DNA of 35,774 bases, from assembly GCA_902769875.1 (NCBI GenBank), contig CACXQV010000006.1, positions 75,759 to 111,532 on the forward strand, read 5' to 3'. The first letter of the stretch is position 1. Every line of letters starts with the position of its first letter. The stretch comes from an uncultured Bacteroidia bacterium. Lineage in GTDB: Bacteria > Bacteroidota > Bacteroidia > Bacteroidales > F082. Below are positions 1 to 35,774 of this stretch, piece after piece. The translations under genes were made by a program, and so were the position numbers. The notes beneath the pieces are model-generated. The model made no database searches. It saw only the letters and a program-made list of their open reading frames with translations, and had not been told where the DNA came from.

Positions 1-1
1 C

Positions 2-289
2 GGTAACATCTTGTCGAAGTACACGTTGGAGTTGCGTTATCCGCTGTCGCTCAACCCGCAGGCCACCATCTATGCCTTGACTTTCTTGGAAGCGGGCAAC
101 TGCTGGCTTGGGCTGAAGAGCTTCAACCCGTTTGACGTGAAGCGCTCGGCTGGCCTTGGTGTCCGTATATTTCTGCCGATGTTCGGTTTGCTCGGCCTCG
201 ACTGGGGCTATGGCTTCGACGACATCTATGGCGTGCAAGGCGAGAACCACAGCCAGTTCCACTTCTCCATTGGAGGCTCGATTGATTAG
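2..289 (+). CDS. bamA: Outer membrane assembly factor BamA, C-terminal end (partial)
   Basis: The frame is open from the left edge of the window to a TAG at 287-289, so only the last ~95 residues are present. They read as the final beta-strands of an Omp85 barrel: an alternating pattern with YTLELRYPLSLNP, then FLEAGNCWLGLKSFNPFDVKRSAGLGVRIFLPMFGLLGLDWGYGFD split over successive strands, and a terminal strand ending in FHFSIGG. BamA inserts beta-barrel proteins into the outer membrane. The two OmpH/Skp-like genes that follow fit the usual Bacteroidota order bamA-ompH-ompH. Family assignment is from these motifs and the neighbours; the POTRA domains lie outside the window. Confidence 0.9.
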   Translation, partial: GNILSKYTLELRYPLSLNPQATIYALTFLEAGNCWLGLKSFNPFDVKRSAGLGVRIFLPMFGLLGLDWGYGFDDIYGVQGENHSQFHFSIGGSID

Positions 290-317
290 TTTAGAGTTTA
301 GGGTTTAGAGTTTAGAG
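290..317. repeat. 7-bp tandem repeat (TTTAGAG/TTTAGGG) just after bamA
   Basis: Four heptamers lie head to tail directly after the bamA stop codon: TTTAGAG, TTTAGGG, TTTAGAG, TTTAGAG. The remaining spacer to the next gene (318-421) holds a small hairpin, CCCATAATGGG near 351-361, and AT-rich sequence; no clear promoter was seen there. Confidence 0.7.
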
Positions 318-421
318 AGGATGGTAGGCAGGTGGTGTAGTGCAACGCAACCCATAATGGGTATCGAAAAAAATGGAACGATTATTGATGAATAAAAATA
401 GAACAAATAATAAATAGAAAA

Positions 422-1075
422 ATGAAAGCATTCAAAACTTTAATCCTGACCGCTGCTTTCCTTTGTGGCGGTATGATGACTGCCAATGCCCAGCTTGGCG
501 GTGGACAGAAAATCGTCTATGTCGACTCGGAATACATCATGGAAAACATTCCTGAGTACGGCGATGCACAAGAAGAACTCAACTCATTCTCGACCAAATG
601 GCAGAACGAGGTGAAAGCCATTTACGACAAGGTGTCGGAGATGTATAGCAAGTATCAAACAGAGATGCTGCTGCTTTCGGAAGACCAAAAACGCGCCCGC
701 GAGCAAGCCATCATCGACAAAGAGCAGGAAGCCAAAAACCTGCAAATGCAGTATTTCGGTGCCGAAGGCCAGCTCTACCAAAAGCGCACCGAGCTGATCC
801 AACCCATTCAAGAGAAAGTGTACACGGCGATGAAGGAAGTGGCACAAACCAAGAACTATGCCTTCGTGCTCGATCTCGCTTCGGGGACTTCCATCCTGTA
901 TGCCAACGACAAGAACGATGTCAGTGATGAGGTGCTCGACCAATTGGGCAACGTGATGCAGACCGTCCGTCGTGAGGATCGCCGCAGGGCCAATTCCGGC
1001 GCTGCTGCCACACCGGGCAGCGGCAACGCAGGCGGCGGTAGCAAGCAGGGCGCAACCGCAAAACCCAAGAAATAA
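422..1075 (+). CDS. OmpH/Skp-family periplasmic chaperone (217 aa)
   Basis: The protein has a signal peptide (MKAFKTLILTAAFLCGG then a cleavage site near TANAQ, about residue 24). It continues with the OmpH family start IVYVDSEYIMENIPEY and a long charged helical region typical of the Skp tentacles (about residues 60-130), then the conserved end KNYAFVLDLASG and a low-complexity Gly/Ala/Ser/Lys tail (about 190-217). Skp-like proteins hold unfolded outer-membrane proteins in the periplasm and pass them to BamA, and this gene follows bamA by 132 bp. The Gly-rich tail is longer than in the paralogue downstream. The ATG at 422 is chosen because the signal peptide begins there. Confidence 0.9.
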   Translation: MKAFKTLILTAAFLCGGMMTANAQLGGGQKIVYVDSEYIMENIPEYGDAQEELNSFSTKWQNEVKAIYDKVSEMYSKYQTEMLLLSEDQKRAREQAIIDKEQEAKNLQMQYFGAEGQLYQKRTELIQPIQEKVYTAMKEVAQTKNYAFVLDLASGTSILYANDKNDVSDEVLDQLGNVMQTVRREDRRRANSGAAATPGSGNAGGGSKQGATAKPKK

Positions 1076-1107
1076 AGAATAAGTAAGCGAAATTAACCAA
1101 AAATTCG

Positions 1108-1115
1108 TATCTTTG
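1108..1115 (+). promoter_or_regulatory. Bacteroidota -7 box (TATCTTTG)
   Basis: TATCTTTG followed by C matches the Bacteroidota sigma -7 consensus TAnnTTTG. It lies 50 bp before the ATG at 1166 and could give the second OmpH gene its own transcript. No clear -33 TTG at the usual distance was found. Confidence 0.5.
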
Positions 1116-1165
1116 CCGCTCGATTGCTAATGATAAAAGGAGTTAAATTATTAAAAGTCAATAAA

Positions 1166-1681
1166 ATGAACAAATTATTCAAAGTATTGTTTTTGAGCGT
1201 TGCCCTGTTCGTAATGAGCGGTGTGGCCAATGCTCAAGTGAAGATTGCACACGTCAACACGGCTGAAGTGCTCGACGCCATGCCCGACAAAGCCAAGGCT
1301 GAGAAAGACCTTGAGAGCTATTACAACGACCTTCAGAAGCAGCTCCAGACGATGGCTCAGGAGTATCAAACCAAGATGCAGGACTATGAGGCCAACCAAG
1401 CCACAATGTCGAACTTGGTGAAACAGTCGAAGGAAAAGGAAATCGTTGACATCCAAAACCGTATCCAGCAGTTCCAAGCCAACGCTGAGGCCGACTTCGA
1501 AAGCAAGCGTGCCGAATTGCTCAAGCCGATGCTCGACAAGATTCAGAATGCCATCAACTTGGTAGGCAAGGAAAAGGGCTACACCTATGTCCTCGACTTG
1601 GCCACCGGTGCCGCCGTTTACATTGGCACTGATGCCATCGATGCCACCAACGACGTGAAAGCCAAACTCGGCATCAAGTAA
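1166..1681 (+). CDS. OmpH/Skp-family periplasmic chaperone (171 aa)
   Basis: This is a second OmpH/Skp protein. The ATG at 1166 is preferred over the in-frame one at 1124 because it starts a standard signal peptide (MNKLFKVLFLSVALFVMSG, cleavage after VANAQ). The mature part begins VKIAHVNTAEVLDAMPD, followed by a long Gln/Lys/Glu-rich coiled-coil stretch (about residues 45-110), and closes with KGYTYVLDLATG, which aligns with KNYAFVLDLASG of the upstream paralogue. At 171 residues it is the usual length for the family, without the Gly-rich tail of its neighbour. Tandem ompH paralogues after bamA are common in this phylum; the role is periplasmic holding of outer-membrane protein precursors. 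Confidence 0.9.
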   Translation: MNKLFKVLFLSVALFVMSGVANAQVKIAHVNTAEVLDAMPDKAKAEKDLESYYNDLQKQLQTMAQEYQTKMQDYEANQATMSNLVKQSKEKEIVDIQNRIQQFQANAEADFESKRAELLKPMLDKIQNAINLVGKEKGYTYVLDLATGAAVYIGTDAIDATNDVKAKLGIK

Positions 1682-1830
1682 GAAAATGGTTTAATAGTTA
1701 ATTATAGGGTACTTCTAAAAATTGCCTGCAATTTTATCTCAAATTCGATAAAATTCTTATAATCAATAAATTAGATAATTCTCAAATTCTTGATAATTAG
1801 AAATTCCCTATAGATGGTTTTGAAGAATTC

Positions 1831-1861
1831 AGGGCTGCCCATTTCGCAATGTGGCAGCCCT
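1831..1861. terminator. Hairpin between convergent genes, probable bidirectional terminator
   Basis: A 9-bp perfect stem (AGGGCTGCC at 1831-1839, GGCAGCCCT at 1853-1861) with a 13-nt loop sits between the plus-strand ompH gene and the minus-strand VOC gene that ends at 1874. There is no long T run, so termination strength is uncertain. Related GGCTG...CAGCC hairpins occur at 4002 and 35062. Confidence 0.55.
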
Positions 1862-1873
1862 AAATGTTTCTTG

Positions 1874-2941
1874 TCATTTGATGTTCTCTCGTTTCACCTT
1901 GGCGAACTGTAGCAGCTTGAGGATACCCAATGGCTTGTGGTCGTCTTTGTTGGCCAAGTTGAGGTAAATCCCGAACTTCTTGGCAATCGGGATTTTGAAG
2001 GTTTCGACGAACTCGATGAGCGTTCCGTCGGGGTCTTCGACGTAGGTGAAATGCCCGTTTGCGTCACCCATTCCAAAGTCGGCGCCGCTGTCGCACACGA
2101 AAGGATGGCCCATCGCCTCGGCTTGCGCTTTCACCGCATCCATATTGCGCACGTCGAAGCAGAGGTGGATGAAGCCTGGGTCGCCCCAAAAGCGGTTTTC
2201 ATAAAGTTTCTTGCCCGGCCCGTCAACGGCTTGGATGAGTTCGAGATGCGAAGTGCCCATAATCTTGCACAACGGTCCTTCGATGGGTTTGGAGCGTTCG
2301 AGGACGACGCGGCGCAACTTCTTTTCACCTCCGGGCAGACTTTTAAAATCATCGAAAACATCCGTTTGGTCAAAGACAATTTTGTCGTAGTCAAGAAGTT
2401 GCGTGTAGAAGGGAAGCGACTTGTCCATATCGCTCACGCCGATGATGACGCCATTGGCACCGCCGGTCGGCAAGTCCTCATCGACGAAGACATAACCGTC
2501 CTGCTCGATTTGGAAAAGGTTGCCGTAAGGGTCTTTCATCAAGAAATGCCACTGTCCCCAAGGGGAAACGGTGAGTTTGCTGATGATATCCGCACCGCTA
2601 TTGATAAAGGTGCTGTAGGCCTCGTCGATGTTGGGGGTTTTCACCTTGGCCACGAGGATGCCCAAGTCGCCGAGTTTGACGGGTTCTTTCAGGTAGTTGA
2701 GTGGGCGGCCTTTGGGTTGCCAAATCTCGAAGCCTCCGCCGCCACGGATGTTGACCGCGATGCCCGATCGTCGCGGTTGGGGCTTGCCACCCGTATAGGG
2801 CAACATTCGTTCTGCAACGCCCTCATCGTCAACGATTTTGATTTCGAAGCCGAAGTTGTCGTAGTACCATTTCCAGGCCTCGACGAAGTCGTTCACGCCG
2901 ATGCCCACTTGCTGTATGCCGCAGATTACTTTAGATTTCAT
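1874..2941 (-). CDS. Two-domain VOC (glyoxalase/dioxygenase superfamily) protein
   Basis: The 355-residue protein holds two vicinal-oxygen-chelate modules. Module 1 (about residues 7-150) starts IQQVGIGVNDFVEAWKWYYDNFGFEI and ends DPYGNLFQIEQ. Module 2 (about 160-320) starts GVIIGVSDMDKSLPFYTQLLDYD and ends DPDGTLIEFVE. Candidate metal ligands in module 2 are the His of FIHLCFDV, the Glu of SHLELIQ and the Glu of LIEFVE. The overall plan recalls 4-hydroxyphenylpyruvate dioxygenase-type or glyoxalase-type enzymes, but the first ligand position in each module is not a clear His, so I do not assign a reaction. It runs convergent to ompH and is followed upstream, on the same strand, by a dehydrogenase gene 87 bp away. 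Confidence 0.75.
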   Translation of the reverse strand: MKSKVICGIQQVGIGVNDFVEAWKWYYDNFGFEIKIVDDEGVAERMLPYTGGKPQPRRSGIAVNIRGGGGFEIWQPKGRPLNYLKEPVKLGDLGILVAKVKTPNIDEAYSTFINSGADIISKLTVSPWGQWHFLMKDPYGNLFQIEQDGYVFVDEDLPTGGANGVIIGVSDMDKSLPFYTQLLDYDKIVFDQTDVFDDFKSLPGGEKKLRRVVLERSKPIEGPLCKIMGTSHLELIQAVDGPGKKLYENRFWGDPGFIHLCFDVRNMDAVKAQAEAMGHPFVCDSGADFGMGDANGHFTYVEDPDGTLIEFVETFKIPIAKKFGIYLNLANKDDHKPLGILKLLQFAKVKRENIK

Positions 2942-3028
2942 ATTTAAAGATTTAGATTTTCAGATTGGGTTTTAGTTGTTAGCTTTTTGTTTGGTAGATC
3001 TTGGTCTAATGGCCAACAGCCAACAGCC

Positions 3029-3820
3029 TTATGTCGCTGATATTTTTCTCGATAATTTATAATACAAAGGTAAGCAAAATTTATGGATATACGCCATCAA
3101 AAGTTCTGTTTGTCCGATTAATTTTCTGTGTTTTTGCCGTTTGATGGCTCGGACGGCGATTTTGCCGCATTTGTCTACATCGAGGCCGTTGGCTTGGCCG
3201 GCATCCATTTTGGCGTGGGCTGTGCCGTCGCCGTGGAGCGCACTCTTGCTGATTTGCGTGTTGATGCGTCCAGGGATGAGGAAGGTCACGCCGATGTTGT
3301 CGTATTCCAACTCCAAGGATTCGTAAAACCCGAACAAGGCGTGCTTGGCGGCGCAATAGGCTGAACGTAACGGGAATCCGAAAAGCCCTGATAGGGAAGT
3401 GGTTACACTGAACTGGACGTGTTCCTTCACTAAAATCATCTCCTTGAATTTCTTGACGAGATACACCCCGCTGAGGAAGTCTATTTTCAGGATTTTTTCA
3501 TCTACGCTGATGTTGGTGTCAAAGGCTTTTTCGCGTTGCGAGATGCCTGCGTTGAGCACGAAAATGTCGATACTTAATCCATTGGAAACCACGAAGTCAT
3601 AAAGTCGGTCGATGGAGGCGTAGTCGTCCAATTGCGTTTCGGTGGCGTAGGCTTTCACGCCGTATTTTTCGCACTCGGCTTTGGCGGCTTCCAAGTCGCT
3701 GATGCCCAGTCCAGTTAGGACGAGGTTGCAGCCCTCTTGCGCCAAGTGGAGCGCGATGCTGCGCCCGATGCCGGTGCCGCCGCCGGTGATGAGTGCCGTT
3801 TTGTTTTTGAGGTTTAGCAT
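3029..3820 (-). CDS. Short-chain dehydrogenase/reductase (263 aa)
   Basis: This is a classical SDR. The nucleotide-binding loop is TGGGTGIG (residues 12-19), the NAG motif lies in FVLNAGIS, a catalytic Ser is likely in VTTSLSG, and the YxxxK pair is Y155/K159 in AYCAAK. The C-terminal part, with a PGRINTQIS segment and a hydrophobic, basic end (PLYYKLSRK), resembles membrane-associated lipid-type SDRs such as the 3-ketosphinganine reductase or DHRS7 group; that resemblance is from memory. The gene is divergent from an alpha-oxoamine synthase at 4078. Such a synthase makes a 3-keto product that an SDR could reduce, so a shared pathway (sphingolipid or sulfonolipid) is a reasonable inference, not shown by sequence alone. 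Confidence 0.85.
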   Translation of the reverse strand: MLNLKNKTALITGGGTGIGRSIALHLAQEGCNLVLTGLGISDLEAAKAECEKYGVKAYATETQLDDYASIDRLYDFVVSNGLSIDIFVLNAGISQREKAFDTNISVDEKILKIDFLSGVYLVKKFKEMILVKEHVQFSVTTSLSGLFGFPLRSAYCAAKHALFGFYESLELEYDNIGVTFLIPGRINTQISKSALHGDGTAHAKMDAGQANGLDVDKCGKIAVRAIKRQKHRKLIGQTELLMAYIHKFCLPLYYKLSRKISAT

Positions 3821-3838
3821 ATTCTATGTTTTTGTTCT

Positions 3839-3911
3839 GCTTGCCGGGGTGCTGCCACGGGTCGCGACCCGTGGTTACGGGATGTTTCGCCCTCTGGGCG
3901 AGGCACGGTCG
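3839..3911. repeat. REP-like two-hairpin element, copy A
   Basis: The element opens GCTTGCCGGGG, contains a perfect 20-nt palindrome (3855-3874, centre GTCGCGAC), then GGTTACGGG and a second hairpin TCGCCC-tct-GGGCGA (3887-3901), and ends near CGGTCG. A second copy lies at 35098-35197. Stem bases differ between the copies but pairing is kept in both hairpins. Copy A sits in the probable 5' leader of the SDR gene. Confidence 0.75.
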
Positions 3912-3933
3912 GGCACTTTACGCTTGCAGGCCG

Positions 3934-3941
3934 CAAAATTA
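3934..3941 (-). promoter_or_regulatory. Candidate -7 box for the SDR gene
   Basis: On the minus strand this reads TAATTTTG, matching TAnnTTTG, 113 bp upstream of the SDR start. It forms a divergent pair with the plus-strand box at 3981. No -33 TTG at ideal spacing was seen. Confidence 0.4.
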
Positions 3942-3980
3942 AAAATAATTCCTTCACGTTGGGATAATCAATATATTTAC

Positions 3981-3988
3981 TAATTTTG
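3981..3988 (+). promoter_or_regulatory. Candidate -7 box (TAATTTTG) for the alpha-oxoamine synthase
   Basis: TAATTTTG matches the TAnnTTTG consensus, with a TTG about 20 bp upstream (3959-3961). It would give an ~85-nt leader that contains the hairpin at 4002-4022. Confidence 0.55.
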
Positions 3989-4001
3989 TGGCTCAATAAT
4001 T

Positions 4002-4022
4002 GGCTGCCACGGTGTGACAGCC
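4002..4022 (+). promoter_or_regulatory. Leader hairpin (GGCTG...CAGCC)
   Basis: GGCTG-c-CAC-ggt-GTG-a-CAGCC forms an interrupted hairpin inside the predicted leader of the gene at 4078. It resembles the hairpin at 35062-35082 in length and sequence. It is not followed by a T run, so it is not obviously a terminator. Confidence 0.4.
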
Positions 4023-4077
4023 CTACAGAAAAAAATTGAATCTTAAATCTTTGAATTAAAATCTTAAATCAAGGAAA

Positions 4078-5340
4078 ATGGACATTTTCGAAAGAATATC
4101 AAAGGATTCCGGTGGCCCGATTGGGCAGTACCGCGAGCGCGCCGACGGCTATTTCGCATTCCCACGCTTGGAAGGCGAGATGGGTTCGCGTATGACCTTC
4201 AACGGGAGGGAAGTGCTCTGCTGGAGCTTGAACAACTATTTGGGCTTGGCCAACCACCCCGAGATTCGTCGCGTGGATGCCGAAGCCGCCGCAAAATACG
4301 GTCTTGCCGCCCCGATGGGCGCCCGTATGATGACGGGTCATACCCGTATGCACGAGCATTTCGAGAAGGAACTGGCTGATTTCGAGAAGAAAGAAGCCGC
4401 CTATCTCTTTAACTTTGGTTATCAGGGCATTGTGTCAACCATCGACACTTTGGTCAATCCTCACGACGTGATTGTTTACGACAACGAGGCTCACGCCTGC
4501 TTGCTCGACGGCATCCGTCTTCACATCGGCAACAAGTACAAATACCGCCACAACAATATGGAAGACCTTGAGAAGAAACTGAAGGTCGCCACGGAAGTGG
4601 TGGCAAAAACGGGCGGCGGCATCCTTGTCATCACTGAGGGCGTTTATGGTATGACAGGTGCGCTTGGCGACCTCGCCGGCATCGTGGCGCTGAAGAAGAA
4701 ATACAGCTTCCGCATCCTCATCGACGACGCTCACGGCTTCGGCGTGATGGGTCCCAACGGGCGCGGCACATCGGAGCATTTCGGCGTGATGGACGACATC
4801 GACATTTACATAGGTGCTTACGCCAAGGCTATGGCCATCATTGGCGGCTTCGTGGCAGGCCCAAAGTATGTGATTGAGTTTTTGCGTTATAATATGCGTT
4901 CCCAAATGTACGCCAAGAGTCTGCCTTTGGCCATTGTGGAAGGTTGCGAGAAGCGTTTGGAAATCATTCGCAGTGCCGAAGGTGATGCCTTGCGTGCCCA
5001 GCTGTGGAAGGTGACTCGCGCCTTGCAGCAGGGCTTCCGTGACTTGGGCTTCGATATCGGTCCAGCCGAGGCTTGCGTCACACCAGTTCACGTGCAGGGC
5101 GACGTGGTTCAAGCCACCAACATCGCTATGGACTTGCGCGAAAACTACAGGATTTTCTGCTCGGTCATCACTTATCCGGTCATTCCCAAAGGTATGATTA
5201 TTTTCCGTATCATCCCGACCGCAGCCCACACGATGGACGACGTGAACTACACGCTCAATGCCTTCAAGGAAGTGCGCGAGAAACTTGGTCGTGGGTTCTA
5301 CGACGGTGACGGCCAGATTCCGAATATGAGGATTGAGTAG
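4078..5340 (+). CDS. PLP-dependent alpha-oxoamine synthase (serine palmitoyltransferase / cysteate acyltransferase type)
   Basis: This 420-residue fold-type I PLP enzyme is of the alpha-oxoamine synthase family, which condenses an amino acid with an acyl thioester and releases CO2. Visible marks are WSLNNYLGLANHPE (near residues 49-62), the GARMMTGHTRMHEHFE segment, the DDAHGFGVMG motif with PLP-contacting Asp and His, and the predicted Schiff-base lysine K250 in GAYAKAMAIIGGF. The flanking residues differ from the common TFSKxxGxxGG form. It is about 20 residues longer than typical KBL or BioF. No biotin or threonine genes are nearby, while a divergent SDR is, so sphinganine or capnine (sulfonolipid) synthesis is the best guess. 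2-amino-3-ketobutyrate ligase remains possible. Confidence 0.8.
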   Translation: MDIFERISKDSGGPIGQYRERADGYFAFPRLEGEMGSRMTFNGREVLCWSLNNYLGLANHPEIRRVDAEAAAKYGLAAPMGARMMTGHTRMHEHFEKELADFEKKEAAYLFNFGYQGIVSTIDTLVNPHDVIVYDNEAHACLLDGIRLHIGNKYKYRHNNMEDLEKKLKVATEVVAKTGGGILVITEGVYGMTGALGDLAGIVALKKKYSFRILIDDAHGFGVMGPNGRGTSEHFGVMDDIDIYIGAYAKAMAIIGGFVAGPKYVIEFLRYNMRSQMYAKSLPLAIVEGCEKRLEIIRSAEGDALRAQLWKVTRALQQGFRDLGFDIGPAEACVTPVHVQGDVVQATNIAMDLRENYRIFCSVITYPVIPKGMIIFRIIPTAAHTMDDVNYTLNAFKEVREKLGRGFYDGDGQIPNMRIE

Positions 5341-5365
5341 GCGTTTTTCAAAACCGATTAGAATG

Positions 5366-5395
5366 GGCTTCCCATCTGGGAGGCCTTTTCTTTTT
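5366..5395 (+). terminator. Rho-independent terminator
   Basis: An 8-bp stem, GGCTTCCC (5366-5373) with GGGAGGCC (5378-5385), has a 4-nt ATCT loop and is followed by TTTTCTTTTT. It lies 26 bp after the stop of the oxoamine synthase and directly before the 33-bp repeat array. Confidence 0.85.
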
Positions 5396-6232
5396 ATTCC
5401 CCAAGAAAAATGTGATAAATTGCTAAATATTCCGCAAAAAAGAGTGGTGATTTGCCAAATATTCCGCAATAAAAGTGTAGTAAATTGTTGGATATTCCCC
5501 AAGAAAAATGTAGTAATTTGTCGAATATTCCCAAAGAAAAGTGTGATAATTTGCCGAATATTCCACAATAAAAGTGTGGTAAATTTCCGAATATTCCCAA
5601 AGAAAAGTGTAGTAAAATGCCAAATATTCCCCATTAAAAGTGTAGTGAATTGTCAAATATTCCCCAAGAAAAGTGTAGTGATTTGTAGAATATTCCCCAA
5701 AAAAGTGTGGTAATTTGTAGAATATTCCCCAAGAAAAGTGTAGTGATTTGCTGATTATTCCCCAATAAAAGTGTAGTAATTTGCTGATTATTCCCCAATA
5801 AAAGTGTGTTAAATTGCCAAATATTCCACAATAAAAGTGTAGTAAGTTGCTGGATATTCCCGAAGAAAAGTGTAGTAAGTTGTCGAATATTCCCCAAGAA
5901 AAGTGTGTCAAGTTGTCGAATATTCCCCAAGAAAAGTGTCGTGAATTGCCAAATATTCCCCAAGAAAAGTGTGGTGATTTGCCGAATATTCCTCAATAAA
6001 AGTGTAGTAAGTTGCTGAATATTCCCCAAGAAAAGTGTAGTGATTTGTCGAATATTCCCCAAGAAAAGTGTGGTGAATTGCCAAATATTCCACAATAAAA
6101 GTGTTGAGAATATACGAATATTCCCAAATAAAAGTGTAATAATTTGTCGAATATTCCACAAGAAAAGTGTAGTGAATTGTTGAATATTCCACAATAAAAA
6201 TGTATAGATTTTCCAAATATTCCCAAAAATAT
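5396..6232. repeat. 33-bp imperfect tandem repeat array (~25 units)
   Basis: From 5426 to 6215 there are 24 complete units, 22 of 33 bp and two of 32 bp (starting at 5426 and in the 5690-5721 region), with a degenerate unit at each end. The consensus is roughly AATATTCCCCAAGAAAAG then TGTAGTGATTTGTCG. The blocks ATATTCC, AAAAGTGT and TTG are most constant. The triplet before each AATATT varies (CCA, TCG, CTG, TTG, TAG), and the middle has two forms, CCAAGAAAAG and ACAATAAAAG. Each unit holds the palindrome AATATT. All frames on both strands are largely stop-free because 33 is a multiple of three, but the two 32-bp units shift any frame, so I do not call a protein. No intervening unique spacers exist, so this is not a CRISPR. 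Confidence 0.95.
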
Positions 6233-6245
6233 TTGTTCAAATCTG

Positions 6246-6274
6246 TTGTATATGCCTAAAATTTAGTATTTTTG
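6246..6274 (+). promoter_or_regulatory. Promoter of the DUF4143 ATPase (TTG-N18-TATTTTTG)
   Basis: TTG at 6246-6248 and TATTTTTG at 6267-6274 fit the Bacteroidota -33/-7 layout with an 18-bp spacer, 25 bp before the ATG at 6300. It follows immediately on the end of the repeat array. Confidence 0.6.
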
Positions 6275-6299
6275 CCACAAAATTCAAAATCAATGGAAA

Positions 6300-7634
6300 A
6301 TGAAGCGTAGAATTATCAATGATTTGGTGAAGTGGAAAAATTCACAAGGTAGAAAGCCCCTTGTTTTGGAGGGTGCCAGACAGGTGGGAAAAACCTTTAT
6401 CCTAAAAGAGTTCGGAATGTCGGAGTATGAGAACTTGATTTATCTCAATTGCGACAACAACGATTTTATGAAGACGCTTTTCTTGCAGGATTTTGACATA
6501 GAAAGAATCTTGCGCGCCATCGAGGCTTTTACCAACCAAAGCATCAATGCAGGGAAAACGCTCCTTTTTATAGATGAGATACAAGAAGCCCCGCGAGCCT
6601 TGACCTCGTTGAAGTATTTTTGCGAAAACGCCAGCGACCAGCATGTGGTGGTGGCGGGTTCGTTGTTGGGCATCAGTTGTCGCACGGGCGAATCCTATCC
6701 CGTCGGGAAGGTCGATATTTTGAGCCTTTCCCCTATGTCATTCGAGGAGTTTCTTTGGGCGATGGGCGAGGATCAACTTTGTGAGGTGTTGAACTCGAAG
6801 CAGTGGGACATTTTGCGCACGTTGGACACCAAACTTCAAGACTTGCTCCGCCAATATTTCTATGTCGGAGGGATGCCGGAGGCGGTGCTGAGCTACATCA
6901 CCGACCGCGACGTGCCCAAAGTGCGCCGAATCCAGAAGTCGATACTGAAGACCTACGAGCGCGACTTTGCCAAACACGCCGGTGGCGAAACGCAACGCAT
7001 CCGCTTGGTTTGGAGCTCCATACCGGGGCAATTGGCCAAGGAAAACAAGAAATTCGTCTATGGCGCGGTCAGGAAGGGGGCGCGGGCCAAGGACTTCGAG
7101 ATGGCCATTCAATGGCTCGTCGATGCGGGTTCGGTGCTGAAGCTGCGCCGTTGCCTCAATCCCACCATGCCGCTGTCGTTCTATGAAGACACGGAAGCCT
7201 TCAAGCTCTATCTGCTCGACGTGGGACTGCTGGGTGCTATGTCGAACGCGCCTGCGCGGCTGATGGTCATCGCCAACAAAGTGTTCGTTGAGTTCAAGGG
7301 CGCGTTTTCCGAAAACTATGTGTTGCAGCAACTCAAGACCCTTGGCGACCTTCCGCTCTATTATTTCAGCAAGGACAACTCGACGCAGGAAGTTGACTTC
7401 CTCATGCAGACCGACGAGCGCATCATCCCCATCGAGGTGAAGGCCGAGGAGAACACGAAAAGCAAGTCGCTGAACGGTTTCGTGAACGTCGATCATGCCG
7501 ACAAGCACTTGAAAGCCCTGCGCTGCTCCATGCTGCCTTACGCCGACCAAGGCTGGATGGAGAACATCCCGCTGTATGCCGTGCAGGCTTATTTCTCGGA
7601 CTTGGGACTGAGGACTGAAGACTATGACCATTGA
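6300..7634 (+). CDS. AAA ATPase with DUF4143 domain (444 aa)
   Basis: The N-terminal AAA module carries a Walker A GARQVGKT (residues 25-32) and a Walker B in LLFIDEIQEAP (near 84-94), followed by a sensor-like VVVAGSLLG. The C-terminal half, with QYFYVGGMPEAV, LYLLDVGLLGAMS, GAFSENYVLQQL and VDFLMQTDERIIPIEVKAEE, is the DUF4143 region, which has a restriction-endonuclease-like fold with a D-x(n)-ExK core. Members are widespread in Bacteroidota, often in many copies per genome, and their function is not settled. An upstream ATG at 6293 runs into a stop, so 6300 is used. The gene follows the 33-bp array, and a 13-bp tandem repeat overlaps its stop codon. Confidence 0.88.
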   Translation: MKRRIINDLVKWKNSQGRKPLVLEGARQVGKTFILKEFGMSEYENLIYLNCDNNDFMKTLFLQDFDIERILRAIEAFTNQSINAGKTLLFIDEIQEAPRALTSLKYFCENASDQHVVVAGSLLGISCRTGESYPVGKVDILSLSPMSFEEFLWAMGEDQLCEVLNSKQWDILRTLDTKLQDLLRQYFYVGGMPEAVLSYITDRDVPKVRRIQKSILKTYERDFAKHAGGETQRIRLVWSSIPGQLAKENKKFVYGAVRKGARAKDFEMAIQWLVDAGSVLKLRRCLNPTMPLSFYEDTEAFKLYLLDVGLLGAMSNAPARLMVIANKVFVEFKGAFSENYVLQQLKTLGDLPLYYFSKDNSTQEVDFLMQTDERIIPIEVKAEENTKSKSLNGFVNVDHADKHLKALRCSMLPYADQGWMENIPLYAVQAYFSDLGLRTEDYDH

Positions 7635-7663
7635 CTATGACCATTGACTATGACAATGACTAT
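7621..7663. repeat. 13-bp tandem repeat over the DUF4143 gene stop codon
   Basis: ACTATGACCATTG occurs at 7621-7633 and 7634-7646, then a diverged copy ACTATGACAATG and a partial ACTATGG. The stop codon TGA (7632-7634) lies at the junction of units 1 and 2. As 13 is not a multiple of three, copy-number change would shift the end of the reading frame. The rest of the spacer to 7817 holds a G/C-rich stretch (7675-7710) and the promoter at 7771. Confidence 0.75.
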
Positions 7664-7770
7664 GGCAGCGACACCCACGGCGTGGACTTCCGCGCTCGCG
7701 GCCGCAATGGTCAAAGTCATTGTCACGAGTCATCGTCCAAAAAAATCTTCCTTCGTTCCAATATTATCCC

Positions 7771-7778
7771 TATCTTTG
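7771..7778 (+). promoter_or_regulatory. -7 box (TATCTTTG) for the MarR gene
   Basis: TATCTTTGCA matches TAnnTTTG, 40 bp before the ATG at 7818. A -33 TTG at standard spacing is not evident. Confidence 0.5.
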
Positions 7779-7817
7779 CACTTTCATCAATTGAGATAAT
7801 CCCAAAAATGTGATAAT

Positions 7818-8249
7818 ATGATACTCGTAAAACAAGCTGGAGTTTATGTCAACATCTTGAATTGCAGGCTCAAGAAACATCTTGCCGAGGTGTTCAAGAA
7901 GCACGGCGTGAACCTGACGGCGGAGCAGTATTTGGTGATGGACACGCTTTGGAACGAGGGCACGCTCACCCAGCAGGCCATCGCCTTCATCATCCAGAAG
8001 GACAAGAACTCGGTGACGCAATTCATTGACAATTTGGAGAAAAAAGGCCTCGTGACGCGCTCCGTGGCCAAAGGTGACCGCCGCGTGAACAACATCGTCG
8101 TGACCGAAGAAGGTATGGCTTTGAAGGATTCGACCAAGCAATTGGCCATCGAGACAATGAACAAGGCGCTGAAGGACATTCCCGAGGAAGACGTGCAGAC
8201 TTTTGTGACGGTTTTGAAGAAGATTTGCGGCAACATCAGCGACTTTTAG
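7818..8249 (+). CDS. MarR-family transcriptional regulator (143 aa)
   Basis: The protein has the length and layout of a MarR winged helix dimer. A helix-turn-helix lies around LTAEQYLVMDTLWNEGTLTQQAIAFIIQKDKNSVTQFIDNLEKKGLV (about residues 35-82 in pieces), followed by the wing TRSVAKGDRRVNNIVVTEEG with the DxR pair typical of MarR proteins, and a C-terminal dimerisation helix. It would act in the cytoplasm as a ligand- or redox-sensitive repressor or activator. The target is unknown. The next gene starts 158 bp downstream with its own -7 box, so the neighbouring surface-protein/VTC cluster may or may not be its regulon. Confidence 0.88.
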   Translation: MILVKQAGVYVNILNCRLKKHLAEVFKKHGVNLTAEQYLVMDTLWNEGTLTQQAIAFIIQKDKNSVTQFIDNLEKKGLVTRSVAKGDRRVNNIVVTEEGMALKDSTKQLAIETMNKALKDIPEEDVQTFVTVLKKICGNISDF

Positions 8250-8301
8250 ACATAAATTGCCATGAATCAAACACGAATTGAAAGAAATTGAATCTGTGAA
8301 A

Positions 8302-8335
8302 AATTCGTGATAAATTTCTGATAATTCGTGATAAA
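8302..8335. repeat. Pair of 13-bp direct repeats, 21-bp period
   Basis: AATTCGTGATAAA occurs at 8302-8314 and 8323-8335. The 21-bp start-to-start distance is two helical turns. It lies between the MarR gene and the promoter of the lipoprotein gene. It may be a binding site, or only a decayed repeat of a type frequent in Bacteroidota spacers. Confidence 0.45.
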
Positions 8336-8378
8336 CAAGGAATTGAATAATTTTTCTTTCTGTATTCCGTTGAATGAT

Positions 8379-8386
8379 TATCTTTG
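8379..8386 (+). promoter_or_regulatory. -7 box (TATCTTTG) for the lipoprotein gene
   Basis: TATCTTTGCA fits TAnnTTTG and lies 22 bp upstream of the ATG at 8408. It could drive the run of genes from the lipoprotein towards the VTC gene. Confidence 0.5.
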
Positions 8387-8407
8387 CAGGCTTAAATAAT
8401 TGACGAT

Positions 8408-9121
8408 ATGAAGAAAACCTTGAAATTATTGTTGCTTTTGGTTGCGGTGGCATTGCTGTTGCCATCGTGCAACAAAGGCGAGGGCGTGGGCGGCACTGGC
8501 ACTGTGCAGGGCTTCGTGAAGTTGGTGCATCATCCCGACGACGATTATACCCTGACCCCCGACACCCTTGTCGCGGCCAAGACCGATGTTTTCATCGTTT
8601 ACGGCGATGGCAACTTCTTCGGCGACGACATCGAAACCGGTGCCGACGGTGGGTATCGGTTTGAATATCTGCGTCCTGGCAACTATACCGTGTATGCCTA
8701 TTCCACCTTGCCTTCGGGCGAGAAGGTGGCCGTGAGCGAAACGGTCAACTTGGCGCGAGGTGCTGTGGCTCAGGTGCCAACGCTCTACATCCACGACGGC
8801 AAGGCCTACGGCACTTCCATCGTGAAAGGGCGCGTTTGGGCTTCCTATTACCATAACGGAAGCTGGCGCGGCGAAGGTTGGGCCTACGAGCATCGCGTCT
8901 ACATACGTCGCGTGGGCGAATCGATTCATTTCGACGACACCCGCGTAGGCGCTGATGGCTATTTCGGCTTCCAGAAACTGCAACCGGGTGATTACGAAGT
9001 GTATACCGCAACGCAAGACTTCAATGAGGTTCCCGAATTCGTGTTCCAGACCATTAAGGTGGAAGAAGGCGGGAAAATCTACAGCCTTCCTGAACAATTC
9101 GAAATCATTGTAAATGTATAA
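8408..9121 (+). CDS. Lipoprotein with two carboxypeptidase-regulatory-like (prealbumin-like) domains
   Basis: MKKTLKLLLLLVAVALLLPSC is a lipoprotein signal with a lipobox ending LPSC (Cys21). The 237-residue protein then shows two repeats of the beta-sandwich motif known from carboxypeptidase-regulatory-like/SpaA-type domains: TGADGGYRFEYLRPGNYTVYAY (split around residues 77-98) and VGADGYFGFQKLQPGDYEVYTA (about 180-200). It is probably anchored to the outer membrane with a structural or binding role. No catalytic motif is seen. It is the first gene of the cluster that runs into the VTC/DUF4956/DUF2490 genes, although 130 bp separate it from the next start. Confidence 0.75.
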   Translation: MKKTLKLLLLLVAVALLLPSCNKGEGVGGTGTVQGFVKLVHHPDDDYTLTPDTLVAAKTDVFIVYGDGNFFGDDIETGADGGYRFEYLRPGNYTVYAYSTLPSGEKVAVSETVNLARGAVAQVPTLYIHDGKAYGTSIVKGRVWASYYHNGSWRGEGWAYEHRVYIRRVGESIHFDDTRVGADGYFGFQKLQPGDYEVYTATQDFNEVPEFVFQTIKVEEGGKIYSLPEQFEIIVNV

Positions 9122-9251
9122 AAAAGAAACCACGAATTATATGAATGGCAAGAATCTGCATCCATCTTTACTGAAGTTGAAAAACCGATTCGACAAAATT
9201 TATGGAATCCGTGGTTAATGGCAGAAAGTGTAATAATTCAAAATATTGAAA

Positions 9252-9635
9252 ATGAAGAAAATATTAGTGTTATTGGCGTTTATCGCCATTGGTTTAGGGG
9301 CTGTGGCCCAATCGGTTTCGGAAAGCACCATCACCAAGCGTGAGAACCGCAGGGGTATGGTGTTGAAGGAATGGAACACAGCGGCGGGCGACAAGCGCGC
9401 CTTCCTCGACCGCGTGACGACCTACGACGAGATGGGTCGCAAAGTGGAGGAGATTGAATATGCCAGCTATGGCCAGAAATGGCGCGTGGTGAGCGAGTAC
9501 TATAACGACCGAGACAAAGTGGTCAGAATCAGGAAGTTTGAGTATGACGAAGATGGTGCCAAGGTGCGCCAGCTCAACTATTATCCAAACGGCAAACTCG
9601 AGTCTGTCAAGACTTTCGAATATGTCCCCAAATAA
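9252..9635 (+). CDS. Secreted small protein with YD/MORN-like repeats
   Basis: The ATG at 9252 is preferred over an in-frame TTG at 9246; it starts the signal peptide MKKILVLLAFIAIGLGAVAQ. The mature part, about 105 residues, has repeated Y-D/E-x-x-G segments (VTTYDEMGRKVEEIEY, FEYDEDGAKVRQLNYYPNG, KLESVKTFEY) like the toxin-WG or YD/MORN-type beta-repeats of Bacteroidota periplasmic proteins. Its function is unknown. It ends 6 bp before the GTG start of the VTC gene, so the two are almost certainly co-transcribed, and a role beside that protein is plausible. The upstream spacer (9122-9251) holds a short inverted pair, AACCACG / CGTGGTT, and no clear -7 box. Confidence 0.65.
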   Translation: MKKILVLLAFIAIGLGAVAQSVSESTITKRENRRGMVLKEWNTAAGDKRAFLDRVTTYDEMGRKVEEIEYASYGQKWRVVSEYYNDRDKVVRIRKFEYDEDGAKVRQLNYYPNGKLESVKTFEYVPK

Positions 9636-9641
9636 GGCCTT

Positions 9642-10421
9642 GTGGAAGAAATCCTCAACATAGTGCGTGGCATGAAGCCGATTTCGCTCGACGAGATGAG
9701 CGGCGTGAAACTGATGAACCGCATCGACACGAAATATGTGGTGACGGAGGCTCAACTGCATGAAATTCTTTTGGGCATCCGCGAAAACTATTATGCCCAA
9801 GAGGTGGAAGGAAACCGTTTGTCGCCCTACAGCACAGTGTATTACGACACGCCTGAGCTGAAGATGTATCTCATCCACCACGACCGCCACTTGGTGCGCG
9901 ACAAGGTGCGCGTGCGTACCTACGTCGACTCCAATCTGACTTTCTGCGAGGTGAAACACAAAATCAACAAAGGCCGCACGAAGAAGAAACGCATCAGGGT
10001 GGAACCCATCCCCAACATCATCGACAACCCGGAGGCGGCGGCGTTTTTGGCGGAAAAACAACCGTATGAAGTCAAGTCGCTCAGTCCGCACTTGGTGACG
10101 ATTTTTGACCGTATCACTTTGGTGAACTTCGAAAAGACCGAACGCCTCACCATTGATTGCAATCTTCGCTTCAAGAACCTGCGCAATGGCAACACGGCTT
10201 CCATGGCTCCGCTTGCCGTGATGGAGCTGAAGCAAGACGGTCGCGCCAAGTCTCTGTTGAAAGACGTGCTGTTGGACCTTAGAATCCAGCCCTACAAAAT
10301 CAGCAAATACTGCATCGGCACTTGCATGACCAATCCTGACGTGAAGCAGAACCGGTTTAAGAAGAAATTGCGAAAAATTTGGAAAATGCGGAATGATGAA
10401 TCTGAAATCTTGAAATCTTGA
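9642..10421 (+). CDS. VTC-domain protein (polyphosphate polymerase-like)
   Basis: This 259-residue protein belongs to the VTC/CYTH-like tunnel family. Signatures are the basic RIDTKYVV near the start, YYDTPELKMYLIHH, the KVRVRTYVDS strand, CEVKHKINKGRTKKKRI, LTIDCNLRF and VMELKQD near the end. These supply Arg, Lys and Glu residues lining the tunnel where, in yeast Vtc4, ATP gamma-phosphate is polymerised to polyphosphate. Start is GTG at 9642, 6 bp after the previous stop; an ATG at 9672 is the alternative. In bacteria VTC genes often sit next to a DUF4956 membrane protein, as here. The last codons lie in an 8-bp tandem repeat, so the C-terminus may vary. Confidence 0.85.
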   Translation: MEEILNIVRGMKPISLDEMSGVKLMNRIDTKYVVTEAQLHEILLGIRENYYAQEVEGNRLSPYSTVYYDTPELKMYLIHHDRHLVRDKVRVRTYVDSNLTFCEVKHKINKGRTKKKRIRVEPIPNIIDNPEAAAFLAEKQPYEVKSLSPHLVTIFDRITLVNFEKTERLTIDCNLRFKNLRNGNTASMAPLAVMELKQDGRAKSLLKDVLLDLRIQPYKISKYCIGTCMTNPDVKQNRFKKKLRKIWKMRNDESEILKS

Positions 10422-10466
10422 AATCTTGAAATCCTGAAATCCTGAAATCCTGAAATCCTGAAATTT
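10403..10466. repeat. 8-bp tandem repeat (TGAAATCY) across the VTC gene stop codon
   Basis: Eight contiguous copies: TGAAATCT three times, TGAAATCC four times and TGAAATTT once. The VTC gene stop (TGA at 10419-10421) is the first triplet of unit 3. The period of 8 is not a multiple of three, so unit gain or loss upstream of the stop changes the C-terminal residues. Confidence 0.85.
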
Positions 10467-10479
10467 TAAATCTAGAAAT

Positions 10480-11208
10480 ATGAACCTGTTACAAATCAAC
10501 TTGCAGGACTATGATCCTGACATCGCACGCGAATTTGGCGGTGGGGCATCGGGCCTCGACTTCCTCGGTGTGCCGCTTTTCGACGCGCAAAGCCTTTGGA
10601 CGACATTGATCCGTTTTGTGTTCAACCTCATCGTCTGTTGGGTCGTCATCCATTGCTTCTATTACAAAAAGTCCAACCGCAAGGATTATTATTTCACCTT
10701 TATCATGTTTGCCGTGGTCATTTTCCTTATCATCTCGCTGATGGAGAACATGAAGATGAACATTGCATACGCCCTCGGCCTGTTCGCCATCTTCGGGATG
10801 ATACGTTACCGGACCGAGACCATCAAAATCCGTGAAATGACTTACCTTTTCGTGGTGATGGGCTTGAGCATCGTCAACGGTATGGCGCTTTCCACAAGTT
10901 ATTCCGAATTGCTGATAGTCAATCTGATGGTTGTGTTGGTAATCTGGATTCTCGACGGAACCAAGATGTTGAAACACACAGCGATGAAGATCATCCTTTA
11001 TGACCGCATCGAGAACACCAAGCATGGCAAGGAAGACGACTTGAAGGCCGACCTTATCGAACGCACGGGTCTCAACATCTCGAAAGTGGAGGTGGGACAT
11101 ATCGACTACTTGCGCGATGTAGCCTTCGTCAAAGTATATTACGAACCCATTGACGGTGAGGTGAATACGATTGACACGATAACTAAATTGAAAGATTTTG
11201 ATAATTGA
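10480..11208 (+). CDS. DUF4956 integral membrane protein (242 aa)
   Basis: Four hydrophobic segments are visible: WTTLIRFVFNLIVCWVVIH, FTFIMFAVVIFLIISL, the IAYALGLFAIFGMIRYRT segment with the family's conserved IRYRT, and a long pair around MTYLFVVMGLSIVNG and LLIVNLMVVLVIWIL. The C-terminal ~80 residues (ILYDRIENTKHGKEDDL onward) form a soluble alpha/beta tail. DUF4956 proteins are regular partners of bacterial VTC-domain proteins. By analogy with the yeast VTC complex, the membrane protein may host or channel the polyphosphate product, but this is inference. It starts 59 bp after the VTC stop, directly after the 8-bp repeat. Confidence 0.85.
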   Translation: MNLLQINLQDYDPDIAREFGGGASGLDFLGVPLFDAQSLWTTLIRFVFNLIVCWVVIHCFYYKKSNRKDYYFTFIMFAVVIFLIISLMENMKMNIAYALGLFAIFGMIRYRTETIKIREMTYLFVVMGLSIVNGMALSTSYSELLIVNLMVVLVIWILDGTKMLKHTAMKIILYDRIENTKHGKEDDLKADLIERTGLNISKVEVGHIDYLRDVAFVKVYYEPIDGEVNTIDTITKLKDFDN

Positions 11209-11355
11209 TGTCACAAAACCAGCAAAACTTGCAAAACCTATTAATCAAAGTGGGAAAACTTGCCAACTGGCAGTTTTCCGGCGGTCGCCCGGTTGGGCAG
11301 ACCGCCCGTGCAAAAAAAGTTTTGAGTGTTTTGTAGGTCTTGTGAGAAAAAGAAA

Positions 11356-12033
11356 ATGAAGAGGCTTTTGTTCATAGTGTTCCTTTTGGCTTCGGTTGGT
11401 GTCTTCGCCCAAAGTGGAAGGGCGACCGACTTCGGAGCCGTCGCCTCAGCCGAGTTCGAGGTGGCTTTGCCCGCCGACTTTGGCCTTTCGGTGGAGGAGG
11501 AGCTGCGCTTCGACCCCAACTGCACCCAGTTCGACCGTTGGCTCAATTCCGTTGGGGTGGACTATATCTGTTGGCACAACCGCCTGAACATTGGCCTCAC
11601 CGCCGACTACATACGACGATATAACAGCAAGGATTACTACGAAAACCGTGCTCGTCTCGGCCTACAGGCGACCTACACCGAAGGATTTCGCCGTTTCAGG
11701 TTCCAGCTAAGGAGCAAAGCCATCGGGACATTTTTCGACGAGCGCACGGGCGAACATCGCGTTAATCCGCGTTTGTATTGGCGCAACCGCCTGAAAGTGA
11801 CCTACCAGCCGATGAACAGCCGCTTCAGGTATGCCCTCTCGACCGAACTGTTTTGGCTCACTAATGACCCCAAAAAGAGCGGCATCGACAACCTTCGCAC
11901 GGTGTTTTCGGTTGAATATCGCCTCTCGCGTCGGCATTATTTGACGGCCTTCGTCCGAATGGACAACGACTTGCAGGTAAAGGAACCAGTCGACAGGTTC
12001 TATCTTGGCTTGACATTCAAGGGGAAGTATTGA
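11356..12033 (+). CDS. DUF2490-family outer-membrane beta-barrel-like protein
   Basis: The ATG at 11356 begins a signal peptide, MKRLLFIVFLLASVGVFAQ, so it replaces the longer TTG-initiated reading. The mature protein of about 207 residues is made of alternating amphipathic strands rich in Arg, Tyr and Phe (SVEEELRFDPN, DYICWHNRLNIGLTADYIRRYN, RFRFQLRSKAIG, RFYLGLTFKGKY), with an aromatic C-terminal strand as in small outer-membrane barrels. DUF2490 proteins of this size are found beside VTC/DUF4956 genes in Bacteroidota. The role is unknown. The preceding spacer (11209-11355) contains a short inverted sequence around 11258-11300 and no obvious -7 box. Confidence 0.75.
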   Translation: MKRLLFIVFLLASVGVFAQSGRATDFGAVASAEFEVALPADFGLSVEEELRFDPNCTQFDRWLNSVGVDYICWHNRLNIGLTADYIRRYNSKDYYENRARLGLQATYTEGFRRFRFQLRSKAIGTFFDERTGEHRVNPRLYWRNRLKVTYQPMNSRFRYALSTELFWLTNDPKKSGIDNLRTVFSVEYRLSRRHYLTAFVRMDNDLQVKEPVDRFYLGLTFKGKY

Positions 12034-12140
12034 GATTTTTCTGTGGTTTGATTTTGTATTTTAATTATTTGATAATCAAGAATTTGTATATAAAAATAAA
12101 AAAATCTGACAAAAAAATTGCCAAAAAGAAAAGAAATTCG

Positions 12141-12148
12141 TATATTTG
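12141..12148 (+). promoter_or_regulatory. -7 box (TATATTTG) for the Panacea/GNAT pair
   Basis: TATATTTGCA matches TAnnTTTG, about 104 bp before the first ATG, which leaves a long leader. Upstream (12034-12140) is very AT-rich sequence with no other feature seen. Confidence 0.65.
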
Positions 12149-12153
12149 CAACA

Positions 12154-12245
12154 TGTTGTGAGATGCCCGTAATGGGACTTCGGTATCGAAACAGCATATA
12201 AAAAGCAAGGAAACCAGTTGGAATATATAAGAGTCCCACTTTTTA
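12154..12245 (+). promoter_or_regulatory. Structured leader with attenuator-like alternative stems
   Basis: The leader can form CCC-gtaat-GGG and TTCG-gtat-CGAA hairpins enclosed by TGTTG/CAGCA. Alternatively TGGGACT (12173-12179) pairs with AGTCCCA (12232-12238), whose right arm is followed by CTTTTT. The GGG triplet is shared by the two folds, so they exclude each other, as in an attenuator. Folding was done by eye. Confidence 0.45.
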
Positions 12246-12251
12246 TGAAAA

Positions 12252-12707
12252 ATGATAACCGCATTACAAGCAGCATCTTATATTAGCCGTAGGTATTATC
12301 AAAATTATGGAGATAATATTGATGAAATGAAGTTGCACAAACTGCTTTATTTTGCCCAACGTGAAGCCATTATTTTCAACAAGGAACCTATGTTTGAAGA
12401 ACAATTTGTTGCTTGGAAATATGGGCCTGTGATGTTATGCGTTAGGGATGCTTATAAACAAGGACAACTTGATGTTATGCCGTCGGAATCGGATACGAAA
12501 CGGTTTGAGGGTGTTTTTGAGTCCGTGTTCAAACGCTATGCAAACAAAACATCTTGGAGTTTGAGTAATCTTACGCATGGTGAGCTTTCTTGGCAAAATG
12601 CCCGAAAAGGACTTGGCTCCGAGGTAAATGGAAATAATTTGATGTCGATTGAAGACATACGAAAAGACGCAGAACGTATAAGACTGCGTAGAGTCCTTTT
12701 TGAGTAG
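12252..12707 (+). CDS. Panacea-domain (DUF4065, SocA-like) protein, putative antitoxin
   Basis: The 151-residue protein shows the Panacea/DUF4065 pattern: an N-terminal helix ALQAASYISRRYY, the conserved MKLHKLLYFAQREAI, FEEQFVAWKYGPVM, and a C-terminal helical region ending in LRRVLFE. Panacea proteins act as antitoxins in toxin-antitoxin pairs with unrelated toxins; SocA of Caulobacter is the best-known relative. The next gene starts 18 bp downstream and encodes a GNAT-like protein, a plausible toxin partner. Codon use is AT-rich compared with the flanking core genes, which suggests transfer. The antitoxin role is inferred from the family and the gene order. Confidence 0.8.
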   Translation: MITALQAASYISRRYYQNYGDNIDEMKLHKLLYFAQREAIIFNKEPMFEEQFVAWKYGPVMLCVRDAYKQGQLDVMPSESDTKRFEGVFESVFKRYANKTSWSLSNLTHGELSWQNARKGLGSEVNGNNLMSIEDIRKDAERIRLRRVLFE

Positions 12708-12725
12708 TTTTCACGTTTCAAGGAA

Positions 12726-13586
12726 ATGGGTACACCGATTACTCCACAACAAAAATCTGTTTTGGATTCTTTAAGATGCGAGAGGCTATCATCGAATCCC
12801 GACAATAAAGATTTAATAAAAGGTCTTGTCAATACTCGGAATTCCAATTTGGTGCGTTTTCTTCAATCCCCAAGAGCCTGGCAAGAAGATGAGGGAAACA
12901 TCACGGCATATTATTTGGTCAAATCAGCTTCAGGAACCATCCTTGCGTTTTTTGCATTACGATGCGGGGAGGTTTTCCAGAATGTCGATGAAGAACTGAT
13001 AAGGAAGGCTGTAAGTTTTCGTCAAAACATTGATAAACTTAACGGCTCATTGGACGAGGAGGAGAAGCGCAGGGTATTGGAACAAGTTTCTGTAGCACTT
13101 AGTGATGGTTGGACTACGGATTTGGCTGATTATTATATCGGAAAATCAAAACGAAGACATAGGGATGCCGTTTTAGATAATAATAAAGACAACCATCAAG
13201 TGGCAAAAGCATTCTCAGCAGTTGAAATAACTCTCTTTTGCAACAATGAGGCTGGTGGTGTAAAGGAAGAATGGGAGGATATGAATTTGCCTCATAGAAG
13301 AGGAATCTCCGTTTTTTGGCATGTGATTATACCGAAGATAAAAGAGGTAGTCAATCTTGTTGGTTGTGAATATCTTTATTTGTTTGCAGCAGACGATGAG
13401 GCTGATGGAACTTTGGTGAATTACTATAAGACAAAATTGAAGTTTCAGACTCCTGTTGATTTGGGATCAAACAAACCATCGTTTGATTACTGTTGTTTCT
13501 TTCTGTGTCAACGAGTTAACGTATTGCTAAGGCATCAAATTGAGTTTTATAAGAATTTCAATGTGGATGTTGCCGATGCTGTATAA
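12726..13586 (+). CDS. GNAT-like acetyltransferase, putative toxin of the Panacea pair
   Basis: The 286-residue protein has N-terminal strands TAYYLVKSASGTILAFFALR (about residues 58-77), reminiscent of GNAT beta2-beta4. An ~80-residue helical insertion follows, and then a C-terminal core with KAFSAVEITLFCNNEA, FWHVIIPKIKEVVNLVGCEYLYLFAAD and TLVNYYKTKLKF; the last is typical of GNAT beta5-alpha4-beta6. A clear acetyl-CoA R/Q-x-x-G-x-G/A loop is not obvious, so the fold call is tentative. It follows the Panacea gene by 18 bp and shares its AT-rich codon use, which fits a toxin-antitoxin operon. It may instead be an accessory acetyltransferase. Confidence 0.6.
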   Translation: MGTPITPQQKSVLDSLRCERLSSNPDNKDLIKGLVNTRNSNLVRFLQSPRAWQEDEGNITAYYLVKSASGTILAFFALRCGEVFQNVDEELIRKAVSFRQNIDKLNGSLDEEEKRRVLEQVSVALSDGWTTDLADYYIGKSKRRHRDAVLDNNKDNHQVAKAFSAVEITLFCNNEAGGVKEEWEDMNLPHRRGISVFWHVIIPKIKEVVNLVGCEYLYLFAADDEADGTLVNYYKTKLKFQTPVDLGSNKPSFDYCCFFLCQRVNVLLRHQIEFYKNFNVDVADAV

Positions 13587-13618
13587 ATTGTTATTGAAAT
13601 AGTTCAAACATCATCATT

Positions 13619-16600
13619 ATGAATAAAAGACATTTTTTGAGAAAATTCTGTAGCATCAGCCTGATTGTCACGGCATTGCTGCTTGGTTTCTTGCCCTCGT
13701 GCGGCAAGAAGGGAACGACGAAAGGATCGGAAGTGTTCGTTGAACGCATCCAGCCTTTGAATGAGGCTTTGCTGGCCTTGCTCGACAGCTACACTTCGGG
13801 TGTCATTGCGGCGGGCGAGCCTATTATGGTGAGCTTCAAGGATCCCGCCGACCTGAAAGTGAAGTACGGCGAACCCATCCCCGCCAAGGCTTTCGACTTC
13901 AAGCCCGCTTTGAAGGGCAAGGCCGTTTGGATTGACGAGAACACCATCGGTTTCCAGTATGACGACATCGACAAGGAGCAAAACTACACCTGCCAGTTCA
14001 AGATGGCCGACTTCGTGGATGTGCCTGCCGACCAGAAACTTGAGTTCGGCTTCGGCGTGCGCCGGCAGAATTTCAGCCTCGTCACGATGCAGCCCGTTTG
14101 CACGTCCAATGATGAGATGAGTTACCTGCTGCACGTTGCCTTCGCCACGCCCATTGACCTTGAGGATGCCGTCAAAATCTTTGATGACGCTTTCCGCAAA
14201 GACCATCCCGTGGTGGCGGCTTCGTTGGGCAACAACCTCTTTGAGTTTGAGCTGAATGGCCTGAAGCGCCAGAATGAGGACTATGAGATGCCCGTCATCC
14301 TCGATGGCAAGGCCATTGACTGCAAGGCCAAGATGGAACGCAGCCTGACCGTTTATGCCAAAGACGTCTTCAAGCCCGTGATGTTCGATGTCGACAAGTC
14401 GGGGTGCAAGGGGACTCTGCTTTTCTCGCAGCCGCTGAAGGAAAACCAGAATCTCGATGGGTATGTGAAACTCAACCCGAACAAGTTGGGCTACAAGGCC
14501 GACATCAAAGGCAACAGGATTGACTTCTATTTCGACAAGTCGAACCTCTATTCCTACCAACTTGAAGATATGACGATGACCGTCGAAAGCGGTTTGCGCT
14601 CGGCCAACAACGATGTGCTTCAAACGGATTACGATTTCCCGTTCGATTTGAAGGATATTGTTCCTAAGGTGCGTTGGACCGACGATGGTGTCATCGTTCC
14701 TGACGTGAGCGAAACCACCATCCATTTCGATGCCGTATGCCTTAACTATGTGACACTGAGGATTATCCGCATCTTCGACGAAAACATCCTTTCGTTCTTG
14801 CAGGATAATGAACTCAACGAGACTTACGGCGTGCGCAAGGCTGGCCGCTTGGAGAAAAAGGTGCGCTTGGCCATCGACAACCCATACGCCACCCAGTGGA
14901 AGACCTTCCCCATAGTGCTTTCCGATTATATCAAGGTGGAGCCCGGCGCGATGTATCAGCTGAGCCTTGATTTTGGCCCCGCCGACTACACTTTCGCTTC
15001 CGAGGAGATGAAGAATGCCGTGATTGAAAATGCTGCGCTTGAAGCTGATTATTGGGACGGCAATGCCTTTGATTACAAGCGATACAACTACGAAGGCGAG
15101 TGGGGCGACCCCAATGGCTACTATTTCTATAACTATGTGGAGGCGAGGAAAAACATTGTCATCAGCGACCTCGCGGTGACTGCCAAGATGGGGCGCAACG
15201 ATGTGGTGGATGTCTTTGTCTACCGCATTTCTGACGCTCAGCCATCAGCTGGGGCCGAGGTGACGGCGTTTAATTTCCAGAAGCAGGAATTGGCCAAAGG
15301 CAAAGCCGATGCGATGGGTCATTTGCAACTGCAATGCGCCAACCGCCCCGCCTTTGTGGTGGCCACTGATAGTAAAGGAAGCAAGTCGGTGATTAAGTTG
15401 AACGATGGCAATGCGCTCTCTTACAGCCGTTTCGATGTGGCGGGCGAGCCTGTCGAGAAGGGCGTTTCGGGATTTGCCTACAGCAACCGAGGCGTGTGGC
15501 GGCCAGGTGATGAGATGCAACTCAACCTGATGCTGAACGATTTCGAGTCGAGCGTGCCTGCCGACTATCCTGTTGTCCTTGAGGTGGTTGACGCGACAGG
15601 TCGCCTCTATGCCAAGCAGGTGAACACCAAACCTGTGAATGACATTTATTGCTTCCGCGTCCCGACCAACGTCAGCGACGAAACGGGAGTGTGGACGGCG
15701 CGTTTCAAGGTGGGCACAAGCACCATTACCAAGAACCTTCGCGTGGAAACCGTGAAGCCTAACCGATTGGAAATCAACTTCAACTTGCCCGAAGTGATCA
15801 GTTTGTCGCGCAATGAGCGTGTCAATCTGACTTCGAGATGGCTCAACGGTATGAAAGCCAACGGTTTGAAGACTGAAGTGGATGTGAAATTGCGCGGCGG
15901 CGAAACCTCGTTCAAGAATTTCGCCAATTATTCCTTCGTCAACGAAACGCAAAGTTTTGAGCCACAGGAGATTTCGCTGTTTAGCGGCAACCTCAATTCC
16001 GAAGGCGTCGCCAACATTGGTTTTGGCCCGATGAAGGATGTTTACGCCTCGCAGATGATGAACGGCACCTTCACGGTGAAGGTCTTTGAGCAGGGCGGCG
16101 ATTTCAGTATCGCATCCTTCGCTTCGAAACTTTCGCCATACGAGCGTTATGTCGGTGTCGACCTTCCTGAAACCACTGCTAAATACGGCAGTTACTACGA
16201 CACGGACAAGGATTGGAAATTCAATATCGCGATGATCAACGAGGACGGAACGGCTTATCAGTCGGCGGTTGCCCTTGAATATGCCTTGTATAAGTTGGAT
16301 TCCTATTGGTGGTGGTCCAGTGATGATCAGTATTCGCTGCAACGCTATGCTTCAGGCACTTACAAGGCTCCCGTGCAAAACGGCACCTTGACCTGCAACG
16401 GAACGACTTCCGTCACTTTCAACATCCCTAACGAAAAATGGGGCAGTTACCTCTTTGTGGTGAACGACAAGCAGGGCGGCCATCAGTTCGCCAAAGTCAT
16501 CAGTTTCGATTGGGGCTATGGACATTCTTCGTCCGCTTCGGGTGCTCCCGCTCAGCTGGCAATGAAAACCTCTGCCGACAGCTATCAGGTGGGCGAGAAG

Positions 16601-19144
16601 ATTGTCGCCACCTTCCCCGCCAACAGCCAAGCCAAAGCACTGGTGACGGTGGAAGCCAACGACCGCGTACTGCAAAGCACGTTGGTGGAGAACCTCGGCG
16701 AGGAAGGCAAAGTGGAAATCACGGCCACGGAAGAGATGATTCCGAATGTGTACATCTATGTGGCTTTGGTTCAGCCGCACGATGCAGCCAACGACCTGCC
16801 AATCCGTCTTTATGGTGTGGCTCCGGTGAAGGTCGAGAACAAGAAACTGCAACTGCAACCCAACTTGAACGTGCCTGAGACAGCCAACACGAAGAATAAG
16901 ATTGACGTGAAAGTGAGCGAATCCAACAAGCAGTCAATGACTTATACCCTCGCGGTAGTTGACGAAGGCATTCTCGGCCTCACCAATTTCAAGACCCCGA
17001 ACCCTTACGGCTATTTCAACAGCAAGCAGGCCTTGAGCGTCCGCACTTGGGACAACTACGCCAACATCGTTGATGCGTTCAGCGGCGAGTTGGGTTCCGT
17101 TTATGCCATCGGTGGCGACGGTATTCTCAATCAAGAAATCACTTTGGACAACCGTTTCAAGGCCTACGCCGTCACTTTGGGACCTTTCGAGTTGAAGGCG
17201 GGACAAGAAAACACCCATAGTTTTGAAGTGCCGCAATGCTCTGGTGCCCTGCGCTTTATGGTGGTGGCCAAGGGCAATGGAAAGGCTTTTGGCTCGTCCG
17301 AAAAACAGATGAAGGTTGTCGACCCGATTACGCTCTATCCTTCTCTGCCGCGAGTGGTGGCTCCGGGCGATGAACTGAACCTGAAAGTCCAAGTGCAAGC
17401 CCCGACGATGAAGAACAAGACCCTTGAGGTGAAGTTCAACAATAAGAACCTCGAATCTATAGATCCATTGCCTACCACAGTGAAAACAGTGGAAATTGAT
17501 GGCAACGGCGAGGGTTTGATTGTCGTTAAGACCAACATCCCTAATACCATAGGTAATGCCGTACTCGACGTTTCGGTGCGCGGCGAAGGTTACACTGCCC
17601 AATCCATAACCGAGATGCCAATCCGTATGCCTTACGCTGAACGCAAAAGCACCGTCACCAAGGAGATCGAGGCTGGACAGACATTGACTTTGCCCTTCAA
17701 CCTTGGAGGTATGGCGGGCACGCAGCAGGGCAACATCACTGTGTCGTCGTTGCTGCCTGTCGACCTTTTCGGTCGCCTCGACTACCTGATGGATTATCCT
17801 CACGGCTGCCTTGAACAGTTGACTTCCAAGGCTTTCCCACAACTTTACCTCAATTATTTCGTCCAACTCGACGACAAGGAAAAGGAAGCGATGCGCAGCA
17901 ATATTGAAGCCGCCATCACCAACCTGAAGGCCTATCAGAAGTCAGACAATTCGATGACCAACTGGATTGGAGGCACTTACACAGACCCGTGGACGGAGAT
18001 TTACGCTTTGCACTTCTTGGTGGAGGCTCAGAAACAAGGTTTCAACGTGCCGCAATATTTCTTGGACGGTTTGCTGAAATATCAGGCCGACCGCGCCAAG
18101 CAATGGAAGAACAATCCTGACTTCAAGCAGGGCGAAACCATCCAAGCCTACCGTCTCTTCGTGCTGGCTTTGGCTGGCAAGGCCGAAATGGGCGCGATGA
18201 ACCGCTTCAAGGAAATCGAGATGCACTATCCGCTGACCAAGGCGTTGGCCGCTGCCGCCTTCGCGCAAACGGGCAAGACCACCATTGCGCAGAACCTGTT
18301 GCCGAATGTGGAGGAGGGCGAAAGGATGTCCGACTATTACACGTCCTTCGGCTCCCGCACCCGCGATTTGGCTTTCCTGACTTACGTCCAAATGCTCTGC
18401 GACATTGACCAGCAACCGGTGCAGAACAACATCAACAGCGTTTGCGGTATGATTAGCGGCGACCGCTGGATGGACACCCAGACCACGGCCTTCTCGCTCT
18501 TTGTTTTAGGCAAGTATGCCGAAAAGATGAACCTAAGTAACGTCAACCTCTCCGCCACCGTAAAGGTGAACAGCGAGGAACGCACGCTGAACACCAATAT
18601 GGCCTCTGCGGGCTTTGGCTTCACACCTAAATTGGGCAACAACACTTTGGAAATCAAGAACAACACCAACGAGAAGATGGTCGCCAACCTGTTCACCAAG
18701 ACTGCCGTCGCCGAATACGATATGAATGAAAGCGGCAATTTCATCACGATGACGGTGAACTACACCGACAAAAACGGCAATCCAGTGAACCTCAGTAACT
18801 TGACCTCTGGCACCGACCTGAAAGTCCAGATGACGGTGACCAACCCGAGTGAGTGGCAAGTCACGGAGTTGGCCTTGTCGTACTACCTGCCTTCGGGCTG
18901 GGAGTTGGTGAACGACCGTTTGAGTGGCGATATGACCGGCAACGAAGGCGCGAAGCACATCGACCTCCGCGACGACCGCGCCTACTTCTACTTCGACCTG
19001 ATGCCACGCTCGAAGAAGACCTTCACCCTGAAGGCCAACGCGACCTACGAGGGCAACTACATGATTCCCGCCGTGCGCTGCGAGGATATGTACAACAACG
19101 AAATCTTCTATCAAGTGCCCGCTCGTGGGTGTGTGGTGAAGTGA
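13619..19144 (+). CDS. Bacterial alpha-2-macroglobulin lipoprotein with thioester motif
   Basis: This 1841-residue protein starts with a lipoprotein signal (LLLGFLPSC, lipobox near residue 28). It contains successive macroglobulin beta-domains, including FAYSNRGVWRPGDEMQLNLML (a conserved A2M segment) around residues 617-645 and a KMKVVDPIT/LPRVVAPGDELNL-type region. The thioester motif is GCLEQ, with C1397 and Q1400, followed by an alpha-helical toroid (about 1400-1630) and a C-terminal receptor-like beta-domain. Such proteins are thought to trap attacking proteases in the periplasm, working next to PBP1c in cell-wall repair. Here pbpC is not adjacent: it lies 9.7 kb downstream beyond an AT-rich island. 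A strong terminator follows the stop codon. Confidence 0.93.
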   Translation: MNKRHFLRKFCSISLIVTALLLGFLPSCGKKGTTKGSEVFVERIQPLNEALLALLDSYTSGVIAAGEPIMVSFKDPADLKVKYGEPIPAKAFDFKPALKGKAVWIDENTIGFQYDDIDKEQNYTCQFKMADFVDVPADQKLEFGFGVRRQNFSLVTMQPVCTSNDEMSYLLHVAFATPIDLEDAVKIFDDAFRKDHPVVAASLGNNLFEFELNGLKRQNEDYEMPVILDGKAIDCKAKMERSLTVYAKDVFKPVMFDVDKSGCKGTLLFSQPLKENQNLDGYVKLNPNKLGYKADIKGNRIDFYFDKSNLYSYQLEDMTMTVESGLRSANNDVLQTDYDFPFDLKDIVPKVRWTDDGVIVPDVSETTIHFDAVCLNYVTLRIIRIFDENILSFLQDNELNETYGVRKAGRLEKKVRLAIDNPYATQWKTFPIVLSDYIKVEPGAMYQLSLDFGPADYTFASEEMKNAVIENAALEADYWDGNAFDYKRYNYEGEWGDPNGYYFYNYVEARKNIVISDLAVTAKMGRNDVVDVFVYRISDAQPSAGAEVTAFNFQKQELAKGKADAMGHLQLQCANRPAFVVATDSKGSKSVIKLNDGNALSYSRFDVAGEPVEKGVSGFAYSNRGVWRPGDEMQLNLMLNDFESSVPADYPVVLEVVDATGRLYAKQVNTKPVNDIYCFRVPTNVSDETGVWTARFKVGTSTITKNLRVETVKPNRLEINFNLPEVISLSRNERVNLTSRWLNGMKANGLKTEVDVKLRGGETSFKNFANYSFVNETQSFEPQEISLFSGNLNSEGVANIGFGPMKDVYASQMMNGTFTVKVFEQGGDFSIASFASKLSPYERYVGVDLPETTAKYGSYYDTDKDWKFNIAMINEDGTAYQSAVALEYALYKLDSYWWWSSDDQYSLQRYASGTYKAPVQNGTLTCNGTTSVTFNIPNEKWGSYLFVVNDKQGGHQFAKVISFDWGYGHSSSASGAPAQLAMKTSADSYQVGEKIVATFPANSQAKALVTVEANDRVLQSTLVENLGEEGKVEITATEEMIPNVYIYVALVQPHDAANDLPIRLYGVAPVKVENKKLQLQPNLNVPETANTKNKIDVKVSESNKQSMTYTLAVVDEGILGLTNFKTPNPYGYFNSKQALSVRTWDNYANIVDAFSGELGSVYAIGGDGILNQEITLDNRFKAYAVTLGPFELKAGQENTHSFEVPQCSGALRFMVVAKGNGKAFGSSEKQMKVVDPITLYPSLPRVVAPGDELNLKVQVQAPTMKNKTLEVKFNNKNLESIDPLPTTVKTVEIDGNGEGLIVVKTNIPNTIGNAVLDVSVRGEGYTAQSITEMPIRMPYAERKSTVTKEIEAGQTLTLPFNLGGMAGTQQGNITVSSLLPVDLFGRLDYLMDYPHGCLEQLTSKAFPQLYLNYFVQLDDKEKEAMRSNIEAAITNLKAYQKSDNSMTNWIGGTYTDPWTEIYALHFLVEAQKQGFNVPQYFLDGLLKYQADRAKQWKNNPDFKQGETIQAYRLFVLALAGKAEMGAMNRFKEIEMHYPLTKALAAAAFAQTGKTTIAQNLLPNVEEGERMSDYYTSFGSRTRDLAFLTYVQMLCDIDQQPVQNNINSVCGMISGDRWMDTQTTAFSLFVLGKYAEKMNLSNVNLSATVKVNSEERTLNTNMASAGFGFTPKLGNNTLEIKNNTNEKMVANLFTKTAVAEYDMNESGNFITMTVNYTDKNGNPVNLSNLTSGTDLKVQMTVTNPSEWQVTELALSYYLPSGWELVNDRLSGDMTGNEGAKHIDLRDDRAYFYFDLMPRSKKTFTLKANATYEGNYMIPAVRCEDMYNNEIFYQVPARGCVVK

Positions 19145-19169
19145 ATTATGCAATGATGTGAAAATTTTT

Positions 19170-19198
19170 GGGCGGGCCTGTGTGTCCGCCCTTTTTTT
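19170..19198 (+). terminator. Rho-independent terminator after the alpha-2-macroglobulin gene
   Basis: GGGCGG (19170-19175) pairs with CCGCCC (19186-19191) across a 10-nt loop and is followed by TTTTTTT (19192-19198). It lies 25 bp after the stop codon. Confidence 0.9.
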
Positions 19199-19207
19199 GG
19201 AATAAAA

Positions 19208-19229
19208 TTGCTAATATTGCAGTTTCAAA
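19208..19229 (+). promoter_or_regulatory. 22-bp direct repeat with -7-like box, copy 1
   Basis: The sequence TTGCTAATATTGCAGTTTC plus AAA contains TAATATTG (19212-19219), one base off the TAnnTTTG consensus, placed 20 bp before the DUF1016 start. An identical 22-bp copy lies at 20395-20416 before the helicase gene. A TTTG 12 bp upstream of the box is also shared. Confidence 0.65.
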
Positions 19230-19239
19230 AGGCAACATT

Positions 19240-20373
19240 ATGAGCAAGTCGATAAACATTTTGGACAAGGATTATATCCAATGGATCAAGGAATTGAGCA
19301 GCCGTTACCGCAGAAGCCAAATCAAGGCGGCGGTGAAGGTGAACGAGGAGATGCTACGGTTTTATTGGGAACTGGGGCGGGATATTGTGGAGAAAAAAGC
19401 CGAAAGTCGATGGGGCAGCGGGTTTATGAAGAATTTGAGTTATGATTTGAAAGCAGCTAACCCTGATGCTACTTGTTTTTCGCAAACGAACTTGTTGTAT
19501 ATGAAGAACTTCTATCTTCTTTTTCCTCCCCAAACGGAAATTGCTCCCCAAGTTGGGGAGCAATTGGAGCCAGCAAACAAAATCACTCCCCAACTTGGGG
19601 AGCAAAATAAAACTGTTCAAGTTGAACAGGCTGGCACTCCTTTGTTTATGATTCCGTGGGGACATTATAAACTCTTGATTGATAAATTCAAGAAGAAAAT
19701 GTCTCACAAAGAAGCCTGGTTTTATGTGACAAAAACCATAGAAAACGATTGGAGTAGAGATATGTTGCTTAATGTTATTGACTCCGACCTTTATCATCGT
19801 GAAGGAAAGGCTTTGTCAAATTTTTGTTCAACATTGCCCAAGGAATTAGGAAGTCTCGCCCAAGAACTTACAAAGGACCCTTACGACTTCGCTTTCACGG
19901 GAATAACAGGGTGCTACAATGAGCGTTTGTTGAAGGATGCCTTGCTGAACAACATCACCCAATTTATGGTGGAACTCGGAACTGGATTTGCATACGTTGG
20001 CAAGGAATACCGGATACAAGTGGGTGAAAGGGAGCAGTTTATTGACTTGCTTTTCTATAACCTGAATCTGTCGTGCTATGTGGTCGTTGAGGTGAAAATC
20101 GGGAAGTTCGAGTTTGCCGACGTGGGGCAGTTGGGAGGCTATGTCGTTTCGTGCAACCATATTCTCCGCAAGGAAGGCCGCGACAATCCCACCATTGGCC
20201 TGCTCATCTGCAAGGAGAAAGACCGCATCCAAGCCCAATATGCCTTGGAATCGAGCAGCCAGCCTTTGGGAATATCGGAGTACGAGTTGGAAAAGTTCTA
20301 TCCCGAAAAAATAGAAGGCACGATTCCGACCATCAAGGAGATTGAGGAGAAGTTGAAGGATTTTCCGGGGTGA
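19240..20373 (+). CDS. DUF1016 (YhcG-like) PD-(D/E)XK nuclease family protein, copy 1
   Basis: The ATG at 19240 is chosen because it follows the promoter-like repeat and starts the family N-terminus; a longer reading from 19168 would run through the terminator. The N-terminal DUF1016 helical domain has SRYRRSQIKAAVKVNEEMLRFYWELGRDIVEK and WGSGFMKNLSYDLKA, then TNLLYMKNFYLLFP. A linker of about 35 residues (about 100-132) is built from palindromic DNA. The C-terminal nuclease domain has FIDLLFYN with D269 and VVVEVKIGKFE with E284 and K286, then GQLGGYV and GLLICKEKD. YhcG-like proteins are probable DNA nucleases often found near restriction-modification or defence loci. Total 377 residues. 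Confidence 0.9.
   Translation: MSKSINILDKDYIQWIKELSSRYRRSQIKAAVKVNEEMLRFYWELGRDIVEKKAESRWGSGFMKNLSYDLKAANPDATCFSQTNLLYMKNFYLLFPPQTEIAPQVGEQLEPANKITPQLGEQNKTVQVEQAGTPLFMIPWGHYKLLIDKFKKKMSHKEAWFYVTKTIENDWSRDMLLNVIDSDLYHREGKALSNFCSTLPKELGSLAQELTKDPYDFAFTGITGCYNERLLKDALLNNITQFMVELGTGFAYVGKEYRIQVGEREQFIDLLFYNLNLSCYVVVEVKIGKFEFADVGQLGGYVVSCNHILRKEGRDNPTIGLLICKEKDRIQAQYALESSSQPLGISEYELEKFYPEKIEGTIPTIKEIEEKLKDFPG
19539..19629. repeat. Three in-frame palindromes in the DUF1016 linker
   Basis: Palindrome 1 spans 19539-19565, 27 nt and perfect around a central G. Palindrome 2 is 19586-19602 (CTCCCCAA-C-TTGGGGAG), the core of palindrome 1 with the central base complemented. Palindrome 3 is 19613-19629 (CTGTTCAA-G-TTGAACAG). 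All three are read in the same frame and encode APQVGEQ, TPQLGEQ and TVQVEQ. Confidence 0.9.
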
Positions 20374-20394
20374 TGGAAATGGTTTGAGGAAAAT

Positions 20395-20416
20395 TTGCTA
20401 ATATTGCAGTTTCAAA
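20395..20416 (+). promoter_or_regulatory. 22-bp direct repeat with -7-like box, copy 2
   Basis: This copy is identical to 19208-19229 and again places TAATATTG (20399-20406) upstream of a gene, here 39 bp before the helicase ATG. With copy 1 it brackets the first DUF1016 gene. Confidence 0.65.
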
Positions 20417-20445
20417 TAATTGGGACAAAGAACTGATTTAATTGT

Positions 20446-23400
20446 ATGGGACAAAAGCTGCACAATAGAATCGAAACATGGAAAAAACTCTTGCTTGATT
20501 TTGGTAAAAGGAACCGTCTTATCAACTTCAAGGATGGCAAAAGGTCTAATGTGCATATTGTTTCGCCCTCATACGAATCAATATTTGAAAAAATCGCCGT
20601 AAAGGAGAGTCCTATTGTTTTTCCTTATTCAAAGAAAGTGTTTGTTGATGATGACGGGAACGAAATTCATGAAACAGTGATAGAGGGTGATGTGAAAACA
20701 AACAAAACTGTTTCTGAATTGCAAAAGACTTTGAAGGTGCTTAGATATAGGGCTAATACTTCTATTGAAGAACAAGGCATCAATATCCTGTTTCTTGCTT
20801 TTGGAATGTTAAAATGGCGTGAAAATGATGGGTCTACTGAAACTTTTTTATCGCCAATTATTCTTGTCCCCGTAAAATTGATAATTGAATCCATCACTTC
20901 ACCATACAAACTTGTACCACACGAAGATGAAATAGTTATTAATCCTACGCTGTTGTACAAATTGGAAAATGATTTTGGAATCATTCTTCCAGAATTTGAT
21001 GGTACGCAGGATTCTATTTCTGATTATTTTGACAAGTGCCAAAAGATAGTTGAAAACAAAGGGTGGACGATTGAAAGAGATGTCAATCTTACCAATCTTT
21101 CTTTCTTGAAGATTAATATGTACAAAGACCTTGAAAGAAACGAGGAAAGACTTTGTATTAATCCGATTGTGTCAGCTATTGCAGGTGAAGGAGAACCTAT
21201 TTCATTGGATGAAGACATTAGCAACTATGATCACGATAAAAAGGAACGCCCAATAGATGTTTTTCAAGTTGTTGATGCAGATTCCAGTCAACAAGATGCT
21301 ATACTTTTGTCAAAAAAGGGTGTTAGTTTTGTGTTGCAAGGTCCACCTGGAACGGGAAAGAGCCAGACAATTACCAACATTATATCTGAAGCATTGGCAG
21401 ACGGTAAGAAAGTCTTGTTTGTTTCAGAAAAAATGGCCGCACTTCAAGTTGTGTATAATCGACTGGCAAATGTTGGATTGTCAGATTTCTGTATGACCCT
21501 GCATAGCCATAAAGCCAATAAAAAAGCAGTCTTGCAAGAATTGGCTAATTCAATTTCTATTGAGAGAAAGAAAGTCAAGGAAGAAGCGTTGGCTCAATTG
21601 GAGATTTTGCAGCGGAAGCGCGAAGAATTGAATGAATACCAAAATGAGCTGCATACGCCTTGTTCTGCGTTGAAGACTACCGTTTTTGAGATTAATGGCA
21701 AATTGGCGAAACTTGGTGACGTTCCTGATGTGGTTTTCTCTATTCCTGAAGTGGAAAAGATTGATGCGCAAAAGTTGAATGATAATGTTTACTTGTTGCG
21801 GGAATTGGAAAAAACCATCGGAAAACGGAGTAAGGATTACAAAGATAATGTTTGGAGAGGCGCAACTATAGATTTTTTGTCAAATGAATTAAGGCACGAT
21901 ATTGATTCAAACATTTCTGAACTTGTTCCTTTATTAACCACGCTAAATGACAAGGTTTCTTCGTGTATTACTTCATTGGAATTGGACTTCTCTCATTCTA
22001 TTGAAGGAGTTAATCAGTTGTTGGCTTTTTTGAAAGTAGCAAAGGATTCGCCCCTTATCCCTGAAAGATGGCTGACTGATGATGTTGAGAAACATTTAAC
22101 AACAATTAATGAATGTAGGACGGGAACAACACTCATTAAGAATAATTACAATGAAATCTCCGATTCGTTTAATCAACAAATATTTGATGTTGATTGTAAA
22201 ACGCAGAAAACGAGACTTATAAGCAGTAAGAACAAAGCGTTTTCTGTTTTGTGCTTTGCTGATAATAGTTTCAATCTTTCAGACCTTGTTAAGTCAAGGC
22301 AACAACTCCTTGATGTATCTACAGATGTTGAGACAATTTTCGCTCAAGCATCTTCATTGGCTGAAAAAGTCGGTTTGGATATTCCCTACAATTTGAATGG
22401 ACTTGATTTGTTTGTTGAGATACTTAAGGTATTGATTCAGATAAAAGAGATAAAACCTACTCTTAATTGGTTTGATAAGGAAAAGTTCAATCAGTTGAAG
22501 CAATCATTGCAAACTCGAAAGAAAGTACATGATGATTATTCATCACAATTGCAAGAGGTTCAAAATGAATTTGATAAAGATATTCTGTCTATTGATTGTT
22601 ATCCGATTTTGCAACGGTTTAGGGGTGAGTATGCTACATTCTTTAGGTTTCTAAACAAACAGTATAAAACTGATATAAGAGCCATTCAAGGTTTTTCAAG
22701 AACGGGAAAAAGGCTAAGTTATCATGATGCAATTGATACATTGCTTCAACTCAAAAAACTTGCGGATGACAAAAAAACGATTGAAGGTTCGTCTGAACAG
22801 TGCAAGGCTGACTACGGGAACTATTATTGTGGTGTTGATACACAATGGGGTGGCCTTCAAAATGATGTGGAGATTTTTTATAAACTGTTTACGGTCTTAG
22901 ACAAACCTTCTGATAGACTTCGGAACTTGATTATAAAAGGTGAATTGCCAATAGAGGAGTTATTTCATTTTATTGAATCGTTTGAGCACATAAGAATAAG
23001 AGATAAGTATGATTTGGCTAATAACCTTCTGAAAGAGAATGTTGAAAGTGATAATCATTATGTTTCTGTGCTCGAGAAAATCAGCAAAGGGTATGACCAA
23101 TCGAAAGACTTTGTAGATGCTTTTACTGAATTATTGTCATTAAGGAAAGAAGATACAACATACGAATTTTTGTTAGTTGAACTTGACAAACTTGAATCAT
23201 ATCAAGAAGCAGTAGAATTAATGGAAAAGAGGCAAAAAGAATTGTCCTCAATGTTTGGGAATTATTATGGGGGATTAGATACCGATTGGGATAGGCTTTG
23301 TCAAGCGTTGGCATTTGCAGAGAATCTCAAAAAATGTGTTGAAGATTATTCATTGTCAGGCAATTGCGTCAATAAGATATGTGCAGAAGCAGAGAGCATA

Positions 23401-25908
23401 AAGTTCTGTGGCAATATGTTGGGAGAAATCTCTGAAATCAAATCAAAAGTGGAAAAACCATTATCATGGTTTTGCGCTTTATTTGAGGATTCGGGCAAGT
23501 TTGATAAAATGAATCTTATTGACTTTGCCGATTATTTGTCATCATGTAAAAACAACAAACATCTGCTTGAAGAATGGGTGGATTATCGTTCAAACATAAA
23601 AAAATGTGAGTCAGTAGGATTACAACAGTTTGTGGAGCAGATTGAAACTAAAGAGATAGAAACAAATTATATAGCCGAAGCGTATCTCAAGCGTTTTTAT
23701 CGTTTATGGCTTGATAAGATGATGCTTCAATTCCCTGCGGTTAGAGATTTTCGGGGAAGGATACGAGAGCAGAACATCCATGAGTTTTGCAAATTGGATA
23801 CTGAACAGTTTAGAATTGCACAAGCAAGGGTGCGTGAACGGCTTGTTAGTCGCATCCCTGACTTTAATTCAATTACTTCGTCAAAAGATGAAATTGGTAT
23901 TTTGAAAAGAGAGTTGGCAAAACAACGTCGTATTATGCCTCTACGCAAACTGTTTATGTCGATACCAAACCTGATTTCAACTTTGAGACCATGTTTTATG
24001 ATGTCGCCTTTATCAGTAAGCGTGTTCCTTGAAGCCCAAAGTTATGAGTTTGATTTAGTTGTTTTCGATGAGGCTTCTCAAGTTCATACTGAAGATGCCA
24101 TTGGAGCTATTATGAGAGGAAAACAAGTGATTATTGTTGGTGATACGAAACAGTTGCCTCCTACAAATTTCTTTGCTACATCATTGAATGATGAAGATTT
24201 TGATGTTGATGTAGTGGAAGAAGAAAAAAATGATGCAGGAGCATACGAATCTATCCTTGAAGAAGCGGTTACGGTGTTGCCAGAAAGGAGTTTGCGTTGG
24301 CATTATCGTAGTCGGGACGAACATCTTATCGCTTTTTCCAACATTAAAATTTACAATGGGTCACTTGTTACTTTCCCATCGGCAATTGAAAAGGCTCCAG
24401 ATATAGGAGTTGAGTATATCCATGTTACGAATGGCGTTTATGACAGAAGTGGGAAGCGAAACAATATGATAGAGGCAAAGCGTGTTGCAGAGTTGGTTTT
24501 TGAACATTTCAAGAAGCATCCTGAAAGGTCGCTTGGTGTTGTGACTTTTAGCGAGGCACAGCAAAACGCTGTTGATGCCGCAATCAGGCAGTTGCGGCTT
24601 TCCAATGGTTCTATGGAAAGATTCTTCACAGAAGACAAGGAAGAACCGTTCTTTATCAAGAACCTTGAAAATGTTCAGGGTGACGAGCGCGACACCGTCA
24701 TCTTTAGTATTGGCTATGCCAAAGATAGTCGCGGCATTATGTATATGAATTTTGGCCCTTTAAGTCGTGACGGAGGGTTTAGAAGATTAAATGTTGCCAT
24801 AACTCGTGCGAAATATAATGTCAAACTTGTCGGTTCAATTGTCGCAACCGACATAGACCTTGATAAAACATCCGCCGAAGGCGTGAAACTATTGCGCTCA
24901 TACATTGAATATGCACAACAAGGCATTACCGCATTGGAAAAAGAAATTCATTATAATTATGGTTTGGATTTCGATTCTCCTTTTGAAGAAGCAGTCTATG
25001 ACTTTTTGTCTTCTAAAGGATATGAAGTTGTAACACAAGTAGGATGCTCTGGCTTTAGAATAGATATGGCGATAAAGCATCCTACACAAAGTGGCAAATT
25101 TGCTATAGGGATAGAATGTGATGGAGCCATGTATCATAGTTCAAGGACAGCGCGGGAAAGAGATCGTTTGCGCCAAATGGTTTTGGAGGATATGGGATGG
25201 AAGATTTACAGAATTTGGTCAACTGATTGGATAAAGAATCAGAAATACGAAGAAAACAGATTGGTTGAGGCAATTGATGTGGCTTTGTCCGAAATACCGT
25301 TTGAAGAATCTGTTGAAAAGGCACGAAACAATGACAGCAATGCTATTGAAATAGAAGAGAAAATTGAGGCAAGGAAAACGATAAGTGAAGGATATGGATT
25401 TGATATTTATCAAGAGTTGCCATTCCAATTTCACGATGGAAATAATGAAGTCGAAATTATAAAAAATGTCATAAAGGCATACCAACCAATTCATTTTGAA
25501 GCGTTGTGCAGAATACTTGCCCCAATGTGGGGTAGGCAGAAAGCAACCAATGTGATTCGCGATACAGTCAGCTACTATTTGATGCATCGTTTGGATGGCT
25601 ATGTAAAACGAGACGGGGATTTTATTGCCTTTGTGGATTTTGATGATTTGAAAGTAAGGGTTCCAGATTCACCTGAAAATGTAAGGTCTATAGAACTTAT
25701 CTGTGATGCAGAATTGGCCTTGGCAATGAAAACCATTGTTCAGCATAGTTTTGGCATTACTTCAGAGAATTTGATTACTGAAACTGCAAGAGTTTTTGGT
25801 TTCAAGCGGACGGGTGGAAAAATTTCGGCTACGCTTAGGCGGGTTTATGAGGAAATGATAGAAAAGCATTTAATTAAAGAAGTTGATGGAAAGGTATGTG
25901 TAAAATGA
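20446..25908 (+). CDS. DUF4011-type SF1 helicase with C-terminal Vsr/DUF559-like nuclease (1820 aa)
   Basis: Domains in order: a DUF4011-like N-terminus (WKKLLLDFGKRNRLINF, residues 12-28); Walker A GPPGTGKS (299-306); a very long, largely helical insertion (about 350-1130); Walker B DEAS (1208-1211) followed by VGDTKQLPP; the SF1 C-terminal motifs RSLRWHYRSRDE, NVQGDERDTVIFS and RRLNVAITRAK; then a restriction-endonuclease-like domain with FRIDMAI and GIECDGAMYHSSRTARERDR (E1557), ending in a DUF3320-like tail. The layout matches COG1112-type helicase-nuclease proteins, several of which act in phage defence (for example the Mokosh helicases). Here the nuclease is Vsr-like rather than PLD. 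Its stop overlaps the start of the TPR gene. Confidence 0.9.
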   Translation: MGQKLHNRIETWKKLLLDFGKRNRLINFKDGKRSNVHIVSPSYESIFEKIAVKESPIVFPYSKKVFVDDDGNEIHETVIEGDVKTNKTVSELQKTLKVLRYRANTSIEEQGINILFLAFGMLKWRENDGSTETFLSPIILVPVKLIIESITSPYKLVPHEDEIVINPTLLYKLENDFGIILPEFDGTQDSISDYFDKCQKIVENKGWTIERDVNLTNLSFLKINMYKDLERNEERLCINPIVSAIAGEGEPISLDEDISNYDHDKKERPIDVFQVVDADSSQQDAILLSKKGVSFVLQGPPGTGKSQTITNIISEALADGKKVLFVSEKMAALQVVYNRLANVGLSDFCMTLHSHKANKKAVLQELANSISIERKKVKEEALAQLEILQRKREELNEYQNELHTPCSALKTTVFEINGKLAKLGDVPDVVFSIPEVEKIDAQKLNDNVYLLRELEKTIGKRSKDYKDNVWRGATIDFLSNELRHDIDSNISELVPLLTTLNDKVSSCITSLELDFSHSIEGVNQLLAFLKVAKDSPLIPERWLTDDVEKHLTTINECRTGTTLIKNNYNEISDSFNQQIFDVDCKTQKTRLISSKNKAFSVLCFADNSFNLSDLVKSRQQLLDVSTDVETIFAQASSLAEKVGLDIPYNLNGLDLFVEILKVLIQIKEIKPTLNWFDKEKFNQLKQSLQTRKKVHDDYSSQLQEVQNEFDKDILSIDCYPILQRFRGEYATFFRFLNKQYKTDIRAIQGFSRTGKRLSYHDAIDTLLQLKKLADDKKTIEGSSEQCKADYGNYYCGVDTQWGGLQNDVEIFYKLFTVLDKPSDRLRNLIIKGELPIEELFHFIESFEHIRIRDKYDLANNLLKENVESDNHYVSVLEKISKGYDQSKDFVDAFTELLSLRKEDTTYEFLLVELDKLESYQEAVELMEKRQKELSSMFGNYYGGLDTDWDRLCQALAFAENLKKCVEDYSLSGNCVNKICAEAESIKFCGNMLGEISEIKSKVEKPLSWFCALFEDSGKFDKMNLIDFADYLSSCKNNKHLLEEWVDYRSNIKKCESVGLQQFVEQIETKEIETNYIAEAYLKRFYRLWLDKMMLQFPAVRDFRGRIREQNIHEFCKLDTEQFRIAQARVRERLVSRIPDFNSITSSKDEIGILKRELAKQRRIMPLRKLFMSIPNLISTLRPCFMMSPLSVSVFLEAQSYEFDLVVFDEASQVHTEDAIGAIMRGKQVIIVGDTKQLPPTNFFATSLNDEDFDVDVVEEEKNDAGAYESILEEAVTVLPERSLRWHYRSRDEHLIAFSNIKIYNGSLVTFPSAIEKAPDIGVEYIHVTNGVYDRSGKRNNMIEAKRVAELVFEHFKKHPERSLGVVTFSEAQQNAVDAAIRQLRLSNGSMERFFTEDKEEPFFIKNLENVQGDERDTVIFSIGYAKDSRGIMYMNFGPLSRDGGFRRLNVAITRAKYNVKLVGSIVATDIDLDKTSAEGVKLLRSYIEYAQQGITALEKEIHYNYGLDFDSPFEEAVYDFLSSKGYEVVTQVGCSGFRIDMAIKHPTQSGKFAIGIECDGAMYHSSRTARERDRLRQMVLEDMGWKIYRIWSTDWIKNQKYEENRLVEAIDVALSEIPFEESVEKARNNDSNAIEIEEKIEARKTISEGYGFDIYQELPFQFHDGNNEVEIIKNVIKAYQPIHFEALCRILAPMWGRQKATNVIRDTVSYYLMHRLDGYVKRDGDFIAFVDFDDLKVRVPDSPENVRSIELICDAELALAMKTIVQHSFGITSENLITETARVFGFKRTGGKISATLRRVYEEMIEKHLIKEVDGKVCVK

Positions 25909-27281
25909 ATAATAACGATTCTGCTATTAAAGGGATAATTAATCTGCGTTGGGTAGTATTTATCATTGCTGTCATATTTGGTAGTGCAATTTGCTTTTCT
26001 TTGTTCTCGTTGAATATGCAACGTAAGGCGTTTGAAGAAAATAATAAGGCGATTTCCCGATTGCAAGACCATATAGAAACAATATCTGATGCAAACTGCC
26101 AATTGATAGTTGAATTGAAACAATTAGATGTTTTGTTAACTGGAACAGATACGATTACTTCCAATAACAACTTACAGCAAAAGATAGATTCACTTGAAAG
26201 AGTAACGTATTACTATGCTGTTTCTAATCAATTAAAAGCATTAAATGAATCAACCATAGCACAAACTCGGATAGATAATCAAAAGTTATATGATGATTAT
26301 TTGACTCATATTAATACAATGTTGGCAGTCTTTGGAGTATTAATCGCTATTATTTCCATTTTTGTACCTTATTTAATCAACAAAAAGACAGATGACGTTA
26401 TTAAAGAGCATGAGAAAAGGCTATCAGCGCATGAAAGACATCAGGAAGAAATCAAAAATATAATACAAAACATAGCTAATGATGCAGAAAAGTCGGCAAA
26501 CAAGGCTCTGGCATATTCATTGTTTACACAGGCAACAGGAGAATATGGCAACAGAGCAATTGATTTGTATACCCAAGCTATTGAAATCTTTCCCACAAAA
26601 GATGCGTTTATTAATAGAGGCAATGTTTATAGTAAAAAACGTCGTTTTGACTTGGCAATTATTGATTATAATAATGCAATAGAAATGGATTCAGATTATG
26701 CTGATGCTTATTATAATAGGGGTAATACATACTATCGTATGCATGAATACAACAAAGCGATTTTGGATTTTAATAAGTCAATAGCATTGGATGGAGATGA
26801 TGCTGAATCATACATTAGTAGAGGTGCAACGTATTTAAGAAAAGGTATATATGAAAAAGCCATTGATGACTTTAAAATGACTTTGGAATTAGACCTGGAC
26901 TATTATGAAGCCTATTGTAATCTAGGGGATGCGTTTTTCGCAAAAGGTGATTATGATAATGCCTTGGTTTATTATACTAAGTTTATCGAAAAAAGACCTA
27001 AAGATGCGTATGCATATAACAACCGAGGTTATGTATATATAGATACTAATGAATTTGATTTAGCTCGGGCTGATTTTGATAGAGCTATAGAATTGTGTCC
27101 TGATAATTCTGAGTATTTTGATAGTCGTGCAGATTTGTTTATTGTATTGAAAGAATATGAAAAAGCGTTAGAAGATGTCAAAATAGGACTATCGTTAAAA
27201 CCGAGCGAGGATTTACATAAACTTTTGATGAAGAAAAAAGAGCAATGTGAAGAAATGCTTAAAAGCAAAGAAATGAAATAA
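25905..27281 (+). CDS. Membrane-anchored TPR protein coupled to the helicase
   Basis: The ATG at 25905 overlaps the helicase TGA (ATGA at 25905-25908), which indicates coupled translation; an in-frame ATG at 25896 is the alternative. There is a transmembrane segment at VVFIIAVIFGSAICFSLFSL (about residues 12-31), then a coiled-coil/periplasmic-like section of about 100 residues, and a second transmembrane segment at MLAVFGVLIAIISIFVPYLI (about 142-161). A charged helix follows, then about seven TPR units (about 205-440) with repeated A-x-x-x-Y-x-x-RG and DYNNAIEMD-type consensus. The TPR domain should face the cytoplasm if both helices span. It is a candidate sensor, scaffold or membrane tether for the helicase-nuclease. 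No enzymatic motif is seen. Confidence 0.85.
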   Translation: MNNNDSAIKGIINLRWVVFIIAVIFGSAICFSLFSLNMQRKAFEENNKAISRLQDHIETISDANCQLIVELKQLDVLLTGTDTITSNNNLQQKIDSLERVTYYYAVSNQLKALNESTIAQTRIDNQKLYDDYLTHINTMLAVFGVLIAIISIFVPYLINKKTDDVIKEHEKRLSAHERHQEEIKNIIQNIANDAEKSANKALAYSLFTQATGEYGNRAIDLYTQAIEIFPTKDAFINRGNVYSKKRRFDLAIIDYNNAIEMDSDYADAYYNRGNTYYRMHEYNKAILDFNKSIALDGDDAESYISRGATYLRKGIYEKAIDDFKMTLELDLDYYEAYCNLGDAFFAKGDYDNALVYYTKFIEKRPKDAYAYNNRGYVYIDTNEFDLARADFDRAIELCPDNSEYFDSRADLFIVLKEYEKALEDVKIGLSLKPSEDLHKLLMKKKEQCEEMLKSKEMK

Positions 27282-27330
27282 TAAAGAATTGTATGATAAA
27301 AACACCCAATCGCATTTGGCCTTTAGTTCA

Positions 27331-27349
27331 GGCGAATTTGCAATTCGCC
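27331..27349. repeat. Perfect hairpin GGCGAATT-TGC-AATTCGCC
   Basis: An 8-bp perfect stem with a 3-nt loop lies 49 bp after the TPR stop. The right half, TTGCAATTCGCCC, recurs inside the remnant ORF near 27586-27598, and a diverged version (GAATTTGTAATTCGG) follows at 27363. It may stop TPR transcripts, or be another member of the palindrome family in this island. Confidence 0.6.
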
Positions 27350-27362
27350 CACAGTGAGAAAA

Positions 27363-27405
27363 GAATTTGTAATTCGGAAACAACAAATGAAAAATAGTAG
27401 GATAA
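27363..27405 (+). repeat. Duplicated leader, copy 1 (copy 2 at 27669-27714)
   Basis: GAATTTG...AACAACAAATGAAA...TAGGAT here matches GAATTTG...AACAACAAACGAAA...TAGGAT at 27669-27714. One copy precedes the small remnant ORF and the other precedes the full DUF1016 gene. This points to partial duplication of a gene with its leader. Confidence 0.6.
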
Positions 27406-27451
27406 ACCAGATGCTTACCGTTTCTAGATAAAAAGACAACAAAGTAGAAAT

Positions 27452-27625
27452 ATGGAACAATCTCAAATAACAAAGGAATATATTCAGGCAGTAAAAGCCA
27501 TCAAACAGGCCATCTTTGAAAATCGTCCGTTGTCAACGGACGATTTAGAAATTTCAAGGATTTTGGTGGGTGACAATGATTATATTGCAATTCGCCCGCT
27601 AACGGCGGACGATTTAATTTCTTAG
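27452..27625 (+). pseudogene. 57-residue remnant, probably the N-terminus of a DUF1016 gene
   Basis: A short open frame runs from ATG 27452 to TAG 27623-27625. Its start (TKEYIQAVKAIKQAIFENR) looks like the opening helix of DUF1016 proteins. It then passes into two related segments, RPLSTDDL and RPLTADDL, each encoded by a palindrome-like sequence. The first is a perfect 27-nt palindrome at 27520-27546; the second is decayed (about 27590-27615). Nothing of the nuclease domain remains. The duplicated leader before this ORF and before the intact gene at 27727 supports a truncated duplicate. It could also be a small expressed protein; I see no way to exclude that from sequence. Confidence 0.5.
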
Positions 27626-27668
27626 GATCTGGTGGATTTACTAGTAATTCCTTCATTAGTGAATATGT

Positions 27669-27714
27669 GAATTTGAAATTTGAGAACAACAAACGAAATA
27701 TTTAATAGGATGAA
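27669..27714 (+). repeat. Duplicated leader, copy 2
   Basis: This is the second copy of the leader described at 27363-27405, ending 12 bp before the DUF1016 ATG at 27727. No clear TAnnTTTG box is present in it. Confidence 0.55.
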
Positions 27715-27726
27715 ATTGAGAAAAAC

Positions 27727-28773
27727 ATGACAAACGAAATAATAGACACCAATAGAATAGCACAAATCAGCGACAACCTTTATCAGGGCGTTTCAGAAAT
27801 CATCGACAACGCCATGCAAAGGGTTGCTGTTTATGTCAATGCACAGTCGAGTATGACGTTCTGGAATGTCGGCAAGTACATCATAGACGACATGGACTAT
27901 CAAACCTATTCGGCATACGGACAAAAGATTCTTGCGACGCTGTCGCAAAGATTGATGGCTCGTTATGGGAAAGGATACACTTATTCCGCATTGACAAGGA
28001 TGATGAAAGTGGCTCGTATTTATGGCAATAGGGAAATGTTTGCGATGCTGTCGCAAACATTGACTTGGAGCCATTTTTTGGAACTTATCACTATTGAAGA
28101 CGGCACAAAGCGGCTCTTTTACCAACAAATGGGCATTGCGGAGCATTGGAGTGTGAAGCAACTGCGAGACAAACAGGATGAAATGGCATACGAGCGTTCA
28201 CTGATAGCGGCAAAACCCGACGACAAGATTGCCAAAACCTTGGAAAGGATATGTCCACAACACATGGAGCCAGATGTCGTGTTGAAAAGTTCGTATGTGC
28301 TTGACTTCCTTGGATTAAGCGGTTATTATTCGGAGGAGGAACTGGAAGCAGCCATTTCCAAGCAGTTGGAGAATTTCATCCTTGAATTGGGACAGGGCTT
28401 TGCTTTCTTGGAAAGGCAAAAACGTTTCACCATCGACGGAACAGACTATTATCTTGACTTGCTCTTCTATCACAGGAAACTGAAATGTTTGGTTGCCATC
28501 GACTTGAAACTTGGCAAATTCAAACCTCAATACAAGGGGCAAATGGAACTCTACTTAAAGTATATCCAAAAGTATGATATGCAATCAGGTGAGAATCCTC
28601 CTATTGGGTTGTTGCTTTGCAGCGAAGGCAATACGGAACATATCGAACTATTGATGCTGGATGAGGATAATATCAAGGTGGGGCAATACACCACATATCT
28701 GCCCGACAAGCAATGGTTTATCGACAAATTGAACCGTTCAATCCTCATTGCAAAAGAATATGGAACGAAATAG
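27727..28773 (+). CDS. DUF1016 (YhcG-like) PD-(D/E)XK nuclease family protein, copy 2
   Basis: The 348-residue protein has the N-terminal DUF1016 helices (NAMQRVAVYVNAQSSMTFWNVGKYIID, then GKGYTYSALTRMMKVARIYG), the family signature LTWSHFLELITIED followed by LFYQQMGIAEHWSVKQLRDK, and the C-terminal nuclease domain. The catalytic core is YYLDLLFYH with D244 and VAIDLKLGKF with D259 and K261, followed by GQMELYLKYI and NPPIGLLLCSEGN. The acidic residue before Lys is Asp here, where copy 1 has Glu. Two palindromes encode LATLSQ and FAMLSQ in the helical domain. It is only distantly similar to the first DUF1016 protein, so this is not a recent full duplication. Codon use is AT-rich compared with pbpC downstream. 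Confidence 0.9.
   Translation: MTNEIIDTNRIAQISDNLYQGVSEIIDNAMQRVAVYVNAQSSMTFWNVGKYIIDDMDYQTYSAYGQKILATLSQRLMARYGKGYTYSALTRMMKVARIYGNREMFAMLSQTLTWSHFLELITIEDGTKRLFYQQMGIAEHWSVKQLRDKQDEMAYERSLIAAKPDDKIAKTLERICPQHMEPDVVLKSSYVLDFLGLSGYYSEEELEAAISKQLENFILELGQGFAFLERQKRFTIDGTDYYLDLLFYHRKLKCLVAIDLKLGKFKPQYKGQMELYLKYIQKYDMQSGENPPIGLLLCSEGNTEHIELLMLDEDNIKVGQYTTYLPDKQWFIDKLNRSILIAKEYGTK
27932..28060. repeat. Two in-frame palindromes in the second DUF1016 gene
   Basis: TTGCGAC-gct-GTCGCAA lies at 27932-27948. A 25-nt palindrome with a 10-bp stem and TGCTG loop lies at 28036-28060, containing the same core TTGCGAYGCTGTCGCAA. Both are read in the same frame (ATLSQ and AMLSQ). Confidence 0.85.
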
Positions 28774-28848
28774 GCTGACCCATTATGGTTTTACTTAGGA
28801 GAAAAGTTGTGACAATCGGAGAATACGGAAAGATAAGAGGTCTTTGTC

Positions 28849-31149
28849 TTGAATAAAAAACTCAAAATAGTATTGCTGGTTTTGGTCGGTCTTTTCATAG
28901 CCTTCCTCTGCATCCCCACGCCACGTTTCGACAAACCCTATTCCACCGTGCTTACGGCTCGCAACGGCGAACTGCTCGGCGCAAAAATCGCAGATGACGG
29001 ACAATGGCGCTTCCCGGCAACGAATAACTACTCACCGAAATATACGGCCTGCCTCTTGGAATACGAAGACCGCTGGTTTTTCCTGCACGGGGGCTTCAAC
29101 CCGATTTCGTTTGTGAAGGCGTTTCGCGACAATATGAGGGCAGGGGAGGTGGTGCGCGGCGGCAGCACGATTTCGATGCAGGTGGTGCGTATGTCTCGTG
29201 ACAACCCACCTCGGACCTACGGCGAGAAACTGCTTGAAATCATTTTGGCCATGCGGTTGGAGTTGCATTACTCCAAGCGGAGCATCCTCAACCTTTATGC
29301 CGCCAACGCGCCCTTCGGGGGCAATGTGGTGGGCATCGATGCGGCGGCGTGGCGTTATTTCCACACCACGCCCGACGAACTCTCGTGGGGCGAGGCGGCG
29401 ACTTTGGCCGTGCTGCCCAACGCGCCGGCACTGATTCATCCCGGACGCTCCCGCGAGCGTTTGGAACAGAAACGAAACGAGTTGCTTCAACGTTTGCCAC
29501 ACTCGAAAGCCTTCATTCCCAAGCGGTTTGGCGTTCCGAAACTCTCCGAAGAGGATGCCGAATTGGCCATGATGGAAGACATTCCCGCGAGGCCTTTCGA
29601 GATGCCGATGTTGGCGTATCATTATCTCGCCGATCAAGAAAAACGGCACCACGGGGAGCAAATCGCCTCCACCATCGACCCGAACTTGCAGCAGGCGGTT
29701 ACCGACATCATGAAGCACCACCACGACATCAATGTGATGAACAGCATTGACAATGCGGCGGTGTATGTGGTTGATTATCTGAATGATGAAATCCTCGCCT
29801 ACGTTGGCAACAACCTCAACGCCGAGGACGCCGCCATGGTCGATATGGTGCGGGCGCAACGCTCCACGGGCAGCATTTTGAAACCTTTCCTCTTCGCCGC
29901 CATGCTCGACGAGGGAACGCTTTTGCCGCAAATGGTCTTGCCCGATGTGCCGATGAACCTATACGGCTTCACGCCGAAGAACTACAGCGGCGAGTACTGG
30001 GGCGCGGTGCCTGCCGACAAAGCGCTGCAAAACTCGCTCAACGCGCCGTTTGTACATCTGTTGCGCGAGTTCGGCCAACAGAAATTCCACGCTTTGCTGA
30101 AGCAACTCCCGCTTCGTGGCATCGTCTTCGACGCCGACCACTACGGCCTCTCGCTCATCGTGGGCGGCAGCGAGGCTTCGCTGTTCGACATCACCAACGC
30201 CTACGCGAAGATGGGGCGCAAGTTGGCTTCGTATGTCAATGAAAACTACAATGTTAAGGTCGATGAAAAGGAATCGCCTTTTTCGGCGGAGGCCATCGCC
30301 GAGACTTTCAATGTTATGAAAGGTCTGACGCGCCCCGTGAGCCAGATAGGGTGGGGCGGTTTCGTCTCGTCGAAGCAGGTGGCTTGGAAAACAGGCACCA
30401 GCTTCGGCTTCAAGGATGCTTGGGCGGTGGGTCTCACCGACCGCTACGCTGTGGGCGTGTGGGTGGGCAACTCCGACGGCGAGGGTCGGCCCGGACTGAC
30501 GGGCGTAGGCGCAGCGGCACCTTTGCTGTTCGACGTGGTTTCCAAGTTGAACGACAGCTACCGCTATCCCGCCAACACCTCGGAAAGCATTGAGATTGAG
30601 GTTTGTGCGGAGTCGGGTTATCCCAAGTCGGAGTATTGCCCGAACACCAAGAAAATCCGCGCGTGCAACGTGGAAAACCACACGGGCGTGTGCCCATATC
30701 ATAAAAAGGTGTTCCTCGACGAATCGCGACAGTATCGCGTGCAGCCCGACTGCTATCCTGTGGACCAAAAATGCTTCGAGGTGTATTACGTTTTGCCGCC
30801 CGTGATGGAGTGGTTCTACAAGAGGCACTCGCCGCTGTTCCGCCCGTTGCCGGCCTTCTATCCGGGCTGTGGCGCGGCACATCCCGACGACGTGATGGCC
30901 TTCGTCTATCCCAAGAGCGACGCCAAGGTCACCATCCCCATCGGCATTCGCGGCGACCGCCAGCAGGTCATCTTCGAAATCGCGCACCGCAACCCACAAA
31001 AAACGATTTATTGGACTTTGAATGACCAGTTTTTAGGTCAAACCCGCCTCAACCATCAAATGCCCATCGATGTGGAAAAAGGCACTTATCGACTTCGTTG
31101 TGTGGACGAGGATGGCGTGGAGTTAAATCGCAGAGTTATAGTGCAATAA
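28849..31149 (+). CDS. pbpC: Penicillin-binding protein 1C
   Basis: The 766-residue protein has an N-terminal membrane anchor (KIVLLVLVGLFIAFLCIP). A glycosyltransferase family 51 domain follows (LLEYEDRWFFLHGG with the catalytic Glu, then RGGSTISMQVVRM and GGNVVGIDAAAWRYF). The transpeptidase has SILK (S342-K345), SLN in NSLNAPF and KTG in AWKTGTSFGFKDAW. The C-terminal domain is Cys-rich, of the BiPBP_C type (ESGYPKSEYCPNT). Start is a TTG at 28849: an in-frame stop lies shortly before it and the next Met is about 90 residues inside. It usually sits next to the alpha-2-macroglobulin gene, which here ends at 19144. GC-rich codon use contrasts with the preceding genes. Confidence 0.93.
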   Translation: MNKKLKIVLLVLVGLFIAFLCIPTPRFDKPYSTVLTARNGELLGAKIADDGQWRFPATNNYSPKYTACLLEYEDRWFFLHGGFNPISFVKAFRDNMRAGEVVRGGSTISMQVVRMSRDNPPRTYGEKLLEIILAMRLELHYSKRSILNLYAANAPFGGNVVGIDAAAWRYFHTTPDELSWGEAATLAVLPNAPALIHPGRSRERLEQKRNELLQRLPHSKAFIPKRFGVPKLSEEDAELAMMEDIPARPFEMPMLAYHYLADQEKRHHGEQIASTIDPNLQQAVTDIMKHHHDINVMNSIDNAAVYVVDYLNDEILAYVGNNLNAEDAAMVDMVRAQRSTGSILKPFLFAAMLDEGTLLPQMVLPDVPMNLYGFTPKNYSGEYWGAVPADKALQNSLNAPFVHLLREFGQQKFHALLKQLPLRGIVFDADHYGLSLIVGGSEASLFDITNAYAKMGRKLASYVNENYNVKVDEKESPFSAEAIAETFNVMKGLTRPVSQIGWGGFVSSKQVAWKTGTSFGFKDAWAVGLTDRYAVGVWVGNSDGEGRPGLTGVGAAAPLLFDVVSKLNDSYRYPANTSESIEIEVCAESGYPKSEYCPNTKKIRACNVENHTGVCPYHKKVFLDESRQYRVQPDCYPVDQKCFEVYYVLPPVMEWFYKRHSPLFRPLPAFYPGCGAAHPDDVMAFVYPKSDAKVTIPIGIRGDRQQVIFEIAHRNPQKTIYWTLNDQFLGQTRLNHQMPIDVEKGTYRLRCVDEDGVELNRRVIVQ

Positions 31150-31164
31150 CCCAGAAAACCATCT

Positions 31165-31217
31165 AACGATAGTAGTCGGAATCGCACTTTTTTTTCGAGA
31201 TTCCGACTACTATCGTT
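31165..31217. terminator. 19-bp perfect-stem hairpin between convergent pbpC and kdsC
   Basis: The arms at 31165-31183 and 31199-31217 are perfectly complementary over 19 bp, with a 15-nt loop that includes eight T. It begins 16 bp after the pbpC stop and ends 8 bp before the kdsC stop. It probably acts as a bidirectional terminator, although the stem is unusually long and the T tract is in the loop. Confidence 0.7.
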
Positions 31218-31224
31218 TGGATTT

Positions 31225-31746
31225 TTACCACGAATAAGCCTCCGCAGTCATCCATTTGCCTTGCGCTTTCAGCACGCGCTCAATCACATCGCGGACGGCA
31301 CCTTTGCCGCCGGGCCGCTCGCTGATGAACTTGCTGATTTTCTGCACCTCGGGCACGGCATCGGCGGGGCAGGCGGGCAGGCCCACGCATTGCATCACAT
31401 TGAGGTCGGGGATGTCGTCGCCCATGAAGATGATTTCCTCCGGCTTCAGGCCTTTCGCTTCCATGTATTCGTTGAGTTTCAACACCTTGTCTGGAATTCC
31501 AGTGAACACGTCCGTCACGCCGAGGCTGTTCATTCGGACTATGGTTGATGGGCAGACCGCGCCCGAAATGACGGCCACGTTGTAGCCCAATTTCGAGGCC
31601 AATTGCAGGGCGTAGCCGTCTTTCACGTTGGTGGCACGCAAGGGGTGTCCCTCAAAGTCGCAAAAAACGGTGCCATCGGTCATAACGCCGTCAAAATCAA
31701 AGATAAAGGTGGTGATTTGGGAGAAAAGGGATTCGATTCCAGTCAT
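31225..31746 (-). CDS. kdsC: 3-deoxy-D-manno-octulosonate 8-phosphate phosphatase KdsC
   Basis: The 173-residue protein is a minimal HAD phosphatase of the KdsC/YrbI type. Motif I is FDFDGVMTDG with the nucleophile Asp and acid/base Asp (about residues 16-25), motif II lies in VAVISG, the conserved Lys in GIPDKVLKL, and motif IV is GDDIPDLNVM. It ends with the family's GGKGAVRDVIE. It removes phosphate from Kdo-8-phosphate in lipopolysaccharide core synthesis. The start at 31746 (MTGIESLF) is chosen over a longer reading whose first 40 residues show no domain and cross the promoter at 31768. It is convergent with pbpC and divergent from rsfS. Confidence 0.92.
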   Translation of the reverse strand: MTGIESLFSQITTFIFDFDGVMTDGTVFCDFEGHPLRATNVKDGYALQLASKLGYNVAVISGAVCPSTIVRMNSLGVTDVFTGIPDKVLKLNEYMEAKGLKPEEIIFMGDDIPDLNVMQCVGLPACPADAVPEVQKISKFISERPGGKGAVRDVIERVLKAQGKWMTAEAYSW

Positions 31747-31767
31747 GGTAAGGTCGTTTTTATGCCC

Positions 31768-31775
31768 CAAAAATA
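31768..31775 (-). promoter_or_regulatory. -7 box for kdsC
   Basis: On the minus strand this reads TATTTTTG, matching TAnnTTTG, 21 bp upstream of the kdsC start. Confidence 0.5.
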
Positions 31776-31816
31776 GGGAATTTTTGGCAAATAAGGTTTG
31801 ATAACGCAAAAATGCG

Positions 31817-31824
31817 TAAATTTG
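31817..31824 (+). promoter_or_regulatory. -7 box (TAAATTTG) for rsfS-ftsH-LUD
   Basis: TAAATTTGCACC matches the consensus, about 88 bp before the rsfS ATG. The leader between (31825-31912) contains repeated CGTCTCG and CCCGCAG-type short motifs near 31877-31903 but no clear switch. Confidence 0.55.
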
Positions 31825-31912
31825 CACCCTTAAACCAGACACGAGACCTCGTGACACGGGCTGCAAGCGATGCCCCGCGTCTCGCGTCTCGCAGTCCCGC
31901 AGTCAAAAGTAT

Positions 31913-32290
31913 ATGAGAGTAAGACATCAAACTGATAACGTTGAAGAGATTGTGGCCGCCACGATTGAGGCCATGGAAGCCGTGAAAGGCAAGGACATCG
32001 TCACCCTCGACTTGAGGGAAATCACCACCGCCGTGACGGACTATTTCGTCATCTGCCACGCGCCGTCGAAGACGCAGGTTGACGCCATCGCCGACAAGGT
32101 GGAGGAGCTGGTGTTCGAAAAGACGCACAACAAGCCCTACCATGTGGAAGGCCGCGAAAATACGGAATGGATTTTGATAGACTTCGTGGATGTCGTCGTC
32201 CATGTCTTTTTGGAATCGAAGCGTGAGTTCTACAAATTGGAGGAACTTTGGGCCGATGCCGAAAGGATTGTGAAAGCGGCTGAAGAGTAA
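31913..32290 (+). CDS. rsfS: Ribosome silencing factor RsfS
   Basis: The 125-residue protein has the RsfS/DUF143 pattern: VAATIEAMEAVKGKDIVTLDLREIT, then TDYFVICHAPSKTQVDAIADKVEE and the conserved VEGRENTEWILIDFVDVVVHVFLESKREFYKLEELWAD. It binds ribosomal protein L14 on the large subunit and blocks subunit joining when nutrients are low. It is followed 25 bp later by ftsH, the typical Bacteroidota order, and probably forms one operon with ftsH and the LUD gene. Confidence 0.95.
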   Translation: MRVRHQTDNVEEIVAATIEAMEAVKGKDIVTLDLREITTAVTDYFVICHAPSKTQVDAIADKVEELVFEKTHNKPYHVEGRENTEWILIDFVDVVVHVFLESKREFYKLEELWADAERIVKAAEE

Positions 32291-32315
32291 ATGTTTCAAA
32301 ATCAAGAATTTGTTT

Positions 32316-34352
32316 ATGAGCAAACAAGAGACTAACGGTGCTGGTCCTCAACAGAACCAGCCAGTTGATCCCAATCAACCTACCCAGCCTAACCAAAATC
32401 CCAATGGCAAAAGACGGGTCGGTTTTATGTGGGTTTATGCCTTTTTGGCAATCGCGCTGATTGGGCTGCAATTTTTCGGTAGAGACGCCACGCCCAGGGA
32501 GGAAATCACCAAAGGCAAGCTCATCGAGCTGCTGAAAGGGCAGGCTGTGGAGAAGATTGAGCTTGTCAACCACGAAGATGCCGAGATTTATCTCAACCAA
32601 AAGGGTTTATCATTGTATTTTCCTGATGTGCAACCCGTTGCGGGGAGCAAGACAACGGCCACGCCGAGCTACACCTATAAAATAGGCTCTTTGGATCGTT
32701 TTGAGGAGACGGTGGAAGAAAGCCAACAAGGTTTGCCCAACCCTGTGTATATCACCAATGTGAGGCGCAACAACTGGGTTTCGGACATTTTGGCATGGAT
32801 TGTTCCGTTTGGCCTGCTCATCGTGTTCTACATCATCCTTATGCGCGGCATGGGGCGCAGCATGGGCAGCGGCCCCGGCTCGATTTTCAACATCGGCAAA
32901 TCGAGGGCGCAGCTTTACGACAAAAACACCAATGTCAACGTCACGTTCAAGGATGTGGCTGGCTTGGAGGAAGCCAAAGTCGAAATCATGGAAGTGGTTG
33001 ACTTCCTGAAAAATCCTGAAAAATACACCAAATTGGGCGGCAAGATTCCCAAGGGCGTGCTTTTGGTGGGCCCTCCCGGAACGGGTAAGACCTTGTTGGC
33101 CAAATCGGTGGCGGGCGAGGCCAATGTGCCTTTCTTCAGCCTGTCGGGCTCCGACTTTGTTGAGATGTTTGTCGGCGTGGGTGCTTCGCGCGTCCGCGAC
33201 TTGTTCAACAATGCCAAGGCCAAGGCGCCCTGCATCATCTTCATCGACGAAATCGATGCCATTGGACGTGCCCGTGGCAAGAGTGCCATCACCGGAGGCA
33301 ACGACGAGCGCGAAAGCACGCTCAACCAGCTGCTTACCGAGATGGACGGCTTCGGCACCAACTCTGGTGTCATCGTGTTGGCCGCCACCAACCGTGCCGA
33401 TATTTTGGACAAGGCCTTGTTGCGTGCAGGCCGTTTCGACCGTCAGATTTACGTGGAGCTTCCCGACATCGTGGGCCGTAAGGAAATCTTCGAGGTGCAC
33501 ATGCGCAACCTGAAGCTCGATACCGATGTCGACAAGGATTTCTTGGCCAAGCAAACGCCCGGCTTCTCCGGTGCCGACATCGCAAACGTGTGCAACGAGG
33601 CTGCATTGATGGCCGCCCGCAAAGGCAAGGATTTGATCAGCAAGCAAGATTTCCTCGATGCCGTCGACCGCATCATCGGCGGTTTGGAGAAGAAGAACAA
33701 GATTATCACCGCCGAGGAAAAGAAGGTTATCGCCTTCCACGAGGCAGGCCACGCCACCACGAGTTGGCTGCTGCAATATGCCCATCCTTTGGTGAAGGTG
33801 ACCATCGTGCCGAGAGGCAAGTCGTTGGGTGCGGCTTGGTATCTGCCCGAAGAGCGTCAGATCACGACCAAGGAGCAGATGTATCACGAAATGATAGCAA
33901 CCCTTGGAGGCCGAGCCGCCGAGCAGGTGGTCTTCGGACAGATTTCGACGGGTGCCTTGTCTGACCTCGAAAAAGTGACCAAACAGGCTTTCGCCATGGT
34001 GACCTACTACGGCTTGGACGACGAAATAGGCAACCTCAGCTATTATGACTCAACGGGACAGCAAGACTACAGCTTCACCAAACCTTACAGCGAAAAGACT
34101 GCTGAAACCATCGACAAGGAAGTCAGCAAGATGGTGGAGCAGGCTTACCAAGAGGCCATCAAGATTCTCACCGAGCATCGCGACGGCTTGACCCAGCTGG
34201 CCAACAAGCTCATCGATGAAGAAGTCATCTTCGGCGAGGATTTGGAAGTCATCTTCGGCAAGCGTCCGTGGGGCAGCAAGGAAGAATTGCCAAAGGCAGA
34301 ACCTGTCGCCCAAGTGGCTGAAGCCGAACAAGAAACAGGAACTAAAGCATAA
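32316..34352 (+). CDS. ftsH: ATP-dependent zinc metalloprotease FtsH
   Basis: The ATG at 32316 is preferred to a TTG at 32310, giving 678 residues. A Pro/Gln-rich N-terminus precedes the first transmembrane helix ([20 protein letters not shown]). A periplasmic domain follows, then the second helix ([19 protein letters not shown]). The AAA module has Walker A GPPGTGKT (252-259), Walker [10 protein letters not shown], and the SRH region with [12 protein letters not shown]. The protease zinc site is HEAGH (475-479), with the third ligand in the [11 protein letters not shown] region. FtsH degrades misfolded membrane proteins and regulators at the inner membrane. The C-terminal tail is acidic and Ala-rich. 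LUD follows after 6 bp. Confidence 0.97.
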
Positions 34353-34358
34353 AACGCC

Positions 34359-35033
34359 ATGGCTTGGGACAACAAAGGAGAAAACACCGATGCCACCTTC
34401 AAGGAGCAGATGCTCGCCAAGGTGCGCAATGCCCTCATCGAGCGGCAGGAGGCTCTGTTTAAAGACATCGACCAGCGCACTGAGACATGGGTGCCCATCA
34501 AGGAGGAGGACGGTACCGCCATCACCTTCGTGCAGAATTTCAAGGAACACGGTGGCATTTTCATCTATTTGGAGAGCGAAGCAGAGTTTGCCGAATGCAT
34601 CAGGCAGCTGGCGCCTGAAAACGGTTGGGAACCGCTGTGGTGTACCAGCCCCGACATGCAACGCCTGCTGACGAAATATGGCATCCCTTTCACTGAAAGC
34701 AGGGAACGCGAGCCCAAACGGAAACTCGTCAGCCTGACGGGTTGCGAGTGTTTGGTGGCACAAACGGGCAGCATCGTCATTTCCGATGCCATGACACTGA
34801 CGCGCGAAGCCTACGCCTTGCCCGACATCCTCTTGGTGTTTACCACAACGGAGCAAATAGTTCCCGGCATGCGCACGGCTTTCCAAACCGTCAAGCGGAA
34901 ACACGCCAAGGAAAAGCCCTCGCAAATGACCATCATTACAGGGCCGAGCCGCACCACCGGCATTGAGCAAACGTTGGTCATTGGCGCCAATGGAATCAGG
35001 CAGGTGGCGGTGTTTTTGGTTGACGAGGAATAA
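34359..35033 (+). CDS. LUD-domain protein (LutC/YkgG-like)
   Basis: The 224-residue protein contains an LUD domain: LTGCECLVAQTGSIVISDAMT, LPDILLVFTTTEQIVPGMRTAF and the C-terminal ITGPSRTTGIEQTLVIGANGIRQVAVFLVDEE, where ITGPSRTxDIE is the family signature (here TTGIE). LutC-like proteins are linked to lactate oxidation with LutA and LutB, but neither partner is in the window. In Bacteroidota a single LUD gene commonly follows ftsH, and its role there is unclear. It starts 6 bp after ftsH, so the two are co-transcribed. Confidence 0.85.
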   Translation: MAWDNKGENTDATFKEQMLAKVRNALIERQEALFKDIDQRTETWVPIKEEDGTAITFVQNFKEHGGIFIYLESEAEFAECIRQLAPENGWEPLWCTSPDMQRLLTKYGIPFTESREREPKRKLVSLTGCECLVAQTGSIVISDAMTLTREAYALPDILLVFTTTEQIVPGMRTAFQTVKRKHAKEKPSQMTIITGPSRTTGIEQTLVIGANGIRQVAVFLVDEE

Positions 35034-35061
35034 ATTCTTGGATTTTTCATATTTTTTTGGT

Positions 35062-35082
35062 GGCTGTCGCACTGTGGCAGCC
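35062..35082. terminator. Hairpin after the LUD gene (GGCTG...CAGCC)
   Basis: GGCTG-tcg-CAC-t-GTG-g-CAGCC forms an interrupted stem 28 bp after the LUD stop. It is preceded by TTTTTTT and not followed by a T run, so it is not a standard plus-strand terminator. It lies between convergent genes and resembles the hairpin at 4002. Confidence 0.4.
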
Positions 35083-35097
35083 GCTTTGTTTGTGTAT

Positions 35098-35197
35098 GCT
35101 TGTCGGGACGCTGCCGTAGGTCTCTGCTGTAGGTGTATGCCGTAGGTCGCGACCTACGGTTACGGGTTGTTGCGTCTTTCAGACGCGGGGTCGGTCG
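35098..35197. repeat. REP-like two-hairpin element, copy B
   Basis: This copy opens GCTTGTCGGGACGCTGCC, as copy A does, then has an extra ~24-bp insertion with CTGTAGG/CCGTAGG motifs. A perfect 20-nt palindrome follows (35140-35159, centre GTCGCGAC), then GGTTACGGG and a second hairpin, GCGTCT-ttc-AGACGC (35172-35186). The rest of this spacer (35198-35329) shows no gene; a short GC-poor stretch precedes the convergent gene's stop. Confidence 0.8.
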
Positions 35198-35329
35198 ACG
35201 GCGGCAAAATAATTCGTTTAATTCTCGCCGTTGTTTATCCACAGCAGTGAAGAATGCAAAGCATTTCAGCGTAGGCCAATCTCTGATTTCTCAAATTAAC
35301 TGCGTTGAATACTTTGTATTTCTTGATGA

Positions 35330-35774
35330 TCAGAAATCGCCTTCTATTTTCCAATCCGAAACGGTCTTGGTTTCCTTCGAGAAGGCGATGCCAATCTTGA
35401 CGACAGGCTTGCCTTCGGCTTGGTAAGGAATCGCATAATCCTTCGAGTTGATTTGCGCCAAGGCTTCTTGCGCCGAGCCGCGCATCTTCAGCTCCATCAC
35501 ATACACGGCGTCGCGCATAAACACGACCACATCGGTGCGGCCACGCGCCACTTTCACCTGCGTAAAGGTGCGGCAATTGAAGATGGAGAACACCACGTAT
35601 GTCAATACTTCGTAGTAGGCCTCATATTTTGTGATGTCGTCCAATTCCTTTGCCCCGAAATCGAGGTAAGGAATCGAGGCGAAGAAGGCTTGCATGGCTT
35701 TCAAGGCGCCTTCGATGTCGTGATGGTACAGGCTGGCATAGAAATCGCCAGCGAAGCCCCGTGAATCGGTGCTG
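35330..35774 (-). CDS. PD-(D/E)XK nuclease-domain protein, C-terminal part (partial)
   Basis: The frame is open from the right edge of the window to a TGA at 35330-35332, giving at least 147 residues. Beyond the in-frame TTG at 35704 it continues upstream with SLYHHDIEGALKAMQAFFASIPY, so the gene runs off the window. The domain has the features of the PDDEXK_9/DUF1703 C-terminus: GRTDVVVFMRDAVYVMELKMRGSAQEALAQI with Asp and ExK, and KDYAIPYQAEGKPVVKIGIAFS. Full-length members carry an N-terminal AAA-ATPase-like domain and occur in many copies in Bacteroidota genomes with no firm function. It is convergent with the LUD gene. Confidence 0.85.
   Translation of the reverse strand, partial: STDSRGFAGDFYASLYHHDIEGALKAMQAFFASIPYLDFGAKELDDITKYEAYYEVLTYVVFSIFNCRTFTQVKVARGRTDVVVFMRDAVYVMELKMRGSAQEALAQINSKDYAIPYQAEGKPVVKIGIAFSKETKTVSDWKIEGDF

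Follow-up and report, generated by a model that had tools for sequence, protein, structure and literature searches.

The DUF1016 locus and its palindromes

The 35.8 kb window, by which we mean the whole stretch of DNA analyzed here, includes a DUF1016/YhcG nuclease gene with three perfect palindromes inside its coding sequence (Table 1). In a comparison with Pfam profiles, the encoded protein matches only PF17761 (DUF1016_N, E-value 4.6e-34) and PF06250 (YhcG_C, E-value 1.3e-54). It contains the E-D-(E/D)xK catalytic residues, and the same four positions are retained in 431 of the 432 genes of a redundant set, a near-invariance suggesting that catalysis is selected. The original prediction, made from the sequence of the window, proved accurate in the positions and lengths of the three palindromes, in placing all of them in a single reading frame, where each is centered on codon position 1, and in the peptides that they encode (PQVGEQ, PQLGEQ and VQVEQ). 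The central base of the second palindrome is indeed complemented relative to the first, which is simply what an odd-length core looks like when read on the opposite strand. Site 1 is identical in three near-identical genes (L020-L022).

Table 1. DUF1016-related features of the window (positions in the window; a dot denotes no strand)
Feature	Position	Strand	Comment
DUF1016/YhcG nuclease gene (377 aa)	19240..20373	+	ORF, start taken at ATG 19240; PF17761 and PF06250; PADLOC PDC-S02
DUF1016_N, predicted DNA-binding part	19294..19800	+	PF17761, residues 19-187; second half ParB-HTH-like in some relatives
Predicted recognition helix, profile columns 78-89 (here C79, T83, L86, N90)	19474..19509	+	substitutions here are correlated with changes at address offsets 7 and 8
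Site 1, predicted self-binding site AATTGCTCCCCAAGTTGGGGAGCAATT, 27-bp perfect palindrome	19539..19565	.	address GCT..CC; paired over all 27 bp
Site 2, 17-nt perfect palindrome	19586..19602	.	inner core as in site 1, center base opposite; inner 17 nt and one outer pair
Site 3, 17-nt perfect palindrome, possibly weak	19613..19629	.	inner 17 nt and one outer pair; differs from site 1 at offsets 4-6
Lys144 codon (column 133), another predicted determinant of specificity	19669..19671	+	column 133 is correlated with offsets 4 and 5
PD-(D/E)XK nuclease domain with E228, D269, E284, K286	19861..20325	+	PF06250, residues 208-362
DUF1016 remnant mini-ORF (57 aa, read by eye)	27452..27625	+	holds palindrome 27520-27546 and a near-palindrome downstream
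Second DUF1016 gene	27727..28773	+	no perfect linker palindrome of at least 12 nt

The window contains four further perfect palindromes of at least 17 nt, one of which lies inside the DUF1016 remnant. In this mini-ORF, a DUF1016 N-terminus is joined straight to a palindromic linker, approximately 100 nt upstream of the second DUF1016 gene. Two 20-nt palindromes, at 3855-3874 and 35140-35159, have a common core, GGTCGCGACC, and different outer arms. A separate repeat region (5395-6224) consists of about 25 copies of a 33-nt unit (81% match) and is open in several minus-strand frames. The segment 20446-25908 encodes a large DUF4011/AAA/MTES_1575 helicase-nuclease with matches to the PADLOC models PDC-S37 and Hhe; the NCBIfam ProA and Hhe matches are both under their cut-offs. 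Given the proximity of this gene, the DUF1016 gene is likely to belong to a defense island.

A palindromic element in the linker of DUF1016 genes

Comparison of DUF1016/YhcG genes from several bacterial phyla shows a 27-bp element, AAWW-NNN-C-NN-CARSYTG-NN-G-NNN-WWTT, at one place in the gene. Strong linker palindromes (score of at least 8) were detected in 124 of 159 non-redundant genes, taken from 322. That score is reached by 14 of 1506 length-matched control segments of these genes and by 49 of 3180 sequences in which the linker peptides were recoded synonymously; at a score of at least 12, the respective numbers are 46, 2 and 0. The claim that the palindromes exceed what protein selection alone would produce is thus borne out, and chance codon use is rejected as an explanation. 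The remaining 35 genes lack a strong linker palindrome. Of the 124 strong palindromes, 116 are odd and centered on codon position 1 and eight are even; in two genes (L007 and L306), even 28-nt palindromes centered on CGCG represent a variant spacing of the site. Among 191 non-identical full-length genes, 179 palindromes of at least 15 nt fall in the linker, which accounts for a tenth of the length, and 19 elsewhere.

The element is present at different phylogenetic depths. Linker palindromes of at least 15 nt were found in 67 of the 80 close relatives fetched, and the genome from which the window comes encodes 14 DUF1016 genes (19 matching stretches), several of which carry different perfect palindromes at the same place. 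Distant family members from viral contigs and named plasmids also show linker palindromes. Of 14 annotated records, chosen for diversity among 74 rows listed, ten reach a score of 8 (Hymenobacter, Pseudomonas, Paraburkholderia, Iodobacter, Pseudanabaena, Curtobacterium, Spirosoma, Vibrio, a gut phage and Wolbachia phage WO) and four do not (Nostoc and Rhodococcus, 7 each; Enterobacter, 6; Nocardioides, 5). The register is nearly uniform, with 586 of 590 odd linker palindromes in one codon phase and, in the held-out set, 93 of 94 in the expected register.

In 139 genes selected for the presence of an odd palindrome, the fraction of paired bases at offsets 1 to 13 from the axis is 0.79, 0.94, 0.98, 0.93, 0.97, 0.99, 0.96, 0.94, 0.80, 0.79, 0.79, 0.82 and 0.79, and it drops to 0.29 at offset 14, which delimits an element of 27 bp with AATT-like ends. 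Within this constant scaffold, some bases are highly variable: between genes with 60-80% protein identity, offsets 9, 8, 7, 5 and 4, hereinafter the address, differ in 0.41-0.73 of the pairs, whereas offsets 6, 3 and 2 differ in at most 0.04. In this register, the second position of a codon faces a third position across the axis, and first positions face each other. Accordingly, a silent change in one arm can be matched by an amino acid replacement in the other, as in CCA CAA GTT GTG versus CCC CAA GTT GGG, so that it is the symmetry of the DNA that is conserved and not the peptide. Nucleotide comparison of the linkers thus agrees with the expectation that the arms would vary between genes with pairing retained; the converse pattern, linkers that keep the peptide and lose the palindrome, had been named as the outcome that would speak against a role of the palindromes, and the opposite was observed, with palindromes persisting while peptides change. 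Between sites of the same gene, the bases at offsets 4 and 9 are often not the same. Among same-genome paralogs from 12 genomes, none of the 60 pairs has an identical address (raw count).

Co-variation of address bases with protein residues

We compared address bases with the aligned residues across 2300 gene pairs at 55-92% identity, controlling for identity and for the other address positions; the code was learned only on palindrome-bearing genes (231 of the genes with a linker, 202 of them unique). Profile column 82 is the closest correlate of offset 7 (r 0.51; next column, 0.26), column 85 that of offset 8 (r 0.47; next, 0.28), and column 133 that of both offset 4 and offset 5 (r 0.60 and 0.33; next, 0.18). 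No clear partner column was found for offset 9 (best r 0.22), and offset 1 is associated with columns 159 (r 0.44) and 130 (r 0.37). When the address is summed, columns 133, 85, 89, 87 and 78 rank highest outside the linker (0.43-0.35), followed by 62, 55 and 52 (0.35-0.31); 20 permutations reach 0.07-0.20. Columns 78, 82, 85 and 89 are spaced as one face of a helix. Correlation also extends to columns 52-64, outside this helix (up to r 0.35), so some linkage or gene conversion is likely.

The pairings are specific. In the discovery set of non-redundant genes, Arg82 occurs with G(-7) in 59 of 60 cases and other residues with G in 4 of 77; Glu85 occurs with C (9/9), Tyr85 with T (20/20), Leu85 with C (9/10), Met133 with G (12/12) and Lys133 with CC (9/11). 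These tables count complementary pairs only, which for column 82 are 137 of 142 in the discovery set and 89 of 90 in the held-out set. Arginine-guanine and glutamate-cytosine pairings are familiar from protein-DNA contacts.

Predictions were fixed in writing before 116 new loci were read, comprising 114 genes, 100 of them non-redundant and 90 with a usable 27-mer. In this held-out set, Arg82 occurs with G in 52 of 53 genes, and G occurs in one of 36 genes with another residue. At column 85, the pairings are Glu-C (10/10), Tyr-T (16/16), Trp-T (15/15) and Phe-T (10/11); Lys85 is less clean (G in eight genes, T in six), and Leu85, a pairing not among the written predictions, occurs with G twice and with T once. 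At column 133, Ile is found with A (21/23), Met with G (1/1) and Lys with CC (2/3), and Leu is mixed.

The association also holds on a phylogenetic tree of 248 genes, constructed with columns 76-135 excluded. It shows 44 changes of Arg82 and 46 of G(-7); in 41 cases the two share a branch, always in the concordant direction, and among disjoint closest pairs on the tree, 89 of 94 fit the Arg82-G rule and five do not. Glu85 changes nine times, every time together with C(-8). Co-change is partial for an aromatic residue (or Met) at column 85 with T(-8) (18/31), for Ile or Leu at column 133 with A(-4) (14/39), and for Arg, Lys or Val at column 133 with C(-4) (10/46). Of the 982 residue labels tested, Arg82 is the best for G(-7), with a Jaccard index of 0.84 compared with 0.17 for the next one; for offsets 4, 8 and 9, no label tested exceeds 0.22. 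The residue-base code is very tight for column 82 and looser at the other positions. The gene in the window fits it, with T83 (column 82) paired with T, L86 (column 85) with C and K144 (column 133) with CC, a fit that is no independent test because the gene belongs to the discovery set and the Leu85-C pairing failed in the three held-out Leu85 genes. The proposal that the palindromes are a recognition target of the encoded nuclease gains strong support from this co-variation of address bases with DUF1016_N residues, in the form of predicted binding.

Genomic distribution of the sites

The sites are nearly confined to DUF1016 genes or their remnants. In the genome that contains the window, six of the seven scaffold matches are in DUF1016 linkers and the seventh is non-palindromic. 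In 99 genomes of the same genus, we detected 30 scaffold places in 25 genomes; the reversed scaffold pattern has no match in these 99 genomes. Among the 25 places examined, DUF1016 ORFs account for 21 and linker remnants, recognized by eye, for two; the last two are an orphan array and a chance match. Of the other five, three lie by coordinates inside DUF1016 matches and one in the DUF1016 linker of L596; the fifth is G089:C25. The orphan array (L583:1485-1665) consists of about six palindromes with no DUF1016 ORF and is located approximately 310 nt before a type III Mod-like methyltransferase gene (both judged by eye). In viral contigs, where 80 of the 87 reported stretches were examined, the six sites with a fully complementary address are in four DUF1016 ORFs, one fragment and one degenerate DUF1016-like stretch; the remaining places that were looked at are mostly in other genes (polymerase-like and helicase-like) and were read as chance matches. 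DUF1016 genes themselves are abundant, with matches in 88 of the 99 same-genus genomes and up to 25 per genome. On an Iodobacter plasmid (L293:1284-4941), a DUF1016 gene is located between hsdM and hsdS, and on an Enterobacter plasmid, such a gene is adjacent to hsdS and a type I restriction gene.

The address of a gene also recurs in its own 5' region. Requiring at least 14 of 16 matching bases, we found such copies in 10 of 255 genes and in none of 765 foreign-address controls; the 255 genes are distinct by exact 5' sequence only, so that close relatives (L190 and L198) are counted separately. Six copies are centered 26-36 nt before the start codon, one at -58, and three within the N-terminal coding part, at +54 to +57, so that just 7 of the 255 genes have a copy upstream of the start codon. 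Another 5 of the 255 genes, and none of 765 controls, have a copy located 183 bp past the linker site, and downstream of the stop codon, no own-address copy was found in the 255 genes. The second copy in the N-terminal coding part is seen in L190, L195 and L198, with a similar stretch in L005 (13 of 16 bases); in L186, the N-terminal address-like stretch encodes LRQAVAV. The idea that the 5' and linker copies might be brought together by DNA looping was dropped: the spacings of the upstream copies are 309-407 bp, with no evident helical phase.

Similarity to known DNA-binding proteins

A palindrome read by a helix-turn-helix (HTH) protein brings to mind the ParB-parS and Noc-NBS systems. The HTH_ParB profile matches 10 of 36 family members at an E-value of at most 1 (best 8.4e-5); the protein in the window has no match to it at an E-value of 0.001, and an hhalign comparison of DUF1016 with ParB is weak (probability 6.7%). 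No relative with a solved structure was found. According to the accessible text of PMC7383237, ParB R173 bonds guanine 1 of parS, R204 contacts parS, and Noc R201 reads position 6. By our own reading of the parS consensus, guanine 1 is the seventh base from the axis, so that R173-G1 would correspond to Arg82-G(-7), a likeness that is positional; Lys144 can be tentatively placed at the R204 position from its spacing to the SH/GH motif. In B. subtilis, parS-359 lies inside the parB gene, as described in the accessible part of PMC4442127. The differences are also clear: DUF1016 proteins contain a PD-(D/E)XK nuclease domain, and the N-terminal CTPase domain of ParB (ParBc) is not seen among the 25 of 28 Pfam families listed for 36 members; the DUF1016 site is odd, 27 bp long, occurs with many addresses and lies inside its own gene family-wide. 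In relatives, no parS-like site (up to two mismatches to the B. subtilis consensus) was found in 25 parB loci, and no palindrome of at least 15 nt inside the 16 parB ORFs located. DUF1016 may thus work like a ParB/Noc-type reader by analogy, with any assignment to that family tentative.

A second parallel is LmbU, which the accessible text of PMC6510168 describes as an HTH homodimer that binds the palindrome CGCCGGCG and represses its own gene; the same text mentions no nuclease domain and places the described target in promoters, in both respects unlike DUF1016. The LmbU regulator model gives sub-threshold matches in 12 of 36 DUF1016 members (best E-value 7.7e-5; 20 bits in the example shown, with the cut-off at 125). 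For YhcG itself, DNA cleavage and a helical N-terminal domain of unknown fold were predicted by Kosinski in 2005 (PMC1189080), the accessible text of which mentions no DNA-binding site or palindrome. The gene in the window is a member of these YhcG/DUF1016 PD-(D/E)XK nucleases, which PADLOC catalogs as a phage-defense candidate (PDC-S02).

Homing endonucleases recognize a site that is outside their own gene or is interrupted by it, whereas the DUF1016 site lies intact inside its own gene. The Rickettsia palindromic elements and PARCELs are likewise palindromes inside coding DNA; as the accessible texts present them (PMC4316617; PMC2996958), the former are dispersed and the latter are DUF285 repeats, in contrast to the DUF1016 palindrome, with its one family, one place and residue-base code. 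The PARCEL hallmark, a DUF285 repeat protein, is absent from the window protein, given its two Pfam matches.

A putative self-binding site and the alternatives

We propose that the palindrome is probably bound by the product of the very gene that contains it, with DUF1016_N acting as a homodimeric HTH domain of the ParB/Noc type, and that binding probably represses the nuclease gene. Each subunit would read one half of the 27-bp site, consisting of the constant scaffold and five variable bases; columns 82, 85 and 133 would be responsible for offsets 7, 8 and 4-5, respectively. As the site is encoded between the determinant codons, specificity and target would travel together, and paralogs would carry different addresses. 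The bound protein could act at an intragenic operator or as a roadblock, and in some genes, repression might be aided by the second copy just upstream of the start codon. What the computation shows is the existence of the site, the pairing of its arms, its near-restriction to DUF1016 genes and the co-evolution of residues with bases; from these we infer dimer binding, and repression as its consequence. Several observations speak against this model: the small number of upstream copies, the 35 genes without a strong palindrome (to which the second DUF1016 gene of the window can be added), the missing partner column for offset 9, the failure of Leu85-C in the held-out genes, the partial co-change at columns 85 and 133, the correlations with columns 52-64, the weak similarity to ParB and the differences between sites of one gene. 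Autorepression is favored as the most economical role because of the promoter-proximal own-address copies and the LmbU precedent (accessible text of PMC6510168).

The main alternative is self-addressed cleavage, whereby the protein would bind and cut DNA with its own address, either excluding sibling copies of a mobile element or driving linker recombination. The nearly invariant catalytic residues and the specificity of the 27-bp address are compatible with this scenario, as are the existence of truncated DUF1016 copies, the presence of DUF1016 genes on plasmids and in phage or viral records, and the mosaic appearance, by eye, of some linker arrays between paralogs (e.g., L169). However, each resident gene would also be cut unless protected, and no general protecting methylase was identified, with type I restriction-modification neighbors in 2 of the 14 annotated records fetched; we therefore regard this scenario as unlikely. 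A related and equally tentative view, which we also doubt, is that DUF1016 proteins are self-addressed nucleases that recognize, and under some conditions cut or guard, DNA carrying the 27-bp address of their own frame. Were it correct, mutual exclusion or conversion of sibling mobile elements with the same address would follow, and paired changes of residues 82, 85 and 133 and the address bases would give rise to new addresses.

Neutral palindrome correction, in which template switching would pair the arms without any function, accords with the variability of the address, each base of which alone looks free, but leaves the restriction to one family, the conserved scaffold and the Arg82-G pairing unexplained and is contradicted by the held-out Arg82-G result; we consider it very improbable. 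Selection for an mRNA hairpin would account for complementarity with compensatory changes, but the mismatches inside the element show no wobble preference (G.T 34, A.C 40, other 13), the address bases follow residues in other parts of the protein, and copies also lie upstream of the start codon, which makes this explanation hardly credible. A selfish in-frame element of the Rickettsia kind, suggested in the original prediction, is just as implausible: copies do multiply within the linker (two or more near-palindromes in 153 genes of the redundant set), and this part of the suggestion stands, but dispersal does not, given the single place, the single phase and the near-absence of sites outside DUF1016 genes and remnants, both in the genome that contains the window and in the same-genus genomes. 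A structural target of the cruciform or Holliday junction type was favored midway through the analysis, as YhcG resembles junction resolvases (accessible text of PMC1189080) and the inner bases vary between copies, and was dropped because the variable bases track specific residues.

Implications

No prior report of a DUF1016 self-address was found in the literature searched, in which subscription papers were largely not included, nor was a described function or target for DUF1016/YhcG. Judging from the sequence comparisons described here, a widespread nuclease family appears to carry the palindromic address of its own protein within its coding sequence, with both evolving together. If the proposed self-binding is correct, this would be a rare case of one stretch of DNA serving both as part of the code for a protein and as the binding site of the same protein. 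Hundreds of natural protein-site pairs would become available for learning a protein-DNA recognition code, and each DUF1016 gene would announce its own DNA target, making this family of unknown function directly amenable to experimental testing.
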